Translations under genes and position numbers: made by a program | In this document: piece after piece, positions 1 to 64,000 of the stretch | Numbering within the stretch: position 1 is the stretch's first letter | Layout: each line of letters opens with the position of its first letter | The notes under the pieces: model-generated | The model's input: the letters and a program-made list of their open reading frames with translations, nothing else | Database searches by the model: none | What the model was told of the DNA's origin: nothing | Assembly: GCF_027947535.2 (NCBI RefSeq) | Contig: NZ_JAAGKO020000011.1 | Coordinates: 62,001-126,000 of the forward strand | Length of the DNA: 64,000 nt | Reading direction: 5' to 3' | From: Streptantibioticus silvisoli | GTDB lineage: Bacteria; Actinomycetota; Actinomycetes; Streptomycetales; Streptomycetaceae

Positions 1-247
1 CGGTCCGATCGCCGCACACGCCCGGGCGCCGCAGACCGTCGACCGCCGCAGCCGCCGCCAGGCACCGCGGACGGCCCCGCGCCGCGGTCCCCGCGCCGCA
101 GACCGTCAGTGGCCGCCGCGGAGCCCCCGGCACCGCGGACGCCCCTCCCCCGGACACCGGACCCCGACGCGGACACCGGGCCCCGACCCGAACCCCGGTG
201 CGGCCGGCGCCGCGCGGGCCTGTCAACCCGCGGAGCGGGCGGCCCCC
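1..247. repeat. Degenerate direct repeats at window edge, no gene
   Basis: No gene is seen in these 247 bases, which lie downstream of the leftward gene ending at 248. They hold degenerate direct repeats: a 15-base unit ending in GCAGACCGTC at 26-40 and 93-107, GGCACCGCGGACG at 61-73 and 129-141 (both about 67-68 bases apart), and a 19-base unit beginning CGGACACCGG twice in tandem at 151-169 and 170-188. The pattern suggests local slippage duplication in non-coding DNA. The left part is cut off by the window edge. Confidence 0.6.
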
Positions 248-1822
248 TCAGCCCGCGGAGCGGGCCTTGAAGGCGGCCTTGCGGGCCTCCTTGGCCACCG
301 AGCGGTCCGGGTGCAGGCGGCCGACGGCCTCCAGGACGGCGGCGGTGTCCGGGTGGTCGACCCGCCAGGCGGCGTCGAAGAAGCCGTCGTGCCGGGCGAC
401 GAGGTCGCGCACCAGGTCGGCCAGCAGTTCCGCGTCGTCGTCCACGTCGAGCTGGGCGGCCAGGGTGTCGACGGTGAGCCAGAAGACCATCGACTCGTCC
501 GGGGCCGGCACGTCGGACGCACCGCGTTCCACCAGCCAGACGCGGGCCAGGCCGCCGAGTTCGCGGTCGCCCAGCACCTCGCGCAGCGCGGGCTCGGCGC
601 GGATGTCCAGCCGGCTGAGCGTCTGCTGGCAGGCCAGCCGCCGGGCCGGGGCGCCGGTGCCCGTGCCGCGGGCCGCCGCCAGCAGCTCACCCGCCGCGAC
701 CCGCGGTTCGCGGTCGGCCAGCCAGCGCTCCGCCTCGTCGAACGCGGCGTCCTCGGGGTAGGAGACCAGCGCCGCCAGCAGGGTGGCGGCGTCCTCGCCG
801 GCCAGGTCGCCGACGACCGGCGCGGTGACGCCGGCCGCGCGCAGCCGTTCGCGCACCCCCAGCACGCCGAGCGGGGTCAGCCGGACCATGCCGTAGCGGG
901 AGACCTCCTCCTCGTCGAGCTCGTCGGGCACCGCCGGTTCCTCCTCGTCGGCGGCATCCTCCTCGATCAGCGCGTCGTCGACCGGCTGGTAGTCGACGAG
1001 GCCGGTGTCGGCCAGCAGCCGGAAGTGGTCGTCGAGGCGCATCATCGCCTCCGAGACCTCCTCCAGCACCGCGTCGGTCGGTACGTCCATGTCGTCCGGC
1101 ACGACCATGGACGCCGCCAGCACCGGCAGCGGCACGGCCTGGGCACCGGGGGCGGTGCCGGGCGGCGGGGAGCCGGCGGCGGCGGCCGGTACGGGTCCGG
1201 CCGGGGCGGTGGAGCGGCGGGCGGCGGACTCCTCCAGCGCGGTCAGCAGGTAGAGGTTGGCGAGCGCGCCGTCGAGGAAGGCGGCCTCCTCGCCGGGGTT
1301 CCAGGCCGGCTCGTCGGCGTCCCGGTCGGGTTCGCCGTCCGGGTCCGCATCACCGAAGAGATCGGCCAGCCCCGCGGAGGCCGCCTCGGCGAGCGCCGAC
1401 TCGAAGCCGGTCCGCCACAGGCCGAGTACGGCGGCCGGGTCGCCGGCACCGACGACCTCCAGCGTGCCGCCGGGCACCGCGGTGCCGGCCGGGGTGCCCG
1501 GGTCGGCCCCGGGGACGTGCGGGTCGTCGGCCGGCCCCGCGTCGGCCAGCTCGACGTCGACCAGGCCGGTGTCGACCGCGAACGCCCAGGCCTCGGTGGT
1601 CTCCGGCAGGCCGTCCGGATCGTCGGCGATGCCCAACTCGGCTGCGGCGCGCAGCAGTTCGGCCTCGACCAGCTCGGCGGCGGCGTCCACCGCGACCTGC
1701 GGCGCGGCCCAGCGGGCCAGCCGGACCGCCCGGTCGAAGAGCGGGGCGGCCAGCGCGAGTCGCGCGAGGTCGGCGTCGGGCAGCAGCCGCACCGGCGGCA
1801 TGTCGCGGCTGTCAGCGGGCAT
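248..1822 (-). CDS. Conserved hypothetical protein, acidic, cytoplasmic
   Basis: A 524-residue protein of unknown function. It starts at ATG 1822 with GAGGAG about 11 bases upstream and ends at 248. No signal peptide, membrane segment, P-loop or metal-binding cluster is visible. It is rich in Ala, Asp and Glu, with a strongly acidic stretch near residues 290-310 (runs such as DEEEP and DELDEEE) followed by a Leu-rich segment (RLTPLGVLGVRERL) that could be a small winged-helix or repeat fold. Third-position GC and an uninterrupted frame on this strand support it as the real gene over the overlapping plus-strand frames. It is divergent from the secreted nuclease. I do not recognise a family. 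Confidence 0.75.
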   Translation of the reverse strand: MPADSRDMPPVRLLPDADLARLALAAPLFDRAVRLARWAAPQVAVDAAAELVEAELLRAAAELGIADDPDGLPETTEAWAFAVDTGLVDVELADAGPADDPHVPGADPGTPAGTAVPGGTLEVVGAGDPAAVLGLWRTGFESALAEAASAGLADLFGDADPDGEPDRDADEPAWNPGEEAAFLDGALANLYLLTALEESAARRSTAPAGPVPAAAAGSPPPGTAPGAQAVPLPVLAASMVVPDDMDVPTDAVLEEVSEAMMRLDDHFRLLADTGLVDYQPVDDALIEEDAADEEEPAVPDELDEEEVSRYGMVRLTPLGVLGVRERLRAAGVTAPVVGDLAGEDAATLLAALVSYPEDAAFDEAERWLADREPRVAAGELLAAARGTGTGAPARRLACQQTLSRLDIRAEPALREVLGDRELGGLARVWLVERGASDVPAPDESMVFWLTVDTLAAQLDVDDDAELLADLVRDLVARHDGFFDAAWRVDHPDTAAVLEAVGRLHPDRSVAKEARKAAFKARSAG

Positions 1823-1941
1823 CGGGGTTGGTCTCCTCGTACACGTGGTACACGGGCTCGGTCCCGGCCCCGGGGCCGGAAGGCGGCGCCACGGGGCGGG
1901 TGCGGCATCAAGCGTAGACGTATTCGCGCGGCCGGCGTCCG

Positions 1942-1985
1942 GTTCACCGGCGGGTCTCCCGGCGTTCGCCTGTTCTCTCTTGACA
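1942..1985 (+). promoter_or_regulatory. PHO-box-like direct repeats abutting a TTGACA -35 box
   Basis: Three heptamers occur at exact 11-base phasing: GTTCACC (1942-1948), GGTCTCC (1953-1959) and GTTCGCC (1964-1970). A TTGACA hexamer follows at 1980-1985. Known Streptomyces PhoP-binding PHO boxes are tandem 11-base direct repeats with a GTTCACC-like core placed just upstream of, or over, the -35 region. The downstream gene encodes a secreted nuclease/phosphatase-type protein, which fits phosphate scavenging. No convincing -10 hexamer was found (GAGATT at 2004-2009 is a weak candidate). PhoP control is an inference. Confidence 0.6.
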
Positions 1986-2086
1986 ACTGGGGCGAATCGG
2001 CAGGAGATTTACGCGCGTAGAGATCGCTGGCCGGAATCCGCCGCCCGATCGCGCACCCCCTCTTCTCCCGTCCCCGGAGGACTTCC

Positions 2087-3916
2087 GTGACCCCTCGTCG
2101 CCACCTGCGCAGACCCGTGACGGTCAGTGCGCTGTCCGCCGCCGCGATCGCCGCCGGACTGCTGATCGCTCCCGCGCAGGCCTCGGCGGACCAGGTCCGC
2201 ATCCACGACATCCAGGGCTCCACCCGCCTGTCCCCGCTGGCCGGGCAGACCGTCAGCGACGTACCGGGCGTGGTCACCGGGGTGCGGACCTACGGCTCCA
2301 ACAAGGGTTTCTGGCTCCAGGACCCGCAGCCGGACGACAACCCGGCCACCAGCGAGGGCATCTTCGTCTACACCTCCGCCACCCCCACGGTGAAGGTCGG
2401 TGACAGCGTGACGGTGACCGGCACCGTCGACGAGTACTACCCGGGCGGCGCCTCCACCGGCGTGCAGTCCATCACCGAACTGGGCGGCAAGCCGGTCGTC
2501 ACCGTCGTCTCCTCCGGCAACCCGGTGCCCGCCCCGGTCGTGCTGGACGCCAAGGACATCCCCGACGCGTACGCCCCGGACGCGGCCGGCGCGAACATCG
2601 AGCCGCTGACGCTCCAGCCGAAGAAGTACGCGCTCGACCTGTTCGAGTCGCTGGAGGACATGAACGTCGAGGTCGACAACGCGCGGGTCGTCGGACCGAC
2701 CGACGCGTACAGCGAGTTGTGGGTGACCGCCAAGCCCGGCCAGGAGCCGACCCGGCGCGGCGGCACGGTCTACGAGGGCTACGACAACCCCAACTCCGGC
2801 CGTATTCAGGTGCAGTCGCTCATCCCGACCGCGCAGGCCGCCTTCCCGCAGGCCGACACCGGCGACGAGCTGACCGGCGCCACCACCGGCCCGCTGGACT
2901 ACAACCAGTACGGCGGCTACACCATCGCGGCCAACGCGATCGGCACGCTGAAGTCCGGCGGTCTGAAGCCCGAGGTCACCGCCAAGCAGAAGAAGGACCA
3001 GCTCGCGCTGGCCACCTACAACGTGGAGAACCTGGCGCCCGGCGACCCCGACAGCAAGTACACCGCGCTGGCCGCCGGCGTCGTCGACAACCTCCAGTCC
3101 CCCGACATCGTCGCGCTGGAGGAGATCCAGGACAACGACGGCGCCACCGACGACGGCGTGGTGGCCTGCGACCAGACCGTGCAGAAGTTCGTCGACGCCA
3201 TCAAGGCGGCCGGCGGGCCGGCCTACGACTGGCGCTCGATCAACCCGGTCAACGACCAGGACGGCGGCGAGCCCGGCGGCAACATCCGCCAGGTCTTCCT
3301 GTTCAACCCGGCGCGCGTCAGCTTCGACGACATCCCCGGCGGCGACTCCACCACCGCGGTCGGGGTCGCCAAGGACCACGGCCAGGCGCGGCTGACCACC
3401 TCCCCGGGCCGTATCGACCCGGCGGACTCCGCCTGGACCGCCAGCCGCAAGCCGCTGGTGGGGCAGTTCGAGTTCCAGGGCAAGCGGGTCTTCGTCATCG
3501 CCAACCACCTGGTGGCCAAGCTCGGCGACCAGGGCCTCGACAGCCGCTTCCAGCCGGCCACCCAGTCGAGCATGGCGCAGCGCCTCCAGCAGGCGCAGGT
3601 GGAGAACGGCTTCGTCAAGCAGCTGCTGGCGGTCGACAAGCACGCCGACGTCGTCGCGCTCGGCGACCTCAACGACTTCCAGTTCTCCCCGGCGCTGGCC
3701 CAGCTGACCGACGGCGGCGTGCTGAAGGACCTGATCACCACCCTGCCGGTCAAGGAGCGCTACTCCTACGACTACGAGGGCAACTCCGAGGTGCTGGACC
3801 ACATCCTGACCAGCCCGGCGCTGACGAACGCGCAGTACGACGTGGTGCACATCAACGCCGAGTTCGCGCACCAGACCAGCGACCACGACCCGCAGGTCGT
3901 CCGGGTCCGGCCGTGA
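2087..3916 (+). CDS. Secreted endonuclease/exonuclease/phosphatase family protein
   Basis: A 609-residue exported enzyme, probably an extracellular nuclease or phosphodiesterase. GTG 2087 is preceded by CCGGAGGA at good distance. Residues 1-32 form a Sec signal peptide (Arg-rich start, hydrophobic core, AQASA cleavage region). Residues about 50-200 look like the nuclease-associated OB-fold domain (FWLQDP, VGDSVTVTGTV). From about residue 305 there is an exonuclease-endonuclease-phosphatase domain: ATYNVENL, the metal-binding Glu in LEEIQDNDG (about 344), NHLVAK (about 473), GDLNDFQFSP (about 525), EVLDHIL and the terminal SDHDP with the catalytic His (about 598). All key residues are present, so it is probably active. 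The upstream PHO-box-like repeats suggest phosphate-starvation control, with released nucleic acid as a phosphate source. The exact substrate cannot be told from sequence. Confidence 0.92.
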   Translation: MTPRRHLRRPVTVSALSAAAIAAGLLIAPAQASADQVRIHDIQGSTRLSPLAGQTVSDVPGVVTGVRTYGSNKGFWLQDPQPDDNPATSEGIFVYTSATPTVKVGDSVTVTGTVDEYYPGGASTGVQSITELGGKPVVTVVSSGNPVPAPVVLDAKDIPDAYAPDAAGANIEPLTLQPKKYALDLFESLEDMNVEVDNARVVGPTDAYSELWVTAKPGQEPTRRGGTVYEGYDNPNSGRIQVQSLIPTAQAAFPQADTGDELTGATTGPLDYNQYGGYTIAANAIGTLKSGGLKPEVTAKQKKDQLALATYNVENLAPGDPDSKYTALAAGVVDNLQSPDIVALEEIQDNDGATDDGVVACDQTVQKFVDAIKAAGGPAYDWRSINPVNDQDGGEPGGNIRQVFLFNPARVSFDDIPGGDSTTAVGVAKDHGQARLTTSPGRIDPADSAWTASRKPLVGQFEFQGKRVFVIANHLVAKLGDQGLDSRFQPATQSSMAQRLQQAQVENGFVKQLLAVDKHADVVALGDLNDFQFSPALAQLTDGGVLKDLITTLPVKERYSYDYEGNSEVLDHILTSPALTNAQYDVVHINAEFAHQTSDHDPQVVRVRP

Positions 3917-3938
3917 CCGCCCGGCGGTAGCGCACGAC

Positions 3939-3990
3939 GCGAAGGGCCCGCACCGGCCGTGCTCGGCAGCTCCCGGTGCGGGCCCTTCGC
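3939..3990. terminator. Bidirectional hairpin terminator, nuclease/dapD
   Basis: A perfect 18-base inverted repeat (3939-3956 paired with 3973-3990; loop 3957-3972) lies between the convergent nuclease gene and dapD. It has no U-tract, as is usual for Streptomyces terminators, and its position lets it serve both strands. Confidence 0.85.
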
Positions 3991-3998
3991 GTTCGCCG

Positions 3999-4988
3999 TC
4001 AGTTGTGGCTGTGCAGCACGGAGTTCAGGCCGCCCCAGGAGCCGGTACGCGGCCGGGCCTCGACACGGCCGGTCCGGGAGTGGCGGATGTAGAGCAGGTT
4101 CTCGGCGCCGGACAGCTGCTGCGCCTTGACGACCTCGCCGTCGGGCAGCGTGACCAGGGTGCCGGCGGTGAGGTAGAGGCCGGCCTCGACCACGCAGTTG
4201 TCGCCGACCGAGATGCCCAGGCCCGACTCGGCGCCCAGCAGGCAGCCCTTGCCGACCGAGACGATCTGCTTGCCGCCGCCGGACAGCGTGCCCATGATCG
4301 ACGCGCCACCGCCCACGTCGGAGCCGTCACCGACGACGACGCCCTGGCTGATACGGCCCTCGACCATGGAGGTGCCGAGCGTGCCGGCGTTGAAGTTGCA
4401 GAAGCCCTCGTGCATGACGGTGGTGCCGGCCGCCAGGTGGGCGCCGAGCCGGACCCGGTCGGCGTCGGCGATCCGCACGCCGGACGGCACGACGTAGTCG
4501 GTCATCCGGGGGAACTTGTCGACGCCGTACACCGACAGGTGCAGTCCGGCGGCGCGGGCGGCGAGCCGGGCGCTGTCGACCGAGCCGGCCGGCACCGGGC
4601 CGAGCGAGGTCCACGCGACGTTGGCCAGCAGGCCGAAGACGCCGTCCAGGTTCTGTTCGTTGGGCCGCACCAGGCGGTGGCTGAGCAGGTGCAGCCGCAG
4701 GTAGACGTCGTGCGTGTCGAGCGGCTTGTCCTCCAGCGAGCCGATCACCGTGCGCACCGCGACCACCTCGACGCCGCGCCGGGCGTCCCGGCCGAGCGCG
4801 TCCGGGGCGGCGGCGCCCAGCAGTTCGGCGGCGCGGTCGGCCGACAGCCGCTCGGAGCCGGCCGGGCCGGGCCGCTCGACCAGTTCCGGCGCCGGGAACC
4901 AGGTGTCGAGGACGGTGCCGTCGTCGGCGATCGTGGCGAGCCCGGCGGCTGCGGCACCGGTGGCGCGGGAGGCGGTCGTTTCAGTCAT
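3999..4988 (-). CDS. dapD: Tetrahydrodipicolinate N-succinyltransferase
   Basis: A 329-residue actinobacterial-type DapD. It transfers succinyl from succinyl-CoA to tetrahydrodipicolinate in the succinylase branch of meso-diaminopimelate and lysine synthesis, in the cytosol, and so feeds peptidoglycan. The N-terminal half (residues about 1-150) is the actinobacterial helical domain. From about 165 the hexapeptide-repeat left-handed beta helix is readable ([76 protein letters not shown]), the cofactor-binding trimer fold. Length matches the family. Start ATG 4988 follows TAGCGT by seven bases with no Shine-Dalgarno, so a leaderless mRNA is likely. It stands alone, convergent with the nuclease. 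Confidence 0.95.
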
Positions 4989-4995
4989 GCCCCGA

Positions 4996-5001
4996 ACGCT
5001 A
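4996..5001 (-). promoter_or_regulatory. -10 element, leaderless dapD
   Basis: TAGCGT (minus strand) lies seven bases before the dapD ATG. This spacing puts +1 at or next to the start codon. No good -35 was found. Confidence 0.5.
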
Positions 5002-5079
5002 GCCGCTGACCGGCGTGAACACCCAGCCGGGTCCGGACGGCGGGCGCGTCAGGGGCCCGCGGGCGGCGTCGGGGGCGCG

Positions 5080-5403
5080 TCAGGGCGAGGAACTGCCGAG
5101 GTTGATCACGACGACGCCCGCGATGACCAGGGCGATGCCCAGCATCTTCAGCGGCGTCGCCGACTCGTGCAGGAAGGCGATCCCGATGGCGGCGATCAGC
5201 GCGGTGCCGGCCGCCGACCAGATCGCGTAGACGGTACCGACCTCCAGGCTGCGCAGCGTCTGGGCCAGCAGGTAGAACGACAGGCCGTAGCCGGCGATCA
5301 CCGCGAGCGACGGCCACAGCCGGGTGAAGCCCTCGGCGAACTTCAGCGCGGTGGTCGCGAGCACCTCGGAGACGATGGCGCCCGCCAGCAGGACGTAGGG
5401 CAT
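5080..5403 (-). CDS. Small multidrug resistance (SMR) family transporter
   Basis: A 107-residue four-helix inner-membrane protein of the EmrE/QacE type, which exports lipophilic cations or small guanidinium-like compounds in exchange for protons as a dual-topology dimer. The essential membrane-embedded Glu is E13 in helix 1 (AIVSEVLATTALK), with Y59 and W62 in the conserved TVYAIWSAAGT helix 3. These match the Qac-type signature better than the guanidine-exporter (Gdx) type, though substrate cannot be settled. Length is typical. The ATG at 5403 sits seven bases after TAGGCT, with no Shine-Dalgarno. A pair of GGCATGCC palindromes surrounds this promoter. It is a single gene, not paired with a second SMR subunit. 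Confidence 0.93.
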   Translation of the reverse strand: MPYVLLAGAIVSEVLATTALKFAEGFTRLWPSLAVIAGYGLSFYLLAQTLRSLEVGTVYAIWSAAGTALIAAIGIAFLHESATPLKMLGIALVIAGVVVINLGSSSP

Positions 5404-5437
5404 GCCCGCGAGCCTATGCGCTGCTCACGGGCATGCC
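5399..5437. promoter_or_regulatory. Paired GGCATGCC palindromes around the SMR promoter
   Basis: Ten-base arms (5399-5408 and 5428-5437) form an inverted repeat. Each contains the perfect 8-base palindrome GGCATGCC, at 5399-5406 and 5430-5437, with centres 31 bases apart (close to three helical turns). The minus-strand -10 TAGGCT (5411-5416) lies between them and the SMR start codon lies inside the left arm. This looks like a repressor operator; an RNA hairpin is an alternative only if a longer transcript exists. Confidence 0.5.
5411..5416 (-). promoter_or_regulatory. -10 element, leaderless SMR gene
   Basis: TAGGCT (minus strand) stands seven bases before the ATG of the SMR gene, the leaderless arrangement seen repeatedly in this window. 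Confidence 0.5.
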
Positions 5438-5500
5438 GGGGCCGGGTGGCCCGGCGGCCTCGGGGGCCGGGGGCGCAAGGGGCTCAGGGGCCCGGGAGCC

Positions 5501-6892
5501 TCAGAGGGTGAACCAGGTGGTGCGGGACTTCTGCCACTCGGTCTGGTCGAGGTCCTTCGCCTCGGTGCCGTCCCCGTACAGGTCGGCGGAGCCGTCGTCC
5601 TGGACCAGCTGGACGACCGGGGAGGGCTGGGTGAGGTCGGGCACCGTGATGATGTCCTCCCACCCGCCGTACTCGGTGGGCACCGTCATCAGCTTGGCGG
5701 GCGCGTCGGCGGGCACCCCGTCCCAGGAGTACAGCACGTACGGTTCGGTGTTGTCGTCGGCGGCCCAGGAGCCGGCGATGATCAGGTACTGGTTCTGCGC
5801 GTTCTTGCGGATGTCGCGGAAGCTGAGGCCGCCGAGGTCCATCTCGACCGGGTCGCCGAAGGTGGCGTGGGTGGCGGTCTGCGGCGATCCGGAGACCAGC
5901 TGGCCCATGTCGGTGACCGGCACCAGCAGCGCCTTGCCGTCACCGGCCGGCGGCACGAGCGGGGCGCGGAAGGCGATGTAGGCGGTGCTGGTGGAGCCGG
6001 CGGCGAACTCCAGGCCCTCGACGTTGAAGCCGTTGGCCTCCTTGGGTATCTGGCCCGCCGCGCTGCCGGCCGCGAAGCCGAAGCGGTTGCCGTTGGCCTG
6101 GTCCCAGGCGACCAGGTCGTCGCGCAGGCCGGTGTAGTAGCCGCCGAAGGTCAGCCCGGCGGTGGCGCCGGAGCCGGTGACGTTCGTGGTGAACAGGATG
6201 GCGCGGTCCGGCTCCAGCTTGCCGTCCTTGTTGTTGCCCATCGAGCCGGTCCAGTAGATGGTGTCGCCGACCCGGGCGGCGGCCTCCAGGTCCAGCTCGT
6301 CGTCGTCGGACAGGCCGAGCTGGGAGCTGAAGTCCCAGGTCTTCACCGGTGCGCCGGAGGTCTGGTCCTGGTAGAGCCGCAGGGTGTTGTTCTCGTCGTC
6401 GCCGACGACGGTGTAGCCGCCGCCCAGGTCGACGGCGGCCGAGGCGTCGGCGGCGCCGGTCCAGTACCGGGTCTGCGCGGCGTCCTGCACGGACGGCGAG
6501 GCGGCGTAGTGCAGCGTGGTGGTGGCGGTCTTGCCGCCCCCGCCGGTGACCTCCAGGGTGACGTCGGTCTCGCCCTGGCCCTCGGCGGCGATCGCCACGG
6601 TCCGGGTGGCGCCGGTGCCGGTGATCGTCACGTCGCCCGGCTGTGCGACCGACTTGCCGGTGGTGTGGGTGGCGGTCACCGTCAGCTGTGCGGCGGTCGC
6701 CCCGCTCTGCGAGACGGTCACGGTCGCCACCGGGTCGCCGGTGGAGCCGACGGCGCCGGACAGGTAGGAGTCGGCCAGCTTGATGTCCGGGGTGCCATAG
6801 CTCGACGCGTGGGCGGTACCGCCCAGCAGCGGCGCCGCCAGCAAAGTGGCCACCACGGCCACGTACCGGGCAGAACGCGGGTAAGTCCGCAC
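5501..6892 (-). CDS. Secreted protein of unknown function, beta-propeller-like
   Basis: A 463-residue exported protein. GTG 6892 has a GAAGGGA ribosome site. Residues 1-29 are a Sec signal peptide (RSARYVAVVATLLAAPLLGGTAHA). Residues about 35-140 are a Thr/Val-rich Ig-like domain (VATVTVSQSGATAAQLTVTA). The remainder resembles the DUF3616-type extracytoplasmic propeller: YTVVGDDENNTLRLY, DLEAAARVGDTIYWTGSMGNNKDGK, RDDLVAWDQANGN, GFNVEGLEF, LSFRDIRKN, YVLYSWDG. The clustered Asp and Asn suggest calcium binding. No catalytic triad is evident. It is the last gene before the suf terminator region and is transcribed away from it, with no operon partner. The family assignment is from remembered motif similarity and is moderate. 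Confidence 0.85.
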   Translation of the reverse strand: MRTYPRSARYVAVVATLLAAPLLGGTAHASSYGTPDIKLADSYLSGAVGSTGDPVATVTVSQSGATAAQLTVTATHTTGKSVAQPGDVTITGTGATRTVAIAAEGQGETDVTLEVTGGGGKTATTTLHYAASPSVQDAAQTRYWTGAADASAAVDLGGGYTVVGDDENNTLRLYQDQTSGAPVKTWDFSSQLGLSDDDELDLEAAARVGDTIYWTGSMGNNKDGKLEPDRAILFTTNVTGSGATAGLTFGGYYTGLRDDLVAWDQANGNRFGFAAGSAAGQIPKEANGFNVEGLEFAAGSTSTAYIAFRAPLVPPAGDGKALLVPVTDMGQLVSGSPQTATHATFGDPVEMDLGGLSFRDIRKNAQNQYLIIAGSWAADDNTEPYVLYSWDGVPADAPAKLMTVPTEYGGWEDIITVPDLTQPSPVVQLVQDDGSADLYGDGTEAKDLDQTEWQKSRTTWFTL

Positions 6893-6992
6893 GACGATCC
6901 CTTCCGACGGTGAACGGTCCTCGGCAAGTATCCGCTGCCGGGGTCAACTCCCGGCGGACTACGGGCGGATACCGGCTGAACGCCGAACGACG

Positions 6993-7025
6993 CGACCCCC
7001 GCCCGGAGGTACCGGACGGGGGTCG
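6993..7025 (-). terminator. suf operon terminator
   Basis: A stem of nine perfect pairs (6993-7001 with 7017-7025), extended by four more after one mismatch, with a five-base loop. It lies 20 bases past the stop of the last suf gene on the minus strand. Confidence 0.75.
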
Positions 7026-7044
7026 TGCGGGGCCGCTGGGACCG

Positions 7045-7377
7045 TCAGACGTTGAAGCCGAGAGCGCGCAGCTGGTCGCGGCCCTCGTCGGTGATCTTGT
7101 CGGGGCCCCACGGGGGCATCCAGACCCAGTTGATCTTCAGTTCCTCCACCAGGCCGTCGGTGGCGCTGCGGGCCTGGTCCTCGATGACGTCGGTCAGCGG
7201 GCAGGCCGCCGAGGTGAGCGTCATGTCGAGGGTGGCGATGTTGGCCTCGTCGATGTGGATGCCGTAGATCAGGCCGAGGTTGACGACGTCGATACCGAGT
7301 TCGGGGTCGACGACGTCGTACAGGGCCTCGCGAATGTCCTCCTCGGACACCGCGGCGGCGGTCGTGTTGTCGGTCAT
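7045..7377 (-). CDS. sufT: SufT / DUF59 (MIP18-like) iron-sulfur assembly factor
   Basis: A 110-residue cytosolic protein of the PaaD/MIP18 family, which helps mature Fe-S proteins. Start ATG 7377 was chosen because ATG overlaps the TGA of sufU by four bases (ATGA); longer frames would run into sufU. Visible features are DVVDPELGIDVVNLGLIYGI near residues 21-40 and the conserved Cys in LTSAACPLTDVIEDQA. It is the last gene of the suf operon, followed by a strong hairpin. In the family this protein is an accessory carrier or maturation factor, needed mainly when demand for Fe-S clusters is high. Confidence 0.93.
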   Translation of the reverse strand: MTDNTTAAAVSEEDIREALYDVVDPELGIDVVNLGLIYGIHIDEANIATLDMTLTSAACPLTDVIEDQARSATDGLVEELKINWVWMPPWGPDKITDEGRDQLRALGFNV

Positions 7378-7829
7378 ACTGACTCCTCCACGGACAGCGC
7401 CTGCGCGGTCGCGTCCTTCCATGCCATCCAGCTCAGCAACGCGCACTTCACGCGCGCCGGGTACTTGGAGACGCCGGCGAACGCGACCGCGTCCTCCAGC
7501 ACCTCCTCCATCGCGTCGTCCGGCTCGATCCGGCCCTTGGACTGCATCAGCTCCAGGAAGACCCCCTGGATCCGCTGCGCGTCGGCGATCTCCTTGCCGA
7601 CCAGCAGGTCGTTGAGCACCGAGGCGCTGGCCTGGCTGATGGAGCAGCCCTGGCCCTCGTAGGAGACGTCCTCGATGGTCGACCCCTTGAGCTTCACCCG
7701 AAGGGTGATCTCATCGCCACACGTCGGATTGACGTGGTGCACCTCGGCGTCGCCGTCCCGCAAGCCCCGGCCGTGCGGGTGCTTGTAGTGGTCCAGGATG
7801 ACGTCCTGGTACATCGAATCCAGCTTCAC
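7374..7829 (-). CDS. sufU: SufU, sulfur acceptor for SufS
   Basis: A 151-residue SufU. In Gram-positive SUF systems SufU accepts persulfide sulfur from the SufS cysteine desulfurase through a zinc-bound cysteine, rather than acting as a scaffold. The three conserved Cys are in NPTCGDE, GQGCSISQAS and KCALLSW, and the conserved Asp lies in the NPTCGDE loop. The start is MKLDSMYQDVILDHY. Its stop overlaps the sufT start by four bases and it follows sufS closely (about 30 bases), so it belongs to the same transcript and its product partners with SufS. Confidence 0.96.
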   Translation of the reverse strand: MKLDSMYQDVILDHYKHPHGRGLRDGDAEVHHVNPTCGDEITLRVKLKGSTIEDVSYEGQGCSISQASASVLNDLLVGKEIADAQRIQGVFLELMQSKGRIEPDDAMEEVLEDAVAFAGVSKYPARVKCALLSWMAWKDATAQALSVEESV

Positions 7830-7859
7830 GCGGCAGCCCCAATAACCCGCTTCGTCAAT

Positions 7860-9128
7860 TTAACCGAAAAAGTTCCGTACGTGCTCCAGCCCGTCGACCA
7901 GGGCGTCCACCTCGGCCGGCGTGGAGTACAGATAGAACGACGCCCGCGTGGTCGCGGGAATTCCGTACCGCAGGCAGACCGGCCGGGCGCAGTGGTGCCC
8001 GACCCGGACGGCGATGCCCTGCTCGTCGAGCACCTGGCCGACGTCGTGCGGATGGATGTCGCCCAGCGTGAAGGAGATCGCCGCGCCGCGCTCCTCGGCC
8101 GTGGTGGGGCCGATGACGCGCAGGTCGGGGACCTCCAGCAGGCGTCCTATCGCGTACTCGGTCATGGCGTGCTCGTGGGCGAGGATCTTGTCCATGCCGA
8201 TCGAGGTCAGGTAGTCCACCGCGACGCCCAGGCCGATGGCCTGGGCGATCGGCGGGGTGCCGGCCTCGAACTTGTGCGGCGCCGGGGCGTAGGTGGACGA
8301 GTGCATCGAGACCGTCTCGATCATCTCGCCGCCACCGAGGAACGGCGGCAGGTCCTCCAGCAGCTCCTGGCGGCCCCACAGCACCCCGATGCCGGTCGGC
8401 CCGCACATCTTGTGACCGGTGAAGGCCACGAAGTCGGCCTGCAGCGCCTGCACGTCGACCGGCATGTGCGGGGCGGCCTGCGAGGCGTCGACCACCACGA
8501 GCGCCCCGACCTGCTGGGCACGGCGGACGATCGCCTCGACCGGGTTGACGGTACCGAGGATGTTGGAGACCAGCACGAACGAGACGACCTTGGTCTTCTC
8601 GGTGATGACCTCCTCGATGTTCGACAGGTCCAGCCGGCCGTCGTCGGTGAGGCCGAACCACTTCAGCTTCGCGCCGGTGCGCTGCGCGAGCAGCTGCCAC
8701 GGCACGATGTTGGAGTGGTGCTCCATCTCCGTGATGACGATCTCGGTGTCCCGGTCCACCCGGTAGGGCTCGTCGGCCCAGCCCAGCATGTTGGCGACCA
8801 GGTTGAGCGACTCCGAGGCGTTCTTGGTGAAGATGACCTCGTCACGGCTGGGGGCGTTGATGAAGGCGGCGACCTTGTCGCGGGCGCCCTCGTAGCCGGC
8901 CGTGGCCTCCTCGGCGAGCACGTGCACCCCGCGGTGCACGTTGGCGTTGTAGTTCTCGTAGTACTCCGACAGGGCGTCGATCACCTGGCGCGGGGTCTGC
9001 GAGGTGGCGGCGTTGTCGAGGTAGACGAGCTTCTTCCCGTCGTGGACGAGTCGGTCCAGGATCGGGAAGTCCTTACGGATCCCCTCGGTGTCGAGCAGGC
9101 CCGTGAGCACGGCGGGACGGGAGTTCAC
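7860..9128 (-). CDS. sufS: Cysteine desulfurase SufS
   Basis: A 422-residue class V aminotransferase-fold, PLP-dependent enzyme. It takes sulfur from L-cysteine and passes it as persulfide to SufU. Motifs: YLDNAATSQTP at the N-terminus, EHHSNIVPW, VVDASQAAPH, the PLP lysine in AFTGHKMCGPTG (about residue 239) and the catalytic Cys in HHCARPVC (about 378) in a short extended loop typical of group II SufS. GTG 9128 overlaps the sufC stop by four bases (GTGA), so translation is coupled. All catalytic residues are present. Confidence 0.97.
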   Translation of the reverse strand: MNSRPAVLTGLLDTEGIRKDFPILDRLVHDGKKLVYLDNAATSQTPRQVIDALSEYYENYNANVHRGVHVLAEEATAGYEGARDKVAAFINAPSRDEVIFTKNASESLNLVANMLGWADEPYRVDRDTEIVITEMEHHSNIVPWQLLAQRTGAKLKWFGLTDDGRLDLSNIEEVITEKTKVVSFVLVSNILGTVNPVEAIVRRAQQVGALVVVDASQAAPHMPVDVQALQADFVAFTGHKMCGPTGIGVLWGRQELLEDLPPFLGGGEMIETVSMHSSTYAPAPHKFEAGTPPIAQAIGLGVAVDYLTSIGMDKILAHEHAMTEYAIGRLLEVPDLRVIGPTTAEERGAAISFTLGDIHPHDVGQVLDEQGIAVRVGHHCARPVCLRYGIPATTRASFYLYSTPAEVDALVDGLEHVRNFFG

Positions 9129-9889
9129 TCGGAAGCGCCGCCCTTCACGTAGGCCTCGTAGCCCTCGTTCTCCAGCTTGTCGGCCAGCTCCGCGCCGCCG
9201 GACTCCACGATGCGGCCCTTGGCGAACACGTGGACGTAGTCGGGCTGGATGTAGCGCAGGATGCGGGTGTAGTGGGTGATCAGCAGGGTGCCGACCTCGC
9301 CGCCGGAACGCACCCGGTTGACGCCCTCGGACACCACGCGCAGCGCGTCGACGTCCAGGCCGGAGTCGGTCTCGTCGAGGATGGCGATCTTCGGCTTGAG
9401 CAGCTCCAGCTGGAGGATCTCGTGGCGCTTCTTCTCACCGCCGGAGAAGCCCTCGTTGACGTTGCGCTCGGCGAAGGCGGGGTCCATCTGGAGGCCGGCC
9501 ATGGCCTCCTTGACCTCCTTCACCCAGGTGCGCAGCTTGGGGGCCTCGCCGCGCACCGCGGTGGCGGAGGTGCGCAGGAAGTTGGAGACGGAGACGCCGG
9601 GCACCTCGACGGGGTACTGCATGGCGAGGAAGACGCCGGCGCGGGCGCGCTCGTCGACGGTCATCGCCAGCACGTCCTCACCGTCGAGGGTGACGGTGCC
9701 GCCGGTGATCCGGTACTTGGGGTGCCCGGCCAGCGAGTAGGCGAGGGTCGACTTGCCGGAGCCGTTGGGGCCCATGATGGCGTGCGTCTCGCCCTGCTTC
9801 ACGGTCAGGTCGACACCACGCAGGATCTCGCGCGGGCCGCCCTCGGCCTCGACGGAGACGTGCAGGTCGTGGATCTCAAGCGTAGCCAT
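9125..9889 (-). CDS. sufC: SUF scaffold ATPase SufC
   Basis: A 254-residue ABC-type ATPase of the soluble SufBC2D scaffold. Walker A GPNGSGKST lies at residues 40-48, the signature FSGGEKKRHEIL is in the middle, and Walker B is AILDETDSGLD, as in all SufC proteins. ATP hydrolysis drives the conformational change that lets SufB/SufD build a cluster. It has no membrane partner: the neighbours are sufB, sufD, sufS and sufU, not permeases. ATG 9889 lies a few bases after the Rieske ferredoxin gene, and its stop overlaps sufS. Confidence 0.97.
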   Translation of the reverse strand: MATLEIHDLHVSVEAEGGPREILRGVDLTVKQGETHAIMGPNGSGKSTLAYSLAGHPKYRITGGTVTLDGEDVLAMTVDERARAGVFLAMQYPVEVPGVSVSNFLRTSATAVRGEAPKLRTWVKEVKEAMAGLQMDPAFAERNVNEGFSGGEKKRHEILQLELLKPKIAILDETDSGLDVDALRVVSEGVNRVRSGGEVGTLLITHYTRILRYIQPDYVHVFAKGRIVESGGAELADKLENEGYEAYVKGGASE

Positions 9890-9895
9890 GGGTGC

Positions 9896-10234
9896 TCAGG
9901 ACTCCTGGGTGACGGAGACGAGCACAGTCGCGGCTGGGCCCTCTCCTTCGATCTTGACGGGGTAAACGGGAACGGGCCGCGTCGCGGGCAGCCCGGACGG
10001 CTTGCCGGTGCGCAGGTCGAAGCTGGAGCCGTGCAGCCAGCACTCGATCTGGCAGCCCTCCACCTCGCCCTCGGACAGCGAGACGTTGGCGTGCGAACAG
10101 GTGTCGTTGATGGCGAAGACCTCGCCCCCGGTGCGGACCAGGGCGATCGGGGTGCCGGCCAGCTCGACCCGCTTGGGGGTCTCGTCCGCCAGCTCGCCGA
10201 GCGGGCAGGCGACGAGGAAACCGTCGGCGGTCAT
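9896..10234 (-). CDS. Rieske-type [2Fe-2S] ferredoxin in the suf operon
   Basis: A 112-residue soluble Rieske protein like the ferredoxin components of non-heme iron dioxygenases. Cluster ligands are C46 and H48 (CSHAN) and C65 and H68 (CWLH), with a WLHGSSFD surround. Start ATG 10234 overlaps the sufD stop by four bases (ATGA), so it is co-translated between sufD and sufC. No oxygenase lies nearby, so a role as an electron donor during Fe-S assembly, or as an early client or sensor, is more likely than aromatic oxidation. That role is an inference from the conserved operon position. Confidence 0.94.
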   Translation of the reverse strand: MTADGFLVACPLGELADETPKRVELAGTPIALVRTGGEVFAINDTCSHANVSLSEGEVEGCQIECWLHGSSFDLRTGKPSGLPATRPVPVYPVKIEGEGPAATVLVSVTQES

Positions 10235-11409
10235 CGGGAGGACGCCTCCAGCTCCTGCTCGATCTTGGCCATCAGTCGCTCTTCCAGGTCGGCGACGCCG
10301 ATCTGCTGGACGAGTTCGGCGAAGAAACCGCGCACCACCAGGCGGCGGGCCTCGCCGGCCGGGATGCCGCGGGCCATCAGGTAGAACAGTTGCTCGTCGT
10401 CGAACCGGCCGGTGGCGGAGGCGTGTCCGGCGCCGACGATCTCACCGGTCTCGATCTCCAGGTTGGGCACCGAGTCGACGCGGGCGCCGTCGGTGAGCAC
10501 CAGGTTGCGGTTGAGCTCGTAGGTGTCGGTGCCTTCCGCACCGGCCCGGATGAGCACGTCGCCGATCCACACCGCGTGCGCGTCCTTGCCCTGCAACGCG
10601 CCCTTGTAGGCGACGTTGCTGCGGCAGTGCGGCGCCTCGTGGTCGATGAACAGCCGGTGTTCCTGGTGCTGGCCGTTGTCGGTGAAGTACAGCCCGTACA
10701 GCTCGGCCTCGCCGCCGGGGCCGGCGTAGACGACCCGCGGGTGCAGCCGGACCAGGTCGCCGCCGAAGGTGACGATGACCGACTTGAACGTGGCGTCCCG
10801 GCCGACCAGCGCGGTGTGCTGGGCGACGTGCACCGCGTCGGCGTCCCAGTCCTGCACGCAGACCACGGTGAGCTTGGCGCCGTCGCCGATGAGGTACTCG
10901 ACGTTGGCGGCGAGCGTCGCGTCGCCGGTGTGGTCGACGACCACCACCGCCTCGGCGAACGGCTTCAGCTCGACGACCTGGTGGGCGTAGGCCACCCCGC
11001 CCTCACCGTGCACGGCGATGCGGACCGGCTCGGTGAGCACGGTGTCGCGCGGCACGGTGACGACGGAGGCCTTCTCGAACGAGCTGTACGCCTGGGCGGC
11101 GACCCGGTCGACCGGCTTGCCGGACCGGCCGAGCCGCTCGTCGTCGCGGTCGACGGTCTCCACCGTGACCCCGTCCGGGGCGCTGACCTCCACCCGCAGC
11201 CCGCCGGTGGCCTCGGCGGTGCCGTCGTGCAGACCGCGCAGCCGCTCCAGCGGAGTGAACCGCCACTCCTCCTCACGGCCGTGCGGGACGGGGAAGTCGG
11301 CGACGTCGTAGGACGCCCCCACATTGACCCGCGCGTCGGCGGGATGGGCGGGCGTGCCCACCTGGATGGCACCGTCGGTTGTGCTTCCCGCCGGGATGCT
11401 TGTCGCCAT
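10231..11409 (-). CDS. sufD: SUF scaffold subunit SufD
   Basis: A 392-residue SufD, which pairs with SufB on the SufC ATPases to form the Fe-S scaffold. The fold is a right-handed beta helix. Visible conserved parts are FPVPHGREEEWRFTPL near the N-terminus, VVCVQDWDADAVHVAQH, HHRLFIDHEAPHCRSN-like residues near the middle and VGAGHASATGRFDDEQLFYLMARGIP near the C-terminus, the SufB/SufD signature. I place the start at ATG 11409 (MATSIPAGST) with a purine-rich GAAAGAGAG upstream; an in-frame GTG at 11445 is possible but lacks a ribosome site. It follows sufB by about 70 bases and overlaps the ferredoxin gene. Confidence 0.95.
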   Translation of the reverse strand: MATSIPAGSTTDGAIQVGTPAHPADARVNVGASYDVADFPVPHGREEEWRFTPLERLRGLHDGTAEATGGLRVEVSAPDGVTVETVDRDDERLGRSGKPVDRVAAQAYSSFEKASVVTVPRDTVLTEPVRIAVHGEGGVAYAHQVVELKPFAEAVVVVDHTGDATLAANVEYLIGDGAKLTVVCVQDWDADAVHVAQHTALVGRDATFKSVIVTFGGDLVRLHPRVVYAGPGGEAELYGLYFTDNGQHQEHRLFIDHEAPHCRSNVAYKGALQGKDAHAVWIGDVLIRAGAEGTDTYELNRNLVLTDGARVDSVPNLEIETGEIVGAGHASATGRFDDEQLFYLMARGIPAGEARRLVVRGFFAELVQQIGVADLEERLMAKIEQELEASSR

Positions 11410-11476
11410 GGCTTGCGTACGGCTCTCTTTCTGCGTCTCTCTCACGGTCTGTCGCCTGGTGGTCGATGGCGCCCGG

Positions 11477-12898
11477 TCAGCCGACCGAGCCTTCCATCTG
11501 AAGCTCGATGAGCCGGTTCAGCTCCAGGGCGTACTCCATGGGCAGTTCGCGGGCGATCGGCTCGACGAAGCCGCGCACGATCATCGCCATGGCCTCGAAC
11601 TCGGTCATCCCGCGGCTCATCAGGTAGAAGAGCTGGTCGTCGGAGACCTTCGAGACGGTCGCCTCGTGGCCCATCGACACGTCGTCCTCGCGGACGTCGA
11701 CGTAGGGGTAGGTGTCGGACCGCGAGATGGTGTCGACCAGCAGCGCGTCGCACAGCACGTTGGACTTCGAGCCGGGCGAGCCCTCGCCGATCTCGATCAG
11801 GCCGCGGTAGGAGGTGCGGCCACCGCCGCGGGCCACCGACTTCGAGACGATGTTGGAGGAGGTGTTCGGCGCCATGTGGACCATCTTGGCGCCGGCGTCC
11901 TGGTGCTGGCCCTCACCGGCGAAGGCGATGGACAGCGTCTCGCCCTTGGCGTGCTCGCCCATCAGGTACACGGCCGGGTACTTCATCGTCACCTTGGAGC
12001 CGATGTTGCCGTCGACCCACTCCATGGTCGCGCCCTCGTAGGCCACCGCGCGCTTGGTGACCAGGTTGTAGACGTTGTTCGACCAGTTCTGGATGGTGGT
12101 GTAGCGGCAGCGGCCGCCCTTCTTGACGATGATCTCCACCACCGCGGAGTGCAGCGAGTCCGACTTGTAGATCGGCGCGGTGCAGCCCTCGACGTAGTGC
12201 ACGTAGGCACCCTCGTCGACGATGATCAGCGTCCGCTCGAACTGGCCCATGTTCTCGGTGTTGATCCGGAAGTAGGCCTGGAGCGGGATCTCCACCTGCA
12301 CGCCCTTGGGCACGTAGATGAACGAACCGCCGGACCACACCGCGCTGTTGAGCGAGGCGAACTTGTTGTCGCCGACCGGGATGACGGTGCCGAAGTACTC
12401 CTGGAACAGCTCCGGGTGCTGCTTGAGCGCGGTGTCGGTGTCCAGGAAGATGACGCCCTGCTCCTCCAGGTCCTCACGGATCTGGTGGTAGACGACCTCC
12501 GACTCGTACTGCGCGGCGACACCGGCGACCAGGCGCTGCTTCTCCGCCTCCGGGATGCCGAGCTTGTCGTAGGTGTTCTTGATGTCCTCCGGCAGGTCCT
12601 CCCAGCTCTCGGCCTGCTTCTCGGTGGAACGCACGAAGTACTTGATGTTGTCGAAGTCGATGCCCGACAGGTCCGAACCCCAGGTGGGCATCGGCTTCTT
12701 GCCGAAGAGCTTCAGGCCCTTCAGCCGCAGCTTCAGCATCCATTCCGGCTCGGACTTCTTGGCGGAGATGTCCCGGACGACCTCTTCGGACAGACCGCGG
12801 CGGGCGGAGGCGCCGGCGACGTCGGAGTCGGCCCAGCCGTACTCGTACGTGCCCAGGCCGTCCAGCTCCGGGTGGGTGGTCTCGGTGGGAGCAGTCAT
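11477..12898 (-). CDS. sufB: SUF scaffold subunit SufB
   Basis: A 473-residue SufB, the core scaffold on which [4Fe-4S] or [2Fe-2S] clusters form in the SufBC2D complex. The ATG at 12898 has GGGAGGAA upstream and overlaps the sufR stop by four bases (ATGA). Readable segments: [93 protein letters not shown], and the C-terminal [22 protein letters not shown]. The Cys and Glu of the assembly site lie in these segments. Length equals the family norm. Confidence 0.97.
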
Positions 12899-13791
12899 GC
12901 GGGGTTCCTCCCGGACGTGGTGGCTGACGCGGGGCCGGCCGATCGCTTGGCTTGTCGCTGTTGCTTGGCTCGCGGTGCTCGCGGGGCGTACTGCGGTGGT
13001 GCTCCGGGCGGGGCTTCCCGTCTCGGGACGAACGTGGTGCACACCCCGTCGCCGTGGGCGATGGTGGCGAGCCGCTGGACGTGGGTCCCCAGCAGGTGGG
13101 AGAAGACCTCGGCCTCCGCCTCGCACAGCTGGGGGAACTGCTCGGCGGCGTGCGCCACCGGGCAGTGGTGCTGGCAGAGCTGTTCGCCGAGGGAGGAGGC
13201 GTGCGCGTCACGCGTGGTGGCCGCGTAGCCGTCCTCGGTCAGCGCCTGGGCGAGCACCCGGGCCCGGTCGCGGGGGTCCGCGGCCTCGACCCGTTCACGG
13301 TGCCGTTCCAGTTGCGCGGTCACCCGGGCGCGGGCGAAGGCGGCCACCGCGGCGTCGCCGCGCTCACCGCCGCCGACCGACTCGGCGATCCAGCGCATCG
13401 CGTCCTCGGCGAGCCGGTCGTACGCCTGGTAGAAGGCGTCACGGCCGCAGTCGGTGAGCGCGAAGGCCTTGGCGGGGCGGCCGCGGGCCCGTGATCCGTA
13501 GACCCGGCGGTCGCGGGGCTCGACGATGCCCTCGGCGACCAGCGCGTCGAGGTGGCGGCGTACCGCCGCCGGGGTGAGTTCCAGCCGTTCGGCCAGGTCC
13601 ACCGCGGTGGACGGCCCGTGGTCGAGGATGGAACGGGCCACCTTGTTGCGCGTGCCGCGCAGGCCGTCACCGGCCTCCGCGGGGTCTCCCGCCAGGTCGC
13701 CCGCACCGTGCTGGGCAGGGGCGATCCGCGCGGCGGCTGTCGCCTGCCGCGCGTCGTCGGCGTCGCCGCCGTGCTCGCCCGTGTATTTCAC
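12895..13791 (-). CDS. sufR: SufR, iron-sulfur-sensing repressor of the suf operon
   Basis: A 298-residue winged-helix regulator (DeoR/ArsR-like HTH). The HTH lies near residues 43-90 in this frame ([19 protein letters not shown], then [15 protein letters not shown]). Cluster ligands are in [10 protein letters not shown] and FPQLCEAE, with a conserved VCTTFVPRR following, matching SufR proteins that bind a [4Fe-4S] cluster and repress suf when clusters are sufficient. I chose GTG 13791 because TTGTCC-N18-AACAAT ends six bases before it, giving a leaderless transcript; an upstream in-frame GTG (13827) has no ribosome site and would overlap the promoter. The N-terminal 30 residues are low-complexity. 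Confidence 0.93.
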
Positions 13792-13804
13792 AACGCCATT
13801 GTTG
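13791..13804. promoter_or_regulatory. SufR operator CAAC-N6-GTTG
   Basis: A perfect inverted repeat CAAC-GCCATT-GTTG. It is the motif described for SufR in cyanobacteria and, as I recall, in Streptomyces avermitilis. It covers the interval from the proposed -10 to the sufR start codon, so bound SufR would block transcription of the whole operon, including its own gene. Confidence 0.85.
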
Positions 13805-13827
13805 CGTAATTCCGCCGCCGGGGACAA
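13798..13827 (-). promoter_or_regulatory. suf operon promoter
   Basis: On the minus strand TTGTCC (13822-13827), 18-base spacer, AACAAT (13798-13803), then six bases to GTG 13791. The -10 falls inside the SufR operator. Confidence 0.6.
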
Positions 13828-13863
13828 GGCACCCGGGGAGACCGACCGGTGCGGTCGATCACG

Positions 13864-13882
13864 TTAGGTAAGGCTTAGTGCG
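13864..13882. promoter_or_regulatory. Partial iron box upstream of the suf promoter
   Basis: TTAGGTAAGGCTTA matches the left part of the DmdR/IdeR iron-box consensus (TTAGGTTAGGCTAACCTAA) at 12 of the first 14 positions, but the right half is degenerate. It lies about 37 bases upstream of the suf -35. It could be a weak iron-regulator site for suf or a decayed one. Confidence 0.35.
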
Positions 13883-13884
13883 GC

Positions 13885-14098
13885 GGGAACACGGGTGCGG
13901 AGGCCGGCCGGGACACCGGGGGAACACGGGTGCGGAGGCCGGCCGGGGTCCCGCGGAGACCCGGTGGGGCGGCCGCGGAAACCGGGGTGCGGACGCTCGT
14001 CGGGGTACCGCGGGACGGAAGGCGGACGCCGGCCGGATGACCGCGGGAACACGGGTGCGGAGGCCGGCGGAGGCATCGCGGAGACCGGTGGGGCGGCC
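13885..14098. repeat. Intergenic direct repeats between sufR and the ABC exporter
   Basis: A 24-base unit beginning GGGAACACGGGTGCGGAG occurs at 13885-13908, 13920-13943 and 14045-14068. The last two are parts of a longer duplication, since a second block ending GGTGGGGCGGCC also recurs (about 13952-13974 and 14077-14098), giving a repeat period of about 125 bases. No gene is supported in this 337-base interval; it otherwise holds the suf promoter region and the exporter promoter. Confidence 0.75.
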
Positions 14099-14152
14099 TC
14101 GCGCACCGGACCGCCCGCACGGCCCCGCGCACCGGGCGTGGCGGAGGCTGCC

Positions 14153-14158
14153 TAGACT
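14153..14158 (+). promoter_or_regulatory. -10 element, leaderless ABC exporter operon
   Basis: TAGACT is followed by six C residues and then the ATG at 14165. No Shine-Dalgarno is present, so transcription probably starts at the ATG. Confidence 0.55.
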
Positions 14159-14164
14159 CCCCCC

Positions 14165-15100
14165 ATGCGAAGCACCCCCGCCGTCGAGGTCGTCGGCCTG
14201 GTCAAGCGGTACGGCAGGAACGGCGCGAAGACCGCGGTGGACGGGCTGGACCTCACCGTGGAACCCGGGCGGGTGACGGCCGTGCTCGGACCGAACGGCG
14301 CCGGCAAGACCACCACCGTCGAAACCTGCGAGGGCTACCTGCGGCCGGACGGCGGCACGGTGCGGGTCCTGGGCCTGGACCCGGTGCGCGACGGCGCCCG
14401 GCTGCGGCCGCGGATCGGCGTCATGCTCCAGTCCGGCGGCGTCTACCCCGGCGCCCGCGCGCAGGAGATGCTCCGGCACACCGCGAAGCTGCACCGCGAC
14501 CCGCTCGACCCGGACACGCTCATCGCCCGACTCGGCCTGGACGGCTGCGGCCGCACCACCTACCGGCGGCTGTCCGGCGGCCAGCGGCAGCGGCTCGCGC
14601 TGGCCATGGCGGTGGTCGGGCGGCCCGAACTGGTCTTCCTCGACGAACCCACCGCCGGCCTGGACCCGCAGGCCCGGCACGCCACCTGGGAGCTGGTGCG
14701 CGAGCTGCGCGACTGCGGGGTGACGGTGGTGCTGACCACGCACTTCATGGACGAGGCCGAGCAGCTCGCCGACGACGTCGCGATCATCGACGCCGGCCGG
14801 GTCATCGCCCGCGGCACGCCCGAGGAGCTGTGCCGGGGCGGCGCCGAGGACAGCCTGCGCTTCGCCGGCCGCCCGGGTCTCGACCTGAAGTCGCTGCTGA
14901 CCGCGCTGCCCGCCGGCAGCGCCGCCACCGAGCTCACCGCGGGCGCCTACCGGGTCGACGGCCGGATCGATCCGCAGCTGCTGGCCACCGTCACCTCCTG
15001 GTGCGCGCAGCACGGCGTCATGCCGGAGCGGATCGCCGTCGAGCGCCGCTCGCTGGAGGACGTCTTCCTGGAACTGACCGGCAAGGAGCTGCGGGCATGA
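14165..15100 (+). CDS. ABC exporter ATP-binding protein
   Basis: A 311-residue nucleotide-binding subunit of an ABC-2 type exporter, like daunorubicin-resistance DrrA proteins. Walker A GPNGAGKTT lies at residues 42-50, the signature LSGGQRQRLALA near 137, Walker B LVFLDEPTAGLD near 157, and the H-loop in TTHFMDEAEQ. A C-terminal extension (about 230-311) after the ATPase domain is typical of this subfamily. The stop overlaps the permease start by four bases. The substrate is unknown; drug, lipid or antibiotic efflux is likely. It lies next to suf but is divergent and unrelated in function. Confidence 0.94.
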   Translation: MRSTPAVEVVGLVKRYGRNGAKTAVDGLDLTVEPGRVTAVLGPNGAGKTTTVETCEGYLRPDGGTVRVLGLDPVRDGARLRPRIGVMLQSGGVYPGARAQEMLRHTAKLHRDPLDPDTLIARLGLDGCGRTTYRRLSGGQRQRLALAMAVVGRPELVFLDEPTAGLDPQARHATWELVRELRDCGVTVVLTTHFMDEAEQLADDVAIIDAGRVIARGTPEELCRGGAEDSLRFAGRPGLDLKSLLTALPAGSAATELTAGAYRVDGRIDPQLLATVTSWCAQHGVMPERIAVERRSLEDVFLELTGKELRA

Positions 15101-15879
15101 CCGTCACCGAACCCACCACGGGGTCCTTCCTCCCCGCGCCGGGCGCGGCCCCGCTGCCGCGGATGATCGGCGCGCAGGCCGGCCTGGAGACCAGGATGCT
15201 GCTGCGCAACGGCGAGCAGCTGCTGCTGACGGTGATCATCCCCAGCGTGCTGCTGGTGCTGTTCAGCGCGGTGCCGATCGTGCAGACCGGCGCGGGCCGC
15301 CGGGTGGACTTCCTGGCGCCGGGGCTGCTGGCGCTGGCGGTGCTGTCGACCGCGTTCACCGGCCAGGCGATCGCCACCGGCTTCGAGCGGCGCTACGGCG
15401 TGCTCAAGCGGCTGGCGGCCTCCCCGCTGCCGCGCTGGGGGCTGATGGCGGCGAAGACCTGTTCGGTGCTGGTGGTCGAGGCCGGCCAGGTGGTGCTGCT
15501 GGCGGTGATCGCCCTCGCGCTGGGCTGGTCCCCGCACGGCGACCCGGCCGCGGTACTGCTGCTGCTGGTGGTCGGCACGGCCGCGTTCTCCGGCCTGGGG
15601 CTGCTGATGGCCGGCACGCTGAAGGCGGAGGCCACGCTGGCCGCCGCCAACCTGGTCTTCCTGCTGCTGCTGGTCGGCGGCGGGGTGATCGTGCCGCTGG
15701 CGAAGTTCCCGCACGCGATGCGCGCGGTGCTGGAGCTGCTGCCGATCTCCGCCCTGTCCGGCGGCCTGCGCGACGTCCTCCAGCACGGCACCGGCGTCCC
15801 GTGGGGACCGCTGGGGGTCCTGGCCGTCTGGGCGGTGGTCGCGCTGGCCGCGGCGGCCCGATTCTTCCGCTGGGAGTGA
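15097..15879 (+). CDS. ABC-2 type exporter permease
   Basis: A 260-residue integral membrane protein with about six helices. The start ATG 15097 overlaps the ATPase stop (ATGA). It follows the ABC-2 pattern: a cytosolic N-terminus, a first helix (LLLTVIIPSVLLVLFSAVPI), the ATGFERRYGVLKRLAASPLPRWGLMAAK cytosolic coupling segment, then helices through VLLAVIALALGW, AAVLLLLVVGTAAFSGLGLLMAG, LVFLLLLVGGGVIVPLAKFP and a C-terminal helix. It partners with the preceding ATPase to form a small heterodimeric exporter. Confidence 0.93.
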   Translation: MTVTEPTTGSFLPAPGAAPLPRMIGAQAGLETRMLLRNGEQLLLTVIIPSVLLVLFSAVPIVQTGAGRRVDFLAPGLLALAVLSTAFTGQAIATGFERRYGVLKRLAASPLPRWGLMAAKTCSVLVVEAGQVVLLAVIALALGWSPHGDPAAVLLLLVVGTAAFSGLGLLMAGTLKAEATLAAANLVFLLLLVGGGVIVPLAKFPHAMRAVLELLPISALSGGLRDVLQHGTGVPWGPLGVLAVWAVVALAAAARFFRWE

Positions 15880-15883
15880 GGCG

Positions 15884-16008
15884 CCGGGGGCCGCTTCCGC
15901 CGGGGGATGAAGGCTCCGCGCGGGGGGTGACGGGCTCCGGGGGCCGCTTCCGCCGGGGGATGAAGGCTCCGCGCGGGGGGTGACGGGCTCCGGTGGCCGC
16001 TTCCGCCG
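15884..16008. repeat. 53-base tandem repeat after the exporter operon
   Basis: A 53-base unit beginning CCGGGGGCCGCTTCCGCC is present as two full copies (15884-15936, 15937-15989) plus a 19-base third start (15990-16008), beginning five bases after the permease stop. The copies are nearly identical, suggesting recent duplication. The rest of the interval to 16153 holds the ctaA promoter. Confidence 0.85.
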
Positions 16009-16141
16009 AAGGTGCGGGGCGCTTCTGCCGGGAGGCTCGACGCCGTGCCCCGGAAGGCCCAACGCGGCGGAACAGTGGCAGGTGGGCGGCGGTGGCGGCC
16101 GGGGCCGGGACCCTCGTGAAGGAATGCACAAGCGGCCCGCC

Positions 16142-16147
16142 TACGAT
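16142..16147 (+). promoter_or_regulatory. -10 element, leaderless ctaA
   Basis: TACGAT lies six bases before the GTG at 16154. TGAAGG (16117-16122) could be a poor -35 at 19-base spacing. Confidence 0.45.
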
Positions 16148-16153
16148 GAGCGG

Positions 16154-17170
16154 GTGCCGAATTCGCTCAATCCCCTCGCGCTGCTCGCCCGCCGCTGGCA
16201 GCCGTCCGCCACGTTCGTGGAACGCGCGGCGCTGGCCACGGTGGTGATGGCGGTGCTCATCGTGGTGGGCGGTGGCGCGGTCCGGCTGACCGACTCCGGT
16301 CTCGGCTGCCCGACCTGGCCCACCTGCACCCCGCAGAGCCTGACGCCCACCCGGGCGATGGGCATCCACGGGGCCATCGAGTTCACCAACCGCATGATCA
16401 CCGACGTGCTGTGCGTCGTGGTGGGCGTGGCGATCCTGGCGGCCCGGTCCCGCTCGCCGTGGCGGCGCGGTCTGACCCGGCTGGCCTGGGCGCAGTTCTG
16501 GGTCGTGATGGGCAACGCGGTGCTCGGCGGCATCGTGGTGCTGACCGGCCTGAACCCGTACCTCGTCGGCTCGCACGACGTGCTGGCGTTCTCCCTGCTG
16601 ACGGTGGCGGTGCTGATGTGGCACCGGACCCGGGAGGGCGACGCGCCGGTGCGGGACCTGGCGCCGCGGCCGGTGCGGCAGCTGACGTGGGTGCTGGCCG
16701 CGGCGACCGCCGGGCTGCTGCTGGCCGGCACGGTGGTCACCGGTGCGGGTCCGCACGCGGGGGATGCCCGCAAGGTGCACCGCATCCCGGTCGACTGGCG
16801 CGAGGTCACCCAGCTGCACACCGACTTCGTGTGGAGCGTCGTCGGCCTGACCGTCGCCCTGTGGTTCGTGCTGCGCGCGACCGGCGCCGGAGCCGGTCCC
16901 CTGCGGCGGGTGGCGGAGCTGTTCTGGGTGCTGATGGCGCAGGGCGTCATCGGTTACGTCCAGTACGCCACGCACGTGCCGGTCGGCCTGGTCGAGGCGC
17001 ACATGTTCGGCGCCTGCCTGGTGTGGATCGCGATGCTGCGGGTCGTGCTGTCGCTGCGGGAGCGCCCGGCGGCCACCGCGGAGGGCGACCCGGCGCTGCC
17101 GGCCCAGGACTCCGCACGGGGCCCGGCCCAGGAGCCGGCCCAGGGGTCCGGGGTCACGACCGCAGTGTGA
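16154..17170 (+). CDS. ctaA: Heme A synthase (CtaA / COX15)
   Basis: A 338-residue eight-helix membrane enzyme. It oxidises the C8 methyl of heme O to formyl to give heme A for aa3 oxidase. Heme-ligand histidines are seen in GIHGAIEFTNR, GSHDVLAF, QLHTDFVW and EAHMFGACL, and the extracytoplasmic Cys pair of the actinobacterial/Bacillus type is in GCPTWPTC. The C-terminal 40 residues are Ala/Pro/Gln-rich and unconserved. I chose GTG 16154 (VPNSLNPLALL) because of the -10 element six bases upstream; ATG 16124 in frame has its purine tract directly against the codon. It works with CtaB. Confidence 0.94.
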   Translation: MPNSLNPLALLARRWQPSATFVERAALATVVMAVLIVVGGGAVRLTDSGLGCPTWPTCTPQSLTPTRAMGIHGAIEFTNRMITDVLCVVVGVAILAARSRSPWRRGLTRLAWAQFWVVMGNAVLGGIVVLTGLNPYLVGSHDVLAFSLLTVAVLMWHRTREGDAPVRDLAPRPVRQLTWVLAAATAGLLLAGTVVTGAGPHAGDARKVHRIPVDWREVTQLHTDFVWSVVGLTVALWFVLRATGAGAGPLRRVAELFWVLMAQGVIGYVQYATHVPVGLVEAHMFGACLVWIAMLRVVLSLRERPAATAEGDPALPAQDSARGPAQEPAQGSGVTTAV

Positions 17171-17197
17171 TCCCGGTGATCCGCGGCGGCGCGGGCG

Positions 17198-18313
17198 TCA
17201 CGGCAGCCGGTAGACGCGGCGGGCGTTGCCGTCGACCAGCAGGGCGGCGACCCGGTCGGCGTCGGGCCGTGACCAGGCGCCCTCGTCCACCCACGCGGTG
17301 AACAGCCGTTCCAGCGCGTCGGTGAACAACCGGGCGCCGGTGACGAACAGTTCGGGCAGCCCGTAGGCGTCGGTGGAGAACATCAGCTTGCCGAACGGCG
17401 CCAGCTCCAGGGTCTCGGCCAGCACGGCGGCGGCGCGGGAACCGGTGTGGGTCAGCGCGAGGCCGACGTCGGCGTAGACGTGCGGGAAGACGTGGGCCAG
17501 GTAGGCGGCCTGCCGGTGGTACGGGTAGCCGTGCAGCAGCACGATGGCGGCGCCGGAGTCGGCGGTGGCCCGCACGAAGTCGGTCAGCAGCGTGGGGTCG
17601 GCGCGGTCCAGGCGCAGGTCGGGGTCGCCGAAGCCGGTGTGCAGTTGCAGCGGCAGGCCGGTGGCGACCGCGTTCCACAGCAGGTGCCGCAGCAGGACCG
17701 GGTCGGTGACGCGTCCGCCGGGTGCCCGGGCCGCCAGCCAGTCCTCCGCCGCGAGCCGTACGTACGCCGGCGAGGGCGGCTGGGGGGCCAGCGCCAGCCC
17801 GTGGCGGTAGGCGGCGACCGACTTGAACGCGATGGCGGTCTCGGCGGCGGCGTGCACCGCCTCGGCGAGGTCGCTGACGAAGGCGGCGGCGGTGGCGGAG
17901 GCGTCGGCGACCTGTTCGGCGACGGACTCCAGCCGGACGATCTCGTGCGCGGCGCCGCCGGCGATGCCGGCCAGTTCGTCGGGTGCCGTCAGGTCGCCGG
18001 GCAGGCCGGTGTCGACCAGGAAGGTGCCGATACCGGTGCCGGCCAGCAGCCGGCGGGTGGCCTCGTAGGGTCCCAGTTCGCGGCGCCGGGCCAGGTAGTG
18101 CGCGGGCGGGCAGTGCGGTTCGAGCCCCAGCAGCGGCGGGCACCAGCGGCGTACCGCGAAGCCGGTCTGGGTGTCGAAGTACGTGGTGCCCGGCGCGGCG
18201 GGGGCGTGCGCCTCGGTGAGGTAGGGCTCGAAGGACCCTATGCCGAGCTGGGTCCTGACCACGCCGTGGCAGTGCTGGTCGATCAGCGGGGGCAGCGGGC
18301 TCGTCACGCTCAT
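17198..18313 (-). CDS. Amidohydrolase-family protein, FluG N-terminal-like
   Basis: A 371-residue TIM-barrel amidohydrolase (amidohydrolase 2 type). Metal ligands are visible in DQHCHG near the N-terminus, a His in LQLHTGFGD, a His in LLHGYPYHR and an Asp in MFSTDAYG. ATG 18313 shares one base with the TGA of the upstream glutamine-synthetase-like gene, so translation is coupled. In fungi these two domains are fused as FluG; here they are separate. By analogy it may hydrolyse a gamma-glutamyl amide or a related small amide, but the substrate is unknown. Confidence 0.88.
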   Translation of the reverse strand: MSVTSPLPPLIDQHCHGVVRTQLGIGSFEPYLTEAHAPAAPGTTYFDTQTGFAVRRWCPPLLGLEPHCPPAHYLARRRELGPYEATRRLLAGTGIGTFLVDTGLPGDLTAPDELAGIAGGAAHEIVRLESVAEQVADASATAAAFVSDLAEAVHAAAETAIAFKSVAAYRHGLALAPQPPSPAYVRLAAEDWLAARAPGGRVTDPVLLRHLLWNAVATGLPLQLHTGFGDPDLRLDRADPTLLTDFVRATADSGAAIVLLHGYPYHRQAAYLAHVFPHVYADVGLALTHTGSRAAAVLAETLELAPFGKLMFSTDAYGLPELFVTGARLFTDALERLFTAWVDEGAWSRPDADRVAALLVDGNARRVYRLP

Positions 18314-19923
18314 CAGTAGCGCCGCAGGGTCGCCGCCACCACGTCCTGCGGGGACCGGCCGGCGAGTGCCTCCTCCTCGGCGCGGCGCACGGCGAGCACG
18401 GCGTCGTGCAGCACCGGGCCGAACGCGGCGCGCAGCACGTCGTGCGCGGCGAGGTGGTCGGCGGCCTCGGTCAGGGTGCGCGGCAGCCGGGGGGTGCCCG
18501 GGGCGTTGACGGCCGGGTCGCCGCGGACCGGGGCGGGCAGCCGGGCGGCGGCCTCCAGCCCGGCCAGCCCGGCGGCGAGGACCGCGCCGGCCAGCAGGTA
18601 GGGGTTGGCGGCGGCGTCGCAGCACTTGACCTCGGCGTGCGCGCCGCCGGGTTCGCCGGGCGGGCCGCTGACCAGGCGCAGCGCGGCCTCCCGGTTTTCC
18701 AGGCCCCAGCACTGGTAGGCGCCGGCCCAGCGCGAGGGGCCGAGCCGCAGGTAGCTCGCCGGGGAGGGCGCGCCGACGGCCAGCAGCGCGGGCAGCGCGT
18801 CGAGGACGCCGGCCAGGAACGCCTCGCCCTCCGGCGTCAGCCCGTGCGGCCCGGCCCCGCCGCGCAGCAGTTCCCCGCCGGGGGCTTCGCCGGGGCCGGC
18901 CGCGCCGCTCGCCACCGCGCCGGCCGTGCCGCTCTCGCCGGGAGCCACCTCGTCGCCGGTGCCGGGCGCCACCTCGTTGCCGGAGCCGGGAGCCACCTCT
19001 CCGGGAGCCACTTCGCCGCCGGCGCCGGGCGTCACCTCACCGGTCGCCGCCTCGTCCGCCCCGGCCGGGGCCCCCACCGCCTGCGGTCCCGCGCGCCCCG
19101 CCGGAGCCGCGGTGAGGGAGAAGTGCAGGTGGCAGCCGTTGCCGACCTGGCCGGCGACGATCGCGGGGGCGAAGGCGGCGGTGAGGCCGTGGGCGTGGCT
19201 GACGGCGCGGACGGTCTCGCGGACCAGGACGACGTCGTCGGCGGCGGCCAGCGGGTCCGCCGGGGCGGTGCTGACCTCGAACTGCCCGGGGGCGTACTCG
19301 GGGTGCACCTGCCGGACGGCGACGTCCTGGGCGCGCAGCGCGCTGACGATGTCGCGCAGGTAGTCGGAGGCCGCGACCAGCCGGCTCATGCCGTAGGCGG
19401 GCCCGTCGAACGCGGGGACGTGGTGGCCGTCGGGGCCGGGGCGCAGCGCGACCCACTCGGTCTCGTACCCCATCGCGACCCGCAGGCCGCGGGCGTGCGC
19501 GGCGGCGGTCGTACGCCGCAGGAAGTGCCGCAAGCAGCCGGGGTGCGGGGTGCCGAGCTGGTCGAAGCGGTCGGCCGGGGCCCAGGCCCAGCCGGGCTGG
19601 GCGGCCAGGACGGTGAGCCGGCCCAGGTCGGGCACCAGCCGCAGGTCGCCGTCGGGGCCGCCGAGGTCGGCGGTGGCGGTGATGGCGTCGGCGGAGGTGA
19701 AGACGTCGAAGACCGGGGAGATGCCGACGCCGCGCACGGCGGCGTCGGCCAGCCGGTCGACCGGGACGGCCTTGACCCGGACGACGCCCGCGGTGTCGGT
19801 CACGGTGAGCGCGACCGCGGTCACCTCCAGCGCGGTCAGCCGGGCCGCCGCGCGGCGGGCCGCCGCGTACGTCTCGCGGTCGGCGTCCGGCGGCCTGGTC
19901 CGGTCCCGGTCCCCCGTGGCCAT
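18313..19923 (-). CDS. Glutamine synthetase-like ligase with an inserted repeat segment
   Basis: A 536-residue GS-fold protein. The start ATG 19923 has GCGAGGAG upstream. GS motifs: GYETEWVA, HPEYAPGQFEVS, GNGCHLHFSL (about 258-267), SRWAGAYQCWGLENREAAL, and the C-terminal KCCDAAANPYL. It differs from true GlnA in several places (for example Lys where a conserved Arg is expected before the final Asp), so it more likely ligates glutamate to an amine such as a polyamine or ethanolamine than to ammonia. Between about 270 and 352 there is an 80-residue Gly/Glu/Pro/Ala insertion with repeats such as GDEVAPG. It is coupled to the amidohydrolase gene. Confidence 0.9.
   Translation of the reverse strand: MATGDRDRTRPPDADRETYAAARRAAARLTALEVTAVALTVTDTAGVVRVKAVPVDRLADAAVRGVGISPVFDVFTSADAITATADLGGPDGDLRLVPDLGRLTVLAAQPGWAWAPADRFDQLGTPHPGCLRHFLRRTTAAAHARGLRVAMGYETEWVALRPGPDGHHVPAFDGPAYGMSRLVAASDYLRDIVSALRAQDVAVRQVHPEYAPGQFEVSTAPADPLAAADDVVLVRETVRAVSHAHGLTAAFAPAIVAGQVGNGCHLHFSLTAAPAGRAGPQAVGAPAGADEAATGEVTPGAGGEVAPGEVAPGSGNEVAPGTGDEVAPGESGTAGAVASGAAGPGEAPGGELLRGGAGPHGLTPEGEAFLAGVLDALPALLAVGAPSPASYLRLGPSRWAGAYQCWGLENREAALRLVSGPPGEPGGAHAEVKCCDAAANPYLLAGAVLAAGLAGLEAAARLPAPVRGDPAVNAPGTPRLPRTLTEAADHLAAHDVLRAAFGPVLHDAVLAVRRAEEEALAGRSPQDVVAATLRRY
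18938..19040. repeat. In-frame repeats inside the GS-like gene
   Basis: A CCGGGNGCCACCTC-like core recurs at about 18938, 18962, 18986, 19001 and 19025 (mostly 24 bases apart, in frame), encoding GEVAPG-type octapeptides on the minus strand. It forms the core of the insertion in the glutamine-synthetase-like protein. Confidence 0.7.
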
Positions 19924-20004
19924 GGCTGCTCCTCGCCTCGCGGTCGGTGAACGTCGTCCACGCGTGCGGTGGATCACGTCCATGGTGCCGAGGGCAGGGG
20001 CGGA

Positions 20005-20364
20005 TCAGCGGTTGGCGGCGCCGCCCAGCTGGATTCCGGCCATCCGCTTCCACTCGTACGGGCCGGTGCGCACGGTGGCGGCCAGCTCGCCGTCGAAGTC
20101 GTCGTGGACGGTGATCCCGGCACGTTCGACGGCACGCCGGGCGATCTCGTGGGACGGCGCGACCAGATCACCCCATGCCCCGTCGGCGCCGACCAGGACG
20201 ATACGGCTTCCGATCTCGCCCAGGTACGCGATCTGGCCATCGGCGCTGCCGCCGTGGCCGGTGGCGAACGCGCTGATCTGCCGGGCGAGTCGTGCGACGC
20301 GGCGCTCGGTTCGGGCGTCCTGTCCGGTTTCCGCCGCCGGGGTCTCCTGCGATGTCTCTGGCAT
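20005..20364 (-). CDS. Small conserved actinobacterial protein of unknown function
   Basis: A 119-residue soluble protein with no signal or membrane segment. ATG 20364 lies seven bases after TAGCAT (leaderless type). The N-terminal 25 residues are polar (Glu/Thr/Gln); the rest forms a compact alpha/beta domain with IAYLGEIGSRIVLVGADGAWGDLVAPS and a Trp-containing end (TGPYEWKRMAG). I do not recognise a function. It lies between ctaB and the FluG-like pair on the same strand, with gaps of 80-150 bases, so it is probably independent. Confidence 0.8.
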   Translation of the reverse strand: MPETSQETPAAETGQDARTERRVARLARQISAFATGHGGSADGQIAYLGEIGSRIVLVGADGAWGDLVAPSHEIARRAVERAGITVHDDFDGELAATVRTGPYEWKRMAGIQLGGAANR

Positions 20365-20371
20365 GATCTCG

Positions 20372-20377
20372 ATGCTA
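20372..20377 (-). promoter_or_regulatory. -10 element, leaderless small conserved gene
   Basis: TAGCAT (minus strand) lies seven bases before ATG 20364, with no Shine-Dalgarno. Confidence 0.5.
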
Positions 20378-20513
20378 CCCGTCGGTAATCGGCCGGTACA
20401 GATTCACCGCGGTATGAGGTCCGTTACGCCGCCGGCCGCACCCCCGGCGACGGGGGCACGGCCGGTCCGCGCGGCGAACCGGCCCGGAGCCGGTCCGCCG
20501 GTGAGCGGTGGGG

Positions 20514-21464
20514 TCAGAGGTGGATGAACGGGTCGATCGCGACGGCGACGAACAGCAGGGTCGCGTAGGTGATCGACCAGTGGAACAGCCGCATCTCCTT
20601 CAGCGCGCCGCCGGTGACGCCGTTCCTGGCGCGGGCGTGCAGCGCGTGCGCCTCCTTCAGCCACCAGGCGCCCAGCAGCACCGCGACCATGCCGTAGACC
20701 GGCCCGGCGGCGCCCAGCGGCCACCACAGGGTCAGCGAGACGGCGACCATCACCCAGCTGTAGAGCACGATCTGCCGGGCGACCGCCTGGCTGCCGGCCA
20801 CCACCGGGAGCATCGGCACGCCGACCCGCTCGTAGTCGTCCTTGACCTTCATCGACAGCGGCCAGTAGTGCGGCGGCGTCCAGAAGAACAGCACCAGGAA
20901 GAGCACGAACGGCGCCCAGGCGAGGTCGTCGCGGACCGCCGACCAGCCGATGAGGACCTGCATGCACCCGGCCACCCCGCCCCACACGATGTTCTGCGTG
21001 GTGCGGCGCTTGAGGCCGAGGGTGTAGACGAAGACGTAGTAGAGGATCGCGGTCAGCGACAGCACCGCGGACAGCGGGTTGACCAGCAGCGCGAACCACG
21101 CGGTGGAGACCACGGACAGCGTGATGCCGAAGACCAGCGCCTCGGCCGGTGAGACCATGCCGGTCACCAGCGGCCGCTGCGAGGTGCGGTCCATCAGCGC
21201 GTCGATGTCGCGGTCGATGTACATGTTGAGCGCGTTGGCGCCACCGGCCGACAGATAACCGCCGACCATGGTGGCGACCACCAGCCACAGGTCCGGAACG
21301 CCGTGCGCCGCCAGGAACATCACCGGAACGGTGGTGATCAGCAGCAGTTCGATGATCCGCGGCTTGGTCAGCGCCACGAACGCCATGACACGGGCCCCGA
21401 ACGGCCGGTGCCTCGGTGGCGTCGTCGTGATGACCCCGGAGGGTCGGGAATCGACGGCCGTCAC
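20514..21464 (-). CDS. ctaB: Protoheme IX farnesyltransferase (heme O synthase)
   Basis: A 316-residue UbiA-family membrane prenyltransferase with about nine helices. It adds a farnesyl group to heme B to make heme O, which CtaA then oxidises. The two Asp-rich motifs are [15 protein letters not shown] (first) and DYERVGVPM (second). I chose GTG 21464 because AGAGG lies five bases upstream; GTG 21470, two codons earlier, has no ribosome site. It diverges from tkt across a 355-base region. Confidence 0.95.
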
Positions 21465-21819
21465 GAACACCTCTGGGAGGGAGAAAGACCAGCGGGACCA
21501 TCACAGTTGTGACGACTTGCGGCGGTCCCCGCACGTACCACGCCACTGTAGACGCTGCCGTGACGCCGCCGACCGCCGGGGTGACCCTGTGTTGACCCCG
21601 GGCCGACCGGGTACCCGCCGAACGGTGGCCGGGGTCGCGTGCCGCGGGCACCACCGGTAGGCGAGACTATGTACCGGGAATGAACAAACCGTTCCGAGGT
21701 TGCTCCGGCAGGGGTGAACCCGACGGCGGGGCTGCCCAGCAAGGGTAGGCTCCAAACGCCCGGTGGGCGTATGGCCCGACCGGCTTATCGATCATTGTGG
21801 AGAGGAGCCCTGACCCAGG
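21465..21819. promoter_or_regulatory. ctaB/tkt divergent regulatory region
   Basis: No gene is supported. A 24-base imperfect palindrome (outer arms CGGGGT / ACCCCG) lies at 21577-21600, about 110 bases upstream of ctaB, and TACAGT at 21545-21550 (minus strand) is a possible ctaB -10. For tkt, TAGGCT at 21746-21751 would give a leader of about 60 bases. A GGAAT-N17-GTT pair (21677-21701, plus strand) is a weak SigR-like match, one base short of the usual spacing. Confidence 0.45.
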
Positions 21820-23898
21820 GTGAGCACCAAGCCGACCACCACAGATCTCGCGTGGACCGATCTGGACAAGCGGGCCGTCGATACCGTCCGGGTACTGGCC
21901 ATGGATGCCGTGCAGAAGGTCGGCAACGGCCATCCGGGCACCGCCATGAGCCTGGCGCCCGCCGCGTACCTGCTGTTCCAGAAGATGATGCGGCACGACC
22001 CGTACGACCCGGACTGGACCGGCCGGGACCGCTTCGTGCTGTCCCCCGGCCACACCTCGCTGACGCTGTACATCCAGCTCTACCTGTCCGGCTACGGCCT
22101 GGAACTGGATGACCTGAAGGCGTTCCGCACCTGGGGCTCGCGCACTCCCGGCCACCCCGAGCACGGTCACACCACCGGTGTGGAGACCACCACCGGCCCG
22201 CTGGGCCAGGGCATCGGCAACGCCGTCGGCATGGCCATGGCCGCCCGTTACGAACGCGGCCTGTTCGACCCGGAGGCCCCGACCGGCGAGTCGGCGTTCG
22301 ACCACACCATCTGGGCCATCGTCTCCGACGGCGACCTGGAGGAGGGCATCTCCGCCGAGGTCTCCTCGCTGGCCGGCCACCAGAAGCTCGGCAACCTGGT
22401 CGCCCTGTACGACGACAACCACATCTCCATCGAGGGCGACACCGAGACTGCCTTCAGCGAGGACGTCTGCGCCCGCTACGAGGCGTACGGCTGGCACGTG
22501 CAGCGCATCGAGCAGTCCGCCAGCGGCGACTTCGACGTCCAGGCGCTGCACCAGGCCCTGCAGGCCGCCCGCGCCGAGACCGGCCGCCCGTCGCTGATCG
22601 CCGCGCGCACCATCATCGCCTGGCCCGCCCCGCACGCGCAGAACACCGGTGCCGCCCACGGCGCGGCGCTCGGCGAGGACGAGGTCGCGGCCACCAAGAA
22701 GGTCCTCGGCTTCGACCCCGAGCAGCACTTCGGGGTCGAGGACAAGGTGCTGGCGCACGCCCGCGAGGTCGCCGAGCGCGGCCGCCAGGCGCACGCCGAG
22801 TGGGACAAGCGGTTCCAGCAGTGGCGCGCCGCCAACCCCGAGCGTGCCGCCGAGTTCGACCGCATCCGGTCCGGCAAGCTGCCCGACGGCTGGGAGAAGG
22901 CGCTGCCGGTCTTCCCCGAGGGCAAGTCCGTCGCGACCCGCAAGGCCTCCGGCGAGGTGCTGGGCTCGCTCGGCAAGCTGATCCCCGAACTGTGGGGCGG
23001 CTCGGCCGACCTGGCCGGCTCCAACAACACCACGTTCGACAAGGACTCCTCGTTCCTGCCGGTCGGCAACTCGCTGCCGGGCGCCAGCCCCTACGGCCGC
23101 ACCGTGCACTGGGGCATCCGCGAGCACGCCATGGGTTCGACCATGAACGGCATCGCGCTGCACGGCAACACCCGTATCTACGGCGGCACGTTCCTGGTCT
23201 TCTCCGACTACATGCGTCCCGCGGTCCGGCTGGCCGCGCTGATGCGGCTGCCGGTCACCTACGTGTGGACGCACGACTCCATCGGCCTGGGCGAGGACGG
23301 CCCGACCCACCAGCCGATCGAGCACCTGGCCGCGCTGCGCGCCATCCCCGGCCTGAACGTGGTCCGGCCGGCCGACGCCAACGAGACCGCCATCGCCTGG
23401 CACGAGATCATGCGCCGCCACGACGCCCGTCCGGCCCCGCACGGCCTGGCCCTGACCCGGCAGAACGTGCCGACCTACCCGGCCAACCCGGACGCCGCCA
23501 AGGGCGGTTACGTGCTGCTGGACTCCGAGGGCGGCGCGCCCGAGGTCATCCTGATCGGCACCGGTTCCGAGGTGCAGATCGCGGTCGCCGCCCGCGAGCG
23601 GCTCCAGGCCGAGGGGGTGCCGGCCCGGGTGGTCTCCATGCCGTCGGTGGAGTGGTTCGAGGAGCAGGACCAGGCGTACCGCGACAGCGTGCTGCCGCCG
23701 TCGGTGCGGGCCCGGGTCGCCGTCGAGGCGGCCATCGGCCTGACCTGGTACCGGTTCGTCGGCGACGCCGGCCGCATCGTGAGCCTGGAGCACTTCGGCG
23801 CCTCCGCCGACTACGAGGTGCTCTACCAGGAGTTCGGCCTCACCGACGAAGCCGTGGTCGAGGCCGCCCGCGCCTCGCTCGCCGACGCCAAGCGCTGA
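21820..23898 (+). CDS. tkt: Transketolase
   Basis: A 692-residue thiamine-diphosphate enzyme that moves two-carbon units in the non-oxidative pentose phosphate pathway. Motifs: [15 protein letters not shown] at the N-terminus, the ThDP/Mg motif [43 protein letters not shown] carrying the conserved Glu of the ThDP-activating dyad, and [23 protein letters not shown] 21820 is preceded by AGAGGAG. It heads the tkt-tal-zwf-opcA-pgl cluster, with tal 38 bases downstream and the rest overlapping or nearly so, so the five are likely one transcript. Confidence 0.97.
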
Positions 23899-23936
23899 AC
23901 CCACCGCTTCAGACAATCCGAGGAGATGCAAGACCG

Positions 23937-25055
23937 ATGACAGACGCACTCCAGCGCCTCTCCGACGAGGGCGTGGCGATCTGGCTGGACGACCTGTCCC
24001 GCAAGCGGATCACCTCCGGCAACCTCGCCGAACTGATCGAAGGCAGCAACGTGGTGGGGGTCACCACCAACCCCACCATCTTCCAGAAGGCGATCTCGGC
24101 CGGCGACGGCTACGACCAGCAGCTCGCGGACCTCGCGGTGCGCCGGGTCAGCGTCGAGGAAGCCGTCCGCATGATCACCACCGCGGACGTGCGGGACGCG
24201 GCCGACATCCTGCGCCCGGTCTTCGACCGCACCGACGGCCAGGACGGCCGGGTCTCCATCGAGGTCGACCCGCGGCTGGCGCACAACACGCACGCCACGG
24301 TCGCCGAGGCCAAGCAGCTGGCCTGGCTGGTGGACCGGCCCAACACCCTGATCAAGATCCCGGCCACCGAGGCGGGCCTGCCGGCCATCGCCGAGGTCAT
24401 CGGCCGGGGCATCAGCGTCAACGTCACGCTGATCTTCTCGCTCGAGCGGTACCGCAAGGTGATGGACGCCTACCTGACCGGCCTGGAGAAGGCCAAGGAG
24501 GCGGGCCTGGACCTGTCGAAGATCCGCTCGGTCGCCTCGTTCTTCGTCTCGCGCGTCGACACCGAGATCGACAAGCGGCTGGACAAGATCGGCGGCGAGC
24601 GGGCTGCGGGCCTGAAGGGCAAGGCCGCGCTGGCCAACGCCCGGCTGGCGTACCGCGAGTACGAGGAGGTCTTCGGCTCGAAGCGCTGGGCGGCGCTGGA
24701 GAAGGCCGGCGCCCGCAAGCAGCGGCCGCTGTGGGCCTCCACCGGGGTCAAGGACCCGTCGATGCCCGACACCCTCTACGTCACCGAGCTGGTCGCGCCG
24801 AACACCGTCAACACCATGCCGGAGGCCACCTTGGAGGCCACCGGCGACCACGGTGAGATCACCGGCGACACCGTCACCGGCGGGTACGAGCAGGCGCAGG
24901 CGGACCTGGACGCGCTGGCCGCGGCCGGCATCGTCTACGACGACGTCGTCCAGGTGCTGGAGGACGAGGGCGTCGAGAAGTTCGAGGCGTCCTGGAACGA
25001 CCTGCTCAAGTCGACCGAGGCGGAGCTCAAGCGCCTCGCCCCCTCGGAGGCATGA
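23937..25055 (+). CDS. tal: Transaldolase
   Basis: A 372-residue TIM-barrel aldolase that moves dihydroxyacetone units between sugar phosphates. The Schiff-base lysine is in [13 protein letters not shown], preceded by [11 protein letters not shown] and [12 protein letters not shown], and followed by INVTLIFS-like [11 protein letters not shown]. It is the longer actinobacterial form. ATG 23937 has AGGAG about 11 bases upstream. Its product acts directly with the flanking Tkt and Zwf products. Confidence 0.97.
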
Positions 25056-25060
25056 GACAC

Positions 25061-26587
25061 GTGACGCTCACCAGCAATCCGCTGCGTGACCCGTCCGACC
25101 GGCGGCTCCCGCGCATCGCGGGACCGTCCGGTCTGGTCATCTTCGGGGTCACGGGGGACCTGTCCCGCAAGAAGCTCATGCCGGCCGTCTACGACCTGGC
25201 CAACCGCGGCCTGCTGCCGCCGGGCTTCTCGCTCGTCGGCTTCGCGCGCCGCGACTGGGAGGACGAGGACTTCGCCCAGGTCGTGCACGACGCCGTCAAG
25301 GAGCACGCCCGCACCCCGTTCCGCGAGGAGGTGTGGACGCAGCTGGCCGAGGGCTTCCGCTTCGTGCCCGGCGAGTTCGGCGACGACGAGGCGTTCAAGA
25401 CCCTGGCGACCACCATCGCCGACCTCGACCGGGCCCGGGGCACCGGCGGCAACTTCGCGTTCTACCTGTCGGTGCCGCCGAAGTTCTTCCCCAAGGTCGT
25501 CGAGCAGCTGAAGAAGCACGGCCTGTCGGAGGGCCAGGGCGAGTCCTGGCGCCGGGCGGTCATCGAAAAGCCGTTCGGCCACGACCTGGCCAGCGCCCAG
25601 GAGCTCAACAAGGTCGTCCACAGCGTCTTCCCGCCCAACGAGGTCTTCCGGATCGACCACTACCTGGGCAAGGAGACGGTCCAGAACATCCTGGCGCTGC
25701 GGTTCGCCAACACCATGTTCGAGCCGATCTGGAACCGGTCCTACGTCGACCACGTGCAGATCACCATGGCCGAGGACATCGGCATCGGCGGCCGCGCGGG
25801 CTACTACGACGGCATCGGCGCGGCCCGCGACGTCATCCAGAACCACCTGCTCCAGCTGCTGGCGCTGACCACGATGGAGGAGCCCGGCTCCTTCCACCCC
25901 AAGGCGCTGGTGGCGGAGAAGCTGAAGGTGCTGGGCGCGGTCGAGCTGCCCGACGACCTCGGCAAGCACACCGTGCGCGGTCAGTACGCGCACGCCTGGC
26001 AGGGCGGCGAGGAGGTGCTCGGCTACCTGGAGGAGGACGGCATCGACCCCAAGTCCAAGACCGACACCTACGCCGCCATCAAGCTCACCATCAACAACCG
26101 CCGCTGGGCCGGGGTGCCGTTCTACCTGCGCACCGGCAAGCGGCTGGGCCGCCGGGTCACCGAGATCGCGGTGGTCTTCAAGCGCGCCCCCTACCTGCCC
26201 TTCGAGTCCGGTGCCACCGAGGAGCTGGGGCAGAACGCCCTGGTCATCCGGGTCCAGCCGGACGAGGGCATCACCGTGCGGTTCGGCTCCAAGGTGCCGG
26301 GCACCGCGATGGAGGTCCGCGACGTCACCATGGACTTCGCGTACGGCGAGTCGTTCACCGAGTCCAGCCCGGAGGCGTACGAGCGCCTGCTGCTGGACGT
26401 GCTGCTCGGCGACGCCAACCTCTTCCCGCGGCACCAGGAGGTCGAGCTGTCCTGGACCATCCTGGACCCGATCGAGCAGTACTGGGAGCAGCACGGCAAG
26501 CCCGCGCAGTACGCCTCCGGGACCTGGGGTCCCACCGAGGCGGACGAGATGCTCGCACGAGACGGCAGGAGCTGGCGCCGGCCATGA
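25061..26587 (+). CDS. zwf: Glucose-6-phosphate 1-dehydrogenase
   Basis: A 508-residue enzyme that oxidises glucose 6-phosphate to 6-phosphogluconolactone with NADP reduction, the entry step of the oxidative pentose phosphate pathway. Rossmann motif VIFGVTGDLSRKKLMPA; catalytic His in RIDHYLGKE. GTG 25061 (VTLTSNPLRD) has GGAGG ten bases upstream; ATG 25052, overlapping the tal stop as ATGA, would put GGAGG only one base away, so I prefer the GTG. Its stop overlaps opcA by four bases. Confidence 0.96.
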   Translation: MTLTSNPLRDPSDRRLPRIAGPSGLVIFGVTGDLSRKKLMPAVYDLANRGLLPPGFSLVGFARRDWEDEDFAQVVHDAVKEHARTPFREEVWTQLAEGFRFVPGEFGDDEAFKTLATTIADLDRARGTGGNFAFYLSVPPKFFPKVVEQLKKHGLSEGQGESWRRAVIEKPFGHDLASAQELNKVVHSVFPPNEVFRIDHYLGKETVQNILALRFANTMFEPIWNRSYVDHVQITMAEDIGIGGRAGYYDGIGAARDVIQNHLLQLLALTTMEEPGSFHPKALVAEKLKVLGAVELPDDLGKHTVRGQYAHAWQGGEEVLGYLEEDGIDPKSKTDTYAAIKLTINNRRWAGVPFYLRTGKRLGRRVTEIAVVFKRAPYLPFESGATEELGQNALVIRVQPDEGITVRFGSKVPGTAMEVRDVTMDFAYGESFTESSPEAYERLLLDVLLGDANLFPRHQEVELSWTILDPIEQYWEQHGKPAQYASGTWGPTEADEMLARDGRSWRRP

Positions 26588-27624
26588 AGATCGATCTCAC
26601 GGACACCAACTCGTCGAAGATCAACAACGGTCTCATCCACGCACGGCGGGCGATCGGCACCCCGGCCGTCGGCATGGTGCTGACCCTGGTCGTCGTCACC
26701 GACGAGGGCAACGCCTACGACGCGCTCCGGGCGGCCGGTGACGCCTCGCGCGAGCACCCCTCGCGCATCCTGGCGGTCATCAAGCGGCACGGCCGTTCAC
26801 CGCGCGAGCGGGCCGGTTCGCGGCTGGACGCCGAGATCCGGGTCGGCTCGGACGCCGGCACCGGTGAGACGGTGCTGCTGCGGCTGCACGGGGAACTGGC
26901 CAACCACGCCGAGTCCGTCGTGCTGCCGCTGCTGCTGCCGGACGCCCCGGTCGTGGTGTGGTGGCCGGAGGACCCGCCGGCCCACCCGTCGGAGGACCCG
27001 CTGGGCCGGCTGGCGCAGCGCCGGATCACCGACGCCGCCGCCCACGAGGACCCGGTCGGCCAGCTCGGCAACCGGGCGGAGACCTACTCCCCCGGCGACA
27101 CCGACCTGGCCTGGACCCGGATCACCCCGTGGCGCAGCATGCTGGCCGCGGCGCTGGACCAGAAGCACGCCAAGATCAAGGGCGCGGTCGTCGAGGGTGA
27201 GGCGTACAACCCGAGCACCGAGCTGCTGGGCATGTGGCTGGCCGACCGGCTGGGCGTACCGGTCGAGCGCCGGGTCTCCGACGGCCCCGGGCTGACCGCC
27301 GTGCGGCTGTCCACCGCCGACGGCGAGATCTGCCTGGACCGCGCGGACGGCGCGCTGGCGGAGCTGGCCGTGCCGGGGCAGCCGGACCGGCACGTGGCGC
27401 TCAAGCGGCGGGAGACCGCCGAGCTGATCGCCGAGGAGCTGCGCCGGCTGGACCCGGACGACATCTACGAGTCCGCGGTGAAGTTCGGCGTCGACCGGCT
27501 GTCGGCCGACGGCGGCCCGGCCGGCGGTGACGTCCCGGGTGCCACCGGTGCGTCGGCGCCGAAGAAGGCGGCGGCCAAGAAGGCGGCGCCGAAGTCCGAC
27601 GCGGACGGGGAGCAGCCGAAGTGA
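26584..27624 (+). CDS. opcA: OpcA, glucose-6-phosphate dehydrogenase assembly protein
   Basis: A 346-residue OpcA. In cyanobacteria and actinobacteria OpcA binds Zwf and keeps it in an active oligomer. Conserved parts: INNGLIHARRAIGTPAVGMVLTLVV near the N-terminus, VWWPEDPPAHPSEDPLG and RIITPWR-like TRITPWRSMLAAALD. ATG 26584 overlaps the zwf stop (ATGA), and its own stop overlaps pgl by four bases (GTGA). The last 25 residues are a Lys/Ala-rich tail (KKAAAKKAAPK), unlike the body. Confidence 0.95.
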   Translation: MKIDLTDTNSSKINNGLIHARRAIGTPAVGMVLTLVVVTDEGNAYDALRAAGDASREHPSRILAVIKRHGRSPRERAGSRLDAEIRVGSDAGTGETVLLRLHGELANHAESVVLPLLLPDAPVVVWWPEDPPAHPSEDPLGRLAQRRITDAAAHEDPVGQLGNRAETYSPGDTDLAWTRITPWRSMLAAALDQKHAKIKGAVVEGEAYNPSTELLGMWLADRLGVPVERRVSDGPGLTAVRLSTADGEICLDRADGALAELAVPGQPDRHVALKRRETAELIAEELRRLDPDDIYESAVKFGVDRLSADGGPAGGDVPGATGASAPKKAAAKKAAPKSDADGEQPK

Positions 27625-28400
27625 CCCCGCAGGTCGTGGTCCACCGGGACAAGGAGCTGATGGCGCAGGCCGCGGCGGCCCGGCTGATCACGAAGATCGT
27701 GGACGCCCAGTCCGCCCGCGGCACCGCCTCGGTGGTGCTCACCGGCGGGCGCAACGGCAACGCGCTGCTCGCGGCGCTCGCCGCCGCGCCGGCCCGGGAC
27801 GCGGTGGACTGGGCACGCCTGGACCTGTGGTGGGGTGACGAGCGGTTCCTGCCCGCGGGCGACCCGGACCGCAACGACACCCAGGCCCGCGACGCGCTGC
27901 TGTCCTCGGTGCCGCTGACCCCGGAGCGGGTGCACGCCATGCCGGTCTCCGACGGGGAGTTCGGCGGCGACCTGGACGCCGCCGCCGAGGGCTACGAGCG
28001 GGAGCTGGCCGCCGCCGCCGGACCGCAGGACCGCACCCGCGTTCCGGCGTTCGACGTGCTGCTGCTCGGCGTCGGCCCGGACACCCACGTGGCGTCGCTG
28101 TTCCCCGAGCACCCGGGCGTACGGGAGTCCGAACGCACGGTGATCGGGGTGCGCGGGGCTCCCAAGCCGCCGCCGACCCGCATCTCGCTGACCCTGCCGG
28201 CCATCCGGCAGGCCCGCGAGGTGTGGCTGCTGGCGGCCGGTGAGGACAAGGCGCAGGCGGTGGCCATCGCGCTGTCCGGCGCCGGTGAGGTGCAGGCCCC
28301 GGCGGCCGGTGCCCAGGGCCGCAGCCGCACGCTGTGGCTGCTGGACCGGGCCGCGGCGGTGAAGCTGCCCCGGCAGCTGTATCCGCCGGCCTCCGGCTGA
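27621..28400 (+). CDS. pgl: 6-Phosphogluconolactonase
   Basis: A 259-residue DevB-type lactonase that hydrolyses 6-phosphogluconolactone, directly after Zwf. Motifs: SVVLTGGRNGNALL, LWWGDERFLPAGDPDRND, LLLGVGPDTHVASLFP and RISLTLPAI. GTG 27621 overlaps the opcA stop by four bases. It ends the cluster and is followed by a strong bidirectional hairpin. No phosphoglucose isomerase gene follows before secG; I recall a pgi paralogue in this neighbourhood of S. coelicolor. Confidence 0.96.
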   Translation: MTPQVVVHRDKELMAQAAAARLITKIVDAQSARGTASVVLTGGRNGNALLAALAAAPARDAVDWARLDLWWGDERFLPAGDPDRNDTQARDALLSSVPLTPERVHAMPVSDGEFGGDLDAAAEGYERELAAAAGPQDRTRVPAFDVLLLGVGPDTHVASLFPEHPGVRESERTVIGVRGAPKPPPTRISLTLPAIRQAREVWLLAAGEDKAQAVAIALSGAGEVQAPAAGAQGRSRTLWLLDRAAAVKLPRQLYPPASG

Positions 28401-28418
28401 CGGAGGAGTCCACGACGG

Positions 28419-28465
28419 CGACGGCCCGGCCGCGCACCCCTCACGGGGGCGCGGCCGGGCCGTCG
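28419..28465. terminator. Bidirectional terminator, pgl/RbpA-like
   Basis: A 17-base perfect stem (28419-28435 with 28449-28465) with further C/G pairing inside, located between the convergent pgl cluster and the RbpA-family gene. Confidence 0.85.
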
Positions 28466-28484
28466 TGCCGGGTGGCGCGGTGCG

Positions 28485-28820
28485 TCAGATCTCGCCGCGC
28501 AGCTTGGCCAGCGCCTCGGCGAGGATCGCCTCGCCGTCCGCGTCGCTGCGCCGCTCGCGCACGTAGGCGAGGTGCGTCTTGTACGGCTCGGTGCGCGGCG
28601 GGGCCGGCGGGTTGTTCTCGTCCTGTCCGGCCGGGAAGCCGCAGCGGGGGCAGTCCCAGGTGTCCGGGATCTGCGCGTCACTGGCGAAACTCGGCTGGGT
28701 CTCGTGCCCGTTGGAGCACCAGAAGGAGATGCGAAGACGGGGCGCGGACTCGCCGCGTTCCGCCTCACCCATCGGCCCCGCTCCGACCCGACTGCCTCGG
28801 ATCGCGTTGCCACTTGCCAC
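28485..28820 (-). CDS. RbpA-family RNA polymerase-binding protein (paralogue)
   Basis: A 111-residue cytosolic protein of the RbpA family, which binds RNA polymerase and the principal sigma factor and stabilises the open complex. Zinc ligands are in FWCSNGHE and WDCPRCG. The C-terminal sigma-interaction part is THLAYVRERRSDADGEAILAEALAKLRGEI. The N-terminal tail (ASGNAIRGSRVGAG) differs from classical RbpA, and the sequence is closer to the second Streptomyces copy, sometimes called RbpB, than to RbpA itself. GTG 28820 has GGGAG nine bases upstream. Confidence 0.85.
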   Translation of the reverse strand: MASGNAIRGSRVGAGPMGEAERGESAPRLRISFWCSNGHETQPSFASDAQIPDTWDCPRCGFPAGQDENNPPAPPRTEPYKTHLAYVRERRSDADGEAILAEALAKLRGEI

Positions 28821-29008
28821 GGTCGTAACTCCCTGCGTGATGGTGCTGCCAGGTCGTCCAGTTTACGGAGACCTTACGACGCGTCCCGCTGCGGGCCAAT
28901 GGGCCGGGCTGACGAGGGACACGGTCCCATGATAAGCCGCCGACGCGACAAGGCGTCAGTTGTGCTCCCAGTGGGGCCGTTACCGGTACGAACGCGCCAG
29001 TACGGCCG

Positions 29009-29245
29009 TCACTTCTGGAACTTGATGACCAGGGCGAGACCGACGACGGCGACCGCCCACAGCAGTCCGACGATGACGGTGATGCGGTCGAGGTTGCGCT
29101 CGGCGACGGACGAACCGCCGACGGAGGACTGCATACCGCCACCGAACATGTCGGACAGGCCGCCGCCCTTCCCCTTGTGCATCAGGACCAGCAGCATCAG
29201 CAGCAGGCTGAACACGATGAGGGCGATGGAGAACCCGATGACCAC
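29009..29245 (-). CDS. secG: Preprotein translocase subunit SecG
   Basis: A 78-residue membrane protein with two helices (GFSIALIVFSLLLMLLVLM and ITVIVGLLWAVAVVGLALVI) joined by a Gly/Ser-rich loop (HKGKGGGLSDMFGGGMQSS), the SecG pattern. It assists SecYE in export. GTG 29245 (VVIGFSIAL) has GAGAGG upstream; longer frames run into tpiA. It is about 110 bases downstream of tpiA on the same strand, as in most actinobacteria. Confidence 0.95.
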   Translation of the reverse strand: MVIGFSIALIVFSLLLMLLVLMHKGKGGGLSDMFGGGMQSSVGGSSVAERNLDRITVIVGLLWAVAVVGLALVIKFQK

Positions 29246-29355
29246 GGCTGGAGCCTCTCTGGGGGACAACGACGATCCGGGGGCCTTACGGCGATGCGGA
29301 GCCGGCCACGAGGAGATCGCGTCCGGCCCCGCCAGAGTACTTCGGAACCAGCCCG

Positions 29356-30144
29356 TCAGCCTACTGCCTGGTCGCCGAACCGGACGATCCTGACGAACTC
29401 CTCGGCGTCCAGCGCGGCACCGCCGACCAGTGCGCCGTCGACGTCCGGCTGCGCCATGATCGCCGCGATGTTGCCGGACTTCACCGAGCCGCCGTACTGG
29501 ATGCGGACCGCGTCGGCCACCGTCGGGTCGTACAGCTGGTCCAGCTTGGTGCGGATCGCGCCGCAGACCTCCTGGGCGTCGTCCGGGGTGGCGACCTCGC
29601 CGGTGCCGATGGCCCACACCGGTTCGTAGGCCACGACCAGGGTGCGGGCCTGCTCGGCCGGCACGTCCTTGAGGGCGCCCTCGACCTGGGCGAGGGTGTG
29701 GGAGACCTGGTCGCCCGCCTTGCGGACCTCCAGGCCCTCACCGACGCACAGGATCGGGGTCAGCTCGTGCCGGAAGGCGGCCTTGACCTTGGCGTTGACG
29801 ATCGTCTCGTCCTCACCGTGGTACTGGCGGCGCTCGGAGTGGCCGACGGTCACGTAGGAGCACCGCAGCTTGGCCAGCATCGCGCCGGAGATCTCCCCGG
29901 TGTACGCGCCGGAGTCGTGCGCCGACAGGTCCTGGGCGCCGTACTTGATCTTCAGCTTGTCGCCGTCGACCAGGGTCTGCACGGTGCGCAGGTCGGTGAA
30001 CGGCGGCAGGACCGCGACCTCGACGGCCGCGTAGTCCTTGTCGTTGAGCGAGAAGGAGAGCTTCTGGACGTGCGCGATGGCCTCGAGGTGGTTGAGGTTC
30101 ATCTTCCAGTTGCCCGCCATCAGCGGGGTGCGGGTGGTCGTCAC
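29356..30144 (-). CDS. tpiA: Triosephosphate isomerase
   Basis: A 262-residue TIM-barrel enzyme that interconverts DHAP and glyceraldehyde 3-phosphate. Catalytic Lys in [10 protein letters not shown], His in VGHSERRQ, Glu in [12 protein letters not shown], and a phosphate-binding GGSVK. GTG 30144 ([16 protein letters not shown]) has GGAGG about nine bases upstream; it starts four bases after the pgk stop, so the two are coupled. Confidence 0.96.
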
Positions 30145-30148
30145 GCGG

Positions 30149-31351
30149 TCAGTCCTCCAGTGCGTCGAGGCCGGGCAGCTTCTTGCCCTCGAGGTATTCG
30201 AGGCTGGCGCCGCCGCCGGTCGAGATGTGGCCGAAGGCGTTCTCGTCGAAACCGAGGGTGCGCACCGCGGCCGCGGAGTCACCGCCGCCGACGACGGTGA
30301 AGGCCGGACTGTCGACGAGCGCCTGGGCGATCGCCCGGGTGCCCTCGGCGAAGTCCGGGTGCTCGAAGACGCCGGCCGGGCCGTTCCAGAAGACGGTGGC
30401 GGCGTCGGCGAGCTTGGACGCGAACAGCTTGCGCGACTCCGGGCCGATGTCCAGGCCCATCAGGTCGTCCGGCATCGCGTCGGCGGCGACCGTACGCGGG
30501 TGGGCCGGCGCCTTGGTCTTCAGGTCCGGGAACTCGGTGGCGCCGACCACGTCGGTCGGCAGCACGAACTCCACCCCCGCCGCCTCGGCCCGCGCCAGGT
30601 AGTCGCGGACGGCCGGCAACTGGTCCTCCTGCAGGAGGCTGCGGCCCACCGGCAGGCCCTTGGCGGCCAGGAAGGTGAACATCATGCCGCCGCCGATCAC
30701 GATGCGGTCGGCCTTGTCCAGCAGGTGGTCGATGACCCCGAGCTTGTCGGAGACCTTGGCGCCGCCGAGCACGACGACGTAGGGCCGGCTGACGTCCTCG
30801 GTGAGCTTCTTCAGCACGCCGACCTCGGTGGCGATCAGTCCGCCGGCCGCGTGCGGCAGCCGGGCGGGCAGGTCGTAGACCGAGGCGTGCTTGCGGTGCA
30901 CGGCGCCGAAGCCGTCGCCCACGTAGGCGTCGGCCAGCGCGGCCAGCTCGTCGGCGAACGCGCCGCGCTCGGCGTCGTCCTTGGCGGTCTCGCCCGCGTT
31001 GAACCGCAGGTTCTCCAGCAGCGTGACCTCGCCGTCGGCCAGGGCGGCGACGGTGGCCTTCGCGCTGTCGCCCACGGTGTCGGAGGCGAACGCGACCGGC
31101 CGGCCGAGGAGTTCGGCCAGCCGCTCGGCGACCGGCGCGAGCGAGAACTGCGGGTCCGGCGCGCCCTTGGGGCGGCCGAGGTGCGAGGCGACGATCACCC
31201 GCGCGCCGCGTTCGGCGAGCGCGGTGATGGTGGGAACGGCGGCCCGGATGCGGCCGTCGTCGGTGATCTCGCTCCCGGAGAGCGGAACGTTCAGGTCGGC
31301 CCGGACGAACACCCGTCGGCCGGCGACGTCAAGATCGTCGATCGTCTTCAC
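30149..31351 (-). CDS. pgk: Phosphoglycerate kinase
   Basis: A 400-residue two-domain kinase that makes ATP from 1,3-bisphosphoglycerate. Conserved: [11 protein letters not shown] near the N-terminus, [39 protein letters not shown], and [14 protein letters not shown] with [19 protein letters not shown] at the C-terminus. GTG 31351 has AGGAG seven bases upstream. A strong hairpin lies just upstream, between gap and pgk. Confidence 0.97.
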
Positions 31352-31374
31352 AGTGGCTCCTGGATCGTGGAACG

Positions 31375-31415
31375 GGGACGGGGCCCGGACGAAGGCGTCG
31401 TCCGGGCCCCGTCCC
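31375..31415 (-). terminator. Hairpin between gap and pgk
   Basis: An 18-base perfect stem (31375-31392 with 31398-31415) and a five-base loop follow the gap stop on the minus strand. It should terminate or attenuate the gap transcript before pgk. Confidence 0.8.
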
Positions 31416-31440
31416 GCGTACCGGTGCTACCGGGTGGGGG

Positions 31441-32550
<1,110 letters not shown>

Positions 32551-32878
32551 GCCGGGGCCGTGGCGAACGGTCCGCGGGAGCCGCCCCGGCACCCCGGCAC
32601 GAGGCGTGCGCCGGGCGCGCGCCGGGCGGACACGGGGTGGGCACGGAGCGTGCACCGGGCGGGCACGGAGCGGGCACGGGACCATGGCGGTACGCGGGGG
32701 CGGTGGGGCGGCGCCGCGGCGCGAGGCGGCGCGGGGGCGGTGGGGCGGACGGTGCGCACGGGGGCGCGGGTTGGAGTGGGGGCGGGCGGTACGCACGAGG
32801 CGGGCGCGGGAGTTGGGGCGCGCGCGGTGCGGGCCGGTCTCGCGGAGTGGGTGGACGGTGGGCGCGGGCCCCACGCGG

Positions 32879-33021
32879 TCGGGTGAACGGTACGTGCGAG
32901 CCGGCGCGGTCGGGTGAGCGGTGCGCGCGAGCCAGCGCGATCGGGTGAGCGGTGCGCGCGAGCCGACGCGATCGGGTGAGCGGTGCGCGCGAGCCGACGC
33001 GGTCGGGTGAGCGGTGCGCGC
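32879..33021. repeat. 31-base tandem repeat, about 4.6 copies
   Basis: Unit begins TCGGGTGAGCGGTGCGCGCG. Copies start at 32879, 32910, 32941, 32972 and 33003 (last one partial, running into the next array). The first copy is the most diverged. Confidence 0.9.
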
Positions 33022-33120
33022 GGGTGCACGGGTGCACGGGTGCACGGGTGCACGGGTGCACGGGTGCACGGGTGCACGGGTGCACGGGTGCACGGGTGCA
33101 CGGGTGCACGGGTGCACGGG
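33022..33120. repeat. 8-base microsatellite GGGTGCAC, 12.4 copies
   Basis: An uninterrupted run of GGGTGCAC with no substitutions. Each unit contains the self-complementary hexamer GTGCAC. The period is not a multiple of three, so it is not maintained as a coding repeat. Confidence 0.95.
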
Positions 33121-33201
33121 TTCCGCAGGGATCGGCGGACGGTGCGTGCGGCGCAGGGTGCACAGGAAGCGGCGCGGCGGTCGGGGCCGGCGCTGGTCGG
33201 G

Positions 33202-33316
33202 GGCCGGCGTTACGCGGGGCCGGCGTTACGCGGGGCCGGCGTTACGCGGGGCCGGCGTTACGTAGAGCCGGCATACGCGGGGCCGGCATGCGCGGGGCCG
33301 GCGTTACGCGGGGTCC
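33202..33316. repeat. 16-base tandem repeat, about seven copies
   Basis: Unit GGCCGGCGTTACGCGG. The first copies are perfect; the middle ones carry changes (CGTAGA, CATACG, CATGCG) and one-base length differences. Each unit contains the palindrome GCCGGC. Confidence 0.85.
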
Positions 33317-33370
33317 CGCGGGGAGCGGGCCGGTGGTGCGTCGGGGTCCCGCGGGGAGCGGCGTCGGGGC

Positions 33371-33388
33371 GGGCGGGGTGGCCCGCCC
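33371..33388 (-). terminator. Hairpin after whiA
   Basis: A seven-base perfect GC stem (33371-33377 with 33382-33388) and a four-base loop, seven bases past the whiA stop on the minus strand. It is short, so termination is plausible but not certain. Confidence 0.45.
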
Positions 33389-33394
33389 CCGGCG

Positions 33395-34372
33395 TCAACC
33401 GACCATCTCCTCCGTCAGGTTGGACTCCGTGCCCGGGATGCCCAGGTCGGAGGCGCGCTTGTCGGCCATCGCCAGCAGCCGCCGGATCCGGCCGGCCACC
33501 GCGTCCTTGGTGAGCGGCGGGTCGGCCAGCGAGCCCAGCTCCTCCAGCGACGCCTGCTTGTGGTCCATCCGCAGCCGCCCGGCCGCCGCGAGGTGCTCGG
33601 GCACGTCGTCGCCGAGGATCTCCAGCGCCCGCTGCACCCGGGCCCCGGCCGCCACCGCGGCCCGGGCCGACCGGCGCAGGTTGGCGTCGTCGAAGTTGGC
33701 CAGCCGGTTCGCCGTCGCGCGCACCTCGCGGCGCATCCGGCGCTCCTCCCAGGCCAGCACCGACTCGTGCGCCCCCAGCCGGGTCAGCAGCGCGCCAATG
33801 GCGTCGCCGTCGCGGACCACCACCCGGTCCACCCCGCGCACCTCGCGGGCCTTGGACGGGATGCCGAGCCGCCGCGCGGCGCCGACCAGCGCCAGCGCCG
33901 CCTCCGGACCGGGGCAGGTCACCTCCAGCGAGGAGGAGCGCCCCGGCTCGGTCAGCGAACCGTGGGCCAGGAACGCGCCGCGCCAGGCGGCCTCCGCGTC
34001 GCAGGTCGAGCCGGAGACCACCTGGGGAGGCAGGCCCCGGATCGGGCGGCCGCGGCCGTCGACCAGGCCGGTCTGCCGGGCCAGCTGGTCACCGCCGGCC
34101 ACCACCCGCACCACGTACCGGCTGCCTCTGCGCAGGCCCCCGGGCGCCATCACCACCAGGTCGGAGGCGTGCCCGAAGATCTCCAGGATGTCCTTGCGCA
34201 ACCGCCGCGCGGCGATACCGGTGTCGAGTTCCGCCTCGATCACGATCCGGCCGCTCACCAGGTGGAGGCCGCCGGCGAACCGCAGGATCGACGACACCTC
34301 CGCCTTCCGGCAGCAGGTACGGGTGACGGGGAGCCGACTGATCTCGTCCTTCACCGCTGCCGTCATCGCCAT
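33395..34372 (-). CDS. whiA: Sporulation regulator WhiA
   Basis: A 325-residue DNA-binding protein. WhiA acts with WhiB to switch on septation and sporulation genes in Streptomyces, and is also found in non-sporulating Gram-positives. The N-terminal two-thirds is a LAGLIDADG homing-endonuclease-like fold without catalytic residues ([33 protein letters not shown]); the C-terminal HTH is near [22 protein letters not shown]. Two starts are possible: ATG 34372, or ATG 34366, which overlaps the yvcK stop as ATGA. It ends the uvrC-rapZ-yvcK-whiA operon. Confidence 0.97.
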
Positions 34373-35373
34373 GGGCCGATCCTTCCATGCATCCGAAAAA
34401 TCCGGTCGTACGCGGCGGCCAGCAGCTCCGGGTCGTGCCGGGGCCCGTCGGGGGCCGCGACCCTGGCCAGTTCCACCCGGCCGGCCAGCCGCTCCGCGGC
34501 CTCCACGAGGCTCGGGCGGTCGGGCACGGCGGCCTCGTCGGCCAGCACCACGTCGATGGTGAGTTTAGGGGCGTGTCGGGCCAAAACCTCCAAGTGACGC
34601 TGCGGAGAGAAGCCGTCGGTTTCGCCGGGTTGCGGCACCAGGTTGAGGGTGAGCACCCGGCGCGCCCGGGTCTGGGTCAGCGCGTCGGCGAGCTCCGGCA
34701 CCAGCAGGTGCGGGATGACGGAGGAGAACCACGACCCCGGCCCCAGCACCACCCAGTCGGCGTCCAGAACCGCCTGTACGGCCTGTGGAACGGCCGGCGG
34801 GTCGCCCGGGACCAGGTTGACCCGGAGCACCTCGCCGGGCGTCAGAGCGACCGCGGCCTGCCCCCGCACGGTGCGGGTGTCCATCGGCCGGGCCGGGTCG
34901 TGACCGCGTACCAGGGCCTCCAGGTGCAGCGGCACCGCCGACATCGGCAGGACCCGCCCGTGGGCGCCCAGCAGGCGGGCCACCCACTCCAACGCGGCCA
35001 CGGGGTCGCCGAGTTGCTCCCACAGGGCGACGATCAGCAGGTTGCCGACCGCGTGGCCGTGCATCTCACCCTTACTGGTGAACCGATGTTGGATCACCCT
35101 TGACCACGTCTGGCCCCATTCGTCGTCCCCGCACAGCGCGGCGAGCGCCTTGCGCAGGTCGCCGGGGGGCAGAACGCCGAGTTCGTCGCGCAGCCGGCCG
35201 CTGGAGCCGCCGTCGTCGGCGACGGTGACCACGGCCGTCAGGTCCTGGGTGATGCGGCGCAGAGCCGCGAGGGAGGCGGACAGGCCGTGCCCGCCGCCGA
35301 GGGCCACCACTTTCGGAGCGGCCCCGGAACGGCGGTTGCCGCGCAGCCGCCGCGCCGATGTCGCTCTGATCAC
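34363..35373 (-). CDS. yvcK: YvcK / CofD-like gluconeogenesis factor
   Basis: A 336-residue Rossmann-type protein of the CofD family that binds UDP-sugars in relatives and is needed for cell-wall homeostasis on gluconeogenic carbon. Motifs: [80 protein letters not shown] 35373 overlaps the rapZ stop by four bases. It is always near rapZ and whiA in Gram-positives, which supports the call. Confidence 0.95.
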
Positions 35374-36338
35374 TCGCGCCCCATGTCCCGGTGGACCGTC
35401 ACGGTCTCCACCCCGTCGGCCGACAGCCGCCGCGCCAGCCGCTCCGACATCGCGACGCTGCGGTGCTTGCCGCCGGTGCAGCCGACCGCGATCGTCACGT
35501 ACCGCTTGCCCTCGCGGCGGTATCCGGCGGCCACGATGTGCAGCAGTTCCGCGTAGCCGTCCAGGAACTCCTTGGCGCCGGGCTGGTTGAAGACGTACTG
35601 GGCGACCTCGTCGTTGAGCCCGGTGAACGGCTGGAGTTCCGGCACCCAGTGCGGGTTGGGCAGGAAACGGCAGTCGACCACCAGGTCGGCGTCGACCGGC
35701 AGGCCGTACTTGAAGCCGAACGACATGACGGTGGCCCGCAGTTCCGGCTCCTCGTCGCCGGCGAACTGGGCGTCCATCTTGGCGCGCAGCTCGTGGACGT
35801 TGAGGCCGGAGGTGTCGATGACCAGGTCGGCGTCGCCGCGCAGTTCGCACAGCAGGTCGCGTTCGGCGGCGATGCCGTCGACGATCCGGCCGTCGCCCTG
35901 GAGTGGGTGCGGGCGGCGCACCGACTCGAAGCGGCGCACCAGCGCGTCGTCGGACGCCTCCAGGAACAGCACCCGGCGCCGCACGCCCTTGGCGTCCAGG
36001 CCGGCCAGCGATTCGCGCAGGGTGTCGAAGAAGCGCCGGCCGCGCACGTCGACCACGACCGCGATGCGCGCGACGTTGCCCTGCGAACGGGCGCCGAGGT
36101 CGACCATGGTGGGGATCAGGGCCGGTGGCAGGTTGTCCACCACGAACCAGCCCAGGTCCTCCAGGCATTTCGCCGCGGTGCTGCGGCCCGCCCCGGACAT
36201 GCCGGAGATGATCACCAGTTCGGGGATGGCTTCCGCCACCCGACTCGCTCCGTCCGTGGTCACGTGTGCTCCGTCTACGTCGTTCGGTCTGCTGGTGCGC
36301 GGGGTGCCCGCCGGGGTGCCGCTGTCGCTCGGTGTCAT
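35370..36338 (-). CDS. rapZ: RapZ-family nucleotide-binding protein
   Basis: A 322-residue P-loop protein, homologue of the E. coli RNase adapter RapZ and B. subtilis YvcJ. Walker [13 protein letters not shown] near residues 42-53; C-terminal domain [25 protein letters not shown] and [18 protein letters not shown], which in RapZ binds glucosamine 6-phosphate. An extra low-complexity N-terminus of about 35 residues precedes the domain. ATG 36338 overlaps the uvrC stop (ATGA). The target in Streptomyces is not known from sequence. Confidence 0.94.
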
Positions 36339-38794
36339 GCCTGCGACCGCCCGTCGCCCGCGTCGCGCGGTACGGGAGCCTGCGGCGCGGGAGGTATGTA
36401 CGGGACGGCCCGCGGCGCGGGGGGTTCGGCGGGGGTGGTGGTGTTCGAGGGGTCGGGGGTGGTGGCGCCTGAGGTGTCGGGGGTGGTGTCGGGGTCAGGG
36501 GTGTCGGGGTCGGGGTTCGCGGGGGTGGGGCGGATGTCGGAGGTGGTCTCGGGGGCCGCCGAGGTGGGAGCGGCCGGGGGGACGGTGTCGGGGGCGGCGG
36601 TTTCGGGAGTGGTGGTGGCCGGGCCCTCTTCCTCCATGATCTCTCCTGTCGCGGTGTTCACGGCGGGCGCGGACGGCGCGGCACCGGCGAGTGCGGCGGC
36701 GACCGCCTCGGCGGTGTGCCGGCCCACGCCGGGCACCTCGCGGATCTGCTCGACCGTGGCGGCGCGCAGCCGCTTGAGCGAGCCGAAGTGCTTCAGCAGC
36801 GCCTGCCGGCGGGTCTCCCCCAGCCCCGGTACGGCGTCCAGCGCGCCGGAGCGCAACGCCTTGGTGCGTTTGCTGCGCTGGTAGGCGATCGCGAACCGGT
36901 GCGCCTCGTCGCGCACCCGCTGGAGCAGGTACAACCCCTCACTGGTGCGCGGCAGGATGACCGGGTCCGTCTCGTCCGGCAGCCACACCTCCTCCAGCCG
37001 CTTGGCCAGGCCGCAGACGGCGATGTCCTCGATGCCCAGCTCTTCCAGCGCCCGCCGGGCGGCCGCGACCTGCGGCTGTCCGCCGTCGACCACGAGCAGC
37101 TGCGGGGGGTAGGCGAACTTCCGCGGCCGGCCGGTGTCCGGATCGATCGGCCCGGACGGCAGCTCGTGCCCGTCCCCGTCCGGCCCGTCACCGTCCGGGC
37201 CGGCCCCGTCGGCCACGGCGCCGGCGGGCCCGTCGAGCACGATCGAGTGGTCGCCGGCGTGCTCACCGCGGTCGTCGCCGTGGTCACCGCCGTGGTCACC
37301 GGTGCCCGCGCCTGCGGCGCCGCCCTCTACGGCGTCCCCGGGCCCTCCGGGGGCGTCCCCGGTCCCGGCGGCGGCCGGCCATTCGCCGTCGCGCTGCATC
37401 TCGCGCAGGTAGCGGCGGAACCGCCGGGAGACCACCTCGTGCATCGACCGGACGTCGTCCTGGCCGGCGAAGGACTTGATCTGGAAGCGGCGGTATTCAC
37501 TCTTCCGGGCGAGGCCGTCCTCGAAGACGACCATGGAGGCGACCACGTCGTCACCCTGGAGGTGGGAGATGTCGAAGCACTCGATGCGCAGCGGGGCCTG
37601 GTCGAGGCCGAGCGCCTGGCTGATCTCCTCCAGCGCGCGGGAGCGGGTGGTCAGGTCGGAGGCGCGCTTGGTCTTGTGCAGCGCCAGCCCCTGCTGGGCG
37701 TTGCGCTGCACGGTCGCCATCAGGTCCTTCTTGTCGCCGCGCTGCGGTACACGCAACGACACCTGCGAACCGCGCCGTTCGGCCAGCCACTCGGCGATCG
37801 GCTCGGCCGGCTCCGGCACGACGGGGACCAGCACTTCCTTGGGCACGGTGTCGCCGCGCTCCTCGCCGTACAGCTGGACGAGGGCGTGCTCGACCAGTCC
37901 GGCGGTGTCGACCGCCTCGACCTTGTCGGTGACCCAGCCGCGCTGGCCGCGCACCCGGCCGCCGCGGACGTGGAAGATCTGGACCGCGGCCTCCAGTTCG
38001 TCCTCGGCGACCGCGATGAGGTCGGCGTCGGTGGCGTCGGTGAGCACGACGGCGTTCTTCTCCATCGCGCGCTTGAGCGCCTCGATGTCGTCACGCAGCC
38101 GGGCGGCCCGCTCGTACTCCATCTCGGAGGCGGCCTCGCGCATGCCGGTCTCCAGGCGGCGCAGGTACGTACCGGTGCGGCCGGCCATGAAGTCGCAGAA
38201 CTCGTCGGCGAGTTCGCGGTGCTCCTGCGGCGTGACGCGGCCGACGCAGGGCGCCGAGCACTTGCCGATGTACCCCAGCAGGCAGGGCCGGCCGATCTGC
38301 GCGGACCGCTTGAAGACGCCGGCGGAGCAGGTGCGCACCGGGAAGACCCGCAGCAGCAGGTCGACGGTCTCCCGGATCGCCCAGGCGTGCGCGTACGGCC
38401 CGAAATACCGCACGCCCTTGCGCTTGGGACCGCGCATCACCTGGACCCGGGGGAACTCCTCGTTCAGCGTGACGGCCAGCGACGGGTAGCTCTTGTCGTC
38501 GCGGTACTTGACGTTGAACCGCGGGTCGTACTCCTTGATCCAGGAGTACTCCAGCTGGAGCGCCTCGACCTCGGTGGAGACCACGGTCCACTCCACGGAG
38601 GCGGCCGTGGTGACCATGGTGGCGGTGCGCGGGTGGAGGTTGGTGATGTCCTGGAAGTACGACGAGAGCCGCTGGCGCAGGCTCTTGGCCTTGCCCACGT
38701 AGATCACCCGGCGGTGATCGTCACGGAACCGGTAGACCCCCGGCGAATCGGGGATCTGTCCCGGCTTCGGGCGGTAGCTGGACGGGTCGGCCAT
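36335..38794 (-). CDS. uvrC: Excinuclease ABC subunit C, enlarged
   Basis: An 819-residue UvrC, longer than the usual 600-700. It makes both incisions in nucleotide excision repair. N-terminal GIY-YIG domain ([26 protein letters not shown]), Cys-rich region ([20 protein letters not shown]), UVR domain ([19 protein letters not shown]), RNase H-like domain ([33 protein letters not shown]) and helix-hairpin-helix motifs ([31 protein letters not shown]). Two extra parts: a Gly/Asp/His-rich insertion at about 470-555 within the RNase H-like domain, and a Pro/Thr-rich tail from about 703 to 819. ATG 38794 lies six bases after TAGGGT. It heads the rapZ-yvcK-whiA operon. Confidence 0.95.
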
Positions 38795-38800
38795 GGGTCA

Positions 38801-38806
38801 ACCCTA
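38801..38806 (-). promoter_or_regulatory. -10 element, leaderless uvrC operon
   Basis: TAGGGT (minus strand) six bases before the uvrC ATG; no Shine-Dalgarno. Confidence 0.55.
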
Positions 38807-38985
38807 CTGGCGGGGTGGGACAATCCCGTCCCGCGCACCGGCGGGCGCGGGACGGCGGGCCGGCGGGCGCGGGACGGCGGGGCGCAGGGGGCGGAGACGC
38901 CGGGCCGGGCGGGGCGGAGGACGCCGGGGCGGGCGGGGCGGCGGGCGCCGGGCCGGGCGAACCGTGGCGCCCTTCGGTGGCGGTC

Positions 38986-39408
38986 CTATGATCCGGCGAT
39001 CATCTTTCCGTCCTCGACCCTCAGGCTCACCGCGGGCAGCGCCCGGGTGGCCGGCCCCTGCACGACGGCGCCGGTGAGGGCGTTGAACTCGCTGCCGTGG
39101 CACGGGCAGCTGATCACCCCGTGGGCGATCGAGGCGACGACGCAGCCCTGGTGCGTGCAGACCGCGCTGAACGCCGCGAAGTGCCCCTTCGCGGGCTGGG
39201 CCACCACGACCTTGTCGTCGCGGAACAACGCCGCACCGCCCACCGGCACCTGGTCGGTCGAGCCGAGGTGCACCGGCCCGGCCGGCTTGGCGGGCTTGGC
39301 CGCGCAGCCGCTCAGCGCGGTCACCCCGAGCCCGGCGACCCCGGCCAGGGCCGCCCCCTGGAGCACGGAACGGCGGGCGTGGTCGGCGGCGGGCTGGGCG
39401 TCGGTCAT
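38986..39408 (-). CDS. Tat-exported Rieske lipoprotein
   Basis: A 140-residue Rieske [2Fe-2S] protein. The ATG at 39408 has CCGGAG upstream. The N-terminus carries twin arginines (HARRSVLQGAALAGVAG) and a lipobox (LSGC), so it is probably Tat-exported and lipid-anchored outside the membrane, as expected for a protein folded with its cluster first. Cluster ligands are in VCTHQGC and CPCHGSEF. It is a small electron carrier; the partner is unknown and no oxygenase or cytochrome gene adjoins it. Confidence 0.92.
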   Translation of the reverse strand: MTDAQPAADHARRSVLQGAALAGVAGLGVTALSGCAAKPAKPAGPVHLGSTDQVPVGGAALFRDDKVVVAQPAKGHFAAFSAVCTHQGCVVASIAHGVISCPCHGSEFNALTGAVVQGPATRALPAVSLRVEDGKMIAGS

Positions 39409-39420
39409 GGCGGGTGCTCC

Positions 39421-39540
39421 GGAACGGGACGGGAACGGCGAGGGGAACGGGGGGAACGGGAGGGGGAGGCGAGAACGGGAACGGCGAGGGGAAGCAGGAA
39501 CGCGAACCGCGGGACGGAACGCGAACGGGACGCGGGGTGC
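39421..39540. repeat. Purine-rich AACGGGA-type repeats
   Basis: The interval between the Rieske gene and uvrA is purine-rich on the plus strand, with many GGGAACGG-like words. A 19-base direct repeat (ACGGGAACGGCGAGGGGAA) is at 39429-39447 and 39475-39493. No gene is supported. Confidence 0.65.
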
Positions 39541-39641
39541 GGCGGGTGACCGCCGCCGAGCGGGCGGTGGTGAACCGCTCCGCACCCTACGTCCCGTTCC
39601 TGAGGCTTCCTCCCCCGGGGCCCGTCAGCGCCCGGTCACCG

Positions 39642-42704
<3,063 letters not shown>

Positions 42705-42894
42705 GCCGTTCTGTGCCTTTCGTAGGACGAAGGGGGTAGCACCCCCGTTCAGCGTAACCGGGGTGCGTTCCCGACCCTCTGGTCGAGCGGTGTCAAGCCT
42801 CGTGATGGTGGTCTCAGTGGTCGGCGGGGGCTTCCGACGCTGTGTGCCCACGAGCCTATAGCACGTACATTCGATTCCCGAGCCACGGCAAAAA

Positions 42895-42916
42895 GGTTCA
42901 CTCGACCGAGTGAGCC
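42895..42916. promoter_or_regulatory. 22-base near-perfect palindrome upstream of 42942
   Basis: Arms GGTTCACTCG and CGAGTGAGCC flank AC; 9 of 10 arm positions pair. It sits 26-47 bases upstream of the GTG of the mycothiol-dependent isomerase-like gene, within the uvrA divergent region. Size and symmetry fit a homodimeric repressor operator such as TetR or MarR types bind. No matching regulator gene is adjacent. Confidence 0.5.
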
Positions 42917-42941
42917 AGGGCGATGTCGGAGATGATCGACG

Positions 42942-43709
42942 GTGAACGACGATCCGAACGACATCCCGGAGGCGCCCGTGTCCCCTCAACGACCTGACCC
43001 CGTCAACGATGCGGCCGCGGTCCGGGAAGCGACCGCCCGGCTGCTGGAGGAGGCCGCCGCGCTCGGCCCGGCGGCGGTCGCGGAACCGTCCCGGCTGCCC
43101 GGCTGGACCCGCGGCCACGTCCTGACCCACCTCGCCCGCAACGCGGACGCCCTGGTCAACCTGCTGACGTGGGCCCGCACCGGCGAGGAGACGCCGATGT
43201 ACGACGACGCCGACGCGCGCGACCGCGAGATCGAGACCGGCGCCGGCCGCCCGCTCGCCGAACAGCTCGCCGACCTGCGCGCCGCCGCGGACCGGTTCGA
43301 CGCGGCCGCCGGGGCGCTGCCGCCGCAGGCCTGGGCCACGCAGGTGAGCCTGCGCGGCGGCGCGGTCCTGCCGGCCGCCGCGATCCCGGGACGCCGGCTG
43401 ACCGAGATCCAGCTGCACCGGGTCGATCTGGACGCCGGCTCCGGCTTCGCCGACCTGCCCGCCGAGTGGGTCGACCGCGAACTGGACCACGTCCTGGACC
43501 GCCTCACCGGCCAGGAGGGCGTCGCCGCGGTCCGGCTGCACGACACCGGCTCCGGCGAGACGTGGGTGATCGGCGCGGCGGACCGCGCCGAGGTGACGGT
43601 GGCGGGCACCGCGGCGGCGCTGCTGGCCTGGGTCACCGGCCGCGGCGACGGGCACGACCTCGTGGCGGATCCGGCCCTGCCGCTGCCGGTCCTGCCGCCA
43701 CTAGGGTGA
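42942..43709 (+). CDS. Maleylpyruvate isomerase / mycothiol S-transferase family protein
   Basis: A 255-residue protein of the DinB-like mycothiol-dependent maleylpyruvate isomerase family. The N-terminal four-helix bundle holds the metal-binding His of the fold ([23 protein letters not shown], and [14 protein letters not shown]), and a C-terminal alpha/beta domain follows ([23 protein letters not shown]). GTG 42942 has GGAG about ten bases upstream. Possible jobs are mycothiol-dependent isomerisation or detoxification; the substrate is unknown. Its stop region contains the -10 of the next gene. Confidence 0.9.
43702..43707 (+). promoter_or_regulatory. -10 element, leaderless MBL hydrolase
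   Basis: TAGGGT overlaps the stop of the previous gene and lies six bases before ATG 43714. GAAGGC between them is a poor ribosome site, so either leaderless or coupled expression is possible. Confidence 0.45.
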
Positions 43710-43713
43710 AGGC

Positions 43714-44367
43714 ATGTCGTACACCGGAGCAGTGAAGGTCGGCGGACCGCCGGACGTGCACGAACTCGCCGATCTGATGATCACCAAGGTGGCCGTGGGC
43801 CCCATGGACAACAACGCGTACCTGCTGCGCTGCCGCGCCACCGGCGAGCAGTTGCTGATCGACGCGGCAGCCGAACCGCGCACCCTGATCGGCCTGATCG
43901 GCGACGGCGGCATCGCCTCCGTCGTCACCACGCACCGCCACGAGGACCACTGGTCCGCGCTGGCCGAGGTCGTCGCGGCGACCGGCGCGACGACCTACGC
44001 CGGCCGTGAGGACGTCGAGGGCATCCCGGTCGCCACCGACGTCTCCGTCGACGACGGCGGCACGATCACCGTCGGCCGCGTCGAGCTGACCGCCCGCCAC
44101 CTCGTGGGGCACACCCCCGGCAGCATCGCGCTGGTCTACGACGACCCGCACGGCCACCCGCACGTCTTCACCGGCGACTGCCTCTTCCCCGGCGGCCCCG
44201 GGCTCACCACCCGGCCCGAGGAGTTCGCGTCCCTGATGGGCGGCCTGGAGGAGAAGCTCTTCGGCCGCCTGCCCGACGAGGCGTGGGTCTACCCGGGACA
44301 CGGCAACGACACCACGATCGGCGCCGAGCGTCCGCATCTCGCGGAGTGGCGCGCCCGCGGCTGGTGA
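43714..44367 (+). CDS. Metallo-beta-lactamase-fold hydrolase
   Basis: A 217-residue cytosolic MBL-fold protein of the glyoxalase II-like group. The metal motif is THRHEDHWSA (family HxHxDH), with further ligands in GHTPGSIAL, FTGDCLF and YPGHGNDTT. It lacks the long C-terminal domain of true glyoxalase II. It directly follows a mycothiol-dependent protein, so hydrolysis of mycothiol thioesters or a persulfide is a reasonable guess. A strong hairpin follows. Confidence 0.93.
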   Translation: MSYTGAVKVGGPPDVHELADLMITKVAVGPMDNNAYLLRCRATGEQLLIDAAAEPRTLIGLIGDGGIASVVTTHRHEDHWSALAEVVAATGATTYAGREDVEGIPVATDVSVDDGGTITVGRVELTARHLVGHTPGSIALVYDDPHGHPHVFTGDCLFPGGPGLTTRPEEFASLMGGLEEKLFGRLPDEAWVYPGHGNDTTIGAERPHLAEWRARGW

Positions 44368-44379
44368 CCGAAGCCCGCC

Positions 44380-44412
44380 CGAAGGCCCGCGTCGTCCCGA
44401 CGCGGGCCTTCG
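44380..44412 (+). terminator. Terminator after MBL hydrolase
   Basis: A 15-base perfect stem (44380-44394 with 44398-44412) and a three-base loop, 13 bases past the stop. Confidence 0.85.
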
Positions 44413-45003
44413 TCGTGCGGGCGGTGATCCGCTGCGCGCGGGGCGGGTGTGTCGTGTACGGCGCGGGGCCGCGGGGCCGCGGGGGGCGTGGGAGGGGCGT
44501 GGGGCGGAGGCTGCTGTGTGCGTACGGCGCGTAGGCGCGGTGCGAAGGCCGACGCGTACGTCACGAAGCCGCTGGGGGCGTGGGAGGGACGGGGAGGCCG
44601 GGAGGGGCGGCCCGCGTCGCAGAGGGCCGGTGAGCGGGCTGCTGTGCCATGCCGTGCTGGGCTGGACTGCGTCGTGACGTGTTGTGCCGGGTCCTGCCGT
44701 GTCGGGTCGCGTCCTGCAGGATCGTGCGCCGGGCGGCGTCATCGCGGGGGGCGCGGGGTCGGCGCCGGGCCGTTCCGAGACCGGCGCGGCCGTTCCGGGA
44801 CCGGTGCCAGGCAGATGGGGGCGGGGCGGTCGCGGCGTTCCGCCGGGTGGTCGGCGCGGGCGGACGGCGGGCTCGACGGCCCCCGGACGCGGTCGTACGC
44901 ACGCGCTCTCCCGCGACGAACGGGACACCGGTACCGACTGGTCCGGCGGATCGCGGGCAGTCTCCTCCCACAACCGGGGTCACGTCGACGAAAGGGGCCC
45001 GTC
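44413..45003. other. Gene-free interval
   Basis: I see no supported gene in these 591 bases. The left part is G-rich on the plus strand with a repeated GGGGGCGTGGGAGGG word (about 44487 and 44577). Long overlapping frames exist on both strands but lack ribosome sites, domains and consistent codon bias. Confidence 0.6.
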
Positions 45004-45159
45004 ATGGGAATCGCGGCGCAGTCGGCCGGGACACACGTGGGCGTCATCATCGTCGCCGCCATCGTGCTGGCCGGCGTTATCGGCATGATCACCACGCACA
45101 AGGGCAACAAGACCGGGCGCCGCACCTCGACCAAGCGGCGGTCGGCCCGACGCAGGTAA
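45004..45159 (+). CDS. Small single-pass membrane protein
   Basis: A 51-residue protein: a polar N-terminus (MGIAAQSAGTHVG), one helix (VIIVAAIVLAGVIGMI) and a strongly basic tail (KGNKTGRRTSTKRRSARRR). ATG 45004 has GAAAGGGG upstream at fair distance. The layout (external N-terminus, one helix, positive cytosolic tail) resembles small DUF6479-type actinobacterial proteins, but I cannot confirm the family. It stands alone in a gene-poor stretch. Confidence 0.55.
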   Translation: MGIAAQSAGTHVGVIIVAAIVLAGVIGMITTHKGNKTGRRTSTKRRSARRR

Positions 45160-45649
45160 CCGCAGCGGACGCCACGCCCGCGGCCTCGACGCCCCTCCGA
45201 CCGCACGCACTACTACCGGCGGTTCAGGGTCGCGGCGGGGCCGCACGACGGCCTGCGGTCTCCAGGAGCCTGGCAGCGAACACGCACTATTACCTGCGGC
45301 TGCCGGGGTCCTGGCGGGCTGCCGGGGTCCTGGGGGCTTGCGGCTTCGGCTTCGCGCTCGGGCAACACGCTTCAGGTCGCTGCTCGGCCAACACGACGTT
45401 TCCAGCGGCACCGTGGGGCGTACGAACGCTGCGGCCCGCGGGATCACCCGGTGCCCCGATGAGTCCTTGGGCGGCGGGAACGCGTCCACTACTGCCCGTT
45501 TGGGAGTTCTCCCGGCGGCTCCGGAGGGGCCGGTGTCACGGCGCCGGCGGCCGCGGGATGGTCATATCGGCGTCCCCGCCGCCGCTTACCGTCCGAGCGG
45601 GCGGACACCGGCCGGCCCGACGCCTGGGCGGCGCCGGGCACCGGTTCCG
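45160..45649. other. Gene-free interval with short direct repeats
   Basis: No gene is supported in 490 bases. CTGCCGGGGTCCTGG is repeated at 45300-45314 and 45319-45333, and a CACGCACTAnTACCnGCGG word occurs twice (about 45205 and 45283). No hairpin terminator or promoter was clear. Confidence 0.5.
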
Positions 45650-45898
45650 TCAGCCACCGCTCTTGCGGCGGAACGAGCGGCGGCCGGCGGCCGGCCCGTG
45701 GGCACCGTGGATCTTCGAGCGGTCGCCGCCGGCGCCGCCGGCCGCGTTGGACTGACCGCCGCGCTTGCGCTCCAGCGCCTCACGGAACTTGCGCTTGACC
45801 GGGTCCTCGTCCGGGTCGACGACGGCGTCGGCCTCTTCGGCGCCCGGGGCGGCGGCCTGGAGCTCCTCGGGGGAGTCCTGCGGTGTGGGGGCGGCCAT
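45650..45898 (-). CDS. Small basic-tailed protein, DUF5302-like
   Basis: An 82-residue soluble protein. ATG 45898 has a perfect AGGAGG six bases upstream. An acidic N-terminal half ([40 protein letters not shown]) is followed by a Gly/Arg/Lys-rich tail. The pattern fits the DUF5302 family of short actinobacterial proteins of unknown function. It follows the CtaG-like gene on the same strand, about 120 bases downstream. Confidence 0.8.
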
Positions 45899-46022
45899 GC
45901 TGACCTCCTGGTTCGGCGGCGCGGGCGGCGTCGCGTGCGGGGCCAGCCTCCCACGTCCGGCGGTACGGCGCGGCCACATCGGCCCCGGGGGCGGCCCCGG
46001 GGCGGCCGGCCGGCCCGTGCCG

Positions 46023-47159
46023 TCAGCCCCGCCGGGCGCCGCGCCGCATGCGGTCGGCGACCTCGCCGCCCTCCGTCTCCCACCACGGGCGGACCCGGTC
46101 GGGCGGCGGAACGGCGGTGCCGGACGCGGCGGTACCGGTCTCGGCGGAGGCCGTCGCGGGTGCCGCGTCCTGGGCGCTCGCGGCGGGGGCAGGGCCGGCG
46201 GGCGCAGCGGAGACCGGGACGAGTTCGCGGTCGAGGCGTTCGTCGAGTTCGGCGGTCCTGGAACGTTCCGTACGCCACCAGTCGACGAAGACCGCGAACA
46301 GGAAGGGCACACCGACGAGTTCGGCGATGGTGAGCATCAGACCGCCGCCGATCTGCTGGTCGTGGGCGGCGGGCGGCCCCCAGGTGCGCGGGTGGGCGGC
46401 GTACCAGTGGCCGGCGACCAGGGTGTTGCTGAACAGCACGACGATGCCCGGGATCGAGTCGAACAGCCCGTCCATGAAGACCAGCAGCGCCCGGATCGGG
46501 TGAGTGCACCAACGAGGCAGCAGATCCTGTTTGGTGAGCATCGGCAGGACGAACAGGCAGCCGGTGAACAGCAGTTGGAGGTGCATCAGCTGCCGGACGC
46601 CGTAGTGCTCCAGCGAGGTCTGGAAATACGACGTGAAGTAGATCGACATCTCCGAGACCAGCACCAGCACGGTGCTGAGGAACGGGAACGTCAGGAACCG
46701 CACGACGAGGCCGCCGGTCAGCTTCTCCAGCCGCCGGGCGCCACCGGGCGACAGGGCGCGCCCGGCCAGGGTGAGCGGGTCGCCCAGCGCCAGGCCCAGC
46801 GGAACGATGAGGTCGAGCATGATGTTCTGCACGGCGGCCGGCCAGAACAGCACGCGGCTGTAGACCATGAACGCCGACATCGTGGCGACGACCAGCGTGC
46901 CGAGCCCCAGCACGGCGAACGCCACGGTCCGCGCCGCAGACCACCGCTCGCCGCGCCGCCGCAGCCGGACCACGCCGGCCGTGTAGAGCGCGGCCAGGAC
47001 CAGCACGACGGCCAGCGCCGCCGGGTCGATCTCCCACGTGGTCAGAAAACGCGAGCCGTCAAGCTCCGGCAGAACCGTCGCCGCCACAGTGCTCACCGGC
47101 ACCCACCCGCCCTCACATCCGGCACCCTCACACAGCGGCAACCAGGCTAGACCGGCCAC
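46023..47159 (-). CDS. Cytochrome c oxidase assembly protein, CtaG/caa3 type
   Basis: A 378-residue membrane protein with about seven helices of the CtaG_Bacillus/caa3_CtaG family, linked to copper delivery to the oxidase. Readable parts: [43 protein letters not shown] with the conserved His and Cys, [39 protein letters not shown]. The last 80 residues are an Ala/Pro-rich cytosolic tail. The start is uncertain: GTG 47159 has AAGGAG four bases away; GTG 47102 or 47096 give a more typical N-terminus. It fits with ctaA and ctaB elsewhere in the window. Confidence 0.9.
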
Positions 47160-47390
47160 GGGACTCCTTGGCGGGCGCCCCTCCGAAGACGTTGCGCGGA
47201 CGGCGTGGACGGCAGGCAGCGGGGTGCCGTGACGGCCTCAGGAGCCGTCTCAGGGGCCAGCCTCAGGCGCCGGGAGGGGCTGCCGGAGACGCCGGACCGC
47301 GCGCTGCCGCGGCGGCCTCATAGGCGCCCTGGGGAACGCGTACGGGTCGCCGGGGAACGCGTGCCGTACCGCCGGGGAGCGCTGCGCGCG

Positions 47391-48485
47391 TCAGGTGCGG
47401 GCGTGCTCGCGTTCGCGCGCGTGTCCGGCGCGGGCCTCGCGGCGGGAGGCCAGCAGGCTGGTGGCGGTCGTGACGGCGAGGACGCCGACGATGACGCCGA
47501 GCGAGACCGGCGTGGAGATCTCCGGCACGCCCACCCCGGACTCGTGCAGCGCGTGCAGCACCAGCTTGACGCCGATGAAGCCGAGGATGACCGACAGGCC
47601 GTACGACAGGTGCACCAGCCGCTTGAGCAGGCCGCCGAGCAGGAAGTACAGCTGGCGCAGGCCCATCAGCGCGAAGGCGTTGGCGGTGAAGACGATGTAC
47701 GGGTCCTGGGTCAGCCCGAAGATCGCCGGGATGGAGTCGAGGGCGAACAGCACGTCGGTGGTGCCGATCGCCAGCATCACGATGAGCATCGGCGTCACCA
47801 GCCGGCGGCCGTTCACCCTGACGACCAGCCGGGTGCCGTGGTACCGGTCGGTGGCCGCGACCCGCTTCTCGAACGCCTTCAGCAGGCGGTTCTCCTCGTA
47901 CTCCTCGGGCTCCTCGCGCTCCCGGTCCTCAGCACCCTCGTCGTGATCGTCCTCATCGTGTCCGTCCTCGTCGTGAACGTCGTGACCGTGGTGAACATCG
48001 CGATCGTGCCCCTTGTGCGCCGTGCCGGACCGCGCCTCCTGGATGAGCTTCCAGGCGGTCCACACCAGGAACGCGCCGAAGACGTAGAAGATCCAGGAGA
48101 AGCTGGCGATCATCGCCGCTCCGGCCGCGATGAAGACCGCACGCAGCACCAGTGCGATGAGCACACCGATGAGCAGGACGCGTTGCTGGTAGATGAGAGG
48201 CACCGCGAACTTCGTCATGATCAGGACGAAGACGAAGAGGTTGTCGACGCTGAGGGATTTCTCGGTGATGAACCCGGCCGCGAACTGCCCGGCCGCGCCA
48301 CCCCCGCCGAAGACCAGCAGCCCTCCGCAGAACAGCGCCGCCAACGCCATCCACACGGCGGTCCAGACAGCCGCCTCCCGGATCGAGACCTCGTGCGGCT
48401 TACGGCCGCCGATGAGGAAGTCGACGGCGATGAGGGCGCACAGACCGAGGATGGTCAGTACCCAGAGAGTGAGGGACACGTCCAC
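47391..48485 (-). CDS. TerC-family membrane protein with a His/Asp-rich loop
   Basis: A 364-residue protein with eight or nine helices of the TerC/Alx family. Family members export manganese or help metallate exported proteins, and the name comes from tellurite resistance. Conserved acidic residues lie in IAVDFLIG, KSLSVDNLFVFVLIM and TTDVLFALDSIPAIFG. Between about 160 and 205 a cytosolic loop is packed with His and Asp (short runs such as HKGHDRDVHHGHDVHDEDGH). GTG 48485 lies seven bases after TACTGT, with TTTACC 18 bases further up, so it is probably leaderless. It is next to two TerD-type genes. Confidence 0.93.
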   Translation of the reverse strand: MDVSLTLWVLTILGLCALIAVDFLIGGRKPHEVSIREAAVWTAVWMALAALFCGGLLVFGGGGAAGQFAAGFITEKSLSVDNLFVFVLIMTKFAVPLIYQQRVLLIGVLIALVLRAVFIAAGAAMIASFSWIFYVFGAFLVWTAWKLIQEARSGTAHKGHDRDVHHGHDVHDEDGHDEDDHDEGAEDREREEPEEYEENRLLKAFEKRVAATDRYHGTRLVVRVNGRRLVTPMLIVMLAIGTTDVLFALDSIPAIFGLTQDPYIVFTANAFALMGLRQLYFLLGGLLKRLVHLSYGLSVILGFIGVKLVLHALHESGVGVPEISTPVSLGVIVGVLAVTTATSLLASRREARAGHAREREHART

Positions 48486-48492
48486 TCCCGAA

Positions 48493-48498
48493 ACAGTA
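48493..48498 (-). promoter_or_regulatory. -10 element, leaderless TerC gene
   Basis: TACTGT (minus strand) seven bases before GTG 48485, with TTTACC 18 bases further upstream as a -35. Confidence 0.55.
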
Positions 48499-48577
48499 CA
48501 GGCGAACCCAATAGCCGGTAAAGCAGTGCCCAAGGCCCCAGGTCACAGGCGCGCGATGCAGCGGTGTGCGCCCCCTT

Positions 48578-50833
48578 TCACGCCCCTTCGCCAAGTCGCG
48601 CGCCCCCGGTGATCACGTCCAGCACCTGGTCCAGCACCCGCCCGGTGTCCGGTGGCAGCGACGGCTCGTAGGTCCAGGCGTGCCCGACCCACGGATCGGC
48701 GAGGTGGTCGTCCGGCAGCGGGGACAGCCGCAGCAGCGACCGCCACATCGGATCGAGCACCGGGCCGAACCGCCGGGCGTCCGCCGGGTCCGCGACCACC
48801 ATCAGGTGCACCCCGGCGGCCGGTCCCTCGTCGGCCAGGTACCGCAGCAGGCTGACCGCCCGGTCGTCGACGTCGTCCGGGATGCCGCCGAGCACCAGCA
48901 GCCGCTCCCCCGGTTCGCCCGCGCCGGCCGCCGCCGGGTCCAGTCCCGCGCGCACCGCCATCGCGACCAGGTCGGCGTGCCGGACCATCTCCTCCAGCGC
49001 CGCCGGGACGTCCGCCCGTTGCCGCAGCGCCCCGGTGCGCGCCAGCGGTGCGAACGCCGTCGCCAGCGTGCCGCCGGGGTCCGCCAGATGCACCGTGAGC
49101 CCGCCGGCCGGGTGGGACGCCAGCAGCCGCACCGCGAGCGCGGCCGCTGTGGCACCCGCCCGGTACAGCGCCGTCCCGGCGTCCTGCGGGGTCAGGCCGG
49201 CGTAACCGGTACCGGTGTCGATCCACACCCCGCGCTCCAGCGGCAGCCGGGCCAGCAGCGGCAGCCGCAGTTCCGGCACCTCCGGCAGGTGTACGTCGCC
49301 CAGCCGCACCGCCATCGGTACCGCCGGCGGCGACCGGTACCCGTGCCACACCGGGCTCTCCCAGGCGGCGAAGGCCGGCGGCAGCGCCGGCTCGACCACC
49401 TCGGACTCGGCCGTCAGCTGCCGCAGGTCGTGGTCCAGCACGGCACGCGCCCGGTCGGCGAGTTCGTCACGCCGCGCCCGGGCCCGTTCCCGCGCCGTGT
49501 CGGCGGCCGGCCCGAGACGGGTCGCCGGGTCGGCCAGCACCGCGTCCAGTTCCCGGTCCAGCCGCGCCTGCGCGAAGTCCACCGCCGACCGGTACGCCGC
49601 GATCCGCCGCGCCAGGTCCTCCCGCATCGCCGCGACCTGGCCGAACAGCCGCTCCTCCAGCGTCCACCCCGGCGCGTCCCCCGCCACCGGCCCGCCCTGC
49701 TCCGGCCGGTCCGCCGCGCCGGCCCGCTGAGCGGGCACCACGGCGCCGGACGGCGCCCTGTGCGGCGCGGCGGCGGACGGTGGGGCCGTCTTGGGATGCG
49801 TGGCGAAGGGGGGCGACGGCGCCGCCTTGGGGGCTGCCGGGGCTGCCGGGGTCGCCCGGGGGGTTGCCGGGGCCCGTCGAGGCGCCGGGGCCGCCGGAGG
49901 CGTTGCGCGGGCCGTCGGGGCCGTCAGCAGGCGTTCGGCCTGGCGGGCGGGGTCCGGGACACCGTGGTCGGCCAGCATGTGTGCCAACCCGTCCGCGTAG
50001 CCCTGCCCGACCGCCCGCAGCCGCCAGGCACCGTTGCGCCGGTAGACCTCCAGGACGGCGACCGCGGTTTCCGGACCGAGCCCGGTCAGCGCGAACGCTC
50101 CCACCCGCGAACCGTCCGCACCGGTCACCACCGCGTGCGGCGCCGGCGCGACCGCGCCGAACCGCCCCGCCGACGCCCCGCCCGGCAGCGCGAGCAGGAC
50201 CGTCAGCGACTGCGGGGGCGCCGGACGGGCGTCCGGCGAGGGGGCGGCGGGGGCGCGGTTCGCGGAGGAGTGGTTCGCGGACGCGCGGCCGGAGGGGTTT
50301 TCCGCCGGAGGGGTACCGGTGCCGTTTTCGTCCGCCCGGGTACCGCTGCCGGTGCTGTTGCCGAGCCCTGCGGTGTACGTGACGATTTCCGGCGCCGCAG
50401 TACGGGTGCCGTCCTCGGACACCGCGGTACACGTCACGTTTTCCCGTAGCGCGGTATACGTGCCGTCTTCGGAAGCTGCGGTGTACGTGCCGATTTCCGA
50501 TGCCGCGGTACGGGTGCCGTCTTCCAGCGCCGACGTACACGTCATGTTTTCCGGCGCAGCGGTACACGTACCGTTTTCCGGCGTCCCGGTTCGCGCCACC
50601 GCTTCCAGCGCGGCCGGGGCGATGACGACGCGGTGTTCGCCCGGCGTGAGCTGTTCGACGGTCACACCGGGCAGGGGTGGTCCGCCGGACGGGGTGAGCC
50701 GGGGCCGGATGCCCGGGCCGGCGATGATGACGGCCACCACGGCCGGGACCGCGCAGGCGATCCGTATCTCGACCGGGGTGTGCGGCAACGGAACGTTCTG
50801 GCCTCGCAGCAGTCCGGGCGCCATGCTCGCCAC
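48578..50833 (-). CDS. TerD-domain fusion protein with nonapeptide repeats and an ATPase-like C-terminus
   Basis: A 751-residue protein. GTG 50833 has GGGAG six bases upstream. Residues 1-84 resemble the start of a TerD domain (GLLRGQNVPLPHT). Residues 85-156 are eight nonapeptide repeats (type SEDGTRTAA). Residues about 205-303 are the TerD C-terminal lobe (VLEVYRRNGAWRLRAVGQGYADGLAHML). A Pro/Ala linker follows to about 383, then a charged helical stretch (about 390-470) and a 275-residue domain with an FtsK-like or VWA-like feel (GGLTVHLADPGG, LLVLGGIPDDVDDRAVSLLRYLADEG, VHLMVVADPADARRFG) but no intact Walker A. TerD proteins bind calcium and act in stress responses. It lies 45 bases downstream of terD. 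Confidence 0.85.
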   Translation of the reverse strand: MASMAPGLLRGQNVPLPHTPVEIRIACAVPAVVAVIIAGPGIRPRLTPSGGPPLPGVTVEQLTPGEHRVVIAPAALEAVARTGTPENGTCTAAPENMTCTSALEDGTRTAASEIGTYTAASEDGTYTALRENVTCTAVSEDGTRTAAPEIVTYTAGLGNSTGSGTRADENGTGTPPAENPSGRASANHSSANRAPAAPSPDARPAPPQSLTVLLALPGGASAGRFGAVAPAPHAVVTGADGSRVGAFALTGLGPETAVAVLEVYRRNGAWRLRAVGQGYADGLAHMLADHGVPDPARQAERLLTAPTARATPPAAPAPRRAPATPRATPAAPAAPKAAPSPPFATHPKTAPPSAAAPHRAPSGAVVPAQRAGAADRPEQGGPVAGDAPGWTLEERLFGQVAAMREDLARRIAAYRSAVDFAQARLDRELDAVLADPATRLGPAADTARERARARRDELADRARAVLDHDLRQLTAESEVVEPALPPAFAAWESPVWHGYRSPPAVPMAVRLGDVHLPEVPELRLPLLARLPLERGVWIDTGTGYAGLTPQDAGTALYRAGATAAALAVRLLASHPAGGLTVHLADPGGTLATAFAPLARTGALRQRADVPAALEEMVRHADLVAMAVRAGLDPAAAGAGEPGERLLVLGGIPDDVDDRAVSLLRYLADEGPAAGVHLMVVADPADARRFGPVLDPMWRSLLRLSPLPDDHLADPWVGHAWTYEPSLPPDTGRVLDQVLDVITGGARLGEGA
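50366..50581. repeat. 27-base in-frame minisatellite, eight copies
   Basis: Eight 27-base units encode nonapeptides of the form (P/S/L/R)E(N/D/I)xT(C/R/Y)TAx inside the TerD fusion protein. Alternating units differ more than neighbours two apart, as in PENGTCTAA, LEDGTRTAA, SEIGTYTAA. The reading frame is kept throughout. Confidence 0.9.
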
Positions 50834-50878
50834 CCGCCTCTCCCTCGTGCGCCGCCGGGTTACAGGGGTCCGGGTCCG

Positions 50879-51457
50879 CTACAGGTGCGAACCGATGGCG
50901 GGCATCAGGTCCTTGAACGTGCGGCCGGCCGCCGGCGCCCCGATCGCGGTCATCGCCCAGCCGTCGCCGGACCGGTGGACCTTCGCCATGATCTGCGCGG
51001 TGTAGGGGCCGCCGCCGGTGAGGGTGTGGCGGGCCAGTTCCTGCCCGTTGGTCTCGTCGACCAGGCGGCAGAACGCGTTCTCCACCTCGGCGAACGTCTG
51101 GCCGGTGAAGGAGTTGACGGTGAAGACGATCTGGTCGACGTGGACCGGGACGCGTTGCAGGTCGACCAGGATCGACTCGTCGTCGCCGCCCTGTCCCACC
51201 CCGCCGACCAGGTTGTCCCCGGTGTGCCGGACCGAGCCGTCGTTGCTGATCAGGTGCTGGAAGAAGACCACGTCGACCAGGTCACCGGCGGCGAACAGCA
51301 CGGCGGAGGCGTCCAGGTCGATCTCCCGGGTACGGCGGCCGAACAGCCCGCGGCGCGGCGCCGCCTGCCAGCCCAGCCCCATCCGTACGGCGGACAGCGT
51401 GCCGCCCCCGGACTTCGTCAGACTGACCTGCTGCCCCTTGGCCAAGTTCACCGTCAC
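50879..51457 (-). CDS. terD: TerD-family protein
   Basis: A 192-residue TerD. Calcium-binding loops are readable in DLDASAVLFAAGDLVDVVFFQHLISNDGSVRHTGDN and GGDDESILVDLQRVP, then VNSFTGQTFAEVENAFCRLVD and a terminal AIGAPAAGRTFKDLMP. GTG 51457 has GGGAGGGA seven bases upstream. The family is cytosolic, calcium-loaded and linked to tellurite, oxidative and phage stress in ter clusters. It starts the terD / TerD-fusion / terC set, all on the minus strand. Confidence 0.95.
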   Translation of the reverse strand: MTVNLAKGQQVSLTKSGGGTLSAVRMGLGWQAAPRRGLFGRRTREIDLDASAVLFAAGDLVDVVFFQHLISNDGSVRHTGDNLVGGVGQGGDDESILVDLQRVPVHVDQIVFTVNSFTGQTFAEVENAFCRLVDETNGQELARHTLTGGGPYTAQIMAKVHRSGDGWAMTAIGAPAAGRTFKDLMPAIGSHL

Positions 51458-51651
51458 CGGACATCCCTCCCACGGCCGTTCCCGCCGCTGTGCCGCTGCG
51501 GCGCTGACCTGCAACCCTACGCAGACTTCGGCGCACCGCACCCGTCCGTGAGCGGGTTTGTGGCGGTCCTGATACGCGCGGACCGCGCCGCAGGGGTCGA
51601 CACGGGCGTGTCCGAGGCCCGTTGGGGACCGCTGCGGCCGGGCCGGAGGGG

Positions 51652-53748
51652 TCAGGCGATGCCGGCCTCCTTCATCTGCCGCAACTCCTTCTTGAGTTCA
51701 CCCAGCTCGTCCCGCAGCCGGGCCGCCACCTCGAACTGCAGCTCGGCGGCGGCGGTGTGCATCTGGTCGGTCAACTCCTGGATGAGGTCGACCAGTTCGG
51801 CCGCGGGCAGGCTCTTGGCCGTGCTGCGGCCGCCGGACTTGGCCGACAGTCCCGGCACCGGCGCCTTGCCGCGCGACCGCTGGCGCCCGGAGCCGAGCAG
51901 TTCCTCGGTGTCCGCGTCCTCGCGGGCGAACGAGTCGAGGATGCCGGCGATCTTCTTGCGCAGCGGCTGCGGGTCGATGCCGTGCTCGGTGTTGTAGGCG
52001 ATCTGCTTGTCGCGGCGCCGGTTCGTCTCGTCGATGGCACGTTCCATACCCGCGGTGATCCGGTCGGCGTACATGTGCACCTCGCCGGAGACGTTGCGCG
52101 CCGCGCGGCCGATGGTCTGGATCAGCGAGGTGCCGGAGCGCAGGAAACCCTCCTTGTCGGCGTCGAGGATCGCCACGAGCGAGACCTCCGGCAGGTCGAG
52201 GCCCTCACGCAGCAGGTTGATGCCGACCAGGACGTCGTACTCGCCGGCCCGCAGCTCGCGCAGCAGCTCGATCCGGCGCAGCGTGTCGATGTCGCTGTGC
52301 AGGTAGCGCACCTGGATGCCCAGCTCCAGCATGTAGTCGGTGAGGTCCTCCGACATCTTCTTGGTGAGCGTGGTGACCAGCACGCGTTCGTTGCGCTCGG
52401 CGCGCACCCGGATCTCGTGCACCAGGTCGTCGATCTGGCCCTCGGTGGGCTTGACGATGACCTGCGGGTCGATCAGGCCGGTGGGGCGGATGACCTGCTC
52501 GACGTAGGTGTCGGAGCGGGACAGCTCGTAGGGGCCGGGGGTGGCCGACAGGTAGACGGTCTGGTCGACCCGGCCGAGGAACTCCTCCCACTTCAGCGGC
52601 CGGTTGTCCAGCGCGGAGGGCAACCGGAAGCCGTGGTCGATCAGGGTGCGCTTGCGGGAGGCGTCGCCCTCGTACATCGCGCCGATCTGCGGGACGGTCT
52701 GGTGGGACTCGTCGATGACCAGGAGAAAGTCCTCCGGGAAGTAGTCGAGCAGCGTGTTGGGCGCGGTGCCCGCCTCGCGGTCGTCGATGTGGCGGGAGTA
52801 GTTCTCGATGCCGGCGCAGGAGCCGATCTGCCGCATCATCTCGATGTCGTACGTGGTGCGCATCCGCAGCCGCTGGGCCTCCAGCAGCTTGCCCTGCTTC
52901 TCCAGGGTGGCGAGGGTGGTCTCCAGCTCCTTCTCGATGCCGGCGATCGCGCGTTCCATCCGCTCGGGACCGGCGACGTAGTGCGTGGCGGGGAAGACGT
53001 ACAGCTCGGTGTCGTCGGTGATGACCTCGCCGGTGAGCGGGTGCAGGGTCGACAGCGCCTCGACCTCGTCGCCGAACATCTCGATGCGGACGGCGAGTTC
53101 CTCGTAGACCGGGAAGATCTCGATGGTGTCGCCGCGCACCCGGAAGGTGCCGCGGGTGAACGCCACGTCGTTGCGCGCGTACTGGATGTCGACGAAGCGG
53201 CGCAGCAGCTGGTCGCGGTCGATCTCGTCGCCGACGCGCAGCCGGACCATGCGGTCCACGTACTCCTGCGGGGTGCCCAGGCCGTAGATGCAGGAGACGG
53301 AGGCGACGACGATGACGTCGCGGCGGGTCAGCAGCGAGTTGGTGGCCGAGTGCCGCAGGCGTTCGACCTCCTCGTTGATGGAGGAGTCCTTCTCGATGTA
53401 GGTGTCCGTCTGCGGGACGTACGCCTCGGGCTGGAAGTAGTCGTAGTAGGAGACGAAGTACTCGACGGCGTTGTTGGGCAGCAGTTCGCGGAACTCGTTG
53501 GCCAGCTGGGCCGCGAGCGTCTTGTTCGGGGCGATGACCAGGGTGGGGCGCTGGAGCTCCTCCACCATCCAGGCGGTGGTGGCGGACTTGCCGGTGCCGG
53601 TGGCGCCGAGCAGCACGACGTCCTTCTCGCCGGCCCGGACGCGCCGGGCCAGCTCGGCGATGGCCGTGGGCTGGTCGCCGCTGGGCTGGTAGGCGCTGAC
53701 GACCTCGAAAGGGGCCACCGTGCGCTCGATGTCTGTTACGGGCCGCAT
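51652..53748 (-). CDS. uvrB: Excinuclease ABC subunit B
   Basis: A 698-residue helicase-like damage verifier that takes DNA from UvrA and recruits UvrC. Walker [17 protein letters not shown], the beta-hairpin [20 protein letters not shown], motif [21 protein letters not shown] in motif VI, and a C-terminal UVR coiled coil ([28 protein letters not shown]). ATG 53748 is six bases after TACGGT, without a Shine-Dalgarno. All repair residues are present. Confidence 0.97.
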
Positions 53749-53754
53749 GTCATC

Positions 53755-53760
53755 ACCGTA
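53755..53760 (-). promoter_or_regulatory. -10 element, leaderless uvrB
   Basis: TACGGT (minus strand) six bases before the uvrB ATG. No LexA-type palindrome was found here. Confidence 0.45.
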
Positions 53761-53842
53761 CGACCTGGCACTGACAATCGGCGTCCGACCACCTGCCGGC
53801 CACCCCCGGCACCGCCGTGACCTGCGACGACGGTCCCGGATC

Positions 53843-53870
53843 GGGAATTGTCCGCGGCACCCGCTACGTT
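53843..53870 (+). promoter_or_regulatory. SigR-like promoter, GGGAAT-N18-CGTT
   Basis: GGGAAT (53843-53848) and CGTT (53867-53870) are 18 bases apart, 52 bases before the DUF4241-like gene. Counted as GGAAT/GTT the spacer is 19, one more than usual for the thiol-stress sigma factor SigR. Confidence 0.45.
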
Positions 53871-53922
53871 GTCGATCACGGGGCCGCACGGCCCCGCCCG
53901 GCCGTACCGCACGGAGGACGTC

Positions 53923-54606
53923 ATGCCCATGCCCACTCCCGACTTCGAGTGGATCTTCACCGAGGGCCGGACGTTCACGTTCCCCGAGGACGACCAGGCC
54001 GGGGTGATCGGGCTGATGTCCGGTGGGGAGCTGGCGCTGCCGACCGGCCGGGTCGCCGCCTGCGACCCCCTGGTGACGCTGGGCGAGGAGCTGGAGGGGT
54101 TCACCGCGACGGTGCCGCCGGGGCGCTATCCGGTGTCGGTGGCCGTGGTGACCATCGGCGATCCGGCGGCCGCGGAACCGCACCAGCGGGTCGCGGCGGC
54201 CCGGCTGGTGATCAAGGACGTGCCGCCGGTGAGCTGGGACATGGCCCTCCAGCCGGAGCAGGAGCTGACGGACCTGACCGACGACGAGTTCTACGGCTAC
54301 GGCGTGGACGCGGGCACCGGCTGCTTCGCGGACGCGAGCGTCGACAGCCGCTTCGCCGGCGGGCAGGGCGCGGAGGACTCGCAGCTCTTCGACGCGATCA
54401 ACGCGGCCGGCTGGACCGCCCGGCCGATCAACCACACCGACCCCGCCACCGGCCAGCAGGTGGTGGTCTTCTTCAGCGGCTGGGGCGACGGCGCCTACCC
54501 GACCTGGGTGGGCCGGGACGCGTCCGGCGAGGTGTGCTGCTTCGTCACGGACTTCTTCGTCGTCCCGCCGGAGGCCATACCGGGCGCTGTCGGCGGCGGA
54601 GCCTAG
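53923..54606 (+). CDS. DUF4241-family protein
   Basis: A 227-residue soluble protein of unknown function. ATG 53923 has GGAGG five bases upstream. Family features: a start [56 protein letters not shown] and the C-terminal [10 protein letters not shown]. It may be an immunity-type or cell-surface-associated protein in other bacteria, but nothing here proves that. The promoter resembles SigR sites. Confidence 0.85.
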
Positions 54607-54609
54607 GGT
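54604..54609 (+). promoter_or_regulatory. -10 element, leaderless alkyltransferase
   Basis: TAGGGT overlaps the stop of the previous gene and is seven bases before ATG 54617, with no Shine-Dalgarno. Confidence 0.5.
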
Positions 54610-54616
54610 GGGCCGT

Positions 54617-55237
54617 ATGACGACTTCGGCGACCGCGCCGGGCGGCGGGACCCCCGCCGCAGAGCCGCCCGCGCAACGGCAGCCCGCCGGCGGCACCACC
54701 GTGCGCTGGACCGTGCTGGACGACATGCCGATCGGGCCCCTGCTGGTGGCGGCGACGCCGCAGGGGCTGGTCAAGGTGGAGTTCCGGGCCGGTGAGCGGG
54801 CGGTGCGGTCGGTGCTGGGCCGGCTGGCGGCGCGGTTCGGCACCGAGCCGGTCCGGGACGACGCGCCGGCCCCGGACAGCGTGCTGGGCCGCGCGGCCGC
54901 CGAACTGCGGGCCTACTTCGCCGGGACGCTGCGTGACTTCACGGTGCCGCTCGACTGGTCGCTCAGCGGCGGCTTCAACCTCAGGGTGCTGCTGGAACTG
55001 GCGGCCTCGGTGCCGTACGGCGGCGTCGTCGGCTACCAGACGCTGGCCGACCGGGTCGGTGAGCCCGGCGCCGCCCGCGCGGTGGGCGTCGCCATGGGCT
55101 CCAACCCGCTGCCCGTCGTGGTCGCCTGCCACCGCGTCGTGGAGTCCAACGGCAACCTGGGCGGCTTCGGCGGCGGCCTGCCCATCAAGCGCCAGCTGCT
55201 GGCCCTGGAGGGCGTCCTGCCGGAACCGCTGTTCTGA
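54617..55237 (+). CDS. ogt: Methylated-DNA--protein-cysteine methyltransferase
   Basis: A 206-residue O6-alkylguanine alkyltransferase that removes alkyl groups from guanine to its own cysteine. N-terminal Ala/Pro-rich tail, then a ribonuclease-H-like domain ([20 protein letters not shown]), the HTH part ([33 protein letters not shown]) and the acceptor Cys in [13 protein letters not shown] (about residue 170). The usual PCHRV motif reads ACHRV here, a Pro to Ala change just before the acceptor. The start is ATG 54617, with a leaderless -10. Confidence 0.9.
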
Positions 55238-55259
55238 CGGGCGCCTTCGTCCGCCCCGC

Positions 55260-55649
55260 TCACGCCCCGCCCTCCCCGCGGTCCCCCCGGTCCTCGAAGT
55301 GGGCGGCGGCGAGGAACTCGGGGTTGGGATCGAGGGCGGCGGCCAGGCGGTAGTGGCGCTGGGCCTCGGTGGGGCGATTGGCGCGGGTGAGGGTGCGGGC
55401 CAGGGCGAAGTGGGCGAAGGCGTTGTCGGGCTCGCGCTCGATGACGACCTGGAATTCCAGCTCGGCGGCCCGCAGCTGGGCGCCCAGGAAGAAGGCCCGG
55501 GCCCGCAGCAGGCGGGCCGCGGTGTTCTCCGGGTGGGCGGTGATGACGGGGTCGAGCAGCTTGACGGCGCCCCGCGGATCGCGGGCGGCGAGCAGCTGCT
55601 CGGCGGCGCGGTAGTCGATGACGTTGGTTTCCGGGCTGCGCTCGGCCAC
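55260..55649 (-). CDS. TPR protein
   Basis: A 129-residue soluble protein with three tetratricopeptide-like repeats (AAEQLLAARDPRGAVKLLDPVITAHP, NTAARLLRARAFFLGAQLRAAELEFQVVIEREP, NAFAHFALARTLTRANRPTEAQRHYRLAAALDP). Such domains bind other proteins. GTG 55649 has GAGGAGG upstream. A GGAAT-N18-GTT site lies about 50 bases upstream, so thiol-stress control by SigR is possible. It is convergent with the alkyltransferase gene. Confidence 0.9.
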   Translation of the reverse strand: MAERSPETNVIDYRAAEQLLAARDPRGAVKLLDPVITAHPENTAARLLRARAFFLGAQLRAAELEFQVVIEREPDNAFAHFALARTLTRANRPTEAQRHYRLAAALDPNPEFLAAAHFEDRGDRGEGGA

Positions 55650-55694
55650 GTATACCTCCTCGCGGCGGCGATCTGTCGCCTTTCAGGAATACCC

Positions 55695-55720
55695 AACCGG
55701 CACCCCGCCAATCGCATTCC
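55695..55720 (-). promoter_or_regulatory. SigR-type promoter of the TPR gene
   Basis: On the minus strand GGAAT (55716-55720) and GTT (55695-55697) with exactly 18 bases between. It matches the SigR consensus I recall for Streptomyces. Confidence 0.6.
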
Positions 55721-55841
55721 CCGGCGCCCGGACGCCGGCGTACCGATGGGCTGCACCCACGTTCGGTGACCCGGATCACGCAACCCGCGTGCCGTCGGCG
55801 GACTCCTAGGCAGGGGGGAGTCCAACCGAACGGAGCATCAG

Positions 55842-57422
55842 ATGATCGGGCCGAACCGGCCGCAGTGGTACCGCAGGCACCTGCTGGGGGTGGCCGCCGC
55901 GGCGGGGGCCGGGGTGATCACGGGCTGCTCGCCGCAGGCGGCACCGGGCGGCGCGGGCCACACCCCTGCCGCCGGACACGCGGACGGCAGCAACGCGACC
56001 GCCCGGGAGAACGCGCGGCCCGGCGACCGGGACTGGCGGCTGCGGCGGCTGGGCGCGGACCGGGCGGTCGAGGGGTACGCCGACCGGGTGAGCGTGCTGC
56101 CGGGTGAGGCCTTCCACCTGCACGTGTCCACCACGGCGGCGGCGTTCCGGGCCGAGGCGTTCCGCATGGGGTGGTACGGCGGCGCCGGGGCGCGCAAGGT
56201 GTGGCAGTCGCCGCGGGTGACCGGTGCGCGCCGCAGCGTCCCGGGGCCGGCGGGGGCGACCCGGACGGTGACGGCGGGCTGGCAGCCGTCGCTGCGGGTG
56301 CCCACGGCGGGCTGGCCGGAGGGGGCGTACCTGATACGTCTGACCGCGGACGGCGGCGCGCAGCGGTACGTGCCGCTCGTCGTGCGGTCGGCGCGGACCG
56401 ACGGGAAGCTGGTGCTGCTCCACGCGACGGCGACCTGGCAGGCGTACAACACCTGGGGCGGCCACAGCCTGTACCAGGGGCCCGGCGGCAAGGCGGACTA
56501 CTCCAACCGGTCGCTGGCGGTCAGCTGCGACCGGCCGTTCGACGGCGACGGGGCGAAGCTGTTCCTGACGTACGAGCGGCCCGTGGTGGCGCTGGCGGAG
56601 CGGCTGGGGCTGCCGGTGGCGTACGTGACGGGCATGGACGTCGACCGGGAGCCGGGGCTGCTGCGCGGGGCGCGCGCGGTGGTGTCGCTGGGGCACGACG
56701 AGTACTGGAGCCCGGCGATGCGCGAGCGGGTGACCGCGGCGCGGGACGCCGGGACGAACGTGGCGTTCCTCGGGGCGAACGCGTGTTTCCGGCGGATACG
56801 GCTGGAGGCGGCCGACAGCGGTGACCGGCGGCTGGTGGTCTGTTACAAGACGGACTGGCAGCGGGACCCGCTGTACGGCAAGGACGACGCGGCGGTGACC
56901 GCCGACTGGCGCGAGCCGCCGGACGCACGGCCGGAGAGCTCGCTGACCGGGGTGCTGTACGAGTCGAACCCGACGAGCGCCGCCTACGTGGTGGCCGATC
57001 CGGGGCACTGGGTGTTCGCGGGGACCGGGGTGCGGCGCGGGACGCGGTTCGCGAACCTGGTGGGCACCGAGTACGACCGGGTGAATTCCGGGCCGCTGAC
57101 ACCGCGTCCGATCCACATCGTCGCGCATTCGCGGCTGGTGTGCCGGGGCGTGCGGACGTTCTCGGACTCGGCGTACTACACGACGCCCGGCGGCGCGGGA
57201 GTGTTCGCGACCGGCACCATGCGCTGGGTGGAGTCGATGACCGGCAACGGCGCGCACGGGATCGCGCGGCACACCGCACGATTCACCGGCCGGGTGACGG
57301 CGAACGTACTGCGGGTCTTCGCAGCGGGACCGGCCGGGACGCCACACCCGGCGCAGGACAACCTGGCGGACTTCCACCCGTTCGACGGCGACCCGACCTG
57401 GGCCCGCAAGGACCTCTGGTAG
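55842..57422 (+). CDS. Tat lipoprotein with an N,N-dimethylformamidase beta-like domain
   Basis: A 526-residue exported protein. The ATG at 55842 has CGGAGC upstream. Twin Arg (WYRRHLLGVAAAAGAG) and a lipobox (ITGC) indicate Tat export and lipid anchoring. Residues about 60-185 are a beta-sandwich (GYADRVSVLPGEAFHLHVST, FRMGWYGGAGARKV). The rest matches the C-terminal domain of dimethylformamidase beta subunits: YNTWGGHSLYQG, CDRPFDGDGAKLFLTYERP, VAYVTGMDVDREPGLL, VVSLGHDEYWSPAMRE, FLGANACFRRIR. Metal ligands seem to be kept. No gene for the small alpha subunit lies nearby, so it may be a different amidase or a binding protein. Confidence 0.85.
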   Translation: MIGPNRPQWYRRHLLGVAAAAGAGVITGCSPQAAPGGAGHTPAAGHADGSNATARENARPGDRDWRLRRLGADRAVEGYADRVSVLPGEAFHLHVSTTAAAFRAEAFRMGWYGGAGARKVWQSPRVTGARRSVPGPAGATRTVTAGWQPSLRVPTAGWPEGAYLIRLTADGGAQRYVPLVVRSARTDGKLVLLHATATWQAYNTWGGHSLYQGPGGKADYSNRSLAVSCDRPFDGDGAKLFLTYERPVVALAERLGLPVAYVTGMDVDREPGLLRGARAVVSLGHDEYWSPAMRERVTAARDAGTNVAFLGANACFRRIRLEAADSGDRRLVVCYKTDWQRDPLYGKDDAAVTADWREPPDARPESSLTGVLYESNPTSAAYVVADPGHWVFAGTGVRRGTRFANLVGTEYDRVNSGPLTPRPIHIVAHSRLVCRGVRTFSDSAYYTTPGGAGVFATGTMRWVESMTGNGAHGIARHTARFTGRVTANVLRVFAAGPAGTPHPAQDNLADFHPFDGDPTWARKDLW

Positions 57423-57530
57423 CGGCTGGCCGCCCCGGACCGGCGGGCCGGTGCCCAGGGCGCAGGTCAGGTGCCCACGGCCCCCGGCCGGCGCTCACGC
57501 GCCCACGTACGGCCGTCCTGCGCCCGTGCC

Positions 57531-57556
57531 GCGGCCAGGGGCCGGACCCCGGCCGC
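57531..57556. terminator. Hairpin between the lipoprotein gene and coaE
   Basis: A ten-pair GC stem with one bulged A and a five-base loop, placed between convergent genes. Confidence 0.55.
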
Positions 57557-57564
57557 CGACAGCC

Positions 57565-58164
57565 TCAGTGCCCGGCGCGGGCGCGCAGTTGGTCCCACAC
57601 GCGCCTGACGCGGGGTTCGAGGGCTTCGAGCGGGCCGTCGTTGGCGATCACGAGGTCGGCGATGGCGAGCCGCTCGTCGCGGCCGGCCTGGGCGTCCATC
57701 CGGGCGCGGGCCTGTTCGGGCGTCATGCCGCGGACGGCCACCAGCCGTTCGAGCCGGGTCTCGCGGGACGCGTCGACGACGACCACCAGGTCGTAGTGCG
57801 GGGCGAGGCCGCTCTCGGCCAGCAGCGGCACGTCGTGCACGACGACGGCGTCGGGCGCGGCGGCGGCCTCCAGTTCGGCGGCGCGGCGGCGGACCAGCGG
57901 GTGGACGATGACATTGAGCGCGGCGAGACGTTCGGGGGCGCCGAAGACGAGTTCGCCGAGCCGGGGGCGGTCGAGGGTGCCGTCCGCGGCGAGCACGCCG
58001 GCGCCGAACTCCTCGACGACCGCGGCCAGTCCGGGCGTGCCCGGCTCGACCACCTCCCGGGCGATCCGGTCGGAGTCCACGATGACGGCACCGTAGGACC
58101 CCAGCAGCCGGGACACCTCGCTCTTGCCGGCGCCGATCCCGCCGGTCAGGCCCACCTTCAGCAT
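57565..58164 (-). CDS. coaE: Dephospho-CoA kinase
   Basis: A 199-residue P-loop kinase for the last step of coenzyme A synthesis. Walker [18 protein letters not shown] at the N-terminus, [45 protein letters not shown]. Length is typical for the single-domain form, without the GrpB-like extension found in some mycobacteria. ATG 58164 lies six bases after TAGGCT. Confidence 0.96.
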
Positions 58165-58170
58165 GCGGTC

Positions 58171-58176
58171 AGCCTA
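58171..58176 (-). promoter_or_regulatory. -10 element, leaderless coaE
   Basis: TAGGCT (minus strand) six bases before ATG 58164, with TGACCG about 18 bases further upstream. Confidence 0.6.
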
Positions 58177-58197
58177 CGGCCTGCGGTCATGCCCCGG

Positions 58198-59130
58198 TCA
58201 GCCGCCGTCGCCCTCCCGTTCGGCGAGGAAGCGTTCGAACTCGGCGCCCAGGTCGTCGGCGGACGGCAGGTCGGCGGCCTCGGCGATGAGGCTCTCGCGG
58301 CTGCCGGCGCCGGCCAGCGCGTCGTACTGCGCCTCCAGGCCGCGGACGACGGCGACCAGCTCGGCGTCGCCCTCGGAGATCTGCCGTTCGATCTCCACCT
58401 GGACGGTCTCGGCCTCGGCGCGCAGGGCCTGGGCGATGTCGGGCAGCACCAGGCCGGTGGCACCGGTGACGGCCTCCAGGACGGTCAGCGCGGCATCCGG
58501 GTACGGCGAGCGGGACAGGTAGTGCGGCACGTGGGCTGCGACACCGAGCACGTCGTGGCCGCCCTCGGTCAGGCGCAGCTCCACCAGCCCCTCGGCGCTG
58601 CCGGGCACCTGCGCCTCGTCGAACCAGGCGCGGTGGCCGGGCACCAGGTCGGTGCGGTTGCCGTGCGGGGTGAGGCCGACCGGGCGGGTGTGCGGCACGC
58701 CCATCGGGATGCCGTGGAAGTTGATCGCCATGCGCACCCCGAACTCCTCCACCAGCTGCTGCACGGCGGTGGCGAAGCGCTCCCACAGCACGTCCGGCTC
58801 GGGGCCGGCCAGCAGCAGGAACGGGGTGCCGGTGCTGTCGTGGGTGAGGTACAGCGCCAGCTCGGGCGTCTCGTAGTCGGCCCACCGGTCGCGCCGGAAC
58901 GTCATCAGCGGCCGTCTGGCCCGGTAGTCCAGCAGGCGGTCCACGTCGAACCGCGCGACCAGCTGGTGGTCCAGCCGGCCGAGGAGCTCGGTGATCAGCT
59001 GCTCGCCGGTCTCACCCGCGTCGATGAAGCCGTCCAGGTGGTACAGCAGCACCAGCCCGTCGGCGACCACGGCCTCGACCGCCTCGACCCCGTCCGGCTC
59101 GAACTCGTACAGATCCCGCGCTTCCAGCAA
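58198..59130 (-). CDS. PAC2-family protein
   Basis: A 310-residue protein of the proteasome-assembly-chaperone-2 family, found widely in actinobacteria. Readable parts: [108 protein letters not shown]. The last 70 residues form a charged helix ([21 protein letters not shown]). The start is TTG 59130, with AAGGAG eight bases upstream; TTG 59136 is too close. A SigR-type site is 33 bases upstream. The client is unknown. Confidence 0.92.
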
Positions 59131-59162
59131 CGTCAACGCTCCTTCTTCGTCTCCCCCGCGTC

Positions 59163-59188
59163 AACACGGGCCCCCGCAGGGGAATTCC
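59163..59188 (-). promoter_or_regulatory. SigR-type promoter of the PAC2 gene
   Basis: On the minus strand GGAAT (59184-59188) and GTT (59163-59165) are separated by exactly 18 bases. It is the second exact match in the window. Confidence 0.6.
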
Positions 59189-59354
59189 CCCGCCCGGCCG
59201 CTCCGCACACGGCACGTCGACCGGATGACCGGTATGAACGGTCTTGACAGCTGTTGGAATCCCCCGACGGGAAGGTTCGACGCGGCGAACGCTCCCGACC
59301 ATATATGCGCGATACATCAGCCTTCCCCGTGTCGTCACGAAGGGACCTCAGGCC

Positions 59355-62075
59355 GTGCCGCACCGATTCGCAGGACGTCCGGCGTCCCGGCGTCTGAGGG
59401 CGCCGCTGGCCGCCGCGGCGGCGGTACTCCTGCTCGTCGTGGTGCCGCACCTGCCGGATCGTCCGCCGCGTCCGGTACAGCGGCTCACCGACCTGGTGAA
59501 CCCGTTCATCGGATCACGCGACGAGGGCAACACCTTCCCGGGCGCGACCGTGCCGTTCGGCATGGTGCAGCTGTCACCGGACACCGGGCATTCGACGGGT
59601 TACGACTGGGGGCAGGGCCACATCCGGGGGTTCAGCGCGACGCACCTGTCGGGGGTGGGGTGCCCGGCCGGCGGCGACCTGCCGGTACTGCCGACGACCG
59701 GCGCCGTGACGCGTACCGACGACGCGCGGTACGCGGCCGCCTTCCGGCACGCCTCGGAACGGGCGTCGCCGGGGTACTACCGGGTCGGCCTGGAGTCGTA
59801 CGGCGGTATCACCGCGGAACTGACGGCGACCACCCGGACCGGCTGGCAGCGCTACACCTTCCCCGCCACCGAACGGGCCAACGTGATGCTGGACGCCGGG
59901 CAGGCGCTGCACTCCGTGGTCTCCAGCCGGGTCACCGTCCTGGGCGCGCGCACCGTGGCGACCGCGATCACCGGGCGCGGCTTCTGCTGGGGGACCCTGC
60001 CGTACACGCTGTACACCGTGACGCGGTTCGACCGGCCGTTCACCGGCTACGGCACCTGGAGCGGCCCGGCGGTGACGCCCGGGGCGCGGAGGTCGGCCGG
60101 GCCCGGGCTGCGGGGGGCCTACGCGCGGTTCGACACCCGACGCGGGCGCCGGGTGACAGCGGTGACCGCGCTGTCGTGGGTGAGTACGCGCGGGGCGCTG
60201 GCGAACCTGGCGGCGGAGGGCCGCGGCGGCTTCGACGCGACGGCGCGGGCGGCCCGTGACACGTGGCAGCGGCGGCTGTCGGCGGTGCGGGTGACCGGCG
60301 GGAGCGACGGACGGCGGCGGGTGTTCTACTCCGCGCTGTACCGGGCGTTCCTGGCGCCCAGCACCGGTACGGACACCGACGGCGCGTACACCGGCTGGGA
60401 CGGGCGGGCGCACCGGGCGCGGGGGTTCACGTACTACCAGAACTGGTCGCTGTGGGACACCTACCGCACCCAGGCGCAACTGCTGTCGCTGGTGGCGCCG
60501 GCCGAGTCGCGGGACATGGCGCTGTCGCTGCTGCGGGTGCGGCGCGACAGCGGGCGGCTGCCCAAATGGGGTTACGCGACGGTGGAGACCAACACGATGA
60601 CGGGCGATCCCGTCACACCGTTCCTGGTGAACGCCTGGGCGCAGGGCCTGCTCAAGGGGCACGAACGCGAGACGTACGCGGCGCTGACCTCCGAGGCGGG
60701 CGAGGCCCCGCCGGCCGACACCGCCTACGAGGGGCGCGGCGCCGACAAGGCGTACCTGTCCGACGGGTACGTGCCGCTCGATCCGTCGGAGGTCGGCGCA
60801 CCGGGCGACCCGGACACCTCACGGGCGGCGTCGGCGACGCTGGAGTACGCGCTGGGCGACGCCGCGCTGGCCACCATGGCGGACGCCCTGGGCAGGCCGG
60901 CGGACGCGGCGCGGCTGCGGGCCCGCGGACAGGACTACCGCAACATCCTCGACCCGCGGACCGGCTGGTTCCGCGCCCGCGGCCCCGGAGGCACGTTCAC
61001 CGGCCCGGGGGGCCCGTCGGCCGGCACCGGGTTCCACGAGGGGACCGCCGGGCAGTACGCGTGGCTGGTGCCGCAGGACCTGCCGGGCCTGGTCAGCGCG
61101 CTGGGCGGCCGGGCGGCGGCACGGCGGCGCCTCGACGCGTTCTTCGCCTACGACCGGTTGCGGGCCGACCCGGCCGGGACCGCGCGGAAGGTCTGGGTCA
61201 ACGGCCCGTACGCGTACTACGCCCGGACGACGTACAACCCGCAGAACGAGCCCGACCTGACCGCGCCCTACGCGTACCTGAGCACCGGTCAGCCGTGGAA
61301 GACGACGGACGTGGTGCACGCGGCGTTGACGCTGTTCACCGACGCGCCGGACGGGGTGACCGGCAACGATGACCTGGGCACGATGTCGTCGTGGGCGGTA
61401 CTGGCGTCGATCGGGATGTATCCCGTGATGCCGGGGACCGCGATGTGGGGGCTGACGACGCCGGTTTTCTCCCGGGTGGACCTGACGCTGGACCGGCGCT
61501 ACTACCCGCGCGGCCACTTCACGATCACCGCGCCCGGCATCTCGGACGGCGCGCGGTACGTGCGGTCCCTGTCGGTGGGCGGCACGCCGAGCACCGCCAG
61601 CTGGATCGGCACCGAGGACGTGCGGGCCGGCCGCGACCTGGACTTCACCGTGGGCACCGCGCCGTCCGCCTGGGGTACCGGCGCGGCTGACGCGCCGCCG
61701 GCCGTGGACGGCGTGCCGGTACCGCAGCGCCGCGCGGCGCTGTCCGTGCTGCCGGGGCGTACCGCGGCGGCCCCCGGGCGTTCGGTGCGGCTGACGGCCG
61801 CCGCGGTCTTGACGGCACCGGGAACCGCGGCGGGCACGGTCACCGCCTCGGCGGCCGGCGGCCTGACGACGACGGTCCGCGGCGGCCGGATCGCGGCGTG
61901 GTCCGACGACCTGCCGGCCACCACGGTCGTCGCGGTCGACGTCGGCGTCCCGTCCGGCACGGCCGACGGCACGTATCCGGTGACGGTACGACTGGCCGGG
62001 CCCGGCGGCACGACCGCGGTGCGTACCGTGCCGGTGACCGTCGGTGGGGGCTTCGCGCCGCCCGGTGGGCCGTAG
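59355..62075 (+). CDS. GH92-family glycoside hydrolase (alpha-mannosidase type), secreted
   Basis: A 906-residue exported enzyme of glycoside hydrolase family 92, calcium-dependent exo-alpha-mannosidases. GTG 59355 has AAGGGA ten bases upstream. The N-terminus carries a signal anchor (RLRAPLAAAAAVLLLVVVP). GH92 signatures: VNPFIGSRDEGNTFPGATVPFGMVQLSPDT, GYDWGQGHIRGFSATHLSGVGC, YYQNWSLWDTYRTQAQLL, and GNDDLGTMSSWAVLASIGMYPVMPG with catalytic acidic residues. A C-terminal Ig-like domain (about 790-906) follows the catalytic part. The substrate is likely mannan or mannosylated glycans. Confidence 0.93.
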   Translation: MPHRFAGRPASRRLRAPLAAAAAVLLLVVVPHLPDRPPRPVQRLTDLVNPFIGSRDEGNTFPGATVPFGMVQLSPDTGHSTGYDWGQGHIRGFSATHLSGVGCPAGGDLPVLPTTGAVTRTDDARYAAAFRHASERASPGYYRVGLESYGGITAELTATTRTGWQRYTFPATERANVMLDAGQALHSVVSSRVTVLGARTVATAITGRGFCWGTLPYTLYTVTRFDRPFTGYGTWSGPAVTPGARRSAGPGLRGAYARFDTRRGRRVTAVTALSWVSTRGALANLAAEGRGGFDATARAARDTWQRRLSAVRVTGGSDGRRRVFYSALYRAFLAPSTGTDTDGAYTGWDGRAHRARGFTYYQNWSLWDTYRTQAQLLSLVAPAESRDMALSLLRVRRDSGRLPKWGYATVETNTMTGDPVTPFLVNAWAQGLLKGHERETYAALTSEAGEAPPADTAYEGRGADKAYLSDGYVPLDPSEVGAPGDPDTSRAASATLEYALGDAALATMADALGRPADAARLRARGQDYRNILDPRTGWFRARGPGGTFTGPGGPSAGTGFHEGTAGQYAWLVPQDLPGLVSALGGRAAARRRLDAFFAYDRLRADPAGTARKVWVNGPYAYYARTTYNPQNEPDLTAPYAYLSTGQPWKTTDVVHAALTLFTDAPDGVTGNDDLGTMSSWAVLASIGMYPVMPGTAMWGLTTPVFSRVDLTLDRRYYPRGHFTITAPGISDGARYVRSLSVGGTPSTASWIGTEDVRAGRDLDFTVGTAPSAWGTGAADAPPAVDGVPVPQRRAALSVLPGRTAAAPGRSVRLTAAAVLTAPGTAAGTVTASAAGGLTTTVRGGRIAAWSDDLPATTVVAVDVGVPSGTADGTYPVTVRLAGPGGTTAVRTVPVTVGGGFAPPGGP

Positions 62076-62201
62076 GAGCGCCTGCGGGGCGGCCCGGGCC
62101 CAAGGGGGTCGCCCGCCGGTCCGGAGGGACGCGAGAGGCCGCCTGCGACGCGTTGCGCGGGGAGCGCCCGGGGGAAACGGGATCGGCGCCGGGAAACGGG
62201 C

Positions 62202-62231
62202 GAGGCCCGCCCCCCGAGGGGAGCGGGCCTC
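62202..62231. terminator. Terminator between GH92 and rpsA
   Basis: A nine-base stem (62202-62210 with 62223-62231) with additional C/G pairing inside, between the convergent GH92 gene and rpsA. Confidence 0.75.
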
Positions 62232-62254
62232 ACTTGCGTGCTGGGGACCGAGCG

Positions 62255-63754
62255 TCAGCTCTGGCCGCCCGCCAGCTTCTCGCGGAGCGCGGCGAGCGCC
62301 TCGTCCGAAGCGAGCGCACCGGAGTTGTCGGCCGACTCCGAGGAGTACGAACCGCCACCCAGACCGCTGGCCGCCGGCGCGGCGGCGGGGCCACCCTCGG
62401 CGGCAGCCTGCTCGTCGGCCTCGCGGGACTTGACGACCTGTGCCTGGTGCTGCTCGAAGCGGGTCTGCGCCTCGGCGTACTGGCGCTCCCACTCCTCGCG
62501 CTGCTTCTCGTAACCGGGCAGCCAGTCGTTGGCCTCCGGGTCGAAGCCCTCGGGGTAGATGTAGTTGCCCTGGTCGTCGTAGGACGCGGCCATGCCGTAC
62601 AGGGTCGGGTCGAACTCGACCGCGGACGGGTCCGCGCCGAAGGCCTCGTTCGCCTGCTTCAGCGAGAGGCTGATGCGGCGGCGCTCCAGGTCGATGTCGA
62701 TGACCTTGACGAAGATCTCGTCGTTGACCTGGACGACCTGCTCCGGGATCTCCACGTGGCGCTCGGCCAGCTCGGAGATGTGGACCAGGCCCTCGATGCC
62801 CTCGTCGACGCGGACGAACGCGCCGAACGGAACGAGCTTGGTGACCTTACCGGGGACGACCTGCCCGATCTGGTGGGTCCGGGCGAACTGCTGCCACGGG
62901 TCTTCCTGGGTCGCCTTGAGCGACAGGGAGACGCGCTCGCGGTCCATGTCGACGTCCAGGACCTCGACCGTGACCTCCTGGCCGACCTCGACGACCTCGG
63001 AGGGGTGGTCGATGTGCTTCCAGGACAGCTCGGAGACGTGCACCAGGCCGTCCACGCCACCCAGGTCCACGAAGGCACCGAAGTTGACGATGGAGGAGAC
63101 GACGCCGGAGCGCACCTGACCCTTCTGCAGGGTGGTGAGGAAGGTCTGACGCACCTCGCTCTGGGTCTGCTCCAGCCAGGCACGGCGGGACAGGACCACG
63201 TTGTTGCGGTTCTTGTCCAGCTCGATGATCTTGGCCTCGAGCTCCTTGCCGACGTACGGCTGGAGGTCGCGGACGCGGCGCATCTCCACGAGGGAGGCGG
63301 GGAGGAAGCCGCGCAGACCGATGTCGAGGATCAGGCCGCCCTTGACGACCTCGATGACGGTACCGGTGACGATGCCGTCCTCGTCCTTGATCTTCTCGAT
63401 CGTGCCCCAGGCGCGCTCGTACTGAGCACGCTTCTTGGACAGGATGAGGCGACCTTCCTTGTCCTCCTTCTGGAGAACCAGGGCCTCGATCTCGTCACCC
63501 ACGGCGACGACCTCGTTCGGGTCGACATCGTGCTTGATCGAAAGCTCGCGGGAGGGGATGACGCCTTCGGTCTTGTAACCGATGTCGAGCAGGACCTCGT
63601 CCCGGTCGACCTTCACGATGACGCCGTCGACGATGTCGCCGTCGTTGAAGTACTTGATCGTCTCGTCGATCGCGGCGAGGAAAGCTTCCTCGTTACCGAT
63701 GTCGTTGACCGCCACCTGCGGGGTGGTACGAGGGGCCTCGGTGCTGCTCGTCAT
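62255..63754 (-). CDS. rpsA: 30S ribosomal protein S1
   Basis: A 499-residue S1 with four S1/OB domains (starting about residues 39, 125, 208 and 296): GDIVDGVIVKVDRDEVLLDIGYKTEGVIP, DGIVTGTVIEVVKGGLILDIGLRGFLP, GQVRSGVVSSIVNFGAFVDLGGVDGLVH, GQVVPGKVTKLVPFGAFVRVDEGIEGLVH. A Gly/Ser/Ala-rich tail follows (about 400-499), as in other actinobacteria, which lack the extra domains of E. coli S1. It binds mRNA at the ribosome. ATG 63754 has a weak GGAG 11 bases upstream and a leader of about 190 bases. Confidence 0.97.
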   Translation of the reverse strand: MTSSTEAPRTTPQVAVNDIGNEEAFLAAIDETIKYFNDGDIVDGVIVKVDRDEVLLDIGYKTEGVIPSRELSIKHDVDPNEVVAVGDEIEALVLQKEDKEGRLILSKKRAQYERAWGTIEKIKDEDGIVTGTVIEVVKGGLILDIGLRGFLPASLVEMRRVRDLQPYVGKELEAKIIELDKNRNNVVLSRRAWLEQTQSEVRQTFLTTLQKGQVRSGVVSSIVNFGAFVDLGGVDGLVHVSELSWKHIDHPSEVVEVGQEVTVEVLDVDMDRERVSLSLKATQEDPWQQFARTHQIGQVVPGKVTKLVPFGAFVRVDEGIEGLVHISELAERHVEIPEQVVQVNDEIFVKVIDIDLERRRISLSLKQANEAFGADPSAVEFDPTLYGMAASYDDQGNYIYPEGFDPEANDWLPGYEKQREEWERQYAEAQTRFEQHQAQVVKSREADEQAAAEGGPAAAPAASGLGGGSYSSESADNSGALASDEALAALREKLAGGQS

Positions 63755-63952
63755 TAGGGAAAGGACTCCGGTGCGGACAGTAAGTCGTAGGTACTGCTAC
63801 GCCGGGAGCCCGTATCGCTTCTGCCGATTCCGGACAGCTTCGAGATGGTGGACCGGAATGAACCGGACACCACGTCAACAACTGAGGGATCTGTGGCAGA
63901 CGCGAGCGCGACCTGCTCCGTCCGAGGCGCGCAGGCCCGCAGCGCAACTTGT

Positions 63953-63981
63953 AGCATACGGGGGCGGCCGGAGCGGGTCAA
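63953..63981 (-). promoter_or_regulatory. rpsA promoter, vegetative type
   Basis: On the minus strand TTGACC (63976-63981), 17-base spacer, TATGCT (63953-63958). It is close to the principal-sigma consensus. The start point would be near 63945, giving a leader of about 190 bases before rpsA. Confidence 0.8.
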
Positions 63982-64000
63982 TGCACGAAGAGCGCACCTG

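Follow-up and report, generated by a model that had tools for sequence, protein, structure and literature searches.

The window analysed here, 64,000 nucleotides of the Streptantibioticus silvisoli genome, encodes a TerD fusion protein that is probably a conserved actinobacterial pseudo-ATPase adaptor, one surface loop of which would have been filled by a lineage-specific, near-neutral minisatellite. The family is widespread among actinobacteria and poorly characterised; without the array its architecture is not special, and the lineage-specific repeat insert is the sole unusual feature of a member of an ordinary family. The more useful result is not the array but the pseudo-FtsK character of the C-terminal domain: judged by its predicted structure, a common actinobacterial Ter-locus protein carries, in a C-terminal domain that has no Pfam model, a dead FtsK/EccC-type ATPase, which allows a scaffold role in TerD-TerC systems to be put forward as a testable hypothesis.

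The reading frame occupies 48578-50833 on the minus strand and codes for 751 residues from a GTG at 50833 or for 748 residues from an ATG at 50824, homologues beginning at the equivalent of the latter. The fusion protein consists, in this order, of a first TerD lobe, an insert, a second TerD lobe, a Pro/Ala linker, a helical hairpin and an alpha/beta domain (Table 1). This layout bears out two observations of the first-pass annotation, namely a TerD domain split by a nonapeptide array, the second lobe being recognised by Pfam and the first by homologue alignment and AlphaFold, and the succession of a linker, a helical stretch and a C-terminal domain devoid of a P-loop, recovered by structure prediction and alignment. 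The insert is predicted to be disordered, with a pLDDT of ~30 versus ~90 for the TerD lobes and ~35 for the linker (AlphaFold on 36 sequences).

Table 1. Features of the TerD fusion gene and its neighbours (positions in the window).
Feature	Position	Strand	Basis or remark
TerD-helical hairpin-pseudo-FtsK protein (predicted), 748 aa	48578..50824	-	start by homologues; GTG at 50833 possible
TerD domain, first lobe	50588..50824	-	alignment with 80 homologues; AlphaFold pLDDT ~90
126-residue insert in TerD loop	50210..50587	-	loop of 7 residues in 80/80 homologues; predicted disordered
Eight clear 27-bp/nonapeptide units, 108-bp higher-order repeat	50372..50587	-	units 9-11 downstream decayed
TerD domain, second lobe (Pfam PF02342)	49949..50209	-	Pfam E 3.5e-11; AlphaFold
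Pro/Ala linker, disordered	49680..49905	-	42-178 residues among relatives; AlphaFold
Helical hairpin (two long helices)	49385..49660	-	structure prediction
FtsK/EccC-type alpha/beta domain (predicted), without Walker A, Walker B aspartate replaced	48584..49312	-	structure and alignment
Canonical TerD gene, 54-bp gap upstream of fusion gene	50879..51457	-	Pfam E 4.4e-40; synteny
TerC/Alx family membrane protein, directly downstream of fusion gene	47391 to ~48485	-	GTG start probable
uvrB, conserved upstream neighbour	51652..53748	-	synteny

The Pfam TerD model (PF02342) matches the second lobe only (residues 221-289, E 3.5e-11, 43.3 bits against a cut-off of 25.3), and Foldseek matches the TerD fold to 3ibz with a probability of 1.00. 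The fusion protein thus shares its fold with canonical TerD (2kxt, 3ibz and the product of the neighbouring gene) but differs from it by the loop insert, by the fused C-terminus and by its acidic residues. The canonical TerD encoded next door carries the motifs DLDAS, NDGS, HTGDN and DDE, which bind calcium in canonical TerD, while an alignment with this neighbour shows that they are absent from the fusion protein and from the aligned homologues shown. Since these motifs are missing, calcium binding by the TerD domain of the fusion protein appears doubtful, and the label of calcium-binding domain that it had first been given is not supported for this TerD branch. The whole S. silvisoli genome holds 11 TerD matches, and immediately before the first position of the window is an open frame of 575 residues that encodes two TerD domains (G000:C13:60606-61877).

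Modelled alone, the C-terminal domain reached a pTM of 0.88, and Foldseek matched this model to EssC with an E value of 6e-7 and to EccC/FtsK with a probability of 1.0. Structural alignment (VIA-align) to EccC ATPase 2 gave a Z score of 16.6 over 232 residues at 3.6 A, with Z scores of 14.8 for TcpA and 14.6 for FtsK, and the top of the structural list is filled by EccC/EssC ATPases 2 and 3, TcpA and FtsK. At the sequence level, the Pfam FtsK profile had no match in 53 members, the alignment of the C-terminal domain found no match among PDB profiles, and Pfam, NCBIfam and PADLOC identified nothing in the C-terminus and only TerD elsewhere in the fusion protein. Because sequence profiles give no match, the homology of the domain to FtsK/EccC rests on structure. 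The first-pass annotation had been reminded of FtsK- or VWA-type folds; the first resemblance agrees with the structural list, while VWA appears neither among the listed structural matches nor in the Pfam results, an absence that does not by itself exclude it. According to the model, the C-terminal domain is probably a family-wide pseudo-ATPase of FtsK/EccC fold rather than a VWA domain.

The lack of Walker A noticed at first in this protein extends to its relatives, as GK[ST] was found in the corresponding region of none of 81 proteins. At the Walker B position, 65 of the 81 proteins have a strand with the sequence LLIVNDFP and that of S. silvisoli has one with LLVLGGIP, the aspartate being replaced, this assignment relying on strand order and on a reading of the alignment, not on residue-level structural superposition. 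As Walker A is missing in 81/81 proteins, the ATP site would have been lost at the level of the family and not in this genome, and with both Walker motifs missing the domain appears to be a fold relative of FtsK-HerA/EccC rather than an active member. The family does keep many invariant residues in the C-terminal domain despite this loss (motifs DPWVGHAW, DDR and RYLADEGP), as could be expected if nucleotide binding or another enzymatic activity had been retained via a non-canonical site. We consider this quite improbable in view of the Walker A and Walker B results, and the invariant motifs could equally be interface or structural residues.

A pseudo-ATPase of this fold has counterparts. EccC/EssC ATPases 2/3 and the EccC5 DUF (4n1a, 4lya, 8rin) combine the same fold with a degenerate ATP site, as here, and for the EccC5 DUF, an FtsK-type domain that has degenerated and fails to bind ATP, a scaffold or oligomer role has been put forward, with hexamerisation possibly retained (PMC11154593). 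FtsK domains predicted to be inactive were also reported in a survey of conflict systems (PMC7159879). Identity to EccC/EssC amounts to 11-14%, and unlike these proteins the fusion protein is not encoded in an ESX locus, bears TerD and a helical hairpin at its N-terminus and has no membrane segments identified. The same alpha/beta core is found in the FtsK motor domain (2ius, 6t8b) and in TcpA (6o1x), with Z scores of 14-15, but the lack of Walker A means that the fusion protein cannot work as they do, as a DNA motor driven by ATP.

A family scan using one genome per species yielded at least 594 pattern matches and at least 575 confirmed relatives. The best 80 of these at least 575 relatives, nearly all from Streptomyces, were extracted as full proteins; they are 43-57% identical to the S. 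silvisoli protein (54-66% for the C-terminal set), and all 80 keep both the TerD domain and the C-terminal domain. The homologue from Streptantibioticus parmotrematis (locus L001, uvrB-terD-X-terC), with 57% identity in the best aligned segment, has the same domain order, synteny and Walker motif loss. The same C-terminal domain, at 32-33% identity and with an HHalign probability above 99%, occurs in more distant relatives encoded on plasmids of Mycolicibacterium alvei and Prescottella equi, where these relatives adjoin a second TerD protein and lie near StiP and phosphoribosyltransferase genes. In a protein of a Mycolicibacterium plasmid (L081 5710-6993), a Pro-rich linker connects two TerD domains, of which only the second carries the canonical acidic motifs. 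A homologue of the C-terminal part alone was detected at NZ_CP065251.1 7513-8364, in a 23-kb Streptomyces clavuligerus record and at a place with no annotated gene, with 51% identity over query residues 462-741.

The position of the fusion gene beside terC and terD on the same strand, pointed out from the start, is seen here and conserved in 79 of 80 loci, and the order uvrB-terD-fusion gene-terC is found on one strand in 79-80 of the 80 inspected homologous loci. The neighbours at this locus are UvrB, TerD and TerC and not StiP, PRTase and HAD genes, which distinguishes it from the Ter biosynthetic operon (StiP/phosphoribosyltransferase/TerD), although the relatives from Mycobacteriales occupy loci of the latter type. 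In Bacillus, relatives of TerC export manganese and supply metal to exported enzymes (PMC12096827), and by analogy with them a metal-homeostasis setting would be reasonable for the uvrB-terD-fusion-terC locus.

With regard to its role, the fusion protein is most likely a scaffold that works without nucleotide and links TerD in the cytosol to TerC in the membrane, by a mechanism that we infer. The scaffold function suggested in the first-pass annotation thus remains plausible, and the operon link itself is observed. An ancient loss of nucleotide binding may have left the FtsK/EccC-type domain as a binding or oligomerisation platform, perhaps ring-forming as in FtsK/EccC. The TerD end would engage the cytosolic Ter machinery, that is canonical TerD, and the helical hairpin and pseudo-ATPase end would make an assembly or partner contact near the TerC metal transporter.

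The insert carries a tandem array (50368-50590) that can be described as 8.2 copies of period 27 or as 2 copies, at 81%, of period 108. Its in-register identity is 0.64 at lag 27 and 0.76 at lag 108, against a maximum of 0.43 in 2,000 shuffles at any lag from 15 to 60, and a search with the unit core gave 6 matches, every one inside the array, versus 0 expected. Units 2-4 resemble units 6-8, which produces the higher-order repeat, and the last units, 9-11, degrade into a tail of Pro, Ala and Ser. The eight-copy nonapeptide array initially described between the TerD lobes is therefore present as eight clear units followed by decayed copies.

At the position of the insert, the S. silvisoli protein has 134 residues whereas all 80 aligned homologues, including the S. 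parmotrematis protein and others from uvrB-terD-X-terC loci, have a 7-residue loop and no array, and the array is also absent in seven proteins from further Streptomycetaceae genera. The insert is restricted to this genome among those examined, which does not support the repeat as a feature of the Ter system. Relatives devoid of both the repeat and the TerD lobes had been named as one outcome that would speak against the first reading, and what was found is divided, the repeat being absent and the TerD lobes kept. Likewise, the statement that nothing described could be matched to this protein holds for the insert but not for the protein, which is a member of a common family.

The array could nevertheless be a functional module, as the first-pass annotation implies: a tunable tether that binds a metal, ligand or partner and sets the activity of TerD through its copy number. 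It is in frame, contains no stops and maintains a recurrent core, [SP]E[ND]GT[CRY]T, and comparison between units gives a pS of 0.47 and a pN of 0.27 (pN/pS ~0.57). However, pN/pS in the antisense frame is comparable (0.67), so the ratio is weak evidence and does not settle selection on the peptide, the synonymous excess leaving room for mild selection. Given also the absence of the array from the homologues, its predicted disorder and the decay of units 9-11, a functional module is unlikely, and it is very unlikely that this is a first repeat-tuned Ter protein, with a copy-number-variable tether modulating a TerD/pseudo-ATPase scaffold.

Selection could also act on the DNA, for example if the array were a regulatory or iteron-like repeat whose palindromic core, rich in GTAC/CACGTG, lies in a coding loop by chance. 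Palindromic cores (GGTACGTGTACC and GGCACGTACACC) recur among the units, the G+C content of the array is 0.65 versus 0.78 in the rest of the gene, and another contig has, outside obvious coding frames, an array that resembles it faintly (G000:C55:85064-85383). But the palindrome is a point of divergence between the unit cores, the genome contains no further true copy of the array and no promoter-like site was found nearby, and we regard this explanation as quite unlikely. Compared with plasmids, the array DNA gave just short matches at chance level. The contig with the faintly similar array carries two adjacent 28- and 43-bp minisatellites (L091 1554-1841) whose GTAC and GCGGTTTTC motifs are reminiscent of the TerD array.

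The array is best read as a 27-bp minisatellite that expanded in frame, and in this lineage only, within a length-tolerant surface loop of TerD, where it would form a floppy, Thr-rich tether. It is probably close to neutral and would give no new job to the protein, and it offers a clear case of a minisatellite growing in frame within a conserved domain, both lobes of which are retained. Minisatellites are frequent in the S. silvisoli genome, with 65/Mb at a TRF score of at least 150; the density in seven other Streptomycetaceae genera is 8-58/Mb, so that S. silvisoli lies at or just above the top of this range, and as two of these genera reach 50-58/Mb it stands at the high end without being unique. 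A 14-fold excess of tandem repeats over the 80 homologous loci suggested an unusually rich genome, a reading that is withdrawn, that comparison being confounded by locus, and the excess shrank to ~1.1-8-fold versus sampled regions of the seven other genera. Elsewhere in the window, at 32596-33361, different minisatellites with periods of 8, 16, 31, 33, 37 and 44 bp lie side by side within 770 bp.
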